IMG/VR virus record: IMGVR_UViG_3300048580_000579
Coordinates: 1-35,214 of that record
Reading direction: 5' to 3' (one strand)
From: a virus
Length of the DNA stretch: 35,214 nucleotides
Under the pieces are notes generated by a model. It had not been told where the DNA came from. It made no database searches and worked only from the letters and a program-made list of their open reading frames with translations. Numbering within the stretch: position 1 is the first letter of the stretch; each line of letters begins with the position of its first letter. A program made the translations under genes and the position numbers. Of this stretch, positions 1 to 35,214 are shown piece after piece.

Positions 1-49
1 CACGAGAACGAGATTCACCGCCTGAGGCATGCGGCGCCAGAAATGAAAA

Positions 50-73
50 CGCCCCGATCGCTCGGGGCGCTTT
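50..73 (-). terminator. Bidirectional terminator downstream of guaA
   Basis: An 8-bp GC-rich stem (50-57 with 62-69) closes a 4-base loop. A T run follows on the plus strand (71-74) and an A run precedes it (46-49), so it can stop transcription from either side. It lies about 45 bases after the guaA stop on the minus strand, so it is probably the natural guaA terminator. Confidence 0.75.
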
Positions 74-110
74 TCACATCGAATGCCGGGCCTGCGCGCC
101 GGGATCAATA

Positions 111-133
111 GTCGATCATTCCCACTCAATGGT
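111..133 (-). other. Prophage attachment site: duplicated 3' end of guaA
   Basis: Read on the minus strand, 133 to 116 encodes Thr-Ile-Glu-Trp-Glu followed by TGA, the conserved C-terminus of GMP synthetase (GuaA). Further upstream in that frame the sequence no longer looks like GuaA, so only the last codons remain. The 3' end of guaA is a known target of tyrosine-recombinase elements, which regenerate the gene at one end and leave a short duplicate at the other. I infer that this is the duplicate (attL here), that host DNA lies left of about 116, and that intact guaA lies past the right end of the prophage. The exact core cannot be defined without the other att copy. Confidence 0.72.
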
Positions 134-903
134 TAACAGTGGCCGCCGATGGCCGCTGCATGGTCGTTTCAGAACTTGCGATGCTGCAGATACCGTCGCC
201 GATACCGTCAGGGGTGGATGGATGTAAACAATGTACGCGCGCACACACACGCATCACGTGCGCGAGGCTATCGGCTGCTTTATTGGCGGCCTTCGGAAAA
301 AGGTAATTTAGGTAATCGACCATTAAAAAACGATGGAAACGGCCAACAGATAAGCGACTTCGAGACATGATGAAAAGTAATTTATAGGTGATATATAGGT
401 AACGAAATTACTATTTTTAAAGTGATTTATTCATTTTGAAATATCGTTTTAATTCAATGACCTGCAAACCAATTACCTTTTTGGTTACCTAACATTACCT
501 TTTGAAGGTAACGTGTTTTTGCCATTTAAATCAAAGGCTTGAATCCTCGTTTTTAGGTCAAAACCTGCGATTACCATTTCCCGAAGTCGAACCCTAATAA
601 CAAGCCGGGTTGCGGGGTGATCGTGCGCTGCACATCGTCTCTGCATGCCCATGGCGCAAGGATTCGCGACGTTTTCAATCCACCGCCTTCCCCGGTTCGC
701 GCTCTGCTGTGCATAACTCCGTCCGGTTTTGCATGATGCAAACTTTCCCACACGAAAAGCGGGCGGGCGGGGCGGGGTCCCGACCGCGCGCTGGCGGTCG
801 ATATGGGGGGGATTTGCCTGTTTTTTAGGCAGATTTTTAAGGGGGAGGCGGATGCCATGACGTAGGGGTAGAATCCTGGCATTTCTACAGAAGGGGGATT
901 CCC
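134..903. other. Gene-free prophage end between att and the first gene
   Basis: No convincing gene is present in this 770-base stretch. Reading frames here are short or composition-driven, with no ribosome site or recognisable product. Bases 300-560 are much more AT-rich than the rest of the window and hold the AGGTRAY heptamer cluster described separately. A short inverted repeat (GTAGAA 868-873, TTCTAC 883-888) sits just before the lipoprotein gene and may be an operator, with weak support. Confidence 0.6.
301..512. repeat. Cluster of AGGTRAY heptamers near att (candidate arm-type integrase/excisionase sites)
   Basis: Eight copies of AGGTAAT, AGGTAAC or AGGTGAT occur. Direct copies are at 301-307, 310-316, 386-392, 397-403 and 506-512. 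Inverted copies are at 472-478, 484-490 and 494-500. They fall in pairs spaced 9-12 bases, about one helical turn, in AT-rich DNA 170-390 bases from the att site. This arrangement resembles arm-type binding sites for a tyrosine integrase or its directionality factor. Replication iterons or a repressor array are alternatives. The repeats are visible in the sequence; the function is inferred. Confidence 0.6.
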
Positions 904-1329
904 ATGAAACAAAGTGCTGCTGTAATCGTGTCCGCCATCCTTTGCGCAACGCTCTCCGGCTGTGGCGATGGCGGTGCATCGTCGCCGGCCACGCCGCCTG
1001 TACCAAAGGAGGTCGTCAAGATCAGCGCAGGACAGCTGTTCGCAGCCTATGAAGACAATGAAGTCGCCACAGATGAACGGCTGAAAGGGAAGATTGTTGA
1101 GGTATCAGGGACTGTTCAGGCCATCGACAAGGATGCTTTCGACAACATCCTGATCAACCTGAAGACATCGAATCAGTTCATGCCGGCCCACATGAAGATG
1201 GATGATGGTGAAAAGGCCAAGGCCATCGCATTGAAGAAGGGTGCGAAGGTCGCGATTCAGTGCCAGAAGATGATCCGAATGATCGGCACCCCCTACGGTA
1301 GCGACTGCCAGTTCGTCAGCGGCGGTTGA
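904..1329 (+). CDS. OB-fold (tRNA_anti-like) lipoprotein
   Basis: This 141-residue protein starts with a lipoprotein signal: Lys-Gln, a hydrophobic stretch, then the lipobox Leu-Ser-Gly-Cys with the lipidated Cys at about residue 20. A Ser/Pro/Ala-rich linker follows. Residues about 38-138 (SAGQLFAAYEDNEVATDERL, then GKIVEVSGTV) match the tRNA_anti-like OB-fold family often found in phages and mobile elements. A GGGGG ribosome site lies 10 bases before the ATG. It should be anchored in a membrane facing the periplasm. Its position next to att, outside the structural operons, suggests a lysogenic-conversion gene. Superinfection exclusion or envelope modification is possible, but the sequence does not show which. 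Confidence 0.8.
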   Translation: MKQSAAVIVSAILCATLSGCGDGGASSPATPPVPKEVVKISAGQLFAAYEDNEVATDERLKGKIVEVSGTVQAIDKDAFDNILINLKTSNQFMPAHMKMDDGEKAKAIALKKGAKVAIQCQKMIRMIGTPYGSDCQFVSGG

Positions 1330-1379
1330 CGCGTGTAACACGGGCGGGTATTGTGGCGGTTCTAAAACCTACGCTGTAC

Positions 1380-1407
1380 CCCGCCCAGTCAGGCGGGTTT
1401 GTTGTTT
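1380..1407 (+). terminator. Terminator after the lipoprotein gene
   Basis: A CCCGCC (1380-1385) / GGCGGG (1392-1397) stem with a 6-base loop is followed by a T-rich tract interrupted by G (1398-1407). It ends the lipoprotein transcript just before the C4-like RNA. Confidence 0.5.
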
Positions 1408-1430
1408 ATGCTCCACCGATCAATGGGGGA

Positions 1431-1503
1431 GTGTTGGGTATCCGTGAGGACCCAGCGGTCGTAGGCCGTTAGAGCGCTCTCCCACCCCGCTTACGGTGGG
1501 TAA
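1431..1503 (+). ncRNA. c4: C4-type antisense RNA controlling the antirepressor gene
   Basis: The stretch folds into successive hairpins: TGGGT 1435-1439 with ACCCA 1450-1454, a small hairpin presenting CGTAGG (1460-1465), and CCCACC 1481-1486 with GGTGGG 1495-1500. The segment 1460-1473 can pair in trans with the leader of the next gene: CGTAGG with CCTACG (1512-1517) and TTAGA (1469-1473) with TCTAA (1505-1509), with a small internal loop. That target touches the GGAGG ribosome site (1517-1521) of the gene at 1527. A 13-base direct copy of the target (1361-1373) lies upstream of the RNA. In phages P1 and P7, C4 is processed from the same-strand transcript and blocks translation leading to Ant. 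The architecture here matches that. The 5' and 3' ends are approximate. Confidence 0.8.
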
Positions 1504-1526
1504 ATCTAAAACCTACGGAGGCCGTC

Positions 1527-2135
1527 ATGGCTGCTCAGCAACTGATTCCGGTATTCACCGGACAAATCACCGAAGAAACCATCCAGTATTGCAACGCCCG
1601 CGACCTGCACGCCAGTCTCAAGGTTGAGACGCGATTCAACGATTGGATAGATCGCCGAATTGAAGATTATGGTTTCGTCGAAGGCGAGGACTTTTACTCA
1701 AATTTGAGTAAAACCCCCAAGGGATCGAAGGGCGGTCGCCCGACCATCGACTACCACCTGACCCTCGACATGGCCAAGGAACTGGCGATGATCGAGAACA
1801 ACGAAATCGGCCGGGCTGTTCGGCGCTACTTCATCCAGGCCGAGAAGACACTGCGGGAAAAGCTACTAGCCGAGCTGCGCGATAAAGCCGAGCACGTCCT
1901 GCCGGTTCGTGGCGTGAAGCTGATGCGCGATGGCTTGAACATGAAGGATACGTTCAGGCTGCAGGACCAGAGTCACAAGGTGCTGCGGATGATGATGGCG
2001 GCGAAGACGAAGGCTGAGCGCCAGAACCTGTATTACCACTTCCGCCAGATCAACCTGGTTCTCGGCGTGCCGACCATCGAGCTCGACCAGATCGAGCAGG
2101 ATGAATGCTACGGTCAGCCGGAAAAAAGGGGCTAA
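1527..2135 (+). CDS. ant: AntA-family antirepressor
   Basis: This 202-residue protein has an N-terminal AntA domain at about residues 15-110. Hallmarks include the NARDLHASLKV segment, 'FNDWIDRRIEDYGFVEGEDF', and 'TIDYHLTLDMAKELAMIENN' followed by GRAVRRYFIQAEK. The C-terminal half (about 115-202) is basic and helical and resembles no KilAC domain I can name. AntA/Ant proteins are made during induction and inactivate phage repressors. The start has a good GGAGG site, and the leader carries the C4 target, so the gene is predicted to be silent in the lysogen. Its likely target is the XRE repressor at 28775; that partner is inferred. Confidence 0.85.
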   Translation: MAAQQLIPVFTGQITEETIQYCNARDLHASLKVETRFNDWIDRRIEDYGFVEGEDFYSNLSKTPKGSKGGRPTIDYHLTLDMAKELAMIENNEIGRAVRRYFIQAEKTLREKLLAELRDKAEHVLPVRGVKLMRDGLNMKDTFRLQDQSHKVLRMMMAAKTKAERQNLYYHFRQINLVLGVPTIELDQIEQDECYGQPEKRG

Positions 2136-2138
2136 ATC

Positions 2139-2342
2139 ATGGCACGCGATATTCTCAAGGCGACGGACGCCATTGATCGCGCCAAGGGCCTCAATTCCGG
2201 GCTTGATGCGCTGGTTTCCCTGCTGCTCGGCTGCAACGATGCCGACGTTCCGGACGGAAAAAGCATGGCGGAGTTGATTTGGGCGGTGCAGCGGGAAATG
2301 GATTCGGCACTCACCGATGCCGAACGCCACCTTCGGCAATAG
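2139..2342 (+). CDS. Small hypothetical protein downstream of ant
   Basis: The 67-residue product starts three bases after the antirepressor stop and is clearly co-transcribed with it. It is helical and acidic, with no Cys pair, membrane segment or known motif (segments DALVSLLLGC and KSMAELIWAV). Short helical proteins like this recur in phage and prophage accessory operons without an assigned role. Position suggests a part in the antirepressor module. The ORF ends just before a strong terminator, which supports it being the last gene of the unit. Confidence 0.6.
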   Translation: MARDILKATDAIDRAKGLNSGLDALVSLLLGCNDADVPDGKSMAELIWAVQREMDSALTDAERHLRQ

Positions 2343-2351
2343 CCCATAGAA

Positions 2352-2377
2352 AAGGCCGCTCGAAGCGGCCTTTTTCT
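2352..2377. terminator. Bidirectional terminator between ant operon and Q/P operon
   Basis: A perfect 9-bp stem (2352-2360 with 2364-2372) with a 3-base loop is flanked by A residues on the left and five Ts on the right. It separates the rightward ant operon from the leftward portal/terminase operon and should stop both. Confidence 0.88.
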
Positions 2378-2391
2378 TGATCGTGTTTTGA

Positions 2392-3447
2392 TCACCGTGC
2401 CGGAATCTTCTCCGGCGCCTTCTCTGTCCCCACCGCCAGCTCATACGGCTTGAAGCGGATCACCTCTTCGCCCAGCCAGTCGTTCACCTCGCGCATCCGG
2501 GCCATCAGCGGCGCGATTTCGTTCGCTGAAAACACCGCAGCCGCCGTCGCCGCGTCGCCGAAGCCGCCGGTGTTGTTCGGCACGATGCCCATCAGCTGGG
2601 GCGGCACGCGGTGGGCGGCCAGCTGGTCGTCGCGCGTCACGTTCTTGATGCTGGCGAATTCATCCTTCGCCGCCACCTCGCTGACCGGGATGATCTGCAG
2701 GCCGTCCTTCTTGCCGTTCGGCGCATAGACAAACAGGTTGCGGAAATTGCCCGGCCCCTTCGAATCCTTCAGCGCCTGGCGCAGGTTGTCGACGTCCTCC
2801 TGCTGCTGTGCCGGGTCGGTCAAATACAGGATGAAGCCAGCGTGCGAGCCGTTCTTGTAGTACTTCCGACGGAACAGCGTCGCCGACTCGTTGAGCCAGG
2901 CAGAATGCAGCGCCGGGATGTATTCCGGCAGACCATAGATCTCCTGATTCACGTCCGGCTCCAGCAAGTGGAAGACCCTACCCTTCTTGAACTTGTGCTC
3001 CTCGTTCCACTTCGGGATAAACCAGTAAGTATCCATGTCGAGCCCGCGCCGCGTGTATTTCGCCTTGGGCGGCGTCAGCCGCATCGGCTCGCCCAGCATG
3101 TTGTCCCGCTCTTCCAGGTAGGAATTTCCGAAAATGATGAACTCGTGGGCGAAGATCGAAAAATCCGTCTGCGACAGCATCCGATGCGGCTCGAAGCAGC
3201 TCACCAGGATGTTCCGCTTGACGATCATCGCCGACGCATGATGCACCGCCGACCGGCTCGACTTCGCCAGCCCGTCCATGCTGATCGGCGGCTCGAACCA
3301 CTTGCCGTTATCCGGGCACTCCAGGTAATCCAGAATCTCCCGCCGGTCCAGCACCGCCTCCGGGTCGCCGAAGGCAAACGCCTCCATCCGCCCCGCCGCC
3401 GGGGACTCCGCAGCCGGGAACACCGGCGCCATCAATTCCTTGCTCAT
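2392..3447 (-). CDS. Q: Portal protein (P2 gpQ family)
   Basis: This 351-residue protein matches the P2 gpQ/PBSX-type portal family in length and motifs: 'AFAFGDPEAVLDRREILDYL' near the N-terminus, 'RMLSQTDFSIFAHEFIIFGN' in the middle, and DDQLAAHRVPPQLMGIVPNN near the C-terminus. Portals form the dodecameric ring at one capsid vertex through which DNA is packaged and to which the neck attaches. Its start codon overlaps the terminase stop (ATGA at 3444-3447), so the two are translationally coupled. The stop lies about 20 bases from the shared terminator. Confidence 0.95.
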   Translation of the reverse strand: MSKELMAPVFPAAESPAAGRMEAFAFGDPEAVLDRREILDYLECPDNGKWFEPPISMDGLAKSSRSAVHHASAMIVKRNILVSCFEPHRMLSQTDFSIFAHEFIIFGNSYLEERDNMLGEPMRLTPPKAKYTRRGLDMDTYWFIPKWNEEHKFKKGRVFHLLEPDVNQEIYGLPEYIPALHSAWLNESATLFRRKYYKNGSHAGFILYLTDPAQQQEDVDNLRQALKDSKGPGNFRNLFVYAPNGKKDGLQIIPVSEVAAKDEFASIKNVTRDDQLAAHRVPPQLMGIVPNNTGGFGDAATAAAVFSANEIAPLMARMREVNDWLGEEVIRFKPYELAVGTEKAPEKIPAR

Positions 3448-5234
3448 CCGAAAATCTCCATCCGTGATTGATTGTTGGCCGACCGGCCTTCCAGCGGCTC
3501 ATTGCTCAGCGCATGCATGCATGCCCAGGCCAGGTCCGCATGACTCGTCTCCTCGCTGCGCCCGGCCTCGAAAGTGATCTGCCGGCCGCTCTGCGTCGTC
3601 GTCTTCTTGATCGCCATGAAGCTGGCCGCCACATCCGTCCAGCCGGCGTCGAACTCCAGCCGGCCCTTGTTCACCACATCCAGCGCCTTCAGCACCAGTC
3701 GCACCTTCACATCGGGCGAATACTGGAAGCCCTTCGCCGCCGGGAAAAACTGCTTGACCAGCTGGAACACCCCCTGCCCGATCCCCGTCACATCGATCCC
3801 GATGTACGTCACGTGGTAGCACTCCGTTACCCGCTTGATCCGTTCCGCCTGCTCCTCGAAATCCATGCCCTTGAACTGCACGCGATCGAGGATCCGGAAC
3901 TTGCCGCCCGGTACCGCCGGCGGCGCCACCACCACCAGCGCCGCGGAGTCGCCGGTATGGCTCGGGTCGTAGCCGATCCACACCTCGCGCCACCCCAGCG
4001 GCCGCGCCGCAAACGGCTTGAAGTCCTCCCACAACGTCCAGGAATCCACCATGCAGCGCTGCATCGTTGCCAGCGGGAAAACGCTCTGCCCGTCGTCGAT
4101 GAACTCGCACATCAGCAGATTCAGGAACTCGTCCGCGGAATACTCCTGGCGCAGCTGCTCGATATCGAACAGATTGCAGCCGCCCGCCAGCGCATCCAGC
4201 ACCGTCACCATCTGGCGCCACTGGCCATCCTCGCAAAGCCGGCCATCCTTCAGCGCCGGGTGCGTCACATCCAGCTTGATCTTGTCCGCCGCAGCCCGGC
4301 CCCGGTTGAACAGATCCCCGGTCCAGAACGGATAAGCCTCATGCGACACCGCCGACGGCGTTGAAAAGTAAGTCAGGCGCCAATGCTTGTGCATCGCCAT
4401 CCCCGACGCCACCTTCCGGAACTCCTGGAACTTCGGGATCCAGAAATACTCGTCCATGTACACGTTGCCGTGATACGACTGGGCCGTCCGGCTGTTCGTG
4501 CCCAGGAAATACAACGTCGCCCCGTTCGGCAACACAATCGGATCGCCGGAAAGCTCAACGTCCGCCACATCCGCCGCAAACTGCTTGATGTAGCCCTTGA
4601 ACACATGCGCCTGGGCCTTCGACGCGCTCAGGAAAATCTGATTCCGCCCCGTCTCCAGCGCATCGATCAGCCCCTCGCGGGCGAAATACCACGTCGCCCC
4701 AATCTGCCGCGACTTCAGCAGATTGCGCACCCGCTGCACCAGGCCGCTCCGGTACCACTTCTCCTGGTACGGAAACAGCGACTTCATGAAAGCCTGGACC
4801 AGTTCCTCCTGTTGGCTCTCGCTGATCGCATTGCGCGCCGGCTGCTTGCGCGTCCCCGCCCGCGTCTTCGCGTTCCGGTTCTCGACGGCCGGGTTCAAAT
4901 CCGCCTCGTTGCCGCCGCCCTTCGAATACTTCTTCACCCGCGCCAGGCGCTCCATCTGCCGGCCCAGCAGGTCGATCTCCTTGTAGTCGCACCCCTCCTT
5001 GTCCGTCTTCGCCACCAGCATCATCAGGCGCGCCTCGATGCTTGACTCGACGCGCTCAACAGGGTCGAATGCATCCCAATCGTCCCGACGCTTCCAGCTG
5101 TGGATCGTCGAAGGCTTCTCTCCCAGATGCTCCGCAATGCGGATCACGCGCCAGCCCTGCCAGTACAAATCACGGGCACGGCGACGCGGATCGATCTCCG
5201 GCGGCAAGGAAGAAGCAGGCAAGGCAGCAGTCAT
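3444..5234 (-). CDS. P: Terminase large/ATPase subunit (P2 gpP family)
   Basis: From the ATG at 5234 the product is 596 residues, close to P2 gpP. It begins with a helix-turn-helix region (RDLYWQGWRVIRIAEHLGEK, then PSTIHSW) typical of gpP. The ATPase core has an atypical Walker A (LLKSRQIGATWYF) and a Walker B (VYMDEYFW). The C-terminal nuclease-like half carries Asp motifs (WIGYDPSHTGDSAAL and YIGIDVTGIGQG). The protein powers DNA packaging with gpM. In-frame starts exist further upstream (ATGs at 5264-5270, TTG at 5273), but 5234 best fits the family N-terminus. No good ribosome site precedes any of them. A probable Ogr-type activator dyad lies 49-67 bases upstream. Confidence 0.94.
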   Translation of the reverse strand: MTAALPASSLPPEIDPRRRARDLYWQGWRVIRIAEHLGEKPSTIHSWKRRDDWDAFDPVERVESSIEARLMMLVAKTDKEGCDYKEIDLLGRQMERLARVKKYSKGGGNEADLNPAVENRNAKTRAGTRKQPARNAISESQQEELVQAFMKSLFPYQEKWYRSGLVQRVRNLLKSRQIGATWYFAREGLIDALETGRNQIFLSASKAQAHVFKGYIKQFAADVADVELSGDPIVLPNGATLYFLGTNSRTAQSYHGNVYMDEYFWIPKFQEFRKVASGMAMHKHWRLTYFSTPSAVSHEAYPFWTGDLFNRGRAAADKIKLDVTHPALKDGRLCEDGQWRQMVTVLDALAGGCNLFDIEQLRQEYSADEFLNLLMCEFIDDGQSVFPLATMQRCMVDSWTLWEDFKPFAARPLGWREVWIGYDPSHTGDSAALVVVAPPAVPGGKFRILDRVQFKGMDFEEQAERIKRVTECYHVTYIGIDVTGIGQGVFQLVKQFFPAAKGFQYSPDVKVRLVLKALDVVNKGRLEFDAGWTDVAASFMAIKKTTTQSGRQITFEAGRSEETSHADLAWACMHALSNEPLEGRSANNQSRMEIFG

Positions 5235-5392
5235 GGAAGCCGAGGCTACCCGCGCGCGCGACATCATCATCAAGCCGCCGGATGTAAGAAAAAGGCTTAC
5301 ACCCGCAAGCCTTTGCCCCCGCGCGACGGCTCCCCGAAACTGGCCCGGTCAATCTGATCAACCCGACCGATCAATTCCCGGAGCCAGACACC
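5235..5392. promoter_or_regulatory. Divergent late promoter region (P/O) with 19-bp activator dyad
   Basis: The dyad TGTAAG (5283-5288), seven bases, CTTACA (5296-5301) sits between the leftward Q/P and rightward O operons. P2-type Ogr/Delta proteins bind a partly symmetric TGT-N12-ACA element upstream of late promoters. Here the spacing is TGT-N13-ACA. The same 19-bp layout recurs upstream of V and, with one arm changed, upstream of L. Alternating CG tracts lie on both sides (5251-5260 and 5320-5325). No clear -10 was found, which is usual for activator-dependent late promoters. Confidence 0.68.
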
Positions 5393-6199
5393 ATGAAGCT
5401 TTCCAAGCCGTTTGCCATCGCCACCGAAGGCAAGACCATCGACGGCCGCGTCATCAGCCGCGACTGGATCACCCAGATGGCGGCGAACTACGACCCCAAG
5501 GTCTACACCGCCGTCGCCAATCTTGAGCACTATCTCTCCAGCCTGCCCGACAGCGTCTTCGGCGCCTACGGCAAGGTCGTCAGCCTGGCCACCCGAGAAG
5601 TAGAAATCATGGGCGACAAGAAACTGCAGCTGATGGCCGTCGTCGAAGCCAACGACAAACTGGTCGCCCTGCAGAAGGCCGGCCAGAAATGCTTCGCCAG
5701 CATGGAAGTCCTGCACGACTTCATCGGCAAGGGCGTCGCCTACCTCTCCGGCCTCGCCTTCACCAACACCCCGGCCAGCATCGGCACCGAAGCCATGAAA
5801 TTCAGCGTTGCCGACGCCAAGGGCGAGCGCTACGCCTTCGCCGACGAAGTCGCCATCGAATTCGAATCCGACGCCAAGCCAACCGCTGGCGACTCCCTCT
5901 TCGCCAAGGTCAAGGACCTGCTCGGCCTGGGCAAGAAAGAAGCCGACGACCGCTTCGCCGATCAATCCAGCGCCATCGAAGCTGTCGCGCTGAGCCAGAA
6001 AGGCCTGCTCGAAAACTTCGCCAGCATCGAGCAGCAACTCGCCGACCTGGCTGCCGGCGGCAATGAAATCAAGGAAGCCCAGGCCAAGTTCGCCGCCGAC
6101 TTCGCTGCCCTGCAGACCAAGCTCGGCAACACCGACGGCGACGACAAGGGCCGACCGCCCGCCACTGGCGGCGACGGCCAGGTCAAGGCCGACTGCTGA
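5393..6199 (+). CDS. O: Capsid scaffolding protein/protease (P2 gpO family)
   Basis: The 268-residue product begins MKLSKPFAIATEGKTIDGR and follows gpO. The N-terminal half is a serine protease, with candidate catalytic residues Asp17, His46 (NLEHYLSS) and Ser103 (CFASMEVLHDF) at positions equivalent to the P2 triad. The C-terminal part (about 160-268) is helical, Ala/Glu/Lys-rich and coiled-coil-like, as expected for the scaffold domain. gpO directs procapsid assembly, cleaves gpN and itself, and leaves the shell. It is the first gene of the rightward late operon, immediately before the major capsid gene. Confidence 0.94.
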   Translation: MKLSKPFAIATEGKTIDGRVISRDWITQMAANYDPKVYTAVANLEHYLSSLPDSVFGAYGKVVSLATREVEIMGDKKLQLMAVVEANDKLVALQKAGQKCFASMEVLHDFIGKGVAYLSGLAFTNTPASIGTEAMKFSVADAKGERYAFADEVAIEFESDAKPTAGDSLFAKVKDLLGLGKKEADDRFADQSSAIEAVALSQKGLLENFASIEQQLADLAAGGNEIKEAQAKFAADFAALQTKLGNTDGDDKGRPPATGGDGQVKADC

Positions 6200-6234
6200 A
6201 CCATTTCAAAAATCACGAAATCAGGAGTTAAAAA

Positions 6235-7275
6235 GTGAAACAGGAAACCAGAAAAGTATTCAATCAGTACCGTGTCGACATGGCCAACCTCAACGGTTCG
6301 GATGATCCGGCTGATCAATTTACCGTCACGCCGACCATTCAGCAGAAGCTGGAAACTCGCATCCAGGAAAGCTCCGCCTACCTGAAGAACGTCAACAACT
6401 ACCCTGTCGACGAAATCAAGGGCGAGAAAATCGGCATGTCCACCGGCTCCATCGCCAGCCGCACGGACACCAATGTCCAGGAGCGCACACCGATTGACCC
6501 GACCAGCCTGGACAACAAGTTCTACGAGTGTGCCAAGACAGATTTCGACACCTTCGTGCGCTACCAGACGCTCGACATGTGGGCGAAATTCCCCGACTTC
6601 CAGCTGCGCATGCAGGCATTACGCGTTGAACAACAGGGCCGCGACCGCCTGATGATCGGCTGGAACGGCACCAGCCGCGCCGCAACTTCCGACCGTGTCG
6701 CCAACCCGCTGCTGCAGGACGTCAACATCGGCTGGCTGAAGAAACTGCAGACCGAAGCCGCTGCGCGCTACATGACTCAAGGCGCCGTTGCCGGCTCCAT
6801 CAAGGTCGGCCCCGGCGGCGACTACGAGAACATGGACGCGCTGGTCTACGACATGCGCTCCAACCTGCTCGCTCCGTGGTTTGCCCGCGACAACACCTTC
6901 CTCGCCCACTGCTCGGCAGACATGCTCGACGAAAAGTATTTCCCGCTGGTCGCTGCTCATGGGGGCACGCCGAGCGAATCCAACGAACTCGACAAGATGC
7001 TGTCCGCCAAGAAACTCGGCGGCCTGGGCGTCATCGAAGTGCCGTTCTTCCCGGCTCGCACCATTTTCATCACCAAGGTCGGCAAGAGCGGCGGCTCCAA
7101 CCTGTCTGTTTATTGGCAGTCCGGCTCCCGCCGCATGACCATCAAGGACAACCCGGAGCGCGACCGGGTTGTGACCTTCGAATCGGTCAACGAGGACTAC
7201 GTCATCGAAGACCTTTCTGCCGCTTGTGCCGCGATCAACATCAAGCTGCCGGACGGCGCTGGCGGCTGGGCCTAA
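6235..7275 (+). CDS. N: Major capsid protein (P2 gpN family)
   Basis: This 346-residue protein is close in length to P2 gpN and has its N-terminal signature (KVFNQYRVDMANLNG, then TPTIQQKLETRIQESSAYLK). The fold is HK97-like. Maturation by the gpO protease should remove roughly the first 30 residues, as in P2. The start is a GTG at 6235 with an AGGAG site 7 bases upstream; the next Met would cut into the conserved N-terminus. A strong hairpin follows the stop codon. Confidence 0.95.
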   Translation: MKQETRKVFNQYRVDMANLNGSDDPADQFTVTPTIQQKLETRIQESSAYLKNVNNYPVDEIKGEKIGMSTGSIASRTDTNVQERTPIDPTSLDNKFYECAKTDFDTFVRYQTLDMWAKFPDFQLRMQALRVEQQGRDRLMIGWNGTSRAATSDRVANPLLQDVNIGWLKKLQTEAAARYMTQGAVAGSIKVGPGGDYENMDALVYDMRSNLLAPWFARDNTFLAHCSADMLDEKYFPLVAAHGGTPSESNELDKMLSAKKLGGLGVIEVPFFPARTIFITKVGKSGGSNLSVYWQSGSRRMTIKDNPERDRVVTFESVNEDYVIEDLSAACAAINIKLPDGAGGWA

Positions 7276-7291
7276 ATCCGCCGCCGTAGAA

Positions 7292-7314
7292 CCGGGCGGC
7301 CCCGCGCCGCCCGG
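7292..7314 (+). other. Strong hairpin after the capsid gene
   Basis: A perfect 9-bp GC stem (7292-7300 with 7306-7314) with a 5-base loop stands between N and M and has no T tract. It is unlikely to be a full terminator. It may protect the capsid mRNA from 3' decay or reduce read-through into M. Confidence 0.55.
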
Positions 7315-7334
7315 CATCAGATCAAGGAGAAACC

Positions 7335-8060
7335 ATGCGAATCAGCCCCGCCAAAGCCCATTACCAGAACGCCATGGCCGCCGCCCAAACCCCGGCCGAA
7401 GACCAACCCCTCGACCGCAACGCCGCCAACGCCTACGAACTCATGCTGCACAAGCTCGCCGAAGACAAGCGCCGCCTCAAGGACGTCCAGTCCATGGAGC
7501 GCAAGGCCGAAGTCAAGGCCCAGCTGCTCCCTGAGTACCTCCCCTGGATCGAAGGCGTCCTCGCCGGCGACAGCGGCCGGCAGGACGACGTCCTGATGAC
7601 CGTCTTCGTCTGGGCCATCGACATCGGCCAATTCGACCTCGCCCTGCGCATCGGCGCCTACGCCATCGCCGGCAAGCTCACCATGCCCGACCAGTACAAG
7701 CGCGACGTCCCCTGCGTACTGGCCGAAGAAATCGCCGACTACGCCCTCAAGCAGGACGATGCCAGCCAGGTCGCCCTGCAGCCGCACCTCTTCCAGGCGC
7801 TCAACCTGACCGCCGACAGCGACATGCCCGACGAAGTCAAGGCCAAGCTCCTCAAGGCCTACGGCTACGCCCAGCGCGCCGCCGGCACCGCACTCAACGA
7901 CGCCCGCCTGCTGACCAACGCCCGCGACGCCCTGACCCGCGCCCTGCAGCTGCACGACAAGGTCGGCGTCAAGAAAGACATCGAACGGCTGGAGACGGCC
8001 ATCAAGAACTCAACCGCCCAGGTCGCCGCCGACGCCACGGCCAAAACCGAAGGCCCCTGA
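7335..8060 (+). CDS. M: Terminase endonuclease subunit (P2 gpM family)
   Basis: The 241-residue protein has the gpM N-terminus (MRISPAKAHYQNAMAA) and the central segment 'DDVLMTVFVWAIDIGQFDLA'. gpM is the small terminase subunit that cuts cos DNA and works with the gpP ATPase. The start is preceded by AAGGAG. The C-terminal third holds helical repeats ending in an Ala/Lys-rich tail. Downstream, where P2 has L directly, 3.1 kb of cargo intervenes. Confidence 0.93.
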   Translation: MRISPAKAHYQNAMAAAQTPAEDQPLDRNAANAYELMLHKLAEDKRRLKDVQSMERKAEVKAQLLPEYLPWIEGVLAGDSGRQDDVLMTVFVWAIDIGQFDLALRIGAYAIAGKLTMPDQYKRDVPCVLAEEIADYALKQDDASQVALQPHLFQALNLTADSDMPDEVKAKLLKAYGYAQRAAGTALNDARLLTNARDALTRALQLHDKVGVKKDIERLETAIKNSTAQVAADATAKTEGP

Positions 8061-8088
8061 AACCGAGCGGACCCCGCACCCGGGCGGC

Positions 8089-8135
8089 TCGGGGAGCACG
8101 CCGGGTTATCTCCTTGGCCCAGCCACGCTCCCCGA
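8089..8135 (+). other. Long-loop inverted repeat at the left border of the cargo
   Basis: TCGGGGAGC (8089-8097) is perfectly complementary to GCTCCCCGA (8127-8135), with a 29-base loop. It lies between the gpM stop and the first cargo gene and has no T tract. It could be an RNA element that tunes read-through from the capsid operon, or a mark of the cargo insertion. Confidence 0.45.
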
Positions 8136-8173
8136 CCACCGCCCACCCCGGAACCACCGAAAAGGACCCCATC

Positions 8174-8677
8174 ATGCTGAAAAACCTCCGCGCCACCCTG
8201 GTTAGTTTCGCCCTCGCCACCGCCTGCATCTTCGGCGGCTTCATGTCCTCGGCGCACGCCGCCGCCACCGTCCACGTCCCCGACAGCTTCCTCTTCGAAG
8301 CCGTTACCGGCGTCATTGACCTGGATACCGACACCATCAAGTGCGGCCTGACCGCGCCGGGCTACACCCACGACCGCGTCAATCACAGCCGCCGCAGCCA
8401 TGTCACCGAGGTTACCGGCACCGGCTACACCGCCGGCGGCCAGACCTGCACGCTCAGCGTCGTCAAGGACACCACGAATCACAAGCTGGTCATCACCATG
8501 CCGCAGATTCAATGGTCGGGCGCCACCGTCACCGCTCGCGGCGTCTATGTCTACAAGAGCACCGGTGTCGCGGCTAATGACCCGCTGATCGGCTACGCGC
8601 AATACAGCACGGATATCACCAGCACCAACGGCACCTTTACCGCGCCGTTGATCAACTTCGAATTCTCCAACTACTGA
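8174..8677 (+). CDS. Secreted form of a phage virion-type beta protein (cargo gene 1)
   Basis: The 167-residue product starts with a clear Sec signal peptide: Lys/Arg, a hydrophobic core (TLVSFALATACIFGGFM), and a likely signal peptidase I site after Ala-His-Ala at about residue 29. The mature part has the pattern of a widespread small phage protein family: a VIDLDTDTIKCGL segment, VTEVTGTGYTAGGQT, TITMPQIQW-like strands, and a GVYVYKSTGVAANDPLIGY stretch. Members usually have no signal peptide and lie near capsid or tail-fibre genes. ATG 8174 is chosen because an AAGGA site precedes it and it begins the signal peptide. An exported virion-type protein in a head operon is unexpected. Its function is unknown; an envelope protein or a secreted decoy is possible. 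Confidence 0.72.
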   Translation: MLKNLRATLVSFALATACIFGGFMSSAHAAATVHVPDSFLFEAVTGVIDLDTDTIKCGLTAPGYTHDRVNHSRRSHVTEVTGTGYTAGGQTCTLSVVKDTTNHKLVITMPQIQWSGATVTARGVYVYKSTGVAANDPLIGYAQYSTDITSTNGTFTAPLINFEFSNY

Positions 8678-8690
8678 CCACGGATCCAGC

Positions 8691-9587
8691 ATGCGCGAAC
8701 TAGGCCTTCAGAGCATTTCCGGCGCGCCCGGCACGGCAGCCGCGCTGACCCTGGGCGACGTTGCCGGCAATCCGCGCATGTCGGCCATCGCGCCGGTCGG
8801 CTCGCCGATTCACTACGTTGTGGCCATCGAAAGTACCGGGCAGATGGTTTGCCGCGGCGTCGGCTTTTCAACCGGTGCCGGAGGTTTTACGCGGGTGATG
8901 GAATTCGCGACTTTTGATGGCGCGGACTACACCACCGATCCTGCCAGCTTCGGCAGCATCCCGGCAGGCTGCGTCATTTACTGCTCGGGTGGCGCCACCG
9001 ACATCATTACGTCCCATGCGCCGGTCTGTGGCCCCGGCGAAAACCTGTGGTTCGACCCGGCTGGCCCGAATAACAAGGTTTCCTCGGCCACCTGGACCGT
9101 CGGCGCAGTCAATCGAGACTACTTCTGGCGCGACAGGATCGTGGTCAATCAGAAAATTGACCAACTGGCCATGCACGCCTCCGCTGCTTCCGGCGTCATC
9201 GATTTCGCGGTTTTCGAGGTCAATTGGGCAACCGGCAAGGCGGGAAAGCTGCTGCTCGGCTGGCAAGGTGTCACGCTGATCGCCGGCATGACGCCGATGC
9301 TGCTCTCGGCCGCCACCCTCGGCGCGCTCCCCAAGGCCGCCCAGCGCCTGCCCATCGGTGACGTTTTCTTCATGGCCAACTGGTCGAACACGACTGGTCA
9401 GCCTGGCCGTGTCAAGGATGGTACCGGGTCGATGGACGGCTCCCTGGTCGCAGACCTCGCCAGCCCGCAGCATATCCAGTACGTCAATCGGACCAACGGA
9501 ACGGCATTTGGCGACAATCCGACGATCACCGGGCGGATCGCCAGTTCATATCCGAATATCCCGCTCGTCGCAGCCCGGGCCGCCTAA
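8691..9587 (+). CDS. Hypothetical cargo protein 2, possible virion surface protein
   Basis: The 298-residue protein is rich in Gly, Ala, Thr and Asn and appears all-beta, without a signal peptide or membrane segment. I recognise no family. Features include short glycine-rich turns, four Cys residues in residues about 50-120, and a C-terminal 'RIASSYPNIPLVAARAA' tail like those of phage surface proteins. It lies 13 bases after cargo 1 and directly abuts the repeat-rich hydrolase (TAA followed by ATG), so the three form one transcription unit. I infer a structural partner of the next protein. It lies on the capsid side of the operon, so a head fibre or decoration role is as likely as a tail role. 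Confidence 0.6.
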   Translation: MRELGLQSISGAPGTAAALTLGDVAGNPRMSAIAPVGSPIHYVVAIESTGQMVCRGVGFSTGAGGFTRVMEFATFDGADYTTDPASFGSIPAGCVIYCSGGATDIITSHAPVCGPGENLWFDPAGPNNKVSSATWTVGAVNRDYFWRDRIVVNQKIDQLAMHASAASGVIDFAVFEVNWATGKAGKLLLGWQGVTLIAGMTPMLLSAATLGALPKAAQRLPIGDVFFMANWSNTTGQPGRVKDGTGSMDGSLVADLASPQHIQYVNRTNGTAFGDNPTITGRIASSYPNIPLVAARAA

Positions 9588-11168
9588 ATGTCGCTCATCG
9601 TCGGTGTTTTCGGCAAAGAAATCCTCGGCCGCCGCCTGCTTGCAGCCGGAGGCGGCACCAACGCCACCGGCGAAAGCGGCACCGGTACCGGTATCGGTGC
9701 CGGCACCGGCGCGGATGCCTTTGGCGATGCCCTGGCCGAAACCGGCACTGGCACCGGCGCCGGGGCCGGTACTGGCGCCGATGCGTTTGTTCTCCCGACT
9801 ACCGATATCGTCATCACCTTCACCGGCGATTCGAACGGCGACGGCCGCGCCACCAACAATCAACCAGGGCCGCCCGACGGCGCGTGGATGCTCAACAGCG
9901 CCGGGCAGATCGTCCCGCTCGCCGATCCGACCGCCGGCGGGACGCACACCTACCCGGTGCTTGACGATGGCACCAGCTCCAAGGGGTCCATCCTGCCCCG
10001 CCTGGCGCAGCACTATTACGCGGCCGGCAAGACCACGCTGTTCGTCCCCAACTGCAAGGGCGGTTCCCAGACCCTGAACTGGGCACCTAACGAAGACACA
10101 GCCACCCTCTACGGCGCATCGCAGGCGCGGATCGACGCGGTCGGCGGCGTCGACGCCATCGTCGTACTGCTCGGCGCCAACGACGCCATCGGCGCCGTCA
10201 GCCAGGCAACCTTCGTCGCTCGCGCCAACGCCTACCTCAATGCGCTGGCCGCACGTAACCCGACGTCTCAGATCTACCTGGTCAAGGTGCACGACTTCGC
10301 CGGCTACGGCACGCAGGTCCAAACCATCCGTGCCGGCGTGCAGGAAATCTGGGACACCAACCCCAACGTCCGCCCCGGCGGCGACATGGACGGCATCACC
10401 ACGGCCGTGCATTACACGACCGACGCCGAAATGATCGAGGTCGCCGCCCGTATCTATGCCGCGCTGACCGCTGACGCCATCGCCGAAACAGGCACCGGCA
10501 CCGGCGCCGGGGCTGGATCTGGCGCCGATGCCACCGGAGACGGCATGGCTGAAACTGGCACCGGCACGGGCGCTGGCGCCGGCACAGGGGCAGACGCCTT
10601 TGGCGACGCCCTGGCTGAAACAGGTGACGGCACTGGTGCCGGCGCCGGTGCTGGCGATGACGGCTACGCCACGCAAACCGGCGGCGATGCCCAAGGCGAA
10701 ACCGGCACCGGCCTCGGCGCCGGCTCCGGAAACACCACCGATGCCACCGGCGAAGCCACCGCCGAAAGCGGCACAGGCACCGGCGCAGGCAGCGGCTCGA
10801 CAACCGACCCCGGCGCCCCCCCCTTCGACGCCACCGCCTTCCTGACCCGCCTCGCCACGCTCACCGTCATCGCCCGGCGCGCCATCGGCCAGCCGTGGAC
10901 GGTCGGCGAATCCGCCCGGCTCAACCTCGTCGCGGCCGATCACGAGGGCGACCCGTACGACCCGGAAACCCTGCGCCTGCTCGTCAAGCCGCCGGCCGCC
11001 GCCGTCGCCATCTACGACAAGGGCGCCTTCACCCGCGACGCCGCCGGCATCTACCACATCGAGATCCCGCTCACCGGCAGCGGCAACTGGTACTACCGCG
11101 TCGAAGCCGGCAACCGCGCCATCGTCGACGGCGCCATCACCGTCCAGCCCTCCCGCTTCGTCGCCTGA
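9588..11168 (+). CDS. SGNH-family hydrolase embedded in Gly/Thr/Ala repeats (cargo gene 3)
   Basis: This 526-residue protein has four parts. Residues 1-28 form a short N-terminal segment. Residues 29-67 and 300-410 are 22-residue repeats of the type ETGTGTGAGAGTGADAFGDALA. Residues about 70-295 are an SGNH/GDSL-type hydrolase with Gly80-Asp81-Ser82 (nucleophile), Gly196-Ala-Asn198-Asp199 (oxyanion block) and a probable catalytic His275 after Asp268. Residues about 411-526 are a beta-rich C-terminal domain. SGNH enzymes remove acetyl or acyl groups from glycans, so a surface-polysaccharide deacetylase role is plausible. The usual Asp three residues before the His is Thr272, so Asp268 may substitute or the acid may be absent. 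There is no signal peptide, which fits a virion component more than a secreted enzyme. Confidence 0.75.
   Translation: MSLIVGVFGKEILGRRLLAAGGGTNATGESGTGTGIGAGTGADAFGDALAETGTGTGAGAGTGADAFVLPTTDIVITFTGDSNGDGRATNNQPGPPDGAWMLNSAGQIVPLADPTAGGTHTYPVLDDGTSSKGSILPRLAQHYYAAGKTTLFVPNCKGGSQTLNWAPNEDTATLYGASQARIDAVGGVDAIVVLLGANDAIGAVSQATFVARANAYLNALAARNPTSQIYLVKVHDFAGYGTQVQTIRAGVQEIWDTNPNVRPGGDMDGITTAVHYTTDAEMIEVAARIYAALTADAIAETGTGTGAGAGSGADATGDGMAETGTGTGAGAGTGADAFGDALAETGDGTGAGAGAGDDGYATQTGGDAQGETGTGLGAGSGNTTDATGEATAESGTGTGAGSGSTTDPGAPPFDATAFLTRLATLTVIARRAIGQPWTVGESARLNLVAADHEGDPYDPETLRLLVKPPAAAVAIYDKGAFTRDAAGIYHIEIPLTGSGNWYYRVEAGNRAIVDGAITVQPSRFVA
9672..9788 (+). repeat. Gly/Thr/Ala coding repeats, block 1
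   Basis: Nearly two copies of a 66-base (22-codon) unit encode the N-terminal Gly/Thr/Ala array of the hydrolase gene. The array stops in mid-unit after Gly-Ala-Asp-Ala-Phe, exactly where the hydrolase domain begins. Confidence 0.8.
10485..10817 (+). repeat. Gly/Thr/Ala coding repeats, block 2
   Basis: About five degenerate copies of the same 22-codon unit follow the hydrolase domain. The first two are nearly identical to block 1, and the later ones drift. The array likely forms an extended glycine-rich linker or stalk. Confidence 0.8.
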
Positions 11169-11171
11169 TGC

Positions 11172-11201
11172 TCTAGGCCGGCGGCCTACACCCCGCCGGC
11201 C
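11172..11201 (+). promoter_or_regulatory. Late activator dyad overlapping a GC hairpin, upstream of L
   Basis: TCTAGG (11172-11177), seven bases, CCTACA (11185-11190) has the same spacing as the dyads upstream of O and V, followed by CCC. The same DNA forms a perfect 9-bp hairpin (11176-11184 with 11193-11201). A CG tract (11207-11215) follows. I infer a terminator-like structure ending the cargo combined with an Ogr-activated restart for L. A 12-codon minicistron (11229-11267) ends across the L start. Confidence 0.5.
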
Positions 11202-11263
11202 TTCCCCGCGCGCGCAAGGCAGACCACCATGGCCGGAATACAAACCTTCCCCTGCCCGCGACC

Positions 11264-11725
11264 ATGATCGTCTCCGCCCCATCAACGCCCGCCATCGAGC
11301 CGCCGCTCGGCCTCGGCGAATTCTGGCCCGCCATCGACCCCGTCGACATCCGCGAGGCCCAGCGCATCGACAACACCATCCCGCCCGCGCGCCTGCGCGC
11401 CGTCATCATCGAAGCCGCCAGCACCACCATCGAAGCCCTGGCCGAATGGAAGATCGCCAAGATCGAAGCCGGCGAAACCTCGCTGGAAGGCATCAGTGCG
11501 GTCTCGATCGACGGCGAAAGCGTCCTAGTCCATCGCTTCCGCCGCGCCGTCGGCTGCCTCGCCAAGGCCCTGCTCCTCGAACGCCTGCGCGATTTCGACA
11601 GCACCGCCAAGGGCGACAAGAAGGCCGACGCGCTGACCGACCCCATCGACGACTGCCGCCGCGACCACCACTTCGCGCTCGCCGGCATCGTCGGCCGCCC
11701 GCGCAGCACCATCGAGCTAATCTGA
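11264..11725 (+). CDS. L: Head completion/stabilisation protein (P2 gpL family)
   Basis: The 153-residue protein resembles gpL: a Pro-rich start, the 'FWPAIDPVDIREAQRIDNTI' segment, and a C-terminal 'DDCRRDHHFALAGIVGRPRS' block typical of the family. gpL closes the filled head at the connector. The start ATG overlaps the stop of a 12-codon upstream minicistron (CCATGA), suggesting coupled initiation, since no strong ribosome site is present. The stop overlaps the start of X (TGATG). Confidence 0.92.
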   Translation: MIVSAPSTPAIEPPLGLGEFWPAIDPVDIREAQRIDNTIPPARLRAVIIEAASTTIEALAEWKIAKIEAGETSLEGISAVSIDGESVLVHRFRRAVGCLAKALLLERLRDFDSTAKGDKKADALTDPIDDCRRDHHFALAGIVGRPRSTIELI

Positions 11726-11928
11726 TGCAAGTCCGGGCACACCAGGGCGACACCCTTGACAGCCTCTGCTACCGCCACCTCGGCAGCAGCGCCCAGGTCG
11801 AAGCCGCCCTCGAACTTAATCCCGGCCTCGCTGCCCTCGGCCCGGTGCTGCCCAACGGCCAGCTCGTCACCCTGCCCGAACAAACCGCCGCCGAATCAAC
11901 CGCCACCCTCATTCAGCTCTGGGACTAA
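11725..11928 (+). CDS. X: Tail protein X (P2 gpX family, LysM-like)
   Basis: The 67-residue product has the gpX form: VRAHQGDTLDSLCYRHLG, a central 'LELNPGLAALGPVLPNGQLV' segment, and a short acidic tail ending in QLWD. gpX is an essential tail protein with a LysM-like fold. The start overlaps the L stop by one base, and the length is normal for the family. Confidence 0.92.
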   Translation: MQVRAHQGDTLDSLCYRHLGSSAQVEAALELNPGLAALGPVLPNGQLVTLPEQTAAESTATLIQLWD

Positions 11929-11933
11929 AAACA

Positions 11934-12293
11934 ATGTCGGAACCAACGACCCCCCTCGTCGCCACTGGCGGCCTCACCTTTTTCGGCGTCGTCACCGGCC
12001 TTCACCCCATGCTGCTCGTCGCCGGCTTCATCGGCTGCTGGTGGTACAACTCCTACCTGCCGGAACTCACGCTGCGCCAGCGCATCACCTCCGGCATCAT
12101 CGCCGCCCTGGTCGCCGCCTGGACCACCCCGCCGGTGATCGGCTGGCTGACCGGCCTCGCCCTCTGGCCCGCCACCGTGCCCGCAGCGACGGCCAGCTTC
12201 CCCTGCGCGATTGCCTTCGGATTCCTGACCCACAAGGTCATTGGCCCGGCCCTGTTGAGAGCCGGGCAAAAGAAAGCGGAGGAACTCGCATGA
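11934..12293 (+). CDS. Putative holin/membrane protein 1 of the lysis cassette
   Basis: This 119-residue protein is mostly hydrophobic, with about three membrane segments (roughly residues 13-36, 50-72 and 76-102) and a charged C-terminus (RAGQKKAEELA). It occupies the place of P2 Y (holin), directly after X and before the endolysin. Length and topology fit the class I-like holins found in beta-proteobacterial P2-like phages. A conserved motif cannot be named with certainty. It overlaps the next membrane gene by four bases (ATGA). Confidence 0.72.
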   Translation: MSEPTTPLVATGGLTFFGVVTGLHPMLLVAGFIGCWWYNSYLPELTLRQRITSGIIAALVAAWTTPPVIGWLTGLALWPATVPAATASFPCAIAFGFLTHKVIGPALLRAGQKKAEELA

Positions 12294-12583
12294 CCGACCC
12301 CAGCCTGATCAACGTCGCCGCCTTCGGCTTCGCCCTGCTCATCCTGTGGCGCGCCGAGCCTGCCCTTGCCCGGATGGTCGGCGGCACTCACTGGATGGTC
12401 CGCTACGCCATGCTGCTGCTTGCCGGCGGCGCCCTCGGCCTGCTCGCCGGCATCTACTACGGCTTCGTCACCGTCGATTTTTTCACCCTGCTCGTTCTCG
12501 CCGGCATCGCTCTGCTCCTCTTCTGCGACCGCCGGCTGAAGGTTCTCGTCCGCCACCGCCACCCCGGAGACCGTCATGCGTAA
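12290..12583 (+). CDS. Second small membrane protein of the lysis cassette (holin or antiholin)
   Basis: The 97-residue protein starts at ATG 12290, overlapping the preceding stop. It has about three hydrophobic segments (roughly residues 6-20, 37-56 and 60-77) and a strongly basic tail (CDRRLKVLVRHRHPGDRHA). Paired small membrane genes ahead of an endolysin commonly encode a holin/antiholin pair. Which one is the holin cannot be decided from the sequence. Its end overlaps the endolysin start by eight bases. Confidence 0.7.
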   Translation: MTDPSLINVAAFGFALLILWRAEPALARMVGGTHWMVRYAMLLLAGGALGLLAGIYYGFVTVDFFTLLVLAGIALLLFCDRRLKVLVRHRHPGDRHA

Positions 12584-13364
12584 TGGAGACATCGGCGCCG
12601 CCGTCATTCAGTTGCAACGCCAGCTCAACGACGCCGGCTTCAAGATCGCCGCCGACGGCTGGTTCGGCGACACCACAGAAGCCGCCCTGATCGCCTTCCA
12701 GCGCCGCGCCGGGCTGGTCGCCGACGGCATCGCCGGCCCCAAGACCCTGTCCGTGCTCGCCACCCGCGACCGCAACCACAAGCTGCTCGCCGAAGCCGAC
12801 CTGCAGGCCGCCGCCGACCGCCTGGGCATCCCCGTCGCCGCCATCAAGGCGATCAACAGCGTCGAAAGCAGCGGCAGCGGCTTCCAGTCCGACGGCCGCC
12901 CGGTCATCCTCTACGAACGCCACGTCGCCTGGCGCCTGCTCCACGAAACCGGCGAACCCATCGACCCCCGCTACCCCAACCTGATCAACCAGCAACGCGG
13001 CGGCTACATCGGTGGCGCCGCCGAATGGTCGCGCCTGGCCACCGCCCTGCAGGTCATGCCGGCCGCCATCGCCTACCAGTCCTGCAGCTGGGGCCAGTTC
13101 CAGATCATGGGCTATCACTGGCAACGCCTCGGCTTCGCCGACATCGACGCCTTCGTCTCGGCCATGCAGTCCAGCGAAGCCTCGCAACTCGCCGCCTTCG
13201 CCCGCTTCATCGAGACTGACCCGGCCCTGCTCAAGGCCCTCAAGGCCCGCAAGTGGGCCGACTTCGCCCGCCTCTACAACGGCCCCGCCTACAAGGCCAA
13301 CCTCTACGACACCAAGCTCGCCCGCGCCTACGAGCGCTACAGCCCGACCGCGGAACCGGCATGA
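12576..13364 (+). CDS. Endolysin: peptidoglycan-binding domain plus N-acetylmuramidase
   Basis: The 262-residue protein has an N-terminal PG_binding_1 domain (about residues 5-62, with DGWFGDTTEAALIAFQRRAG). The catalytic domain (about 75-255) is of the N-acetylmuramidase family (DUF3380 type), with the probable catalytic Glu97 in INSVESSGSGF and SCSWGQFQIMGYHW later in the chain. It cleaves the MurNAc-GlcNAc backbone. There is no signal peptide or anchor segment, so export must depend on a holin. The binding domain at the N-terminus is the usual order for this family in Gram-negative phages. Confidence 0.93.
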   Translation: MRNGDIGAAVIQLQRQLNDAGFKIAADGWFGDTTEAALIAFQRRAGLVADGIAGPKTLSVLATRDRNHKLLAEADLQAAADRLGIPVAAIKAINSVESSGSGFQSDGRPVILYERHVAWRLLHETGEPIDPRYPNLINQQRGGYIGGAAEWSRLATALQVMPAAIAYQSCSWGQFQIMGYHWQRLGFADIDAFVSAMQSSEASQLAAFARFIETDPALLKALKARKWADFARLYNGPAYKANLYDTKLARAYERYSPTAEPA

Positions 13365-13561
13365 AGGCCATCGCCCGCGACGACCTGATCGCCCTGCTCC
13401 TCGATCACCAGGCCCGCCACCCGGACAAAGGCGCCTGGCCGGTCGAAATCCGCGACCGCTGGCTGATCGTCCCGCCCATGGGTATCGAACACTGCCCCAT
13501 CGACCGCGTCATCATCCTGCGCGGCGAGCCGGTCCATGCCCTTACCCACAGCGGAGACTGA
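13361..13561 (+). CDS. Small hypothetical protein in the lysis cassette
   Basis: The 66-residue protein starts at ATG 13361, overlapping the endolysin stop. It is soluble, mixed charge, with the segment DRWLIVPPMGIEHCPIDRVI and no membrane span. I do not recognise the family. Its place between endolysin and spanin suggests a lysis accessory or an untested phage protein. Confidence 0.6.
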   Translation: MKAIARDDLIALLLDHQARHPDKGAWPVEIRDRWLIVPPMGIEHCPIDRVIILRGEPVHALTHSGD

Positions 13562-13562
13562 C

Positions 13563-14090
13563 ATGCTGCCCCTCGCCTTCCTGCCCGGACTCAACGCCAC
13601 CGTCGCCAAATGGGCCGTCGTCGGCCTCGCCATCGTCGGCCTGACCCTGGGCGCCTACCGTCACGGCCGCCACGTCGCCGAAGGCGAGATCGCCGAAGCC
13701 CAGCGCACCGTCGCCATCGCCTACGCCGCCCGCATCGTCGAGCAACAGGACGAAGCCGACCGCCTGGCCGAACAGAACGCCGCCCAGCGCAGCGCCCGGG
13801 AAGCGCAAGACCGAGTCATCACCAAGGAGATCACCCGCTATGTTGAAACGACGCCTGCTGCTATCCGTTGCCGCCTGCCTGGCACTTTCCGCCTGCTCCA
13901 TGACGCCGCCGCTACCGGCCAGCCCGCCTTTGCCACTACCGGACCCCTGGCTGATGCAGCCGCCGACCCCGTTGAAGACGCTACCGCCCTCGAAATCGTC
14001 GGCGACAATTACGCCGCCTGTCGCGACGCCATCGCCAAGCTGGAAGGCTGGCAGCGCCGCCAGCGCGCTCTACCGGGAACCGCCCCATGA
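13563..14090 (+). CDS. Inner-membrane spanin subunit (Rz-like, LysB position)
   Basis: The 175-residue protein has one N-terminal membrane segment (about residues 10-29) and then a long helical, charged, coiled-coil-like periplasmic domain with many Gln, Glu and Ala residues. This is the Rz/LysB topology: the inner-membrane spanin that joins with an outer-membrane lipoprotein to fuse the two membranes in the last step of lysis. ATG 13563 puts the membrane segment at the start. The o-spanin gene is nested in the +1 frame. Confidence 0.85.
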   Translation: MLPLAFLPGLNATVAKWAVVGLAIVGLTLGAYRHGRHVAEGEIAEAQRTVAIAYAARIVEQQDEADRLAEQNAAQRSAREAQDRVITKEITRYVETTPAAIRCRLPGTFRLLHDAAATGQPAFATTGPLADAAADPVEDATALEIVGDNYAACRDAIAKLEGWQRRQRALPGTAP

Positions 14091-14103
14091 AAAAGCCCGC
14101 TGA
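13840..14103 (+). CDS. Outer-membrane spanin lipoprotein (Rz1-like, LysC position), nested in Rz
   Basis: The 87-residue product is read in the +1 frame within the Rz-like gene and runs 13 bases beyond it. It has a lipoprotein signal (KRRLLLSVAACLALSAC, Cys at about residue 19) followed by a very proline-rich chain. Both are hallmarks of Rz1/LysC. It is anchored to the inner face of the outer membrane and binds the Rz partner. Its end overlaps the start of R by 17 bases. Confidence 0.88.
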   Translation: MLKRRLLLSVAACLALSACSMTPPLPASPPLPLPDPWLMQPPTPLKTLPPSKSSATITPPVATPSPSWKAGSAASALYREPPHEKAR

Positions 14104-14548
14104 CCTGCGCGCCCACTTGACCAACTGGGTCCCCGACCTCGCCGCCCACCCCGGCAAGCTGCACCTCCTGATCGAAAAGGGCGCCGTCGCCACCAAGCTC
14201 GGCGCCGGCCTCGGCTTCGAATACCGCTACACCATGCAGGTCATCATCACCGACTTCGCCGAACCGGCCGACGTCCTGGTTGTCCCGCTGCTCCTCTGGC
14301 TGCAGGTCAATCAGCCCGATCTGCTGATGGATCCGGTCCGCCGCGACAAGGCCCTGGCCTTCGAGGCCGAAATCAGCAGTCACGACACGATCGACCTCGC
14401 CATCACCCTCGACCTCTCCGAGCGAGTCCTGGTCAAGCCCCTCCTGTCCGGCGGCTACCAGTGCGAACACCTCGGCGAAACGCAACTCCCCGACGAATCC
14501 GGTCCCCCGCTCTGGCAGATTTACCTCGGTGGCGAACCGCTCGCCTAG
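14087..14548 (+). CDS. R: Tail completion protein (P2 gpR family)
   Basis: The 153-residue protein starts MKKPADLRAHLTNWVPDLAA, matching gpR. The middle holds 'YTMQVIITDFAEPADVLVVP' and 'LLLWLQVNQPDLL', also typical. gpR is needed to finish the tail at its head-proximal end. Length agrees with P2 (155). It overlaps the spanin genes and lies four bases before S. Confidence 0.93.
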   Translation: MKKPADLRAHLTNWVPDLAAHPGKLHLLIEKGAVATKLGAGLGFEYRYTMQVIITDFAEPADVLVVPLLLWLQVNQPDLLMDPVRRDKALAFEAEISSHDTIDLAITLDLSERVLVKPLLSGGYQCEHLGETQLPDESGPPLWQIYLGGEPLA

Positions 14549-14552
14549 GGCA

Positions 14553-15008
14553 ATGGCCGATATCGACGCCCTCGAAGCCTTCGCCGCCGACCTGATCGCC
14601 GGGCTGGAACCGGCCGCCCGGCAGGAACTGGCCCGCCGCCTCGCCGGCGAGCTGCGCACCCGCAACCAAAAGCGCATCGCCGCCCAGGTTGCCCCCGACG
14701 GCACCGCCTACGCCCCGCGCAAAGAGCAGATTCGCCACCGCAAGGGCAAAATCAAGCGCCAGATGTTCTCCCGGCTGCGCACCGCCAAGTATCTCAAGGC
14801 CAAGGGCACGCCCAACGAAGCCGTCGTCGCCTTCACCGCCGAAGTCTCCCGCATCGCCCGCGTGCACCACCTCGGCCTGCGCGACCGCGTTAACAAAAAG
14901 ACCGGCCTCGAAGCCGACTACCCCGCTCGCCCGCTGCTCGGCATCAGCCCAGACGACGAAGCCCTGATCATGGAAATCTGCACCGCCCACCTCGCCGACC
15001 GGCTGTAA
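14553..15008 (+). CDS. S: Tail completion/sheath-stabilising protein (P2 gpS family)
   Basis: The 151-residue protein has the gpS pattern: a helical start, then RNQKRIAAQVAPDGTAYAPR and a basic centre, ending in 'RPLLGISPDDEALIMEICTA'. gpS works with gpR in tail completion. ATG 14553 is preferred over the earlier in-frame codon at 14529, which lies inside R. The stop codon TAA lies within the V-promoter dyad. Confidence 0.93.
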   Translation: MADIDALEAFAADLIAGLEPAARQELARRLAGELRTRNQKRIAAQVAPDGTAYAPRKEQIRHRKGKIKRQMFSRLRTAKYLKAKGTPNEAVVAFTAEVSRIARVHHLGLRDRVNKKTGLEADYPARPLLGISPDDEALIMEICTAHLADRL

Positions 15009-15046
15009 GCCATCGCCCTACACCCGCCCGCGCCCCCCGCGCGCGC
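15004..15046 (+). promoter_or_regulatory. Late activator dyad and CG tract upstream of V
   Basis: TGTAAG (15004-15009), seven bases, CCTACA (15017-15022) is followed by CCCG and a CGCGCGCGC tract (15038-15046). The arm spacing equals that of the P/O dyad. The dyad overlaps the gpS stop codon and lies 48 bases before V, the first gene of the baseplate operon, where P2 has an Ogr-dependent promoter. Confidence 0.7.
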
Positions 15047-15069
15047 AAAGCCCCGGCATCATCGGCGCC

Positions 15070-15684
15070 ATGGACCCGATCGAACTCTCCCGCCGTCTGG
15101 AAAACCTCATCCGCCTCGGCACCATCCACAGCATCGACCACGCTGCGGTACGCGTTCGCGTCCAGACCGGCCGCCTCGTCACCCAATGGCTGCCCTGGCT
15201 TGAGCACCGCGCCGGCGCAACCACCAGCTGGGACCCTCCCACCGTCGGCGAACAGTGCGTCATCCTCTCGCCCAGCGGCGAACCGGCCGGCGGCATCGTC
15301 CTGCGCGGCCTGCACAGCGCCACCATCGAGCCGCCCAGCCACAGCCCGGACACCCACGTCATCAAGTTCCCCGACGGCGCCGTCGTCAGCTACGACCACG
15401 CCGACAGCCACCTCGACGTCAGCGGCATCCAGACCGCCCGCATCCAGGCCGCCGTCAGCGTCACCCTCGACACCCCGCTCACCCACTGCACCGGCAAGCT
15501 CGAAGTCGACGACCTGCTCACCTACCACAACGGCCTCGCCGGCACCGGCGGCAGCAACGCCAACACCGTCACCGGCAATTTCACGCACACCGATGGCAGC
15601 CTGTCCAGCAACGGCATCGTCCTGGATACCCACATTCACACCGGCGTCTATCCCGGCGGCGGCACCTCCGGAGGCCCGGCATGA
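15070..15684 (+). CDS. V: Baseplate spike protein (P2 gpV family)
   Basis: The 204-residue protein has an N-terminal OB-fold domain (GTIHSIDHAAVRVRVQTGRL) and a C-terminal beta-helical spike ending in a His-Ile-His motif (His188, His190) with a Gly-rich tail. In P2 and related phages this HxH motif from three chains binds iron at the tip. The spike punctures the outer membrane when the sheath contracts. No Shine-Dalgarno precedes the ATG. An Ogr-type dyad lies upstream. Confidence 0.94.
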   Translation: MDPIELSRRLENLIRLGTIHSIDHAAVRVRVQTGRLVTQWLPWLEHRAGATTSWDPPTVGEQCVILSPSGEPAGGIVLRGLHSATIEPPSHSPDTHVIKFPDGAVVSYDHADSHLDVSGIQTARIQAAVSVTLDTPLTHCTGKLEVDDLLTYHNGLAGTGGSNANTVTGNFTHTDGSLSSNGIVLDTHIHTGVYPGGGTSGGPA

Positions 15685-16019
15685 TGTCCCGCGACACCGG
15701 CCGGCGCCTGGATGAGGTCGACCACATCCGGCAAAGCATCCGCGACATCCTGACCACCCCGGTCGGCAGCCGCATCATGCGCCGCGACTACGGCTCCCTG
15801 CTGCCCGAGCTGATCGACCAGCCATCCAACCCCGCCAACCGCCTGCGCCTGATGGCCGCCACCGTCATGGCCATCATCCAGTGGGAACCGCGCGTCAGCG
15901 TCAATAACGTCGACATTGCCATCGGCATCGATGGCAGCGCCACGATCGACCTTGACCTCTCCCGCCGTACCGGCCCGGCCGCTGGGCAGAAACTATCCAT
16001 GGCCTACTCCCTGTCATGA
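15681..16019 (+). CDS. W: Baseplate wedge protein (P2 gpW, gp25-like)
   Basis: The 112-residue protein belongs to the gpW/GP25 lysozyme-like family, with VDHIRQSIRDILTTPVGSRI, the RRDYGSLLPELIDQP segment and an ATVMAIIQWEPRV motif. It is part of the baseplate wedge that starts sheath assembly. Start ATG 15681 overlaps the V stop, and its end overlaps the J start by four bases. Confidence 0.95.
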   Translation: MMSRDTGRRLDEVDHIRQSIRDILTTPVGSRIMRRDYGSLLPELIDQPSNPANRLRLMAATVMAIIQWEPRVSVNNVDIAIGIDGSATIDLDLSRRTGPAAGQKLSMAYSLS

Positions 16020-16927
16020 GCATCGATCTATCCGTCCTGTCGCCCCCCGCCGTCGTCGAAGTCATCGACTACGAAAGTCTCCTCGCCGCCCGCAAAGCCC
16101 GCCTGCTCGAACTCATCGACGATGCCGCCGACCGCGCCTCAATGGCCGCCACGCTTGAACTCGAATCCGAACCCATCGTCAAGCTGCTGCAGGAAAGCTG
16201 CTACCGTGAAATCCTCCTGCGCCAGCGCATCAACGAAGCCGTCCGCGCGGTCATGCTTGCCTTTGCCATCGGCACCGACCTCGATCAGATCGGCGCCAAT
16301 TACAGCGTCAATCGGCTGCTCATCAGCCCGGGCAACCCCAGCGCCATTCCGCCAGTTGCCCCGATTTACGAATCCGACGCCGATTTCCGCGCCCGCATTC
16401 AACTATCTCCCGAGAGCTATACAACCGCCGGCAGCGAAGGCAGCTATATCTTTCACGGCCTGAGCGCTGACGGCAACGTCAAGGATATCCAGGCGGTCAG
16501 CGACACCCCCGGCAACGTGACGGTCTATGTCCTTGCGCGGGCCGGGACCGGCGCCGCCTCGCCTGAATTGATCGCCTCCGTCGTAACCCGGCTGAATGCT
16601 GAAAAAATTCGTCCGATGACCGACCTGGTCACCGTGCTATCCGCCAACATCGTCAATTACGACATCACCGCCGAACTGGTGACCGTGCCCGGACCCGATC
16701 AGGACGTGGTGCGTGAAGCCGCCCTGGAGGCGGTCACCGCCTACGCCGAATCGCAACGCCGTATCGGCGCCGACGTCACGATGTCCGGCATTTACGCCGC
16801 GCTGCACCAGCCAGGCGTCCAGCGCGTCAACCTGTCATCGCCGGTTGGAAACCTGACCATCGGCACCGGCGAGGCCAGTTACTGCACTGCCATCACGGTC
16901 ACGGTCGCCGAGGCCACGGATGTCTGA
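16016..16927 (+). CDS. J: Baseplate wedge protein (P2 gpJ family)
   Basis: The 303-residue protein matches gpJ: 'VIDYESLLAARKARLLELID', then 'CYREILLRQRINEAVRAVML' and GTDLDQIGANYSVNRL. It is a Baseplate_J-type wedge component linked to gpI and gpW. Length is normal. The start overlaps W (ATGA), and its last eight bases overlap I. Confidence 0.95.
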   Translation: MSIDLSVLSPPAVVEVIDYESLLAARKARLLELIDDAADRASMAATLELESEPIVKLLQESCYREILLRQRINEAVRAVMLAFAIGTDLDQIGANYSVNRLLISPGNPSAIPPVAPIYESDADFRARIQLSPESYTTAGSEGSYIFHGLSADGNVKDIQAVSDTPGNVTVYVLARAGTGAASPELIASVVTRLNAEKIRPMTDLVTVLSANIVNYDITAELVTVPGPDQDVVREAALEAVTAYAESQRRIGADVTMSGIYAALHQPGVQRVNLSSPVGNLTIGTGEASYCTAITVTVAEATDV

Positions 16928-17492
16928 CCTGCTCCCGCCGAGCTCGACCGTGGCCGAGCGGGCGCTGGCCGACGCGATCGGGCGCGCCGGAGAAGTCCCC
17001 GTCGTCATCCGCGAAATCTGGAACCCGGATACCTGTCCGGCGTCGCTGCTGCCTTGGCTGGCCTGGGCCTTCAGCGTCGACGAATGGTCGCCCGCCTGGA
17101 CCGAGCTGCAGAAGCGCGAAGTCATCAAGACCAGCTTCGACGTCCATCGCCACAAGGGGACTGTCGGCGCCGTGCAGGATGCATTGCGATCCCTGTTTGT
17201 CGGCGCCCGCGTCCAGGAGTGGTTCAGGCAGATCCCGCAGGGCGATCCCTACACCTTCCGGGTCCTGCTGGAAGTCGACCAATACGGCATCGATCAATCC
17301 GCTATCGGCGGTCTGAAAGACATCATCAATCGCACCAAGAACCTGCGTAGCCATCTCGACGAGATCCAGGTCATTGCCACGACCCAGGCCGGCGTGAGCT
17401 GCGCCGCGGTGACCATCCTGGGCAGCGACATTCGCCTGACAAATTTCCAGTGGGCAACCACCGTCTTCAACGAAACAACCATCTGCCTGTGA
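16920..17492 (+). CDS. I: Baseplate protein/tail fibre connector (P2 gpI family)
   Basis: The 190-residue protein starts MSDLLPPSSTVAERALADAI and has the gpI hallmark 'LLPWLAWAFSVDEWSPAWTE' plus the HRHKGTVGAVQDAL segment. gpI links the wedge to the tail fibres. The C-terminal 30 residues differ in style, as is common where new fibre genes have been joined. It is followed four bases later by the spike gene. Confidence 0.94.
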   Translation: MSDLLPPSSTVAERALADAIGRAGEVPVVIREIWNPDTCPASLLPWLAWAFSVDEWSPAWTELQKREVIKTSFDVHRHKGTVGAVQDALRSLFVGARVQEWFRQIPQGDPYTFRVLLEVDQYGIDQSAIGGLKDIINRTKNLRSHLDEIQVIATTQAGVSCAAVTILGSDIRLTNFQWATTVFNETTICL

Positions 17493-17496
17493 TGCC

Positions 17497-19683
17497 ATGG
17501 AACTAAAAAACTTTTTCGCGCAGGACCTGCAGGGCAACGTTATTCCCAGCCCGACCGTGTACCTATACCTTCCGGGCGGCACGACGCTGGCGACAGGTCT
17601 GGAAGACCAGGACGGCAACGCGATTGACAACCCATTCACCGGCAGTAGTAAAGGCCAGGTTACCGTGGCCGCCCCCGATGGCGACTACGACATCCGTGTT
17701 GTCGGCGCAGGGCGCGATACAACCATGCGGGTACGGTTCATCGACAGCGTGTCCGGTGCCGAAACCCTGCGAAATGAGATTGAGCCTGTTTTGGCCGAGA
17801 TCGCCTATAGCAATCAACGCTCGTCACCTTTTGGACGCAGCGGCATGCGGGTCGCGGTCGGCGAAATGCGCGATTCCCATTATGGCTGGGGCGGGGTCGT
17901 CGCTTTCCCGTCCGGCAAGTGGGTGCATGTCTATCGAAAGGCGTCGACGCATGGCATTAAAGACAATGCTGAACTCCGCGCCAGGGACAGCTACGACGGT
18001 GGCGCAAACTGGGTGAATGACCGGCTTGTTTATCAAAATGCAACGCACGACGCCAGACCTGACGCCCCCCGCCTTATGGCTAACAACCGGATGGGGTTTT
18101 TCGTCAATCGCCAGGACGAGGGCAGCACGCATTTCAGCCCGCTGTTCTTCAAGTCCGACGACGAGGGCGATACTTTTTCCTCCGCCGAGGTGACCACCTC
18201 ATCGCCATACACATTCCAGGCTGCCAACGGCGGCATCCTGGATTTTCCGGCCAGCCAGGGCGGGCACGACACGCTCGGATTTATCAGTTATGGGTACCTT
18301 TCAGCGGTAGGCCTTGACGCCTTTACGACAAACAATAACGGCGACACCTGGAGCACGGTCACCGAAGTCGCCGCCCCGGATGGCGTTTTGATCTCCGCTA
18401 TTTCCGAGAATGTCGGGGTCCGCGTCGGAACTCAGGATAAGTGGATTTTTATTGCCCGCAACACGATGGTTGATGGATCCAAGCGCATGGCGGTATGGAC
18501 GACCACGAACATGCTCAACTGGGGCACGCCGCACGATGCCGGCGTCGATCTGAATGCTAACCCGCCCGGCGCGCTGTACGACTCGGCCACGAACAAATTC
18601 CACCTCCTGAGCTTCGCTCGTGGCAACCGGGCTATCGCCGAGTTCGAAAATCACCTGCTGCACATTGAGGCCGACGCCGACGCGCTCTATAACGCAAACG
18701 GAAGTTTTAGCGCGCTCGGCCTGTCCTACTCGATGCTGACGCCAGTGCCGTCCTGGGCGACCGGCTACATCGCGCCCTTCCGCCACAACGGCAAGTGGTT
18801 TGCCACCTTCACCTGTGGCGAGACAGGCATCGCTGGCGGGAATCTCGCCCTGCAGGTCTTGATCGGTGATTTTGCCGCCACCGGCGCCGACACGATGAAG
18901 CTGGTCTGGGCGCTCATGCGGCATCAAAAAGATGTGCATCTGCTTGAGGTGGTTGCCGATGACAACGAGCTGGCCACCGCCCCGCTGCTGCTGAAAAACA
19001 AATCGAAAACGGCGAGTGTGTCTCTGGGGGCTTACGGGTTATCAGCGTTAACGGGTGGTGCGACCTATACCGTCACCGTCAACAATGCCGTGGTGTTTGA
19101 CTTCGCCTCGACCTTGCTTGTAAAAACGACCGACACCATCTACGGTCTAGCCGACAAAATTCCCGGAGTTTCAAGCTCGGCCCTGCATCTCGGGGTCCAA
19201 GGCTCGACATACCCGGCCTCGGCGTCGTACAGCGGGTCGTCGTCGTCGCGGAAGCACCACGTCTTTCACAATTTGAACGGCGAAGTGGGGTCGATCTCAA
19301 CATCCGGTACCGCGACAGCATTTACCACGTCGTCCGATGAATCCTGGAAGGAATTTATCGGCAACTATGACCCATTGGCGGCGATAGCGATCATCAAGGC
19401 CGACCCGGTCAGGGAATTCAACTGGAAACAGGATCGCGGTGGCGGCTACGCAATCGGATGGGGTGCCCAAACTTCATACGCCGTATCGCAGGACCTGGCC
19501 ACGCCAGGCGGTTGGTTTAAAGACGATATCGAGTGTGCGCCTGACACCGAGGGGGCCGTCTACGTGCCGTGGGGCGTGGATCAGGCTAAACGAACCCCTT
19601 ATCTATGGGCCGCGATGTCGTATCTGGTCGACAAACTCGCCGAGGCCGAGGCGAGGATTGCCTCGATCGAGACCAAATTGTGA
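17497..19683 (+). CDS. Sialidase-fold tailspike with C-terminal S74 chaperone domain
   Basis: The 728-residue protein has three parts. Residues 1-85 look like a virion-attachment domain (ELKNFFAQDLQGNVIPSPTV and YLYLPGGTTLATG). Residues about 110-470 have a sialidase/BNR beta-propeller pattern with Asp-box-like motifs at Ser165-Trp172, Ser220-Phe227 and Thr278-Trp285. Residues about 608-728 fit the peptidase S74 intramolecular chaperone, with a probable Ser613/Lys618 dyad (SSDESWKEF), a 'FNWKQDRGGGYAIGWGAQ' block and a C-terminal coiled coil. Such chaperones help trimers fold and then cut themselves off, as in endosialidase tailspikes. The glycan substrate is unknown; the catalytic residues of a true sialidase were not confirmed. 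GC is lower than in the flanking genes. Confidence 0.82.
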   Translation: MELKNFFAQDLQGNVIPSPTVYLYLPGGTTLATGLEDQDGNAIDNPFTGSSKGQVTVAAPDGDYDIRVVGAGRDTTMRVRFIDSVSGAETLRNEIEPVLAEIAYSNQRSSPFGRSGMRVAVGEMRDSHYGWGGVVAFPSGKWVHVYRKASTHGIKDNAELRARDSYDGGANWVNDRLVYQNATHDARPDAPRLMANNRMGFFVNRQDEGSTHFSPLFFKSDDEGDTFSSAEVTTSSPYTFQAANGGILDFPASQGGHDTLGFISYGYLSAVGLDAFTTNNNGDTWSTVTEVAAPDGVLISAISENVGVRVGTQDKWIFIARNTMVDGSKRMAVWTTTNMLNWGTPHDAGVDLNANPPGALYDSATNKFHLLSFARGNRAIAEFENHLLHIEADADALYNANGSFSALGLSYSMLTPVPSWATGYIAPFRHNGKWFATFTCGETGIAGGNLALQVLIGDFAATGADTMKLVWALMRHQKDVHLLEVVADDNELATAPLLLKNKSKTASVSLGAYGLSALTGGATYTVTVNNAVVFDFASTLLVKTTDTIYGLADKIPGVSSSALHLGVQGSTYPASASYSGSSSSRKHHVFHNLNGEVGSISTSGTATAFTTSSDESWKEFIGNYDPLAAIAIIKADPVREFNWKQDRGGGYAIGWGAQTSYAVSQDLATPGGWFKDDIECAPDTEGAVYVPWGVDQAKRTPYLWAAMSYLVDKLAEAEARIASIETKL

Positions 19684-19747
19684 ACGATGATCCCGACAAC
19701 ACCGGCTGGAATCCAATCGGATGCTCAGAATGAAGGAAGGTATTTAA

Positions 19748-21145
19748 ATGGCCGAATTCCGCACTATCCACACCGCCTACGGACTGACCGCCATGGCCGC
19801 CGCCGAAGCGGCCATGGCGCAGATCAACCTGACGCACATGGCAGTCGGCGATGGCAATGGCAACTTCGTCGAAGTGTCCGAAAGCCAAACCAACCTGGTC
19901 CGCGAGCTGTTCCGCGCCGCTCCAAATAGGGTCTATCAAGATCCAGAGCTCCCCAACAAGTTCACCGCAGAACTGGTTATCCCGGCGACCGAAGGCGGCT
20001 TCGTGTTGCGCGAAGTCGGGGTCTTCGATTCCAGCGGCGGGCTGTTTGCCGTCGGCAACCTGCCCGACACTTACAAGCCGATGGCTAGCGAAGGGGCGTA
20101 TGCCGATACGGTCGTCCGCATGGAGTTCATGGTGACCAACGCCAGCGTCGTCACGCTGCAGATTGATCCGAACGTGGCGGTGGCCACCCAGGCCTGGGTC
20201 ATCAACAATGTGACCCCATGCTCGCTGTTCCCGGGCGGCACTACCGGACAGATCCTGCGAAAGAAAACCAACGGCTGCGGCGACACCGAGTGGGCCGATC
20301 CCACCGACGCCAACGTGTTCGTGGACAGCATCGAGGAAATGCAGACCCTGGCGGACGGGCAAACGGTGGTGACGCTGGCCGTCTGCACGACCTACGGGCT
20401 GTCGGTGTACATCGAAGGCAGTCGGCTGCGCGGCGATGAATGGACGGCGGACCTCGTCGACGAGACCAAGTTCACGCTGGCCGTAAGTCGCCCAGCCGGC
20501 ACCAGGCTGGTCGCCGTCCAGAACGAACCGGCCGGCAGCGCGCCTTATCCGCTGATCAGAACCCTGAATCTGTCGGATGTCCCGAACAAGGCGCTGGCGC
20601 GGGCGAACCTTGACGTTTTCAGCAAGGCAGAAACCCGCCAGATGGCGCCGGCCGGGCTCGTCGCCTACTTTGCCCGCAGTTCTGCACCCGCCGGCTGGCT
20701 GAAGGCCAACGGTGCCGCCATTTCTCGCACGGCCTACGCCGACCTGTTCGCCGCTATCGGGACGAGTTTCGGGGAAGGAGACGGCTTCAACACCTTCAAC
20801 CTGCCGGACGCCCGCGGTGAATTCCTGCGCTGCTGGGATGACGGTAGAGACGTTGACGGCGGACGGGAATTCGCCAGCTACCAGAGCGACCGCATGCAGG
20901 ATCACTATCACGGTACCGGCGATTTCGGACAAGAGGGCAATGACGACTGGTGGGCCATCGTTCGCAGCTGGGCCGGATCATTCACTGGCCGATGGGTGGC
21001 CGGCGAGAGCAATTCGAATAAAACCAAGGCCATCACCGGCGCCGACTCCGGAACGCGATACACGGGCACCACGAATCAGCACGCGGTGATCGGCAGCGAA
21101 ACCCGTCCTCGCAACATCGCGCTGCTCGCCTGTATCAAATACTGA
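19748..21145 (+). CDS. H: Tail fibre protein (P2 gpH-like, collar domain)
   Basis: The 465-residue protein begins with a phage tail-collar fibre N-terminal domain (DUF3751 type: 'FRTIHTAYGLTAMAAAEAAM' and 'LVIPATEGGFVLREVGVFDS'). Around residues 300-370 it has a tail-collar domain ('LVAYFARSSAPAGWLKANGA' with TFNLPDARGEFLRCWDD). The C-terminal tip (about 375-465) is His, Asn and Gly-rich and probably binds the receptor. It is shorter than P2 gpH. A GGAAGG site precedes the ATG. A spike of a different type lies just upstream, so the virion may carry two receptor-binding proteins. Confidence 0.9.
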   Translation: MAEFRTIHTAYGLTAMAAAEAAMAQINLTHMAVGDGNGNFVEVSESQTNLVRELFRAAPNRVYQDPELPNKFTAELVIPATEGGFVLREVGVFDSSGGLFAVGNLPDTYKPMASEGAYADTVVRMEFMVTNASVVTLQIDPNVAVATQAWVINNVTPCSLFPGGTTGQILRKKTNGCGDTEWADPTDANVFVDSIEEMQTLADGQTVVTLAVCTTYGLSVYIEGSRLRGDEWTADLVDETKFTLAVSRPAGTRLVAVQNEPAGSAPYPLIRTLNLSDVPNKALARANLDVFSKAETRQMAPAGLVAYFARSSAPAGWLKANGAAISRTAYADLFAAIGTSFGEGDGFNTFNLPDARGEFLRCWDDGRDVDGGREFASYQSDRMQDHYHGTGDFGQEGNDDWWAIVRSWAGSFTGRWVAGESNSNKTKAITGADSGTRYTGTTNQHAVIGSETRPRNIALLACIKY

Positions 21146-21147
21146 TC

Positions 21148-21447
21148 ATGCCCACAAAAAACGCTTACCAATTTGACCATGCAGGCCTGTTCATCGGTGA
21201 AACCATCGCCGACGAAAGCCCGCTCGAGCCCGGCGTCTATTTGCTGCCGGCCCGTACCACGCTGACCCCGCCGCCAGGTGATATCCCGGGCAATAAATGG
21301 CCGCGCTGGACCGGCAATGCCTGGACGCTGGTGAATCGTCCAGCGCCTGCCGCCGCAGGTGCCGACGACCCGATAGCGAAACTCCGCGACTTCCTGAGTC
21401 ATAACCCGGATGTCGCCGCCTTGCTGCAGGCATCGGAAACCCCCTGA
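21148..21447 (+). CDS. Tail fibre assembly chaperone (P2 gpG-like)
   Basis: The 99-residue protein has features of short tail fibre assembly proteins: 'NAYQFDHAGLFIGETIADES', a Pro-rich stretch, then 'NKWPRWTGNAWTLVNRPAP'. It lies two bases after the H stop, as expected for a dedicated chaperone. It is shorter than P2 gpG (175), but this short type is common in beta-proteobacterial prophages. Confidence 0.85.
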   Translation: MPTKNAYQFDHAGLFIGETIADESPLEPGVYLLPARTTLTPPPGDIPGNKWPRWTGNAWTLVNRPAPAAAGADDPIAKLRDFLSHNPDVAALLQASETP

Positions 21448-21549
21448 TCCGCCGCAGGATGACCTAAGCCTTACCCTCACGCCCGCCAGCGCACGACACC
21501 CGCGCGCGCGGCGGGCACCATGGGCAGCGTTACCCTACTGGAGCCGCCC
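21448..21549 (+). promoter_or_regulatory. Intergenic region upstream of FI with a half-site of the late dyad
   Basis: P2 has an Ogr-dependent promoter before FI. Only one arm of the dyad is recognisable here (CTTACC, 21470-21475, then CTC), plus a CG tract (21501-21510). The left arm is not conserved, so this call is weak. Confidence 0.35.
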
Positions 21550-22722
21550 ATGCCCGCCGATTACCACCATGGCGTACGGGTCGTCGAACTCTCCGACGGC
21601 CGTCGCCCGATCCGCACCATCGAAACCGCCATCATCGGCCTCGTCGCCACCGCCAGCGATGCCGATGCCGCCTTCTTCCCGCTCGATACCCCGGTCCTGA
21701 TCACCGACGTCCTGGCCGCCATTGGCAAGGCCGGCGTCCTCGGCACGCTGTCCAAGGTGCTCGACGCCATCGCCGACCATGGCAGCCCGGTCTGCATCGT
21801 CGTCCGCGTCGCCGAAGGGGCCGACGAAGCCGCCACCAACACCAACGTCATCGGCACTGTCACCGTCGGCGGCCAATATACCGGCATGAAGGCCCTGCTC
21901 GCTGCCCAGGCCAAGTTCGGCGTCAAGCCGCGCATCCTCGGCTGCCCTGGCCTCGACACCCTGCCCGTCGCCACCGAACTGGCCGCGCTCGCCATCCAGC
22001 TGCGCGCCTTCGCCTACGTCAGCGCCCACGGCGCCGCCACCAAGGAAGCCGCCGTCGCCTACCGCGACAACTTCGGCCAGCGCGAAGTCATGGTCATCTG
22101 GCCAGACTTCCAGCAATGGGACACCACGGCCAGCGCCACCGTCGCTGCCCCGGCCGTCGCCCGCGCACTGGGCCTGCGCGCCCAGATCGACGACGAGCAA
22201 GGCTGGCACAAGACGCTTTCGAACGTTCCGGTCCAGGGCGTCACCGGCATCAGCAAGGACGTCTTCTGGGATCTGCAAGACCCCTCGACCGACGCCGGCT
22301 ACCTCAACAGCAACGAGGTCACCACGCTGATCCGCCGCGAAGGCTTCCGCTTCTGGGGCTCGCGCACCTGCTCGGCCGACCCGCTGTTCGCCTTCGAAAA
22401 CTACACCCGCACCGCCCAGGTGCTCGCCGACACCATTGCCGATGCCCACATGTGGGCCGTCGACAAGCCGATGACCCCGACCCTGGTCAAGGACATCATC
22501 GAAGGCATCAACGCCAAGTTCCGCGAACTCAAGGCCCTCGGCTACATCATCGACGGCAAGGCCTGGTACGACCCGTCGGTCAACGACGAAGTCACCCTCA
22601 AGGCCGGCAAGCTGTACATCGATTACGACTACACGCCGGTCCCGCCGCTCGAAAACCTCATGTTCCGCCAGCGCATCACCGACCGCTACCTGGCCGACTT
22701 CGCCAACCTGATCGGAGCGTAA
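21550..22722 (+). CDS. FI: Tail sheath protein (P2 gpFI family)
   Basis: The 390-residue protein begins MPADYHHGVRVVELSDGRRP, aligning with P2 FI. It continues through the sheath segments 'PVLITDVLAAIGKAGVLGTL' and 'KDVFWDLQDPSTDAGYLNSN', ending in 'FRQRITDRYLADFANLIGA'. This forms the contractile sheath. ATG 21550 is chosen over the in-frame ATG at 21520 because it matches the family N-terminus and has a GGAG site about 10 bases upstream. FII follows after three bases. Confidence 0.95.
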   Translation: MPADYHHGVRVVELSDGRRPIRTIETAIIGLVATASDADAAFFPLDTPVLITDVLAAIGKAGVLGTLSKVLDAIADHGSPVCIVVRVAEGADEAATNTNVIGTVTVGGQYTGMKALLAAQAKFGVKPRILGCPGLDTLPVATELAALAIQLRAFAYVSAHGAATKEAAVAYRDNFGQREVMVIWPDFQQWDTTASATVAAPAVARALGLRAQIDDEQGWHKTLSNVPVQGVTGISKDVFWDLQDPSTDAGYLNSNEVTTLIRREGFRFWGSRTCSADPLFAFENYTRTAQVLADTIADAHMWAVDKPMTPTLVKDIIEGINAKFRELKALGYIIDGKAWYDPSVNDEVTLKAGKLYIDYDYTPVPPLENLMFRQRITDRYLADFANLIGA

Positions 22723-22725
22723 ATC

Positions 22726-23238
22726 ATGGCCCTGCCCAACATCCTCAAGCAGTTCAACCTGTACTCCGACGGCAACAGCCTGATGGGCGTCGCCGAAGAA
22801 GTCGCCCTGCCCAAGCTCTCCCGCAAGATGGAGGACTACCAGGGCGGCGGCATGCCGATGCCGGTCGAGATCGACCTCGGCAACGAGAAGATCGAAATCG
22901 ACTGGACCTGTGCCGGCTTCGTCGCCGATGCCGTCAAGCAGTACGGCTCCAGCAAGATCGGTGGCAGCCTGCTCCGCTTCTCCGGCGCCTACCAGCGCGA
23001 CGACACCGAAGCCGTGCAGGCTGTCGAAATCGTCGTCCGTGGCCGCCACAAGGAAATCGACTTCGGCAACGCCAAGATCGGCGCAAAGAGCGATACCAAG
23101 GTCAAGACCACCTGCAGCTACTACAAGCTAACGGTCGACGGCCAGGTCCTGATCGAGATCGACGCCCTGGCGATGATCTTCGTCGTCAACGGCACCGACA
23201 TGCTGGCCGAGCAGCGCAAGGCCATCGGCCTGGCGTAA
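22726..23238 (+). CDS. FII: Tail tube protein (P2 gpFII family)
   Basis: The 170-residue protein has the gpFII start (MALPNILKQFNLYSDGNSLM) and the LPKLSRKMEDYQGGGMPMPV segment. It ends with a 'LVIEIDALAMIFVVNGTDML'-like block. It forms the inner tube through which DNA passes. Length agrees with P2 (172). It lies three bases after the sheath gene and ends before two hairpins. Confidence 0.95.
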   Translation: MALPNILKQFNLYSDGNSLMGVAEEVALPKLSRKMEDYQGGGMPMPVEIDLGNEKIEIDWTCAGFVADAVKQYGSSKIGGSLLRFSGAYQRDDTEAVQAVEIVVRGRHKEIDFGNAKIGAKSDTKVKTTCSYYKLTVDGQVLIEIDALAMIFVVNGTDMLAEQRKAIGLA

Positions 23239-23262
23239 CAGATACACCCCCCGAGAGAACTG

Positions 23263-23323
23263 CCCTGCCAGACGGCTACGCAGGGAGGAAGGACTGAAGG
23301 CGCCCGCCGTCCATGAGGGCGCC
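23263..23323 (+). other. Two hairpins between FII and E
   Basis: CCCTGC (23263-23268) pairs with GCAGGG (23280-23285), and GGCGCCC (23299-23305) pairs with GGGCGCC (23317-23323). Neither has a T tract. They may lower read-through after the abundant tube gene or stabilise its mRNA. Confidence 0.5.
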
Positions 23324-23345
23324 CGTTGCAGACCAAGGAGACCCC

Positions 23346-23645
23346 ATGAACACCATCGCCCTGACCACGCCGCTCAAGCGCGGCGACAAGGACATCACCG
23401 AAATCATCCTGCGCGAACCCAATGCCGGCGCCCTGCGCGGCCTGTCGATCGGCGACGTCATCAACGCCAAGGTCGACGCCCTGATCGTCCTGGTACCGCG
23501 CATCAGCGAACCGAAGATCACCGAAGCCGAGATGCGCAGCATGAACCTGCGCGACCTCGCCATGCTGGCCGGGGGCATCTCCGATTTTTTCTTGACCGAG
23601 GCGGAGAAGACGACGGTCCGCGACTCCCTCTCCCAGACCGCGTAG
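23346..23645 (+). CDS. E: Tail assembly chaperone (P2 gpE family)
   Basis: The 99-residue protein starts at ATG 23346 with an AAGGAG site (MNTIALTTPLKRGDKDITEI). Its family assists tape-measure loading during tail assembly. The same reading frame contains a T TTT TTC slip site at 23585-23591, from which the longer gpE+E' product is made. Confidence 0.92.
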   Translation: MNTIALTTPLKRGDKDITEIILREPNAGALRGLSIGDVINAKVDALIVLVPRISEPKITEAEMRSMNLRDLAMLAGGISDFFLTEAEKTTVRDSLSQTA

Positions 23646-23776
23646 AAGAGTTCATGGCCGACATCGCCACCGTCTTCCACTGGTCGCCACGCGACATGGA
23701 CCCCATGCCGCTGACCGAACTGGCGGAATGGCGAGAGCGGGCACGGCAACGCAGCGAGGTAGGCGATGGCAAGTAG
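23346..23776 (+). CDS. E': gpE+E' fusion made by programmed -1 frameshift
   Basis: Translation in the E frame to 23591, followed by a -1 shift, reads on from 23591 in a frame open to the stop at 23774-23776. The added residues include EEFMADIATVFHWSPRDMDP and LTELAEWRERARQRSE, matching the P2 E' extension (a Phe-His-Trp motif followed by a Leu-Thr-Glu-Leu..Trp-Arg-Glu block). The fusion is about 143 residues. The heptamer T TTT TTC is in the right register. In P2 the equivalent slip site is T TTT TTG. E' has no start of its own in a good context and overlaps the T start by 11 bases. Confidence 0.88.
23585..23591 (+). promoter_or_regulatory. -1 ribosomal frameshift site (T TTT TTC)
   Basis: The heptamer fits the X XXY YYZ rule in the gpE frame (GAT TTT TTC). 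After shifting, the new frame is open for 61 codons and encodes an E'-like sequence. Confidence 0.85.
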
Positions 23777-25970
23777 CCTCGAACTCAAGGTCATCTTCGC
23801 CGCGGTCGACAAGTTCGTCCGCCCGGTCAAGGCCATCACCGGCGCCGCCGGCGAGGCCGCCCGGGCGCTGCGCGACAACACCGCGCGGATGAAGGAACTC
23901 AACCGCACCGTCGATCAGATCGACGCCTTCAAGAAAGCCGAGAAGGACGCGGCCATCGCCGCCAACACCTTCCACAAGAACCGGCGCGCGATCGAGGAAC
24001 TGCAGGCCGCAATGACTAAAGTCGGCGTGCCGACCAAGGCCATGTCCACCGAGATGGAACGCCTGACCCGGCGATCCGAAGAACTCAAGGACAAGCACCG
24101 CTCGCTGCTCAACACCGAGCAGGCCCTGTTCGAAAAGCTCAAGGCCGCCAAGGTCGACACCGGCAACCTCGCCGAGGCCCGCCGGCAGCTGGCCAGCGGT
24201 AGCGCCGAGGCGGCCAACCAGAGCCGCCGCCTGACCGCCGCACTGGAAGCCGAGAACCAGAAGATGAAGCGCCTGCGGGCCGCGCAGGCAGAACTCGCCA
24301 CCGCCCGCGAGAAGGCCGGCAAGATCGCCAGGGCCGGCGCCGGCATCACCGCCGCCGGGGCCGCCGTCGGCCTGCCGGTCGGCAAGTCGGTCAAGGACTT
24401 CGCCGACTTCGAAACCGCCATGCTCGGCGTCGCCCGCCAGATGGACGGCGCCCGCGACACCAACGGCAAGGTCACCAAGACCTACTGGGAGATGGCCGAC
24501 GCCATCAAGGCCATGTCGGAACGCCTGCCCGGATCGGCCAGCGACATCGCCAAGATCGTCGAAGGCGGTGCCCGCATGGGCATCCAGGGCAAGGCCAACC
24601 TGCTCGCCTTCGCCGAAACCACCGCCATCATGTCCAAGGCCTTCGACCTGCCGGTCGATCAGATCGGCGAGGACATCGGCAAGATCAGCCAGCTCTACAA
24701 GGTGCCGATCAAGGACATCAAGCAGCTAGGCGACACCATCAACTGGCTCGACGACAACGCGCTGGCCAAGGGCGGCGACATCATCGACGTCATGAAGCGC
24801 ATCGCCGGTACCGCCGACATGGCGAAGATGAACTTCAAGGAAGCCGCCGCGCTCGGCTCCACCTTCCTCAGCCTGGGCGCCAACAGCGAAGTCGCCGCCA
24901 GCGCCTCCAACGCGATGATCCGCGAACTGGCCGTCGCCAACATGCAGAGCAAGCGCTTCCAGGGCGGGCTGGCCATGCTCGGCCTCGACGGCAAGGCCGT
25001 GCAGTCCGGCATGGCCAAGGACGCCACCGGCACCATCATCATGGTCCTGGAGAAGATCAAGGCGCTCGCCGGCGACAAGCAGCTCGAAGCCGCCACCCGC
25101 CTGTTCGGCAAGGAATTCGGCGACGACGCCGCCAAGCTGGCCAGCAACCTCGACGAATACCGGCGCCAGCTGCAACTGGTCAATGACCAGAAAGCCTTCG
25201 GCTCCATGCAGCGCGAGGCCGACGCCTGGGGCGACACCGTCAACGCCCGCCTCGAAAACGCGCAGAACGCCTTCAACAACCTCTCCACCGACCTCGGCAA
25301 GCACCTCAAGCCGGCCATCGCCGACACGCTGGAAACCACGCTCGGCATGGTCCAGGCTGTGCGCAACTGGGCCGCCGAGCACCCGCAGCTATCCGCTGCC
25401 CTGATGACCGGCGCCAAGTGGCTGGCGCTCACGCTCTCCGTGGTCGGCGGGCTGACCATCGCCGCCGGCGCCTTCCTCGTCCCGCTCGCCGCCCTCAAGT
25501 TCTCGATGGTCACCCTGGGCATATCCGGCAGCGGCGCCTTCGGCATGATCGCCACCGCCATCCGCGTCGTCACCCTCGCCCTGGTCGGCAACCCCATCGG
25601 ACTGACCCTGACCGCCATCGCCACGGCAGCGACGCTGATCTACGCCAACTGGGACAAGATCGGGGCCTGGTTCTCCGGTCTGATCGACGGCATGATCGGC
25701 CGCATCGCCAAGCTCAAGGAAAACCTGCGCATCCTCTCCGGCGGCCTGCTCTTCGGCGACAGCGGCCAGACAGCCAAACAGACGACGACGCAAACCATCG
25801 CGGCCTCGCCAATCCTGCGCCCGAACGGTGCCAGCACCTACAACATCAACGTCGCCACCCAGCCCGGCGCCAACAACGCCGACCTCGCCCGCGAGATCCG
25901 CGCCGAAATGGAGCGCATCGACCGCGACAAGGCCGCCCGGGAACGCGGCCGGCTGCGCGATACGGAGTAA
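23766..25970 (+). CDS. T: Tail tape-measure protein (P2 gpT family)
   Basis: The 734-residue protein begins MASSLELKVIFAAVDKFVRP, a typical gpT start. A long coiled-coil part spans about residues 40-190. A TP901-type segment follows ('DFADFETAMLGVARQMDGAR', 'ALGSTFLSLGANSEVAASAS'), then hydrophobic segments at about 555-580 and 600-640. Length sets the tail length. It is somewhat shorter than P2 gpT (815), so the tail is predicted to be slightly shorter. Its start overlaps the E' end. Confidence 0.95.
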   Translation: MASSLELKVIFAAVDKFVRPVKAITGAAGEAARALRDNTARMKELNRTVDQIDAFKKAEKDAAIAANTFHKNRRAIEELQAAMTKVGVPTKAMSTEMERLTRRSEELKDKHRSLLNTEQALFEKLKAAKVDTGNLAEARRQLASGSAEAANQSRRLTAALEAENQKMKRLRAAQAELATAREKAGKIARAGAGITAAGAAVGLPVGKSVKDFADFETAMLGVARQMDGARDTNGKVTKTYWEMADAIKAMSERLPGSASDIAKIVEGGARMGIQGKANLLAFAETTAIMSKAFDLPVDQIGEDIGKISQLYKVPIKDIKQLGDTINWLDDNALAKGGDIIDVMKRIAGTADMAKMNFKEAAALGSTFLSLGANSEVAASASNAMIRELAVANMQSKRFQGGLAMLGLDGKAVQSGMAKDATGTIIMVLEKIKALAGDKQLEAATRLFGKEFGDDAAKLASNLDEYRRQLQLVNDQKAFGSMQREADAWGDTVNARLENAQNAFNNLSTDLGKHLKPAIADTLETTLGMVQAVRNWAAEHPQLSAALMTGAKWLALTLSVVGGLTIAAGAFLVPLAALKFSMVTLGISGSGAFGMIATAIRVVTLALVGNPIGLTLTAIATAATLIYANWDKIGAWFSGLIDGMIGRIAKLKENLRILSGGLLFGDSGQTAKQTTTQTIAASPILRPNGASTYNINVATQPGANNADLAREIRAEMERIDRDKAARERGRLRDTE

Positions 25971-25973
25971 CCC

Positions 25974-26432
25974 ATGTACGGCCTCCCCCAAGTCTCGATG
26001 ATGATGGCCCTCGGCTTCTTCGTCTTCGGCATGCGCACCGTCCCCTACCAGCAGCTGCAGCGCCAGGTCACCTGGCGTCACCCGTCCAACAGCGTCGTCG
26101 GCGGGCGGCCGCGCCGGCAGTTCGTCGGCCGGGGCGAAGAGAGCATCACGCTCTCCGGCGTCCTCTACCCCGAGATCACCGGCGGCAAGCTCAGCCTCTG
26201 CGCCCTCGAAGCGATGGCCGACGAAGGCCGGGCATGGCCGTTGATCGAAGGCACCGGCTGGCTCTACGGCCTGTTCGTGATCGAGGAAGTATCGACCACC
26301 CACGCCGAATTCTTCCCCGACGGCGCGCCGCGCAAGATCGAGTTCTCGCTCAAGATCAGCCGCGTCGACGACGAGCCCAACCTGCTCGGCACCCTCGGCA
26401 AGAAGCTGCTCAGCCTGCTCGACCTCAAGTGA
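25974..26432 (+). CDS. U: Tail terminator/assembly protein (P2 gpU family)
   Basis: The 152-residue protein has the gpU signature: MALGFFVFGMRTVPYQQLQR, then 'QVTWRHPSNSVVGGRPRRQF' and SITLSGVLYPEITGG. P2 gpU is an essential tail protein of similar size. It begins three bases after T and overlaps the start of D by four bases (GTGA). Confidence 0.95.
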   Translation: MYGLPQVSMMMALGFFVFGMRTVPYQQLQRQVTWRHPSNSVVGGRPRRQFVGRGEESITLSGVLYPEITGGKLSLCALEAMADEGRAWPLIEGTGWLYGLFVIEEVSTTHAEFFPDGAPRKIEFSLKISRVDDEPNLLGTLGKKLLSLLDLK

Positions 26433-27778
26433 TCGACACCCGCACCCTGACCGGCCAGGCGCCCTATCCCAAGGTCCTCGTCGATATCGCCGTCGACGGC
26501 GTCAGCCTCAACGCGATCATCCGCCCCCGCCTGATCCGCCTGACCCACACCGACAACCGCGGCTTCGAGGCCGACACCGTCGAAATCGAACTCGACGACA
26601 GCGACGGCGCGCTCGACCTGCCGACGCGCGGCGCCGAACTCTTCCTCGCCTTCGGCTGGCAGGGCGACAAGTCCGTCGCCAAGGGAATCTTCACCGTCGA
26701 TGAAGTCACCCACCAGGGCGCCCCCGACATCCTGATCGTCCGCGCCCGCGCCGCCGACCTGCGCGCAGGGCTGACCACCCAGCGCGAACGCTCCTGGCAC
26801 GCCATCACCCTCGGCGCCATCGTCCAGACCATCGCCATCGAGAACGGCCTCAAGTCCGTCGTCGGCCCGATCTACTTCGGCGTCGTCATCGACCACCTGG
26901 ACCAGACCAACGAATCCGCCGCCAACCTGCTGACCCGGCTGGCCAAGCAGCACGACGCCATCGCCACCGTCAAGGACGGCCGCCTGCTCTTCACCCCCGC
27001 CGGCGCCGGCGCCTCGGCCAGCGGCGTCCCCCTGCCCGTCGCCCGGATCACCCGCCAGAGCGGCGACCGCCACCAATTCACCGTCGCCGACCGCCAGACC
27101 TACAACGGCGTCCGCGCCCTCTACTACGACACCCAGCTGGCGGTGAAGGGCGAAGTCACCTGGGGCGACGTCGAAGACAGCGCCGAGCGCAACAAGCCGG
27201 TCAAGACGGCCGCCCCGGCCACCGGGCAGCATAAGCAATTGAACGGCACGCTGGCCAGCCGCGACAAGGCCCTGCGCGCCGCCCGCAAGGCCTGGAAAGC
27301 CATGTCCGGCAACAAGGCGCAGCGCGCCGCCTACGTCGGCGTCAAGGCCCACTACGACGACCGCAACCTCGGCGTCTCCGGCGACGTCACCTACGGCCGG
27401 GCCGACGACGAAAAGAAGAAGCAGGCCGCCAAGCGGCGCGCCGAACGCGACGCCGAAAAGATCGGCACCGCCAACGCCATCCCGGCCGGTGCCGACAACG
27501 TCAAGACCCTGCGCCATGTCTATTCCAGCCGGGCCAACGCCATCCGCGCCTCCCGCGCCGAATGGCGCCGCCTGCAGCGCGGCATGGCCAACTTCACCCT
27601 CACCCTGGCCTATGGCCGCCCCGAACTCTTCCCGGAAACCCCGGCCATCGTCACCGGCTTCAAACCACAGATCGACAACACCGACTGGATCATCACCCGC
27701 GTCGTCAATCAGATCGGCGACAACGGCTACACCCAGCAGCTGGAGTTCGAGATCAAGGCGACCGAGATCCCGGACTAA
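26429..27778 (+). CDS. D: Baseplate hub/late control protein D (P2 gpD family)
   Basis: From the GTG at 26429 the product is 449 residues. It begins with 'VDGVSLNAIIRPRLIRLTHT', 'GFEADTVEIELDDSDGALDL' and FLAFGWQGDKSVAKGIF, all typical of gpD. The fold is gp27/VgrG-like and forms the hub above the spike. The protein is about 60 residues longer than P2 gpD. The extra is a Lys/Ala-rich insertion around residues 250-370, not seen in the P2 protein. The GTG start overlaps the U stop and is the only reasonable one. Confidence 0.93.
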   Translation: MIDTRTLTGQAPYPKVLVDIAVDGVSLNAIIRPRLIRLTHTDNRGFEADTVEIELDDSDGALDLPTRGAELFLAFGWQGDKSVAKGIFTVDEVTHQGAPDILIVRARAADLRAGLTTQRERSWHAITLGAIVQTIAIENGLKSVVGPIYFGVVIDHLDQTNESAANLLTRLAKQHDAIATVKDGRLLFTPAGAGASASGVPLPVARITRQSGDRHQFTVADRQTYNGVRALYYDTQLAVKGEVTWGDVEDSAERNKPVKTAAPATGQHKQLNGTLASRDKALRAARKAWKAMSGNKAQRAAYVGVKAHYDDRNLGVSGDVTYGRADDEKKKQAAKRRAERDAEKIGTANAIPAGADNVKTLRHVYSSRANAIRASRAEWRRLQRGMANFTLTLAYGRPELFPETPAIVTGFKPQIDNTDWIITRVVNQIGDNGYTQQLEFEIKATEIPD

Positions 27779-27856
27779 GGATTTTCCCCCTGGGAGCAAC
27801 ACTGAAACGCCAATCCCAACCACCCGCCCTCCAGGGCAATTGATTGGAGCAAGACC

Positions 27857-28114
27857 ATGCTTGATAAAGTCGTCGCAAAGATGCAGTGCCACCACAATCA
27901 GCCGCAAGCCAACAGCGTTGAAGGCTTCCATACGCTGCGCCTCGGCGCGGTGTATGCCGGTTATGAGAAGGACAAGGAGAACGGTGAAAACGCCGTCTTC
28001 GGAAAATGGACGCCGATGGCCGAGTGCCAAATGTCCATCTGCAACCCGGCCGCGAATGAGTTCTTCAAGGAAGGCAAGAAGTACTACGTCACCTTCACCG
28101 AAGCCCCCGACTGA
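27857..28114 (+). CDS. Hypothetical protein after D
   Basis: The 85-residue protein begins at ATG 27857 behind a GGAG site. It has Cys, His and Tyr residues and a basic middle (KMQCHHNQPQ, VYAGYEKDKENGENAVFGKW), with no known motif. It lies 78 bases after D and just before the late terminator, so it is probably the last late gene. P2 has ogr at this position, but this protein lacks the four-Cys zinc finger. Function unknown. Confidence 0.7.
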   Translation: MLDKVVAKMQCHHNQPQANSVEGFHTLRLGAVYAGYEKDKENGENAVFGKWTPMAECQMSICNPAANEFFKEGKKYYVTFTEAPD

Positions 28115-28158
28115 TATCCACAGAAACCCTGGGTAACTCTGGGGATAACCCGAAAAAA

Positions 28159-28197
28159 AGCCCGGCCATCAATGCGATGCCGGGCTGTTTCATTTTT
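28159..28197. terminator. Bidirectional terminator, end of late operon and of the Arc-like gene
   Basis: An AGCCCGGC stem (28159-28166) pairs with GCCGGGCT (28179-28186), with a 12-base loop. On the plus strand a T-rich tract follows. On the minus strand a run of seven Ts follows, so it stops both converging transcripts. Confidence 0.85.
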
Positions 28198-28228
28198 GGG
28201 CGTTTTTTGGCGCCGACCGTAGCATTCG

Positions 28229-28441
28229 CTACCGCTCCTCCCGTATCGCCTCGATCAGCACCCGCGTCTGCTCGTCGAGCAAGGCCGCCACCGTCTCGCG
28301 GATACCCGGCTGAAAACTCGCCTCCAGCCGGACGACAATCTCGGCATTCAGCGAACGACCCTCGCGCTCGGCGGACTCCTTGAGGCGTTCGTAGAGGTCA
28401 TTCGGCAAGCGGAACTGCGATCTGAAGTGGTCGTTTTTCAT
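28229..28441 (-). CDS. Arc-like ribbon-helix-helix repressor
   Basis: The 70-residue protein has the Arc/MetJ fold in its first 50 residues: DHFRSQFRLPNDLYERLKES, then AEREGRSLNAEIVVRLEASF. The beta strand Arg-Ser-Gln-Phe-Arg-Leu contacts DNA in this family. A short helical tail follows. It is transcribed leftward, away from the small gene at 28576. The region between holds CATGACA/TGTCATG repeats that may be its operators. It may be a second regulator that works beside the XRE repressor at 28775. Confidence 0.85.
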   Translation of the reverse strand: MKNDHFRSQFRLPNDLYERLKESAEREGRSLNAEIVVRLEASFQPGIRETVAALLDEQTRVLIEAIREER

Positions 28442-28477
28442 GCCCGCCAGTTAAATTGAAACCGGCGGCCCGGGATA

Positions 28478-28579
28478 GTGACACGGCGTCACTACATGAC
28501 AGAGTGTTGAATAGTTCCTGTGTCATGAAAAAATATGCAAATATGGTTTCGCTCTTTGTCAAAAACCATAACGTCATGA
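28478..28579 (+). promoter_or_regulatory. Control region with promoter and inverted repeats
   Basis: A TTGAAT (28507-28512), 18 bases, AAATAT (28531-28536) promoter candidate faces right. CATGACA (28495-28501) and TGTCATG (28521-28527) form an inverted pair around the -35. GTGAC/GTCAC (28478-28482, 28488-28492) and CGTCATGA (28572-28579) lie nearby. These are probable operators, most likely for the Arc-like protein next door. Confidence 0.5.
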
Positions 28580-28770
28580 AAAATAATATTGATATTGAGG
28601 CAGCGCTTGACGCAGCAACCAACCTTTCCGGCGTGATCGAGCACCTCGGCTCAGTGCATGCCGCGCTGGCGGCGAAAGACAATTATGGACGGGAGCATGC
28701 CGCCCTCGCTGCCACGTTCTCGGTACTCCTCACCCAGGCCGAACGCCTGATGGAGCTGCTCACGCAGTAA
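28576..28770 (+). CDS. Small hypothetical protein between the two regulators
   Basis: From ATG 28576 the product is 64 residues: KNNIDIEAALDAATNLSGVI, then a helical Ala-rich part ending AERLMELLTQ. It is helical and has no known motif. The start is uncertain. ATGs at 28525 and 28546 are in frame, but the proposed promoter puts the RNA start near 28543, which favours 28576. The gene faces the repressor gene tail to tail, four bases apart. Function unknown. Confidence 0.55.
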   Translation: MKNNIDIEAALDAATNLSGVIEHLGSVHAALAAKDNYGREHAALAATFSVLLTQAERLMELLTQ

Positions 28771-28774
28771 ACGA

Positions 28775-29134
28775 TCAAGCGCCGCTGAGTCGCTTGGCCA
28801 GCGCGATCAACATCTCTGCATCGGATTCGTTTAGCTGCAGCTTGGAAATCGCAGCGGCGGCGGTATCCCGCGGCAGGTAGGAAGCCATCGGCTGGTGAAC
28901 AGAGAGGGGCAGCCTTTGCCCGGTGATGATGTAAACCACATCGCCGCCATGCGTCATCAGCTCAGCAAGCTGATCGGCGCGAGGGGAAGTTTTGTCCTCT
29001 TCGTAATACCGGATCACCTTGCGGTCGACACTCATTACCTCGCCCATATCGGGCTGCGAAAGGCCGAGGCGGACGCGCTCCTCCCTCAATCTCGATCCGA
29101 TTGATGACTTTTCTTCCCTGCTGTCTGTTGACAT
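28775..29134 (-). CDS. XRE-family phage repressor
   Basis: The 119-residue protein has one helix-turn-helix at about residues 13-65 (RLREERVRLGLSQPDMGEVM, then SVDRKVIRYYEEDKTSPRAD). It has no S24 peptidase domain, so RecA-driven self-cleavage is unlikely. This is like P2 C, and induction by an antirepressor such as the AntA protein at 1527 would make sense. The start lies inside the -35 of the rightward early promoter, so repressor and early genes are divergent and close. Confidence 0.85.
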   Translation of the reverse strand: MSTDSREEKSSIGSRLREERVRLGLSQPDMGEVMSVDRKVIRYYEEDKTSPRADQLAELMTHGGDVVYIITGQRLPLSVHQPMASYLPRDTAAAAISKLQLNESDAEMLIALAKRLSGA

Positions 29135-29166
29135 GGGTATTTTTCACCCCTATAGTGTGTAACACT
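29128..29166 (+). promoter_or_regulatory. Strong rightward early promoter with palindromic operator
   Basis: TTGACA (29128-29133), 17 bases, TATAGT (29151-29156) is a near-consensus sigma-70 promoter. A 13-bp palindrome (AGTGT-GTA-ACACT, 29154-29166) overlaps the -10 and start region. A repressor bound there would block it. The neighbouring XRE protein is the likely ligand. Confidence 0.8.
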
Positions 29167-29189
29167 TACTCTCAGACAGCATCATCCAC

Positions 29190-29462
29190 ATGGAACCAAT
29201 CAAGCGCAACCCTGACGGACTCGCAACGCAGAAGCCCATTGCGTTGCGCCTCATGCCCGAGGAGCTGGCGAACGCCAAGCGCGTTTCGCAAGAATCCAAC
29301 GTCTCCATGTCCCGCCTTGCCCGCGAAGCCTTCCTGAAAGGCCTTCCCCTAGTGTCCTCCTCTGCTGCCGCCCCATCCCCCACCCCCACCCGCCGGGCGG
29401 CAGACTTCACCGGCGGGGAGGCTTCGGCCTCCCCCGCTGGCCTTTCCTTGAAGACAGCATAG
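29190..29462 (+). CDS. Ribbon-helix-helix type early protein (Cox/Cro position)
   Basis: The 90-residue protein is the first gene behind the early promoter. Residues 10-52 have a ribbon-helix-helix style: KPIALRLMPEELANAKRVSQ followed by ESNVSMSRLAREAFLKGLPL. The rest is Ser/Ala/Pro-rich and probably unstructured. Position equals P2 Cox, the antagonist of repressor C and excision factor. Such a role is possible but not shown by the sequence. There is no good ribosome site before the ATG. Confidence 0.7.
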   Translation: MEPIKRNPDGLATQKPIALRLMPEELANAKRVSQESNVSMSRLAREAFLKGLPLVSSSAAAPSPTPTRRAADFTGGEASASPAGLSLKTA

Positions 29463-29476
29463 GCAAGGGAACAAAA

Positions 29477-30058
29477 ATGGTCATGCAGCGCGCAACGCAC
29501 CCCAGCCCCATCGCCATCGTCAGCGACCACGTCGAAGCCTGGCGCCGGGACAACCGATGGTCCCGCGAGACCGTCGCCGACCAGATCGTCCAGACCCATA
29601 TCCGTATCGGCGGCCAGGCCTTCACCGGCATCGCCTTCGAGCCGCCGACCACCGACACCTTCGAGCGCATGCGGGTCAATGCCGACCGCGTCTTCCGCTG
29701 GCTGGACGACACCACCAAGGACAGGAACCTCCTCCCCTTCAACTTCATATGGTCGGTGATTGCCGCCCTGCCGGAAGATCGCCGCGTCCTTCTGGTCAAT
29801 GACCTGCTCGCCCCGGTCAACCTGCACGTTGCCGGCACCGTCGACGGCGATGCCGAGGTGACCCACGCCGAGATCGTCGAAGTCTTCCAGGCCATCGTTG
29901 AACACGGCGCCCAGGCCAACATCGCCGCCAGCCAGTTGATCGACGGCGTCCATGCCGGCGAGGCAGAACACGCCGAGAAGAAGCTCGGCCTGATGGCCGC
30001 CACCGTCCAGCGCGGCCGCGGCCTGATGGCCCGCCTGATGAAGCGGAGGAAGTCATGA
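29477..30058 (+). CDS. YdaT-like early phage protein
   Basis: The 193-residue protein has the pattern of the YdaT family (PF06254): ASP-rich start 'HPSPIAIVSDHVEAWRRDNR', a HTH-like 'WSRETVADQIVQTHI', the block RMRVNADRVFRWLDDTTKD, then 'LLPFNFIWSVIAALPEDRRV' and a basic C-terminal tail (RGRGLMARLMKRRKS). YdaT of the Rac prophage is a lambda CII-like regulator whose expression affects cell division. Members in beta-proteobacterial prophages commonly sit in the early region. Its stop overlaps the Ogr-like gene (ATGA). Confidence 0.65.
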   Translation: MVMQRATHPSPIAIVSDHVEAWRRDNRWSRETVADQIVQTHIRIGGQAFTGIAFEPPTTDTFERMRVNADRVFRWLDDTTKDRNLLPFNFIWSVIAALPEDRRVLLVNDLLAPVNLHVAGTVDGDAEVTHAEIVEVFQAIVEHGAQANIAASQLIDGVHAGEAEHAEKKLGLMAATVQRGRGLMARLMKRRKS

Positions 30059-30357
30059 GCGAATTCAATCAATGGCGGGTCGCCTGCCCGCACTGCGGCG
30101 AAACCTCCACGGTGCGCAGCTCCAAGCAGATGTGCGACACCGTCCGCGAAGCCACCGTCACCTGCGACAACCCCCTATGCATGCACAGCTGGGTTGCCCA
30201 GCTCGTCGCCGTCCGCACCATCGCGCCGTCCATCAACCCCAAGCCCGGCGTCTATATCCCCCTCTCCCAGCGCTCGCCAGCCGCGATACAGCAGGCGGCC
30301 AGCGCCCAAATGGAGCTTGGCATGGAACACCCGCCACCCCGCCTGGCCACCGGCTGA
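30055..30357 (+). CDS. Ogr/Delta-type zinc-finger late-gene activator
   Basis: The 100-residue protein has the Ogr/Delta signature in its N-terminal 55 residues: Cys11-X2-Cys14-X22-Cys37-X4-Cys42, exactly the spacing of P2 Ogr. A 'HSWVAQLVAVRTIAPSINPK' segment follows. Ogr proteins bind upstream of late promoters and recruit RNA polymerase through its alpha subunit. In P2 the gene sits beyond D; here it lies in the early operon, so late expression follows early transcription directly. The C-terminal half is Pro-rich. Its likely sites are the 19-bp dyads upstream of P/O, V and L. Confidence 0.9.
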   Translation: MSEFNQWRVACPHCGETSTVRSSKQMCDTVREATVTCDNPLCMHSWVAQLVAVRTIAPSINPKPGVYIPLSQRSPAAIQQAASAQMELGMEHPPPRLATG

Positions 30358-30391
30358 CGCCCTAGCCCCCCACCCATGAACCACCCGCCGA

Positions 30392-30423
30392 CGTGCTGGA
30401 AACAGCACGCAGGGACTTTTTTT
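30392..30423 (+). terminator. Weak terminator or attenuator after the Ogr-like gene
   Basis: A 7-bp stem (30392-30398 with 30403-30409) closed by a GAAA tetraloop is followed after seven bases by seven Ts (30417-30423). The gap before the T run is long for a strict terminator, so partial termination is more likely. Confidence 0.45.
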
Positions 30424-30443
30424 GCCCAAAAACCGAGACAGCC

Positions 30444-30635
30444 ATGCCGAAACAACCTGCTGACTACCTGAAAGAAGCGCGCCAAATAGCCCGCGCCGCC
30501 GGCATCTATTTCGTCGAAATAGGGGCGGCGTTCAAGGTCTATCGCAAAACAACGACCCGCCCGGTTTATCTGGGCATGCGCAGCGATGCCGCGGCCCTCT
30601 GCTCGCTGGTCAAGCGCTGCGCGAGGACCGCGTGA
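30444..30635 (+). CDS. Small hypothetical early protein
   Basis: The 63-residue basic protein starts at ATG 30444 (MPKQPADYLKEARQIARAAG) and ends overlapping the next start. It contains a likely helix followed by a short beta segment (FVEIGAAFKVYRKTTTRPVY). No family is recognised. It follows the possible attenuator and leads into the replication genes. Confidence 0.6.
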   Translation: MPKQPADYLKEARQIARAAGIYFVEIGAAFKVYRKTTTRPVYLGMRSDAAALCSLVKRCARTA

Positions 30636-30853
30636 TGGCCGTCAAGTTGATCATGCGCACCAGCTGCGATGAGTTCATCGACTTCATCCGCAACGCCGAC
30701 GAGCGCGCCGCATGGGATGCCATCGGCGACGCCGCCCTGGTCGTCACCTGGTACCGGACAGGATCTGAACAGCGCGCCACTCTCAATCGCACCATCGACC
30801 TCGCACTGAAGGCCTACGAACAGACCTTCGGCCAACCCTGGCTGCCCTTCTGA
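30635..30853 (+). CDS. Small hypothetical early protein
   Basis: The 72-residue protein starts at ATG 30635, overlapping the previous stop (TGATG); a GTG three bases upstream is also in frame. It has mixed helices with RTSCDEFIDFIRNADERAAW and ends QTFGQPWLPF. No motif is recognised. It lies three bases before the replication gene. Confidence 0.6.
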   Translation: MAVKLIMRTSCDEFIDFIRNADERAAWDAIGDAALVVTWYRTGSEQRATLNRTIDLALKAYEQTFGQPWLPF

Positions 30854-30855
30854 CC

Positions 30856-33513
30856 ATGAACCACGACCTCTACCGAGAAGTCCTGCCCCGCATCGAGCGC
30901 GACTTCGAATTCAAGAAGACCACCGGCGGCTGGCTGCAGGGCGGCAAGTGCCCATCCTGCGGCAAGAAGGAACTGTTCACTAGCAAGGAGCACCCCTGGG
31001 TGCTCAAGTGCGGCCGGCTCGCCAAGTGCGGCGCCGAGCACCACGTCAAGGAGCTCTACCCGGAACTGTTCGAAAACTGGGGCGACCGTTACCAGAAGAC
31101 GCCGGAGAACCCCAACGCCGCCGCCGACGCCTACCTGCGCGACGCCCGCGGCTTCCAGCTCGACCGCATCGCCGGCGCCTACGTCCAGGAAGCCTACTAC
31201 GACCCGGTCAAGAAGATCGGCTCCACCACCGTCCGCTTCCCGCTGGCCAACGGCCACTACTGGGAACGCATCATCGACCAGCCGTCCCGCTTCGGCAGCA
31301 AGAAGGCCCACTTCAACAAGGGCGCCAGCTATGCCGGCACGGTCTGGACGCCGCCGATGCAGCGCCCGGATGACGAGGTGTGGATCGTCGAGGGCATCTT
31401 CGACAGCATCGCCCTGATGCACCACGGCATCTGGGCCGCCTCGGCCATGTCGTGCAATAACTACCCGCACCTCTTCCTCGCCGGCATCGCCGACTACTGC
31501 GCCAGCAACGACAAAAAGCGCCCCAGGCTGGTCTGGGCGCTCGACGGCGACGCCGCCGGCCGCTCCTACATCAAGCGCTGGGTCGACCGCAGCCGCACCG
31601 AAGGCTGGGATGCCTCGGCCGCCGTTATCCGCCAGCAGGGCCGCACCAAGCGCGACTGGAACGACCAGCACCTGGCCAACCGGCTGCAGGAAGCCGATAT
31701 CGACGACTGCCGCTACCGCGGCCGCCTGCTGACCGCCAAGAGCGCCGCCGACAAGGCCTCGCTGATGTACAAGCAGAAGCAGTGGTCAATGTTCTACTTC
31801 GATTTCGACAACCGCCTCTTCTGGTTCGAATTCGACGTCGTCAAATACAACGCCGAGTTCAACCGCATCAGCGAGGCCAACGAGTCGGGGATGACCTCGG
31901 AGCAGATCCGCGACCTCGCCCTCGAAGCCTCGCGCTCCGTCCGCCAGATCGCCAACTGCCTGCCCACGGCCCTCTACTACCAGGCCAACGAACTGACCGA
32001 CGAGCAGTGGTATTACCTGCGCGTCGATTTCCCGCACGACGGCCCCTCGGTCAAGAACACCTTCACCGGCACGCAGGTCCGCTCCTCCGGCGAATTCTCC
32101 AAGCGCCTGATCTCGATCGCCCCGGGTGCCCTCTACACCGGCTCGCAGCTGCACCTCGACCTCTGGCTCGAAAAGCAGATGTTCGCGATCAAGACGGTCA
32201 AGACCATCGACTACATCGGCTACAGCCGCGAGCACGGCGCCTGGGTCTTCGACGACATCGCCATCAAGGACGGCCGCGTCCATGAACTCAACGAAGAGGA
32301 CTACTTCGACATCGGCAAGATGGCGATCAAGAGCCTGAACCGCTCGGTCAATCTGGCCATCAACCCGGACCTCAAGGAATACGACCCCGAGTGGGCCAAG
32401 CTGCTCTGGTACTGCTTCAAGCAGAAGGGCATCGTCTGCCTGGCCTTCTGGCTCGGCTCCCTGTTCGCCGAACAGATCCGCGACCTGCAAGAGTCCTACC
32501 CCTTCATCGAGATCGTCGGCGACCCCGGCGCCGGCAAGTCGACCATCATCGAATTCCTCTGGCGTCTGTGCGGCCGCACCCAGTACGAAGGCTTCGACCC
32601 GCAGAAGGCGACCATCGCCGCCCGCGCCCGTAACTTCGCCCAGGTCAGCAACCTGCCCATCGTCCTGATCGAATCCGACCGCGACAGCGGCGACGACAAG
32701 AACCCCAAGCAGAAGGGCTTCGACTGGGACGAACTGAAGACGGCCTACAACGGCCGCAGCGTGCGCAGCACCGGCGTCAAGAACTCCGGCAACGACACCC
32801 GCGAGCCGCCCTTCCGCGGCGCCATCGTCATCAGCCAGAACGCCACCGTGACGGCCAGCGATGCCTTCATGCAACGCCTGATGCACGTCCATTTCGAACT
32901 GCAGCCGCACACCGAGTCCAGCCGCGAAGCCTTCCAGCGCCTCGCCCGCTACCCGGTGCAGCAGGTCAGCGGCTTCATCCTGCACGCCACCCGCGCCGAG
33001 GCTGCCATCCTCAAGACCGTCAGCGAGCGCACCCCGGTCCATGAACAGACGCTGGACGCCAACCCCAACGTCAAGCACTTCCGGATCATCAAGAACCACG
33101 CCCAACTGATGGCCCTGGTCGATGCCCTGGCCCACGTCATCGAGATGCGCGAGGAAACCATCGCCAGCGTGCACGCCGAGATCGTCCGCATGGCCGAAGA
33201 GCGCCAGCACACCATCAACGACGACCACCCGCGCATCCAGGAATTCTGGGAAGTCGTCGATTTCATCGAGAGCAAGGACGACACCACCTCGCTGCTCAAC
33301 CACAGCCGCGACGAAGACCGCATCGCCATCAACCTCAACGAATTCGTCGCCAGGGCCGACGCCTTCCGTCAGCAGATCCCCGACATGCGCGAGATCAAGA
33401 AGCTGCTGCGCACCAGCCGCGAGCGCAAGTTCGTCGAAGCCAACGCCACCATCAATTCGGGCATCCACGGCCGCAGCATCAAGGCCTGGATCTTCGAGAA
33501 GCCGGGCAAGTAA
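30856..33513 (+). CDS. TOPRIM primase-helicase
   Basis: The 885-residue protein has an N-terminal zinc-binding part (Cys32, Cys35, Cys52, Cys58). A TOPRIM domain follows (Glu179 in WIVEGIFDSIAL, and Asp230-Gly-Asp232). A middle region spans about 300-540. The helicase part has Walker A Gly555-Asp-Pro-Gly-Ala-Gly-Lys561-Ser-Thr and a probable Walker B 'PIVLIESDRD' (Glu606, Asp608). This layout is typical of phage bifunctional primase-helicases. It should prime and unwind DNA for phage replication. P2 uses instead the gpA rolling-circle initiator, which is not seen in this window. AT content and codons match the neighbours. Confidence 0.9.
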   Translation: MNHDLYREVLPRIERDFEFKKTTGGWLQGGKCPSCGKKELFTSKEHPWVLKCGRLAKCGAEHHVKELYPELFENWGDRYQKTPENPNAAADAYLRDARGFQLDRIAGAYVQEAYYDPVKKIGSTTVRFPLANGHYWERIIDQPSRFGSKKAHFNKGASYAGTVWTPPMQRPDDEVWIVEGIFDSIALMHHGIWAASAMSCNNYPHLFLAGIADYCASNDKKRPRLVWALDGDAAGRSYIKRWVDRSRTEGWDASAAVIRQQGRTKRDWNDQHLANRLQEADIDDCRYRGRLLTAKSAADKASLMYKQKQWSMFYFDFDNRLFWFEFDVVKYNAEFNRISEANESGMTSEQIRDLALEASRSVRQIANCLPTALYYQANELTDEQWYYLRVDFPHDGPSVKNTFTGTQVRSSGEFSKRLISIAPGALYTGSQLHLDLWLEKQMFAIKTVKTIDYIGYSREHGAWVFDDIAIKDGRVHELNEEDYFDIGKMAIKSLNRSVNLAINPDLKEYDPEWAKLLWYCFKQKGIVCLAFWLGSLFAEQIRDLQESYPFIEIVGDPGAGKSTIIEFLWRLCGRTQYEGFDPQKATIAARARNFAQVSNLPIVLIESDRDSGDDKNPKQKGFDWDELKTAYNGRSVRSTGVKNSGNDTREPPFRGAIVISQNATVTASDAFMQRLMHVHFELQPHTESSREAFQRLARYPVQQVSGFILHATRAEAAILKTVSERTPVHEQTLDANPNVKHFRIIKNHAQLMALVDALAHVIEMREETIASVHAEIVRMAEERQHTINDDHPRIQEFWEVVDFIESKDDTTSLLNHSRDEDRIAINLNEFVARADAFRQQIPDMREIKKLLRTSRERKFVEANATINSGIHGRSIKAWIFEKPGK

Positions 33514-33540
33514 CCGTTTTTTCAACCAAGGAGATCGACC

Positions 33541-34005
33541 ATGAACAACACCATCATCACCCGCGGCAAGCTGCAACGCCTGATCGGCGCCGCCACCAAT
33601 ATCCAGGCCCTGATGAACGACGGCACCCTGACTGCCGCCTGGGGCGAAGGCGACGCCGACCAGATCAACCTGGCCGTCAGCGCTTTCGACAACCTGACCA
33701 ACGCCGCCGCGCTGGCCGCCGCCGAGCAGAAAACCGCCAGCCCCTTCCTGAGATACCGCCGCGAAATCCTCGCCGACACCCCGTCCGGCGCCATGCTGCG
33801 CCTGCTCGTCCTCAACCTCTACAGCGAGGCCAGCTTCATCAACCTGCGCGCCATCATCGAACGCTGCGACCCGCTGGGCATCCGCGTCGCGCTGGAGTGC
33901 CTCACCCACTTCACCGAAAACGGCGACCGCGACAGCCAGTTCATGACCCTCGCCATGGAAATCGCCGAGGCCGCCGGCGATCAACCGTGTGAGGTGGCAG
34001 CATGA
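33541..34005 (+). CDS. Hypothetical early protein
   Basis: The 154-residue, mainly helical protein follows an AAGGAG site. It has RGKLQRLIGAATNIQALMND near the start and 'LRLLVLNLYSEASFINLRAI' in the middle. No enzyme motif, membrane span or Cys pair is visible. It directly follows the primase-helicase and overlaps the next gene by four bases, suggesting a replication-linked role that cannot be specified. Confidence 0.65.
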   Translation: MNNTIITRGKLQRLIGAATNIQALMNDGTLTAAWGEGDADQINLAVSAFDNLTNAAALAAAEQKTASPFLRYRREILADTPSGAMLRLLVLNLYSEASFINLRAIIERCDPLGIRVALECLTHFTENGDRDSQFMTLAMEIAEAAGDQPCEVAA

Positions 34006-34280
34006 AAAACATCGCCCAAAGCGTCGTTCTCTACGGCCCGGCCGGCTGCGGAAAGTCGACCAACGCGCAACGTATCTCCAAGGCGCTCAATCTTCCGCGC
34101 ATCGTCGAGTTCGATGAAATCCGGAACGATGCCCGCAAACAGCGCGCCCTGCCCGAGTTCGGAGTCCTTCTGATCACGCATGTCCCAGATGAAGTAAAGG
34201 CCAATTTCCGCCGCCTTTCCTATGACCATGCGATGACCGCCGTAGCCATCCATGAACAAATGCATGGAGGTGCAGCATGA
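34002..34280 (+). CDS. Minimal P-loop protein
   Basis: The 92-residue protein begins with a Walker A (VVLYGPAGCGKSTNAQRISK). It continues with VEFDEIRNDARKQ and LLITHVPDEV, a possible partial Walker B and sensor-like strand. It is far shorter than a full P-loop NTPase (usually 150 or more), so it may be a minimal nucleotide-binding protein or a reduced kinase/AAA fragment. Start and stop overlap its neighbours by four bases. Confidence 0.75.
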   Translation: MKNIAQSVVLYGPAGCGKSTNAQRISKALNLPRIVEFDEIRNDARKQRALPEFGVLLITHVPDEVKANFRRLSYDHAMTAVAIHEQMHGGAA

Positions 34281-34534
34281 AAAGCGGATACACCGTGACA
34301 GTACAAGTCCCGGATGACCTAACCGGATTCACCGACGTTTATCTGGCATCTCTCTGGCACCTATCTCAGGTCAATCCAGCCCCATTCGGCGACCCGGATG
34401 CCTGCAAGTTCGCGGAAAAGGTCGGGCGCGAAATCATCCGGCGGTTCGTTACCAATGTCGGCCCAGATTTATGGAACCACCAGGGCGTGCACATCGCTAC
34501 CAACAAGCGCATCGAGGAAGGGGCGACCGCATGA
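34277..34534 (+). CDS. Hypothetical early protein
   Basis: The 85-residue protein starts with an ATGA overlap. It contains 'SGYTVTVQVPDDLTGFTDVY' and 'SLWHLSQVNPAPFGDPDACK', suggesting a mixed alpha/beta fold. No family is recognised, although similar short ORFs occur in phage early operons. Confidence 0.6.
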   Translation: MKSGYTVTVQVPDDLTGFTDVYLASLWHLSQVNPAPFGDPDACKFAEKVGREIIRRFVTNVGPDLWNHQGVHIATNKRIEEGATA

Positions 34535-34704
34535 AAAACCGCGACCTCATCGCCCTGCTGCAACAGCAGCCCGGCAACGCCACCCCCTACGTCCAGGTCA
34601 CCGACCCGGAAACCGGCAATCCCATCCTGGCCGCCGTCGTCGGCGTCGATCCCGCCGTCTCCCCGGCCTTCGGCACCGCCGTCGTCATCGAACTGGAGGA
34701 CTGA
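34531..34704 (+). CDS. Small hypothetical early protein
   Basis: From ATG 34531 (ATGA overlap) the product is 57 residues: MKNRDLIALLQQQPGNATPY, then 'VQVTDPETGNPILAAVVGVD' and a short acidic end. It resembles small phage proteins starting with a Leu-rich helix and one beta sheet. Function unknown. Confidence 0.6.
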   Translation: MKNRDLIALLQQQPGNATPYVQVTDPETGNPILAAVVGVDPAVSPAFGTAVVIELED

Positions 34705-34706
34705 CC

Positions 34707-35120
34707 ATGCCCACCATCTTCTACTCATACCAGGCCCGCTTCGTCGTCACCGGCCTCACCAACCTGGCCGACGAACTCGAACTCGCCGAAATCCCGGCCT
34801 GGCACACCATCGCCCGCGCCGCCGCCTGCCTTGAAAACCTGTTGTACGGAGAGGAGCCGGCAGACATCGCCGACGTGGCCGCCAGCCTCAAGGCGCTGAA
34901 CATCCCCAACCCGAGCTATCGCCAGTTCGGCAAGTTCACCTTCCTCCTCGTCGATCTGGCAATCGCCTTGCTCGACGGCGTCCGCCTCGGCCTGCTCGAC
35001 ATCCAGCCCAAGCTCCAGCGCCCGACGCTGATCGCCAAGCCGGTCTGGATCGGCCTCGACCTGGGCACCGACGACCGCACCGTCTTCGAATCAGCGCCAT
35101 GTGGGGTGTTCCATGTTTAG
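34707..35120 (+). CDS. Hypothetical early protein
   Basis: The 137-residue protein starts at ATG 34707 with a GGAGG site. It is helical and hydrophobic in places (TFLLVDLAIALLDGVRLGLL, about residues 75-95), possibly one membrane-associated helix. The end segment AKPVWIGLDLGTDDRTVFES is not a recognised motif. It overlaps the next start by eight bases. Confidence 0.55.
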   Translation: MPTIFYSYQARFVVTGLTNLADELELAEIPAWHTIARAAACLENLLYGEEPADIADVAASLKALNIPNPSYRQFGKFTFLLVDLAIALLDGVRLGLLDIQPKLQRPTLIAKPVWIGLDLGTDDRTVFESAPCGVFHV

Positions 35121-35214
35121 CCTCGCCGAACAAATAACCTCCGCCAGCCGCTACGCCACGCACGAAGCCGACCGCATCGCCAAAGAACGCCAGGATCGTG
35201 AAGCCCGCATGGCC
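35113..35214 (+). CDS. Partial ORF at the window end
   Basis: ATG 35113 opens a frame without a stop to the last base: MFSLAEQITSASRYATHEAD, then a charged helical part. Only 34 codons are visible. It overlaps the preceding gene, continuing the tightly packed early operon. Confidence 0.4.
   Translation, partial: MFSLAEQITSASRYATHEADRIAKERQDREARMA

Follow-up and report, generated by a model that had tools for sequence, protein, structure and literature searches.

A hypervariable gene cassette between genes M and L of a P2-like phage as a candidate accessory-fibre module

The interval between genes M and L of this P2-like phage, analysed within a window of 35,214 nucleotides (the whole stretch of DNA presented), holds a three-gene insert that seems rather likely to be an exchangeable accessory-fibre module, giving the virion an extra appendage that is probably placed at the neck. 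Prophages of the P2 type are common, and their adsorption is generally ascribed to tail fibres alone; if the reading is true a swappable lectin or esterase module at the head-tail junction would let them choose hosts by a second route, independent of the first. The module would add contacts of the particle with surface polysaccharide, or an enzymatic action on it, separate from the gpH tail fibres; gpI and a gpH-type tail fibre of the phage's own are encoded at their usual place.

Gene content of the M-L interval

The gap between M and L is occupied by three plus strand ORFs, here called P1, P2 and P3 (ORF P2 is not to be confused with phage P2), and the features of the locus are as follows.

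7335..8060, plus strand: gpM, terminase small subunit, left neighbour (Pfam Phage_term_smal, 2.1e-48)
8063..8148, plus strand: M-L RNA element (match to covariance model CM R1, 59.8 bits; covariation)
8174..8677, plus strand: P1, 167 aa, Sec signal peptide and phrog_644 beta domain (phrog_644, 2.6e-22; fold)
8174..8260, plus strand: predicted P1 signal peptide MLKNLRATLVSFALATACIFGGFMSSAHA, 29 aa (heuristic prediction; also in L005)
8691..9587, plus strand: P2, 298 aa, N-terminal ~85-100 aa common with the L005 counterpart, C-terminal part unlike it (BLASTP)
9588..11168, plus strand: P3, 526 aa, SGNH (SASA-like) domain flanked by Gly/Ala/Thr-rich repeats, Ig-like domain at the C-terminus
9645-9788: second, shorter Gly/Ala/Thr repeat stretch of P3
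9795..10472, plus strand: SGNH core of P3 with GDSN (S82), GAND (N198) and D/H (H275) motifs (alignment A3, Pfam SASA)
10473..10817, plus strand: Gly/Ala/Thr-rich repeat stalk of P3 (TRF period 66, 2.7 copies; composition)
10893..11165, plus strand: C-terminal Ig-like domain of P3 (HMM matches)
11175..11202, no strand assigned: right hairpin AGGCCGGCGG/CCGCCGGCCT, then GCGCGCGC
11264..11725, plus strand: gpL, head completion / head-tail adaptor, right neighbour (Pfam Phage_GPL, 5.9e-42; also phrog_71, head-tail adaptor Ad1)

A preliminary description had proposed a three-gene cargo here, and the ORFs (P1 8174-8677, P2 8691-9587, P3 9588-11168) are indeed real. P1 starts at the ATG at 8174, preceded by AAAAGGA, and both P1 (dN 0.20/dS 0.47) and P3 (dN 0.21/dS 0.62) are under purifying constraint as measured against their orthologues in the related locus L005, which are 73% and 70% identical respectively.

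Variable contents at one junction

Variable genes were sought between M and L of P2-like phages, and 7 of 83 non-identical junctions proved to be occupied, with differing contents, the other 76 being empty (about 100 bp). Named P2-like phages of Burkholderia, Acidovorax and Pseudomonas have such empty junctions of about 100 bp, as does phage P2 itself (99 bp), and so an insert at this place is no regular feature of the family. The seven occupied junctions form one clade (support 99/95) and carry at least four types of content, namely SGNH/GDSL hydrolases, LamG-type repeat proteins, an 839-aa fibre-like protein that is weakly galactose-binding-like, and the P1-P2-P3 trio. The M-L cassette is thus hypervariable and the trio of the window is one of its types. 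GDSL hydrolases were found in L019 (1.5e-8) and, weakly, in L096, and L016 has a LamG lectin with repeats (3.8e-7). The protein in the P1 slot of L016 is a homologue of the GP4 'fiber I' protein (PF23140 5.2e-36, PDB 8jou 8e-8) and that of L098, 51% identical to it, is of the PF23140 type too. On present sampling the module may well have entered the head operon once, in a single Peduoviridae clade, its contents having been swapped since. Its boundaries are clean enough for it to be searched for in any P2-like genome; no bacterial genome came up when genome contigs were scanned with a gene 3 profile and with one for the gpL clade.

Such strongly different contents, together with an ORF (P2) that has no known relatives, could also mean a landing pad where unrelated genes have piled up between M and L without a common role. 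This is very improbable, since carbohydrate-directed hydrolases, lectins and repeat fibres, which make up most of the payloads, share one functional type, and the P1 and Ig slots recur.

The proposed payload P3 and the adaptor-like P2

The third product had been described as a repeat-rich SGNH hydrolase, which agrees with what was found. Tandem Repeats Finder reports the period of 66 at 10473-10648, and the GDSN, GAND and D/H motifs, read by eye, are invariant in alignment A3. The match of the P3 of the window to SASA (PF03629) is at 0.0045 and 17.1 bits, below the curated cut-off of 24.8, but the L005 orthologue passes that cut-off (6.8e-9, 36.1 bits). The payload is predicted to be an SGNH domain of the carbohydrate O-acyl esterase type. 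P3 gave no match in the phage collection, and by sequence neither it nor its profile gave a convincing match in the PDB. The Ig-like domain at the C-terminus exists as a stand-alone ORF in L016 and L098, a copy that matches FixH/MG2, and HMM matches to the domain occur in L016, L098, L129 (5.6e-12) and L156 (1.1e-7); in unrelated phages too it adjoins P1 homologues.

P2 resembles its L005 counterpart in the N-terminal part only (BLASTP 35% over 84 aa, E 5e-5), and is likely to be an adaptor joined to a variable beta domain. Searches of P2 against Pfam, PHROG and the phage collection gave no match, and an AlphaFold model from two sequences reached a pLDDT of 31 and was not used.

In the proposed arrangement P1, with its arm-connector fold, and P2, with a conserved N-terminus and a variable C-terminus, would link the virion to P3, which as the payload would bear the SGNH domain, mounted on a flexible stalk of Gly, Ala and Thr. 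The Ig-like domain would close the stalk and probably dock near the head-tail joint.

P1, a putative connector with a signal peptide

Most of P1 is covered by the profile of phrog_644, a phage protein family of unknown function (residues 29-156 on profile positions 2-131 of 174). The AF2 model has a pLDDT above 90 over the mature part, and structural comparison by VIA gave Z scores of 11.8 and 11.1 to T4-type baseplate proteins and 8.5 to the Bxb1 tail-wing arm, with matches also in BFVD; Foldseek on the PDB returned no match at E below 0.001. GP4 8JOU did not figure among the structures listed, which carries no weight for or against. The predicted fold is that of a phage arm, fibre or baseplate connector, and the homologues of P1 are phage proteins that adjoin filament or adsorption genes. 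Against PF23140 (GP4 fiber I) the P1 of the window remained unmatched at E values as high as 1, and short-peptide scans of IMG/VR for P1 and for P2 found nothing.

That the first product is secreted, as first proposed, is borne out at the level of prediction: the N-terminus of P1 is a signal peptide. The heuristic calls one in each of the 4 clade members, these being P1 in the window and L005 and the other-family counterpart, P1b, in L016 and L098, and in none of 80 other phrog_644 homologues examined. The habit of having no signal peptide, which is observed in the family and forms no part of the phrog_644 definition, is thus not followed by P1 here. An upstream extension of the CcrBL9 homologue to reach a signal peptide was rejected, as a stop codon intervenes. 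The signal peptide counts against a virion role, because a cytoplasmically assembled part of the virion should have none.

Host-envelope modification or superinfection exclusion offers another account, with a Sec-exported P1, a hydrolase altering host polysaccharide and the cassette acting as a lysogenic-conversion moron. The clear signal peptides favour it, as do terminator-like hairpins after the cassettes of L018 and L019, and SGNH esterases can modify O-acetyl groups. However no export signal is seen in P2, in P3 or in any single-gene payload, such signals being limited in the cassettes to P1 and P1b, and so envelope modification by P2 and P3, suggested earlier as an alternative, becomes less likely, though for P1, with its clear signal, it may still hold. 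No sigma-70-type promoter was found in 7900-11400, and the domains (repeats, Ig, LamG, fibre connectors) are of a kind typical of virions, with homologues within structural modules; as a whole this account is unlikely. A possible, though doubtful, accommodation with the accessory-fibre reading is that P1 and its GP4-type counterpart in sister phages are exported by Sec, fold in the periplasm, and then join the particle only at lysis, or coat the cell surface and there bind sister virions. Late addition of a fibre part that had matured outside the cytoplasm would then occur, which to our knowledge is known in no tailed phage. With four connector proteins bearing signal peptides, whether they are exported or not is a direct and cheap question.

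Neck appendage or capsid decoration

The place of the insert in the head operon had been taken to suggest capsid decoration or head fibres. A virion appendage remains the best supported reading, although the evidence favours neck fibres over decoration of the capsid as a whole, because the Ig-like domain lies between capsid and tail-terminator genes in the unrelated phage L129 (order capsid, P1, repeat payload, Ig, tail-terminator-like gene), because P1 has a connector fold like those of tail and baseplate, and because gpL is a head-tail adaptor. Points against the reading are that its neck position is drawn from gene order and two distant loci, that P2 matched nothing recognisable, and that the SGNH match of P3 itself stays below the cut-off. 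Head fibres on capsomers are quite unlikely: besides the head operon, phiCbK gp75 adjoining a proposed head-filament gene and, in MiniFlayer, gp6 coming immediately behind the capsid gene speak for them, but Pfam and PHROG searches found no likeness to known decoration proteins.

Comparable systems

One close parallel is Alishewanella phage LSH1, where gp34-gp35-gp36 form an optional trio, proposed as a module of payload, GP4-type fibril and Ig-fold protein (PMC13243795). Its payload is carbohydrate-active with a long poorly folding part, and its fibril protein is related to GP4 8JOU. Likewise the L016 and L098 cassettes combine a fibril of the GP4 type with an Ig protein and a payload of the LamG type, the window encodes payload (P3, SGNH and repeats), connector P1 and Ig C-terminus together, and the cassette is optional among relatives, its products being predicted parts of the virion. 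In contrast, the LSH1 module follows the lysis genes of a siphovirus, with a lyase-like beta helix for its payload. The P1 of the window belongs to phrog_644 and not to PF23140 and bears a signal peptide, and here the Ig domain is part of P3 by fusion.

Fiber I of the Ralstonia phage GP4 (PF23140, PDB 8JOU) is a fibril that joins an adhesin to the tail nozzle collar. In L016 and L098 the P1 slot is filled by its direct homologues, but P1 itself does not match it significantly in sequence, and GP4 is a podovirus. P1 shares 43% identity over 75% of its length with phiCbK gp75, which is followed directly by gp76, a Gly-rich repeat lectin-like protein and proposed head-filament gene product (PMC3556154). 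Unlike the window, phiCbK has no reported SGNH domain, gp75 has no signal peptide, and gp76 is of 2,799 aa, its filament role being proposed and not shown. The MiniFlayer gp6-gp9 adsorption module (PMC10690885) has a P1 homologue, gp6, between capsid and head-tail adaptor genes, then a large protein; this is however a Streptomyces satellite phage whose fibres bind the neck of its helper. Anabaena phage A-1(L) gp80-82 (PMC10966104), a neck fibre encoded by several genes and bearing a carbohydrate-binding module at its distal end, is an analogy only.

Hairpins and an RNA element at the edges

On the right, the hairpin proposed earlier is real, with a perfect 10-bp stem (11175-11184 with 11193-11202), but the late activator site said to overlap it was not found. 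The phage P2 Ogr-type consensus is TGT-N12-ACA, which has no match in 8061-11263 and may not be that of this clade. Terminator-like hairpins with T runs stand at the corresponding position only in L018 and L019.

On the left, the inverted repeat taken as the boundary of the cargo is also real, yet as an insertion edge it is rejected because it is present in empty sites: it forms the inner stem in an M-L RNA element found there and in phage P2. The inner stem TCGGGGAGC/GCTCCCCGA (8089-8097 with 8127-8135) covaries, as computed on 52 sequences; the element also has an outer stem GGGCGG/CCGCCC and a nearly invariant internal loop C / CCA. The element has no family in Rfam 15, and the Rfam matches in the interval are to microRNA families, far below cut-off and in GC repeats, and were set aside as chance. 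No paper on M-L RNA or M-L cargo in P2-like phages was recognised in the literature searched. The CM R1 match is the sole one in the window, and since the element is family-wide and present in phage P2, the classical model, it is genetically testable at once.

An exchangeable cassette between gpM and gpL

The virus record in the window is P2-like (Peduoviridae), and the three-gene cargo that a preliminary description placed between gpM and gpL is largely as claimed, with proteins P1, P2 and P3 filling the gap.

Genes at the M-L junction of the window
7335-8060, gpM, left neighbour of the insert
8174-8677, + strand, protein P1, 167 aa
8691-9587, + strand, protein P2, 298 aa
9588-11168, + strand, protein P3, 526 aa
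11264-11725, gpL, right neighbour of the insert

The same junction is 99 bp in phage P2 and about 100 bp in four named P2-like phages. Measurement of junction length in gpL loci gathered from IMG/VR gave an empty junction for 76 of 83 different gpM sequences and an occupied one for seven, which form one clade (support 99/95) in a maximum-likelihood gpM tree; occupancy needs a single change on that tree, a value as low as which was reached by none of 500 shuffles. As judged from these sequences the insertion site is thus clade-specific, and within the occupied clade, sampled solely through similarity to the window gpL, every example spanning the site is filled. The usual tail-fibre region is present elsewhere in the window (gpV, J and I, and at 19748-21145 a fibre of gpH type that bears tail-collar domains) and therefore the M-L genes are additional. 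Flanked by gpI and the gpH-type fibre is a 728-aa ORF (17497-19683) of GC 0.588, below its neighbours, with no Pfam match.

What fills the junction differs among the occupied loci. One (L005) has the same trio as the window, with 73% identity in P1 and 70% in P3, and in protein P2 a likeness confined to the N-terminal part. Two (L019, L096) carry a single GDSL/SGNH hydrolase apiece, and L015 an 839-aa protein whose C-terminus is weakly galactose-binding-like. In L016 and L098 the insert comprises a GP4 'fiber I' family protein with a signal peptide, two more small proteins, a LamG protein by Pfam (L016) or a related repeat protein (L098), and a standalone Ig-like ORF homologous to the P3 C-terminus. 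Three left-truncated loci (L017, L018, L100) show apparent remnants of a payload. In the comparison with L005, purifying constraint acts on both P1 and P3; their dS of about 0.5-0.6 exceeds the 0.13-0.26 of M and L, the pattern expected of a recombining cassette.

A possible connector and its companions

P1 matches the family phrog_644 (2.6e-22) and has relatives in about 100 phage records. In phiCbK its homologue gp75 lies immediately upstream of gp76, a head filament proposed on the grounds of size, lectin domain and position and not from detection by mass spectrometry (PMC3556154). In the satellite phage MiniFlayer the homologue gp6 sits between the major capsid gene, on its 5' side, and a head-tail adaptor gene, close to genes that the authors regard as a possible adsorption module (PMC10690885). 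The AlphaFold2 model of P1 is confident over the mature part and aligns structurally with T4-type baseplate proteins (Z 11.8 and 11.1, 125 residues, 2.6 A), with the Bxb1 tail-wing arm (Z 8.5) and with arm segments of A511 and phi812 (Z 6-7); tail-collar fibres and a 7-7-1 structural protein are among the BFVD matches. The modelled fold is that of a virion connector, and does not of itself give a place on the virion. Proteins directly 3' of P1 homologues in two other phage loci (L130 6406-8724, L164 6388-8208) have N-termini resembling protein P2 by eye (GTG..L...AxxG...F), and an HMM of protein P2 N-termini did not match them.

An Ig profile built from the P3 C-terminus, L016 and L098 and searched against all collected ORFs gave two further matches, L129 (5.6e-12) and L156 (1.1e-7), both loci collected for having a P1 homologue; these matches lie beside P1 homologues. 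L129 reads in order: cement-like protein, capsid protein, two small genes, P1 homologue, sulfotransferase, a 933-aa Gly/Ala/Thr-repeat protein, Ig protein, tail-terminator-like gene and major-tail-protein-like gene, so that P1, repeat payload and Ig domain travel together, the set in L129 being flanked by capsid and tail-terminator genes. The repeat part of its payload matches the phiCbK gp76 family (3e-6, family identity checked), which composition alone may explain. The sulfotransferase-family gene of this unrelated phage (6408-6986; PF13469, 2e-6) lies within the payload module, immediately after the P1 homologue. L016 and L098 also resemble LSH1 in combining a GP4-type protein, an Ig-like ORF and a payload protein, the optional LSH1 trio being payload, GP4-type fibril and Ig-fold protein in a proposed order virion-Ig-fibril-payload (PMC13243795). 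As relayed there from the GP4 structure paper, the GP4 protein joins an adhesin to the nozzle collar.

The cargo is predicted to provide an additional appendage, situated at the neck or close to it, with an SGNH esterase-type domain that would either hold acylated polysaccharide of the cell surface or act on it; which cargo protein touches the virion is likewise an inference. The first suggestion is supported in so far as it reads the cargo as a virion appendage. Co-transcription with the late head operon would be expected, and the interval 7900-11400 showed no sigma-70-type promoter. The component parts are of known kinds; the place, the exchange of content within one P2 clade and the connector signal peptide are new to us.

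P1 (window, L005) and the GP4-type protein (L016, L098) begin with textbook Sec signal peptides (K/R, at least 12 hydrophobic residues, A-x-A). The L005 and L098 signal peptides resemble each other (MKNLRLTL.../MKNIRHTL...) and precede mature domains of different families. No such extension was found in 80 outside phrog_644 homologues, all in-frame starts considered, nor a signal peptide in ten other cassette products. A cytoplasmically assembled part should not be exported, and so either P1 works outside, in exclusion, as a receptor cover or by joining the particle late, at lysis, or else the peptide does not serve as a signal.

The M-L element

The inverted repeat at first taken for the left boundary of the cargo belongs to an element found across P2-like loci, phage P2 included.

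The element in the M-L gap
8063-8148, window, after gpM
about 5904-5985, phage P2 (NC_001895)

It occurs once in the window, in 45 of 50 P2-like loci searched (most being members of the model or their relatives; the other five start downstream of its expected place) and in none of 46 unrelated phage loci, and matches nothing in Rfam 15. Over 52 different sequences its 12 pairs are 97.7% paired against 73.7 when shuffled, with two-sided changes at 10 of them; the covariation score is 0.529 against 0.105 in shuffles that do not keep relatedness (slid controls 0.05-0.11). Pair 34/102 is unbroken (20 GC, 18 AU, 14 UA), and the internal loop, in which C faces CCA, hardly varies. Complementarity kept despite sequence change argues for an RNA over a DNA-binding site, and the alignments describe a family-wide, conserved and covarying element that separates the gene for the terminase small subunit from the head-completion gene. 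Where the junction is occupied it stays behind gpM in all seven cases, with the cassette between it and gpL. It could serve the O-N-M message as a 3' element, or it could control the next gene.

At the other end, the late activator site first proposed found no support. Directly 5' of gpL, cassette-bearing phages share a CGCGCGCGC-A/G-GGC stretch (window 11208-11230; also L005, L018, L019 and L098), and in L018 and L019 T-tailed terminator-like hairpins lie upstream of it. Several cassettes encode, internally or at their right end, a small protein of about 60-66 aa (LIDHLVAHRxxxPxxGxWPVELRDR...HDKVVIL; L016 2480-2671, L096 8816-8998, L017 128-310), and a similar protein is found in the lysis region of the window, at about 13361-13561.
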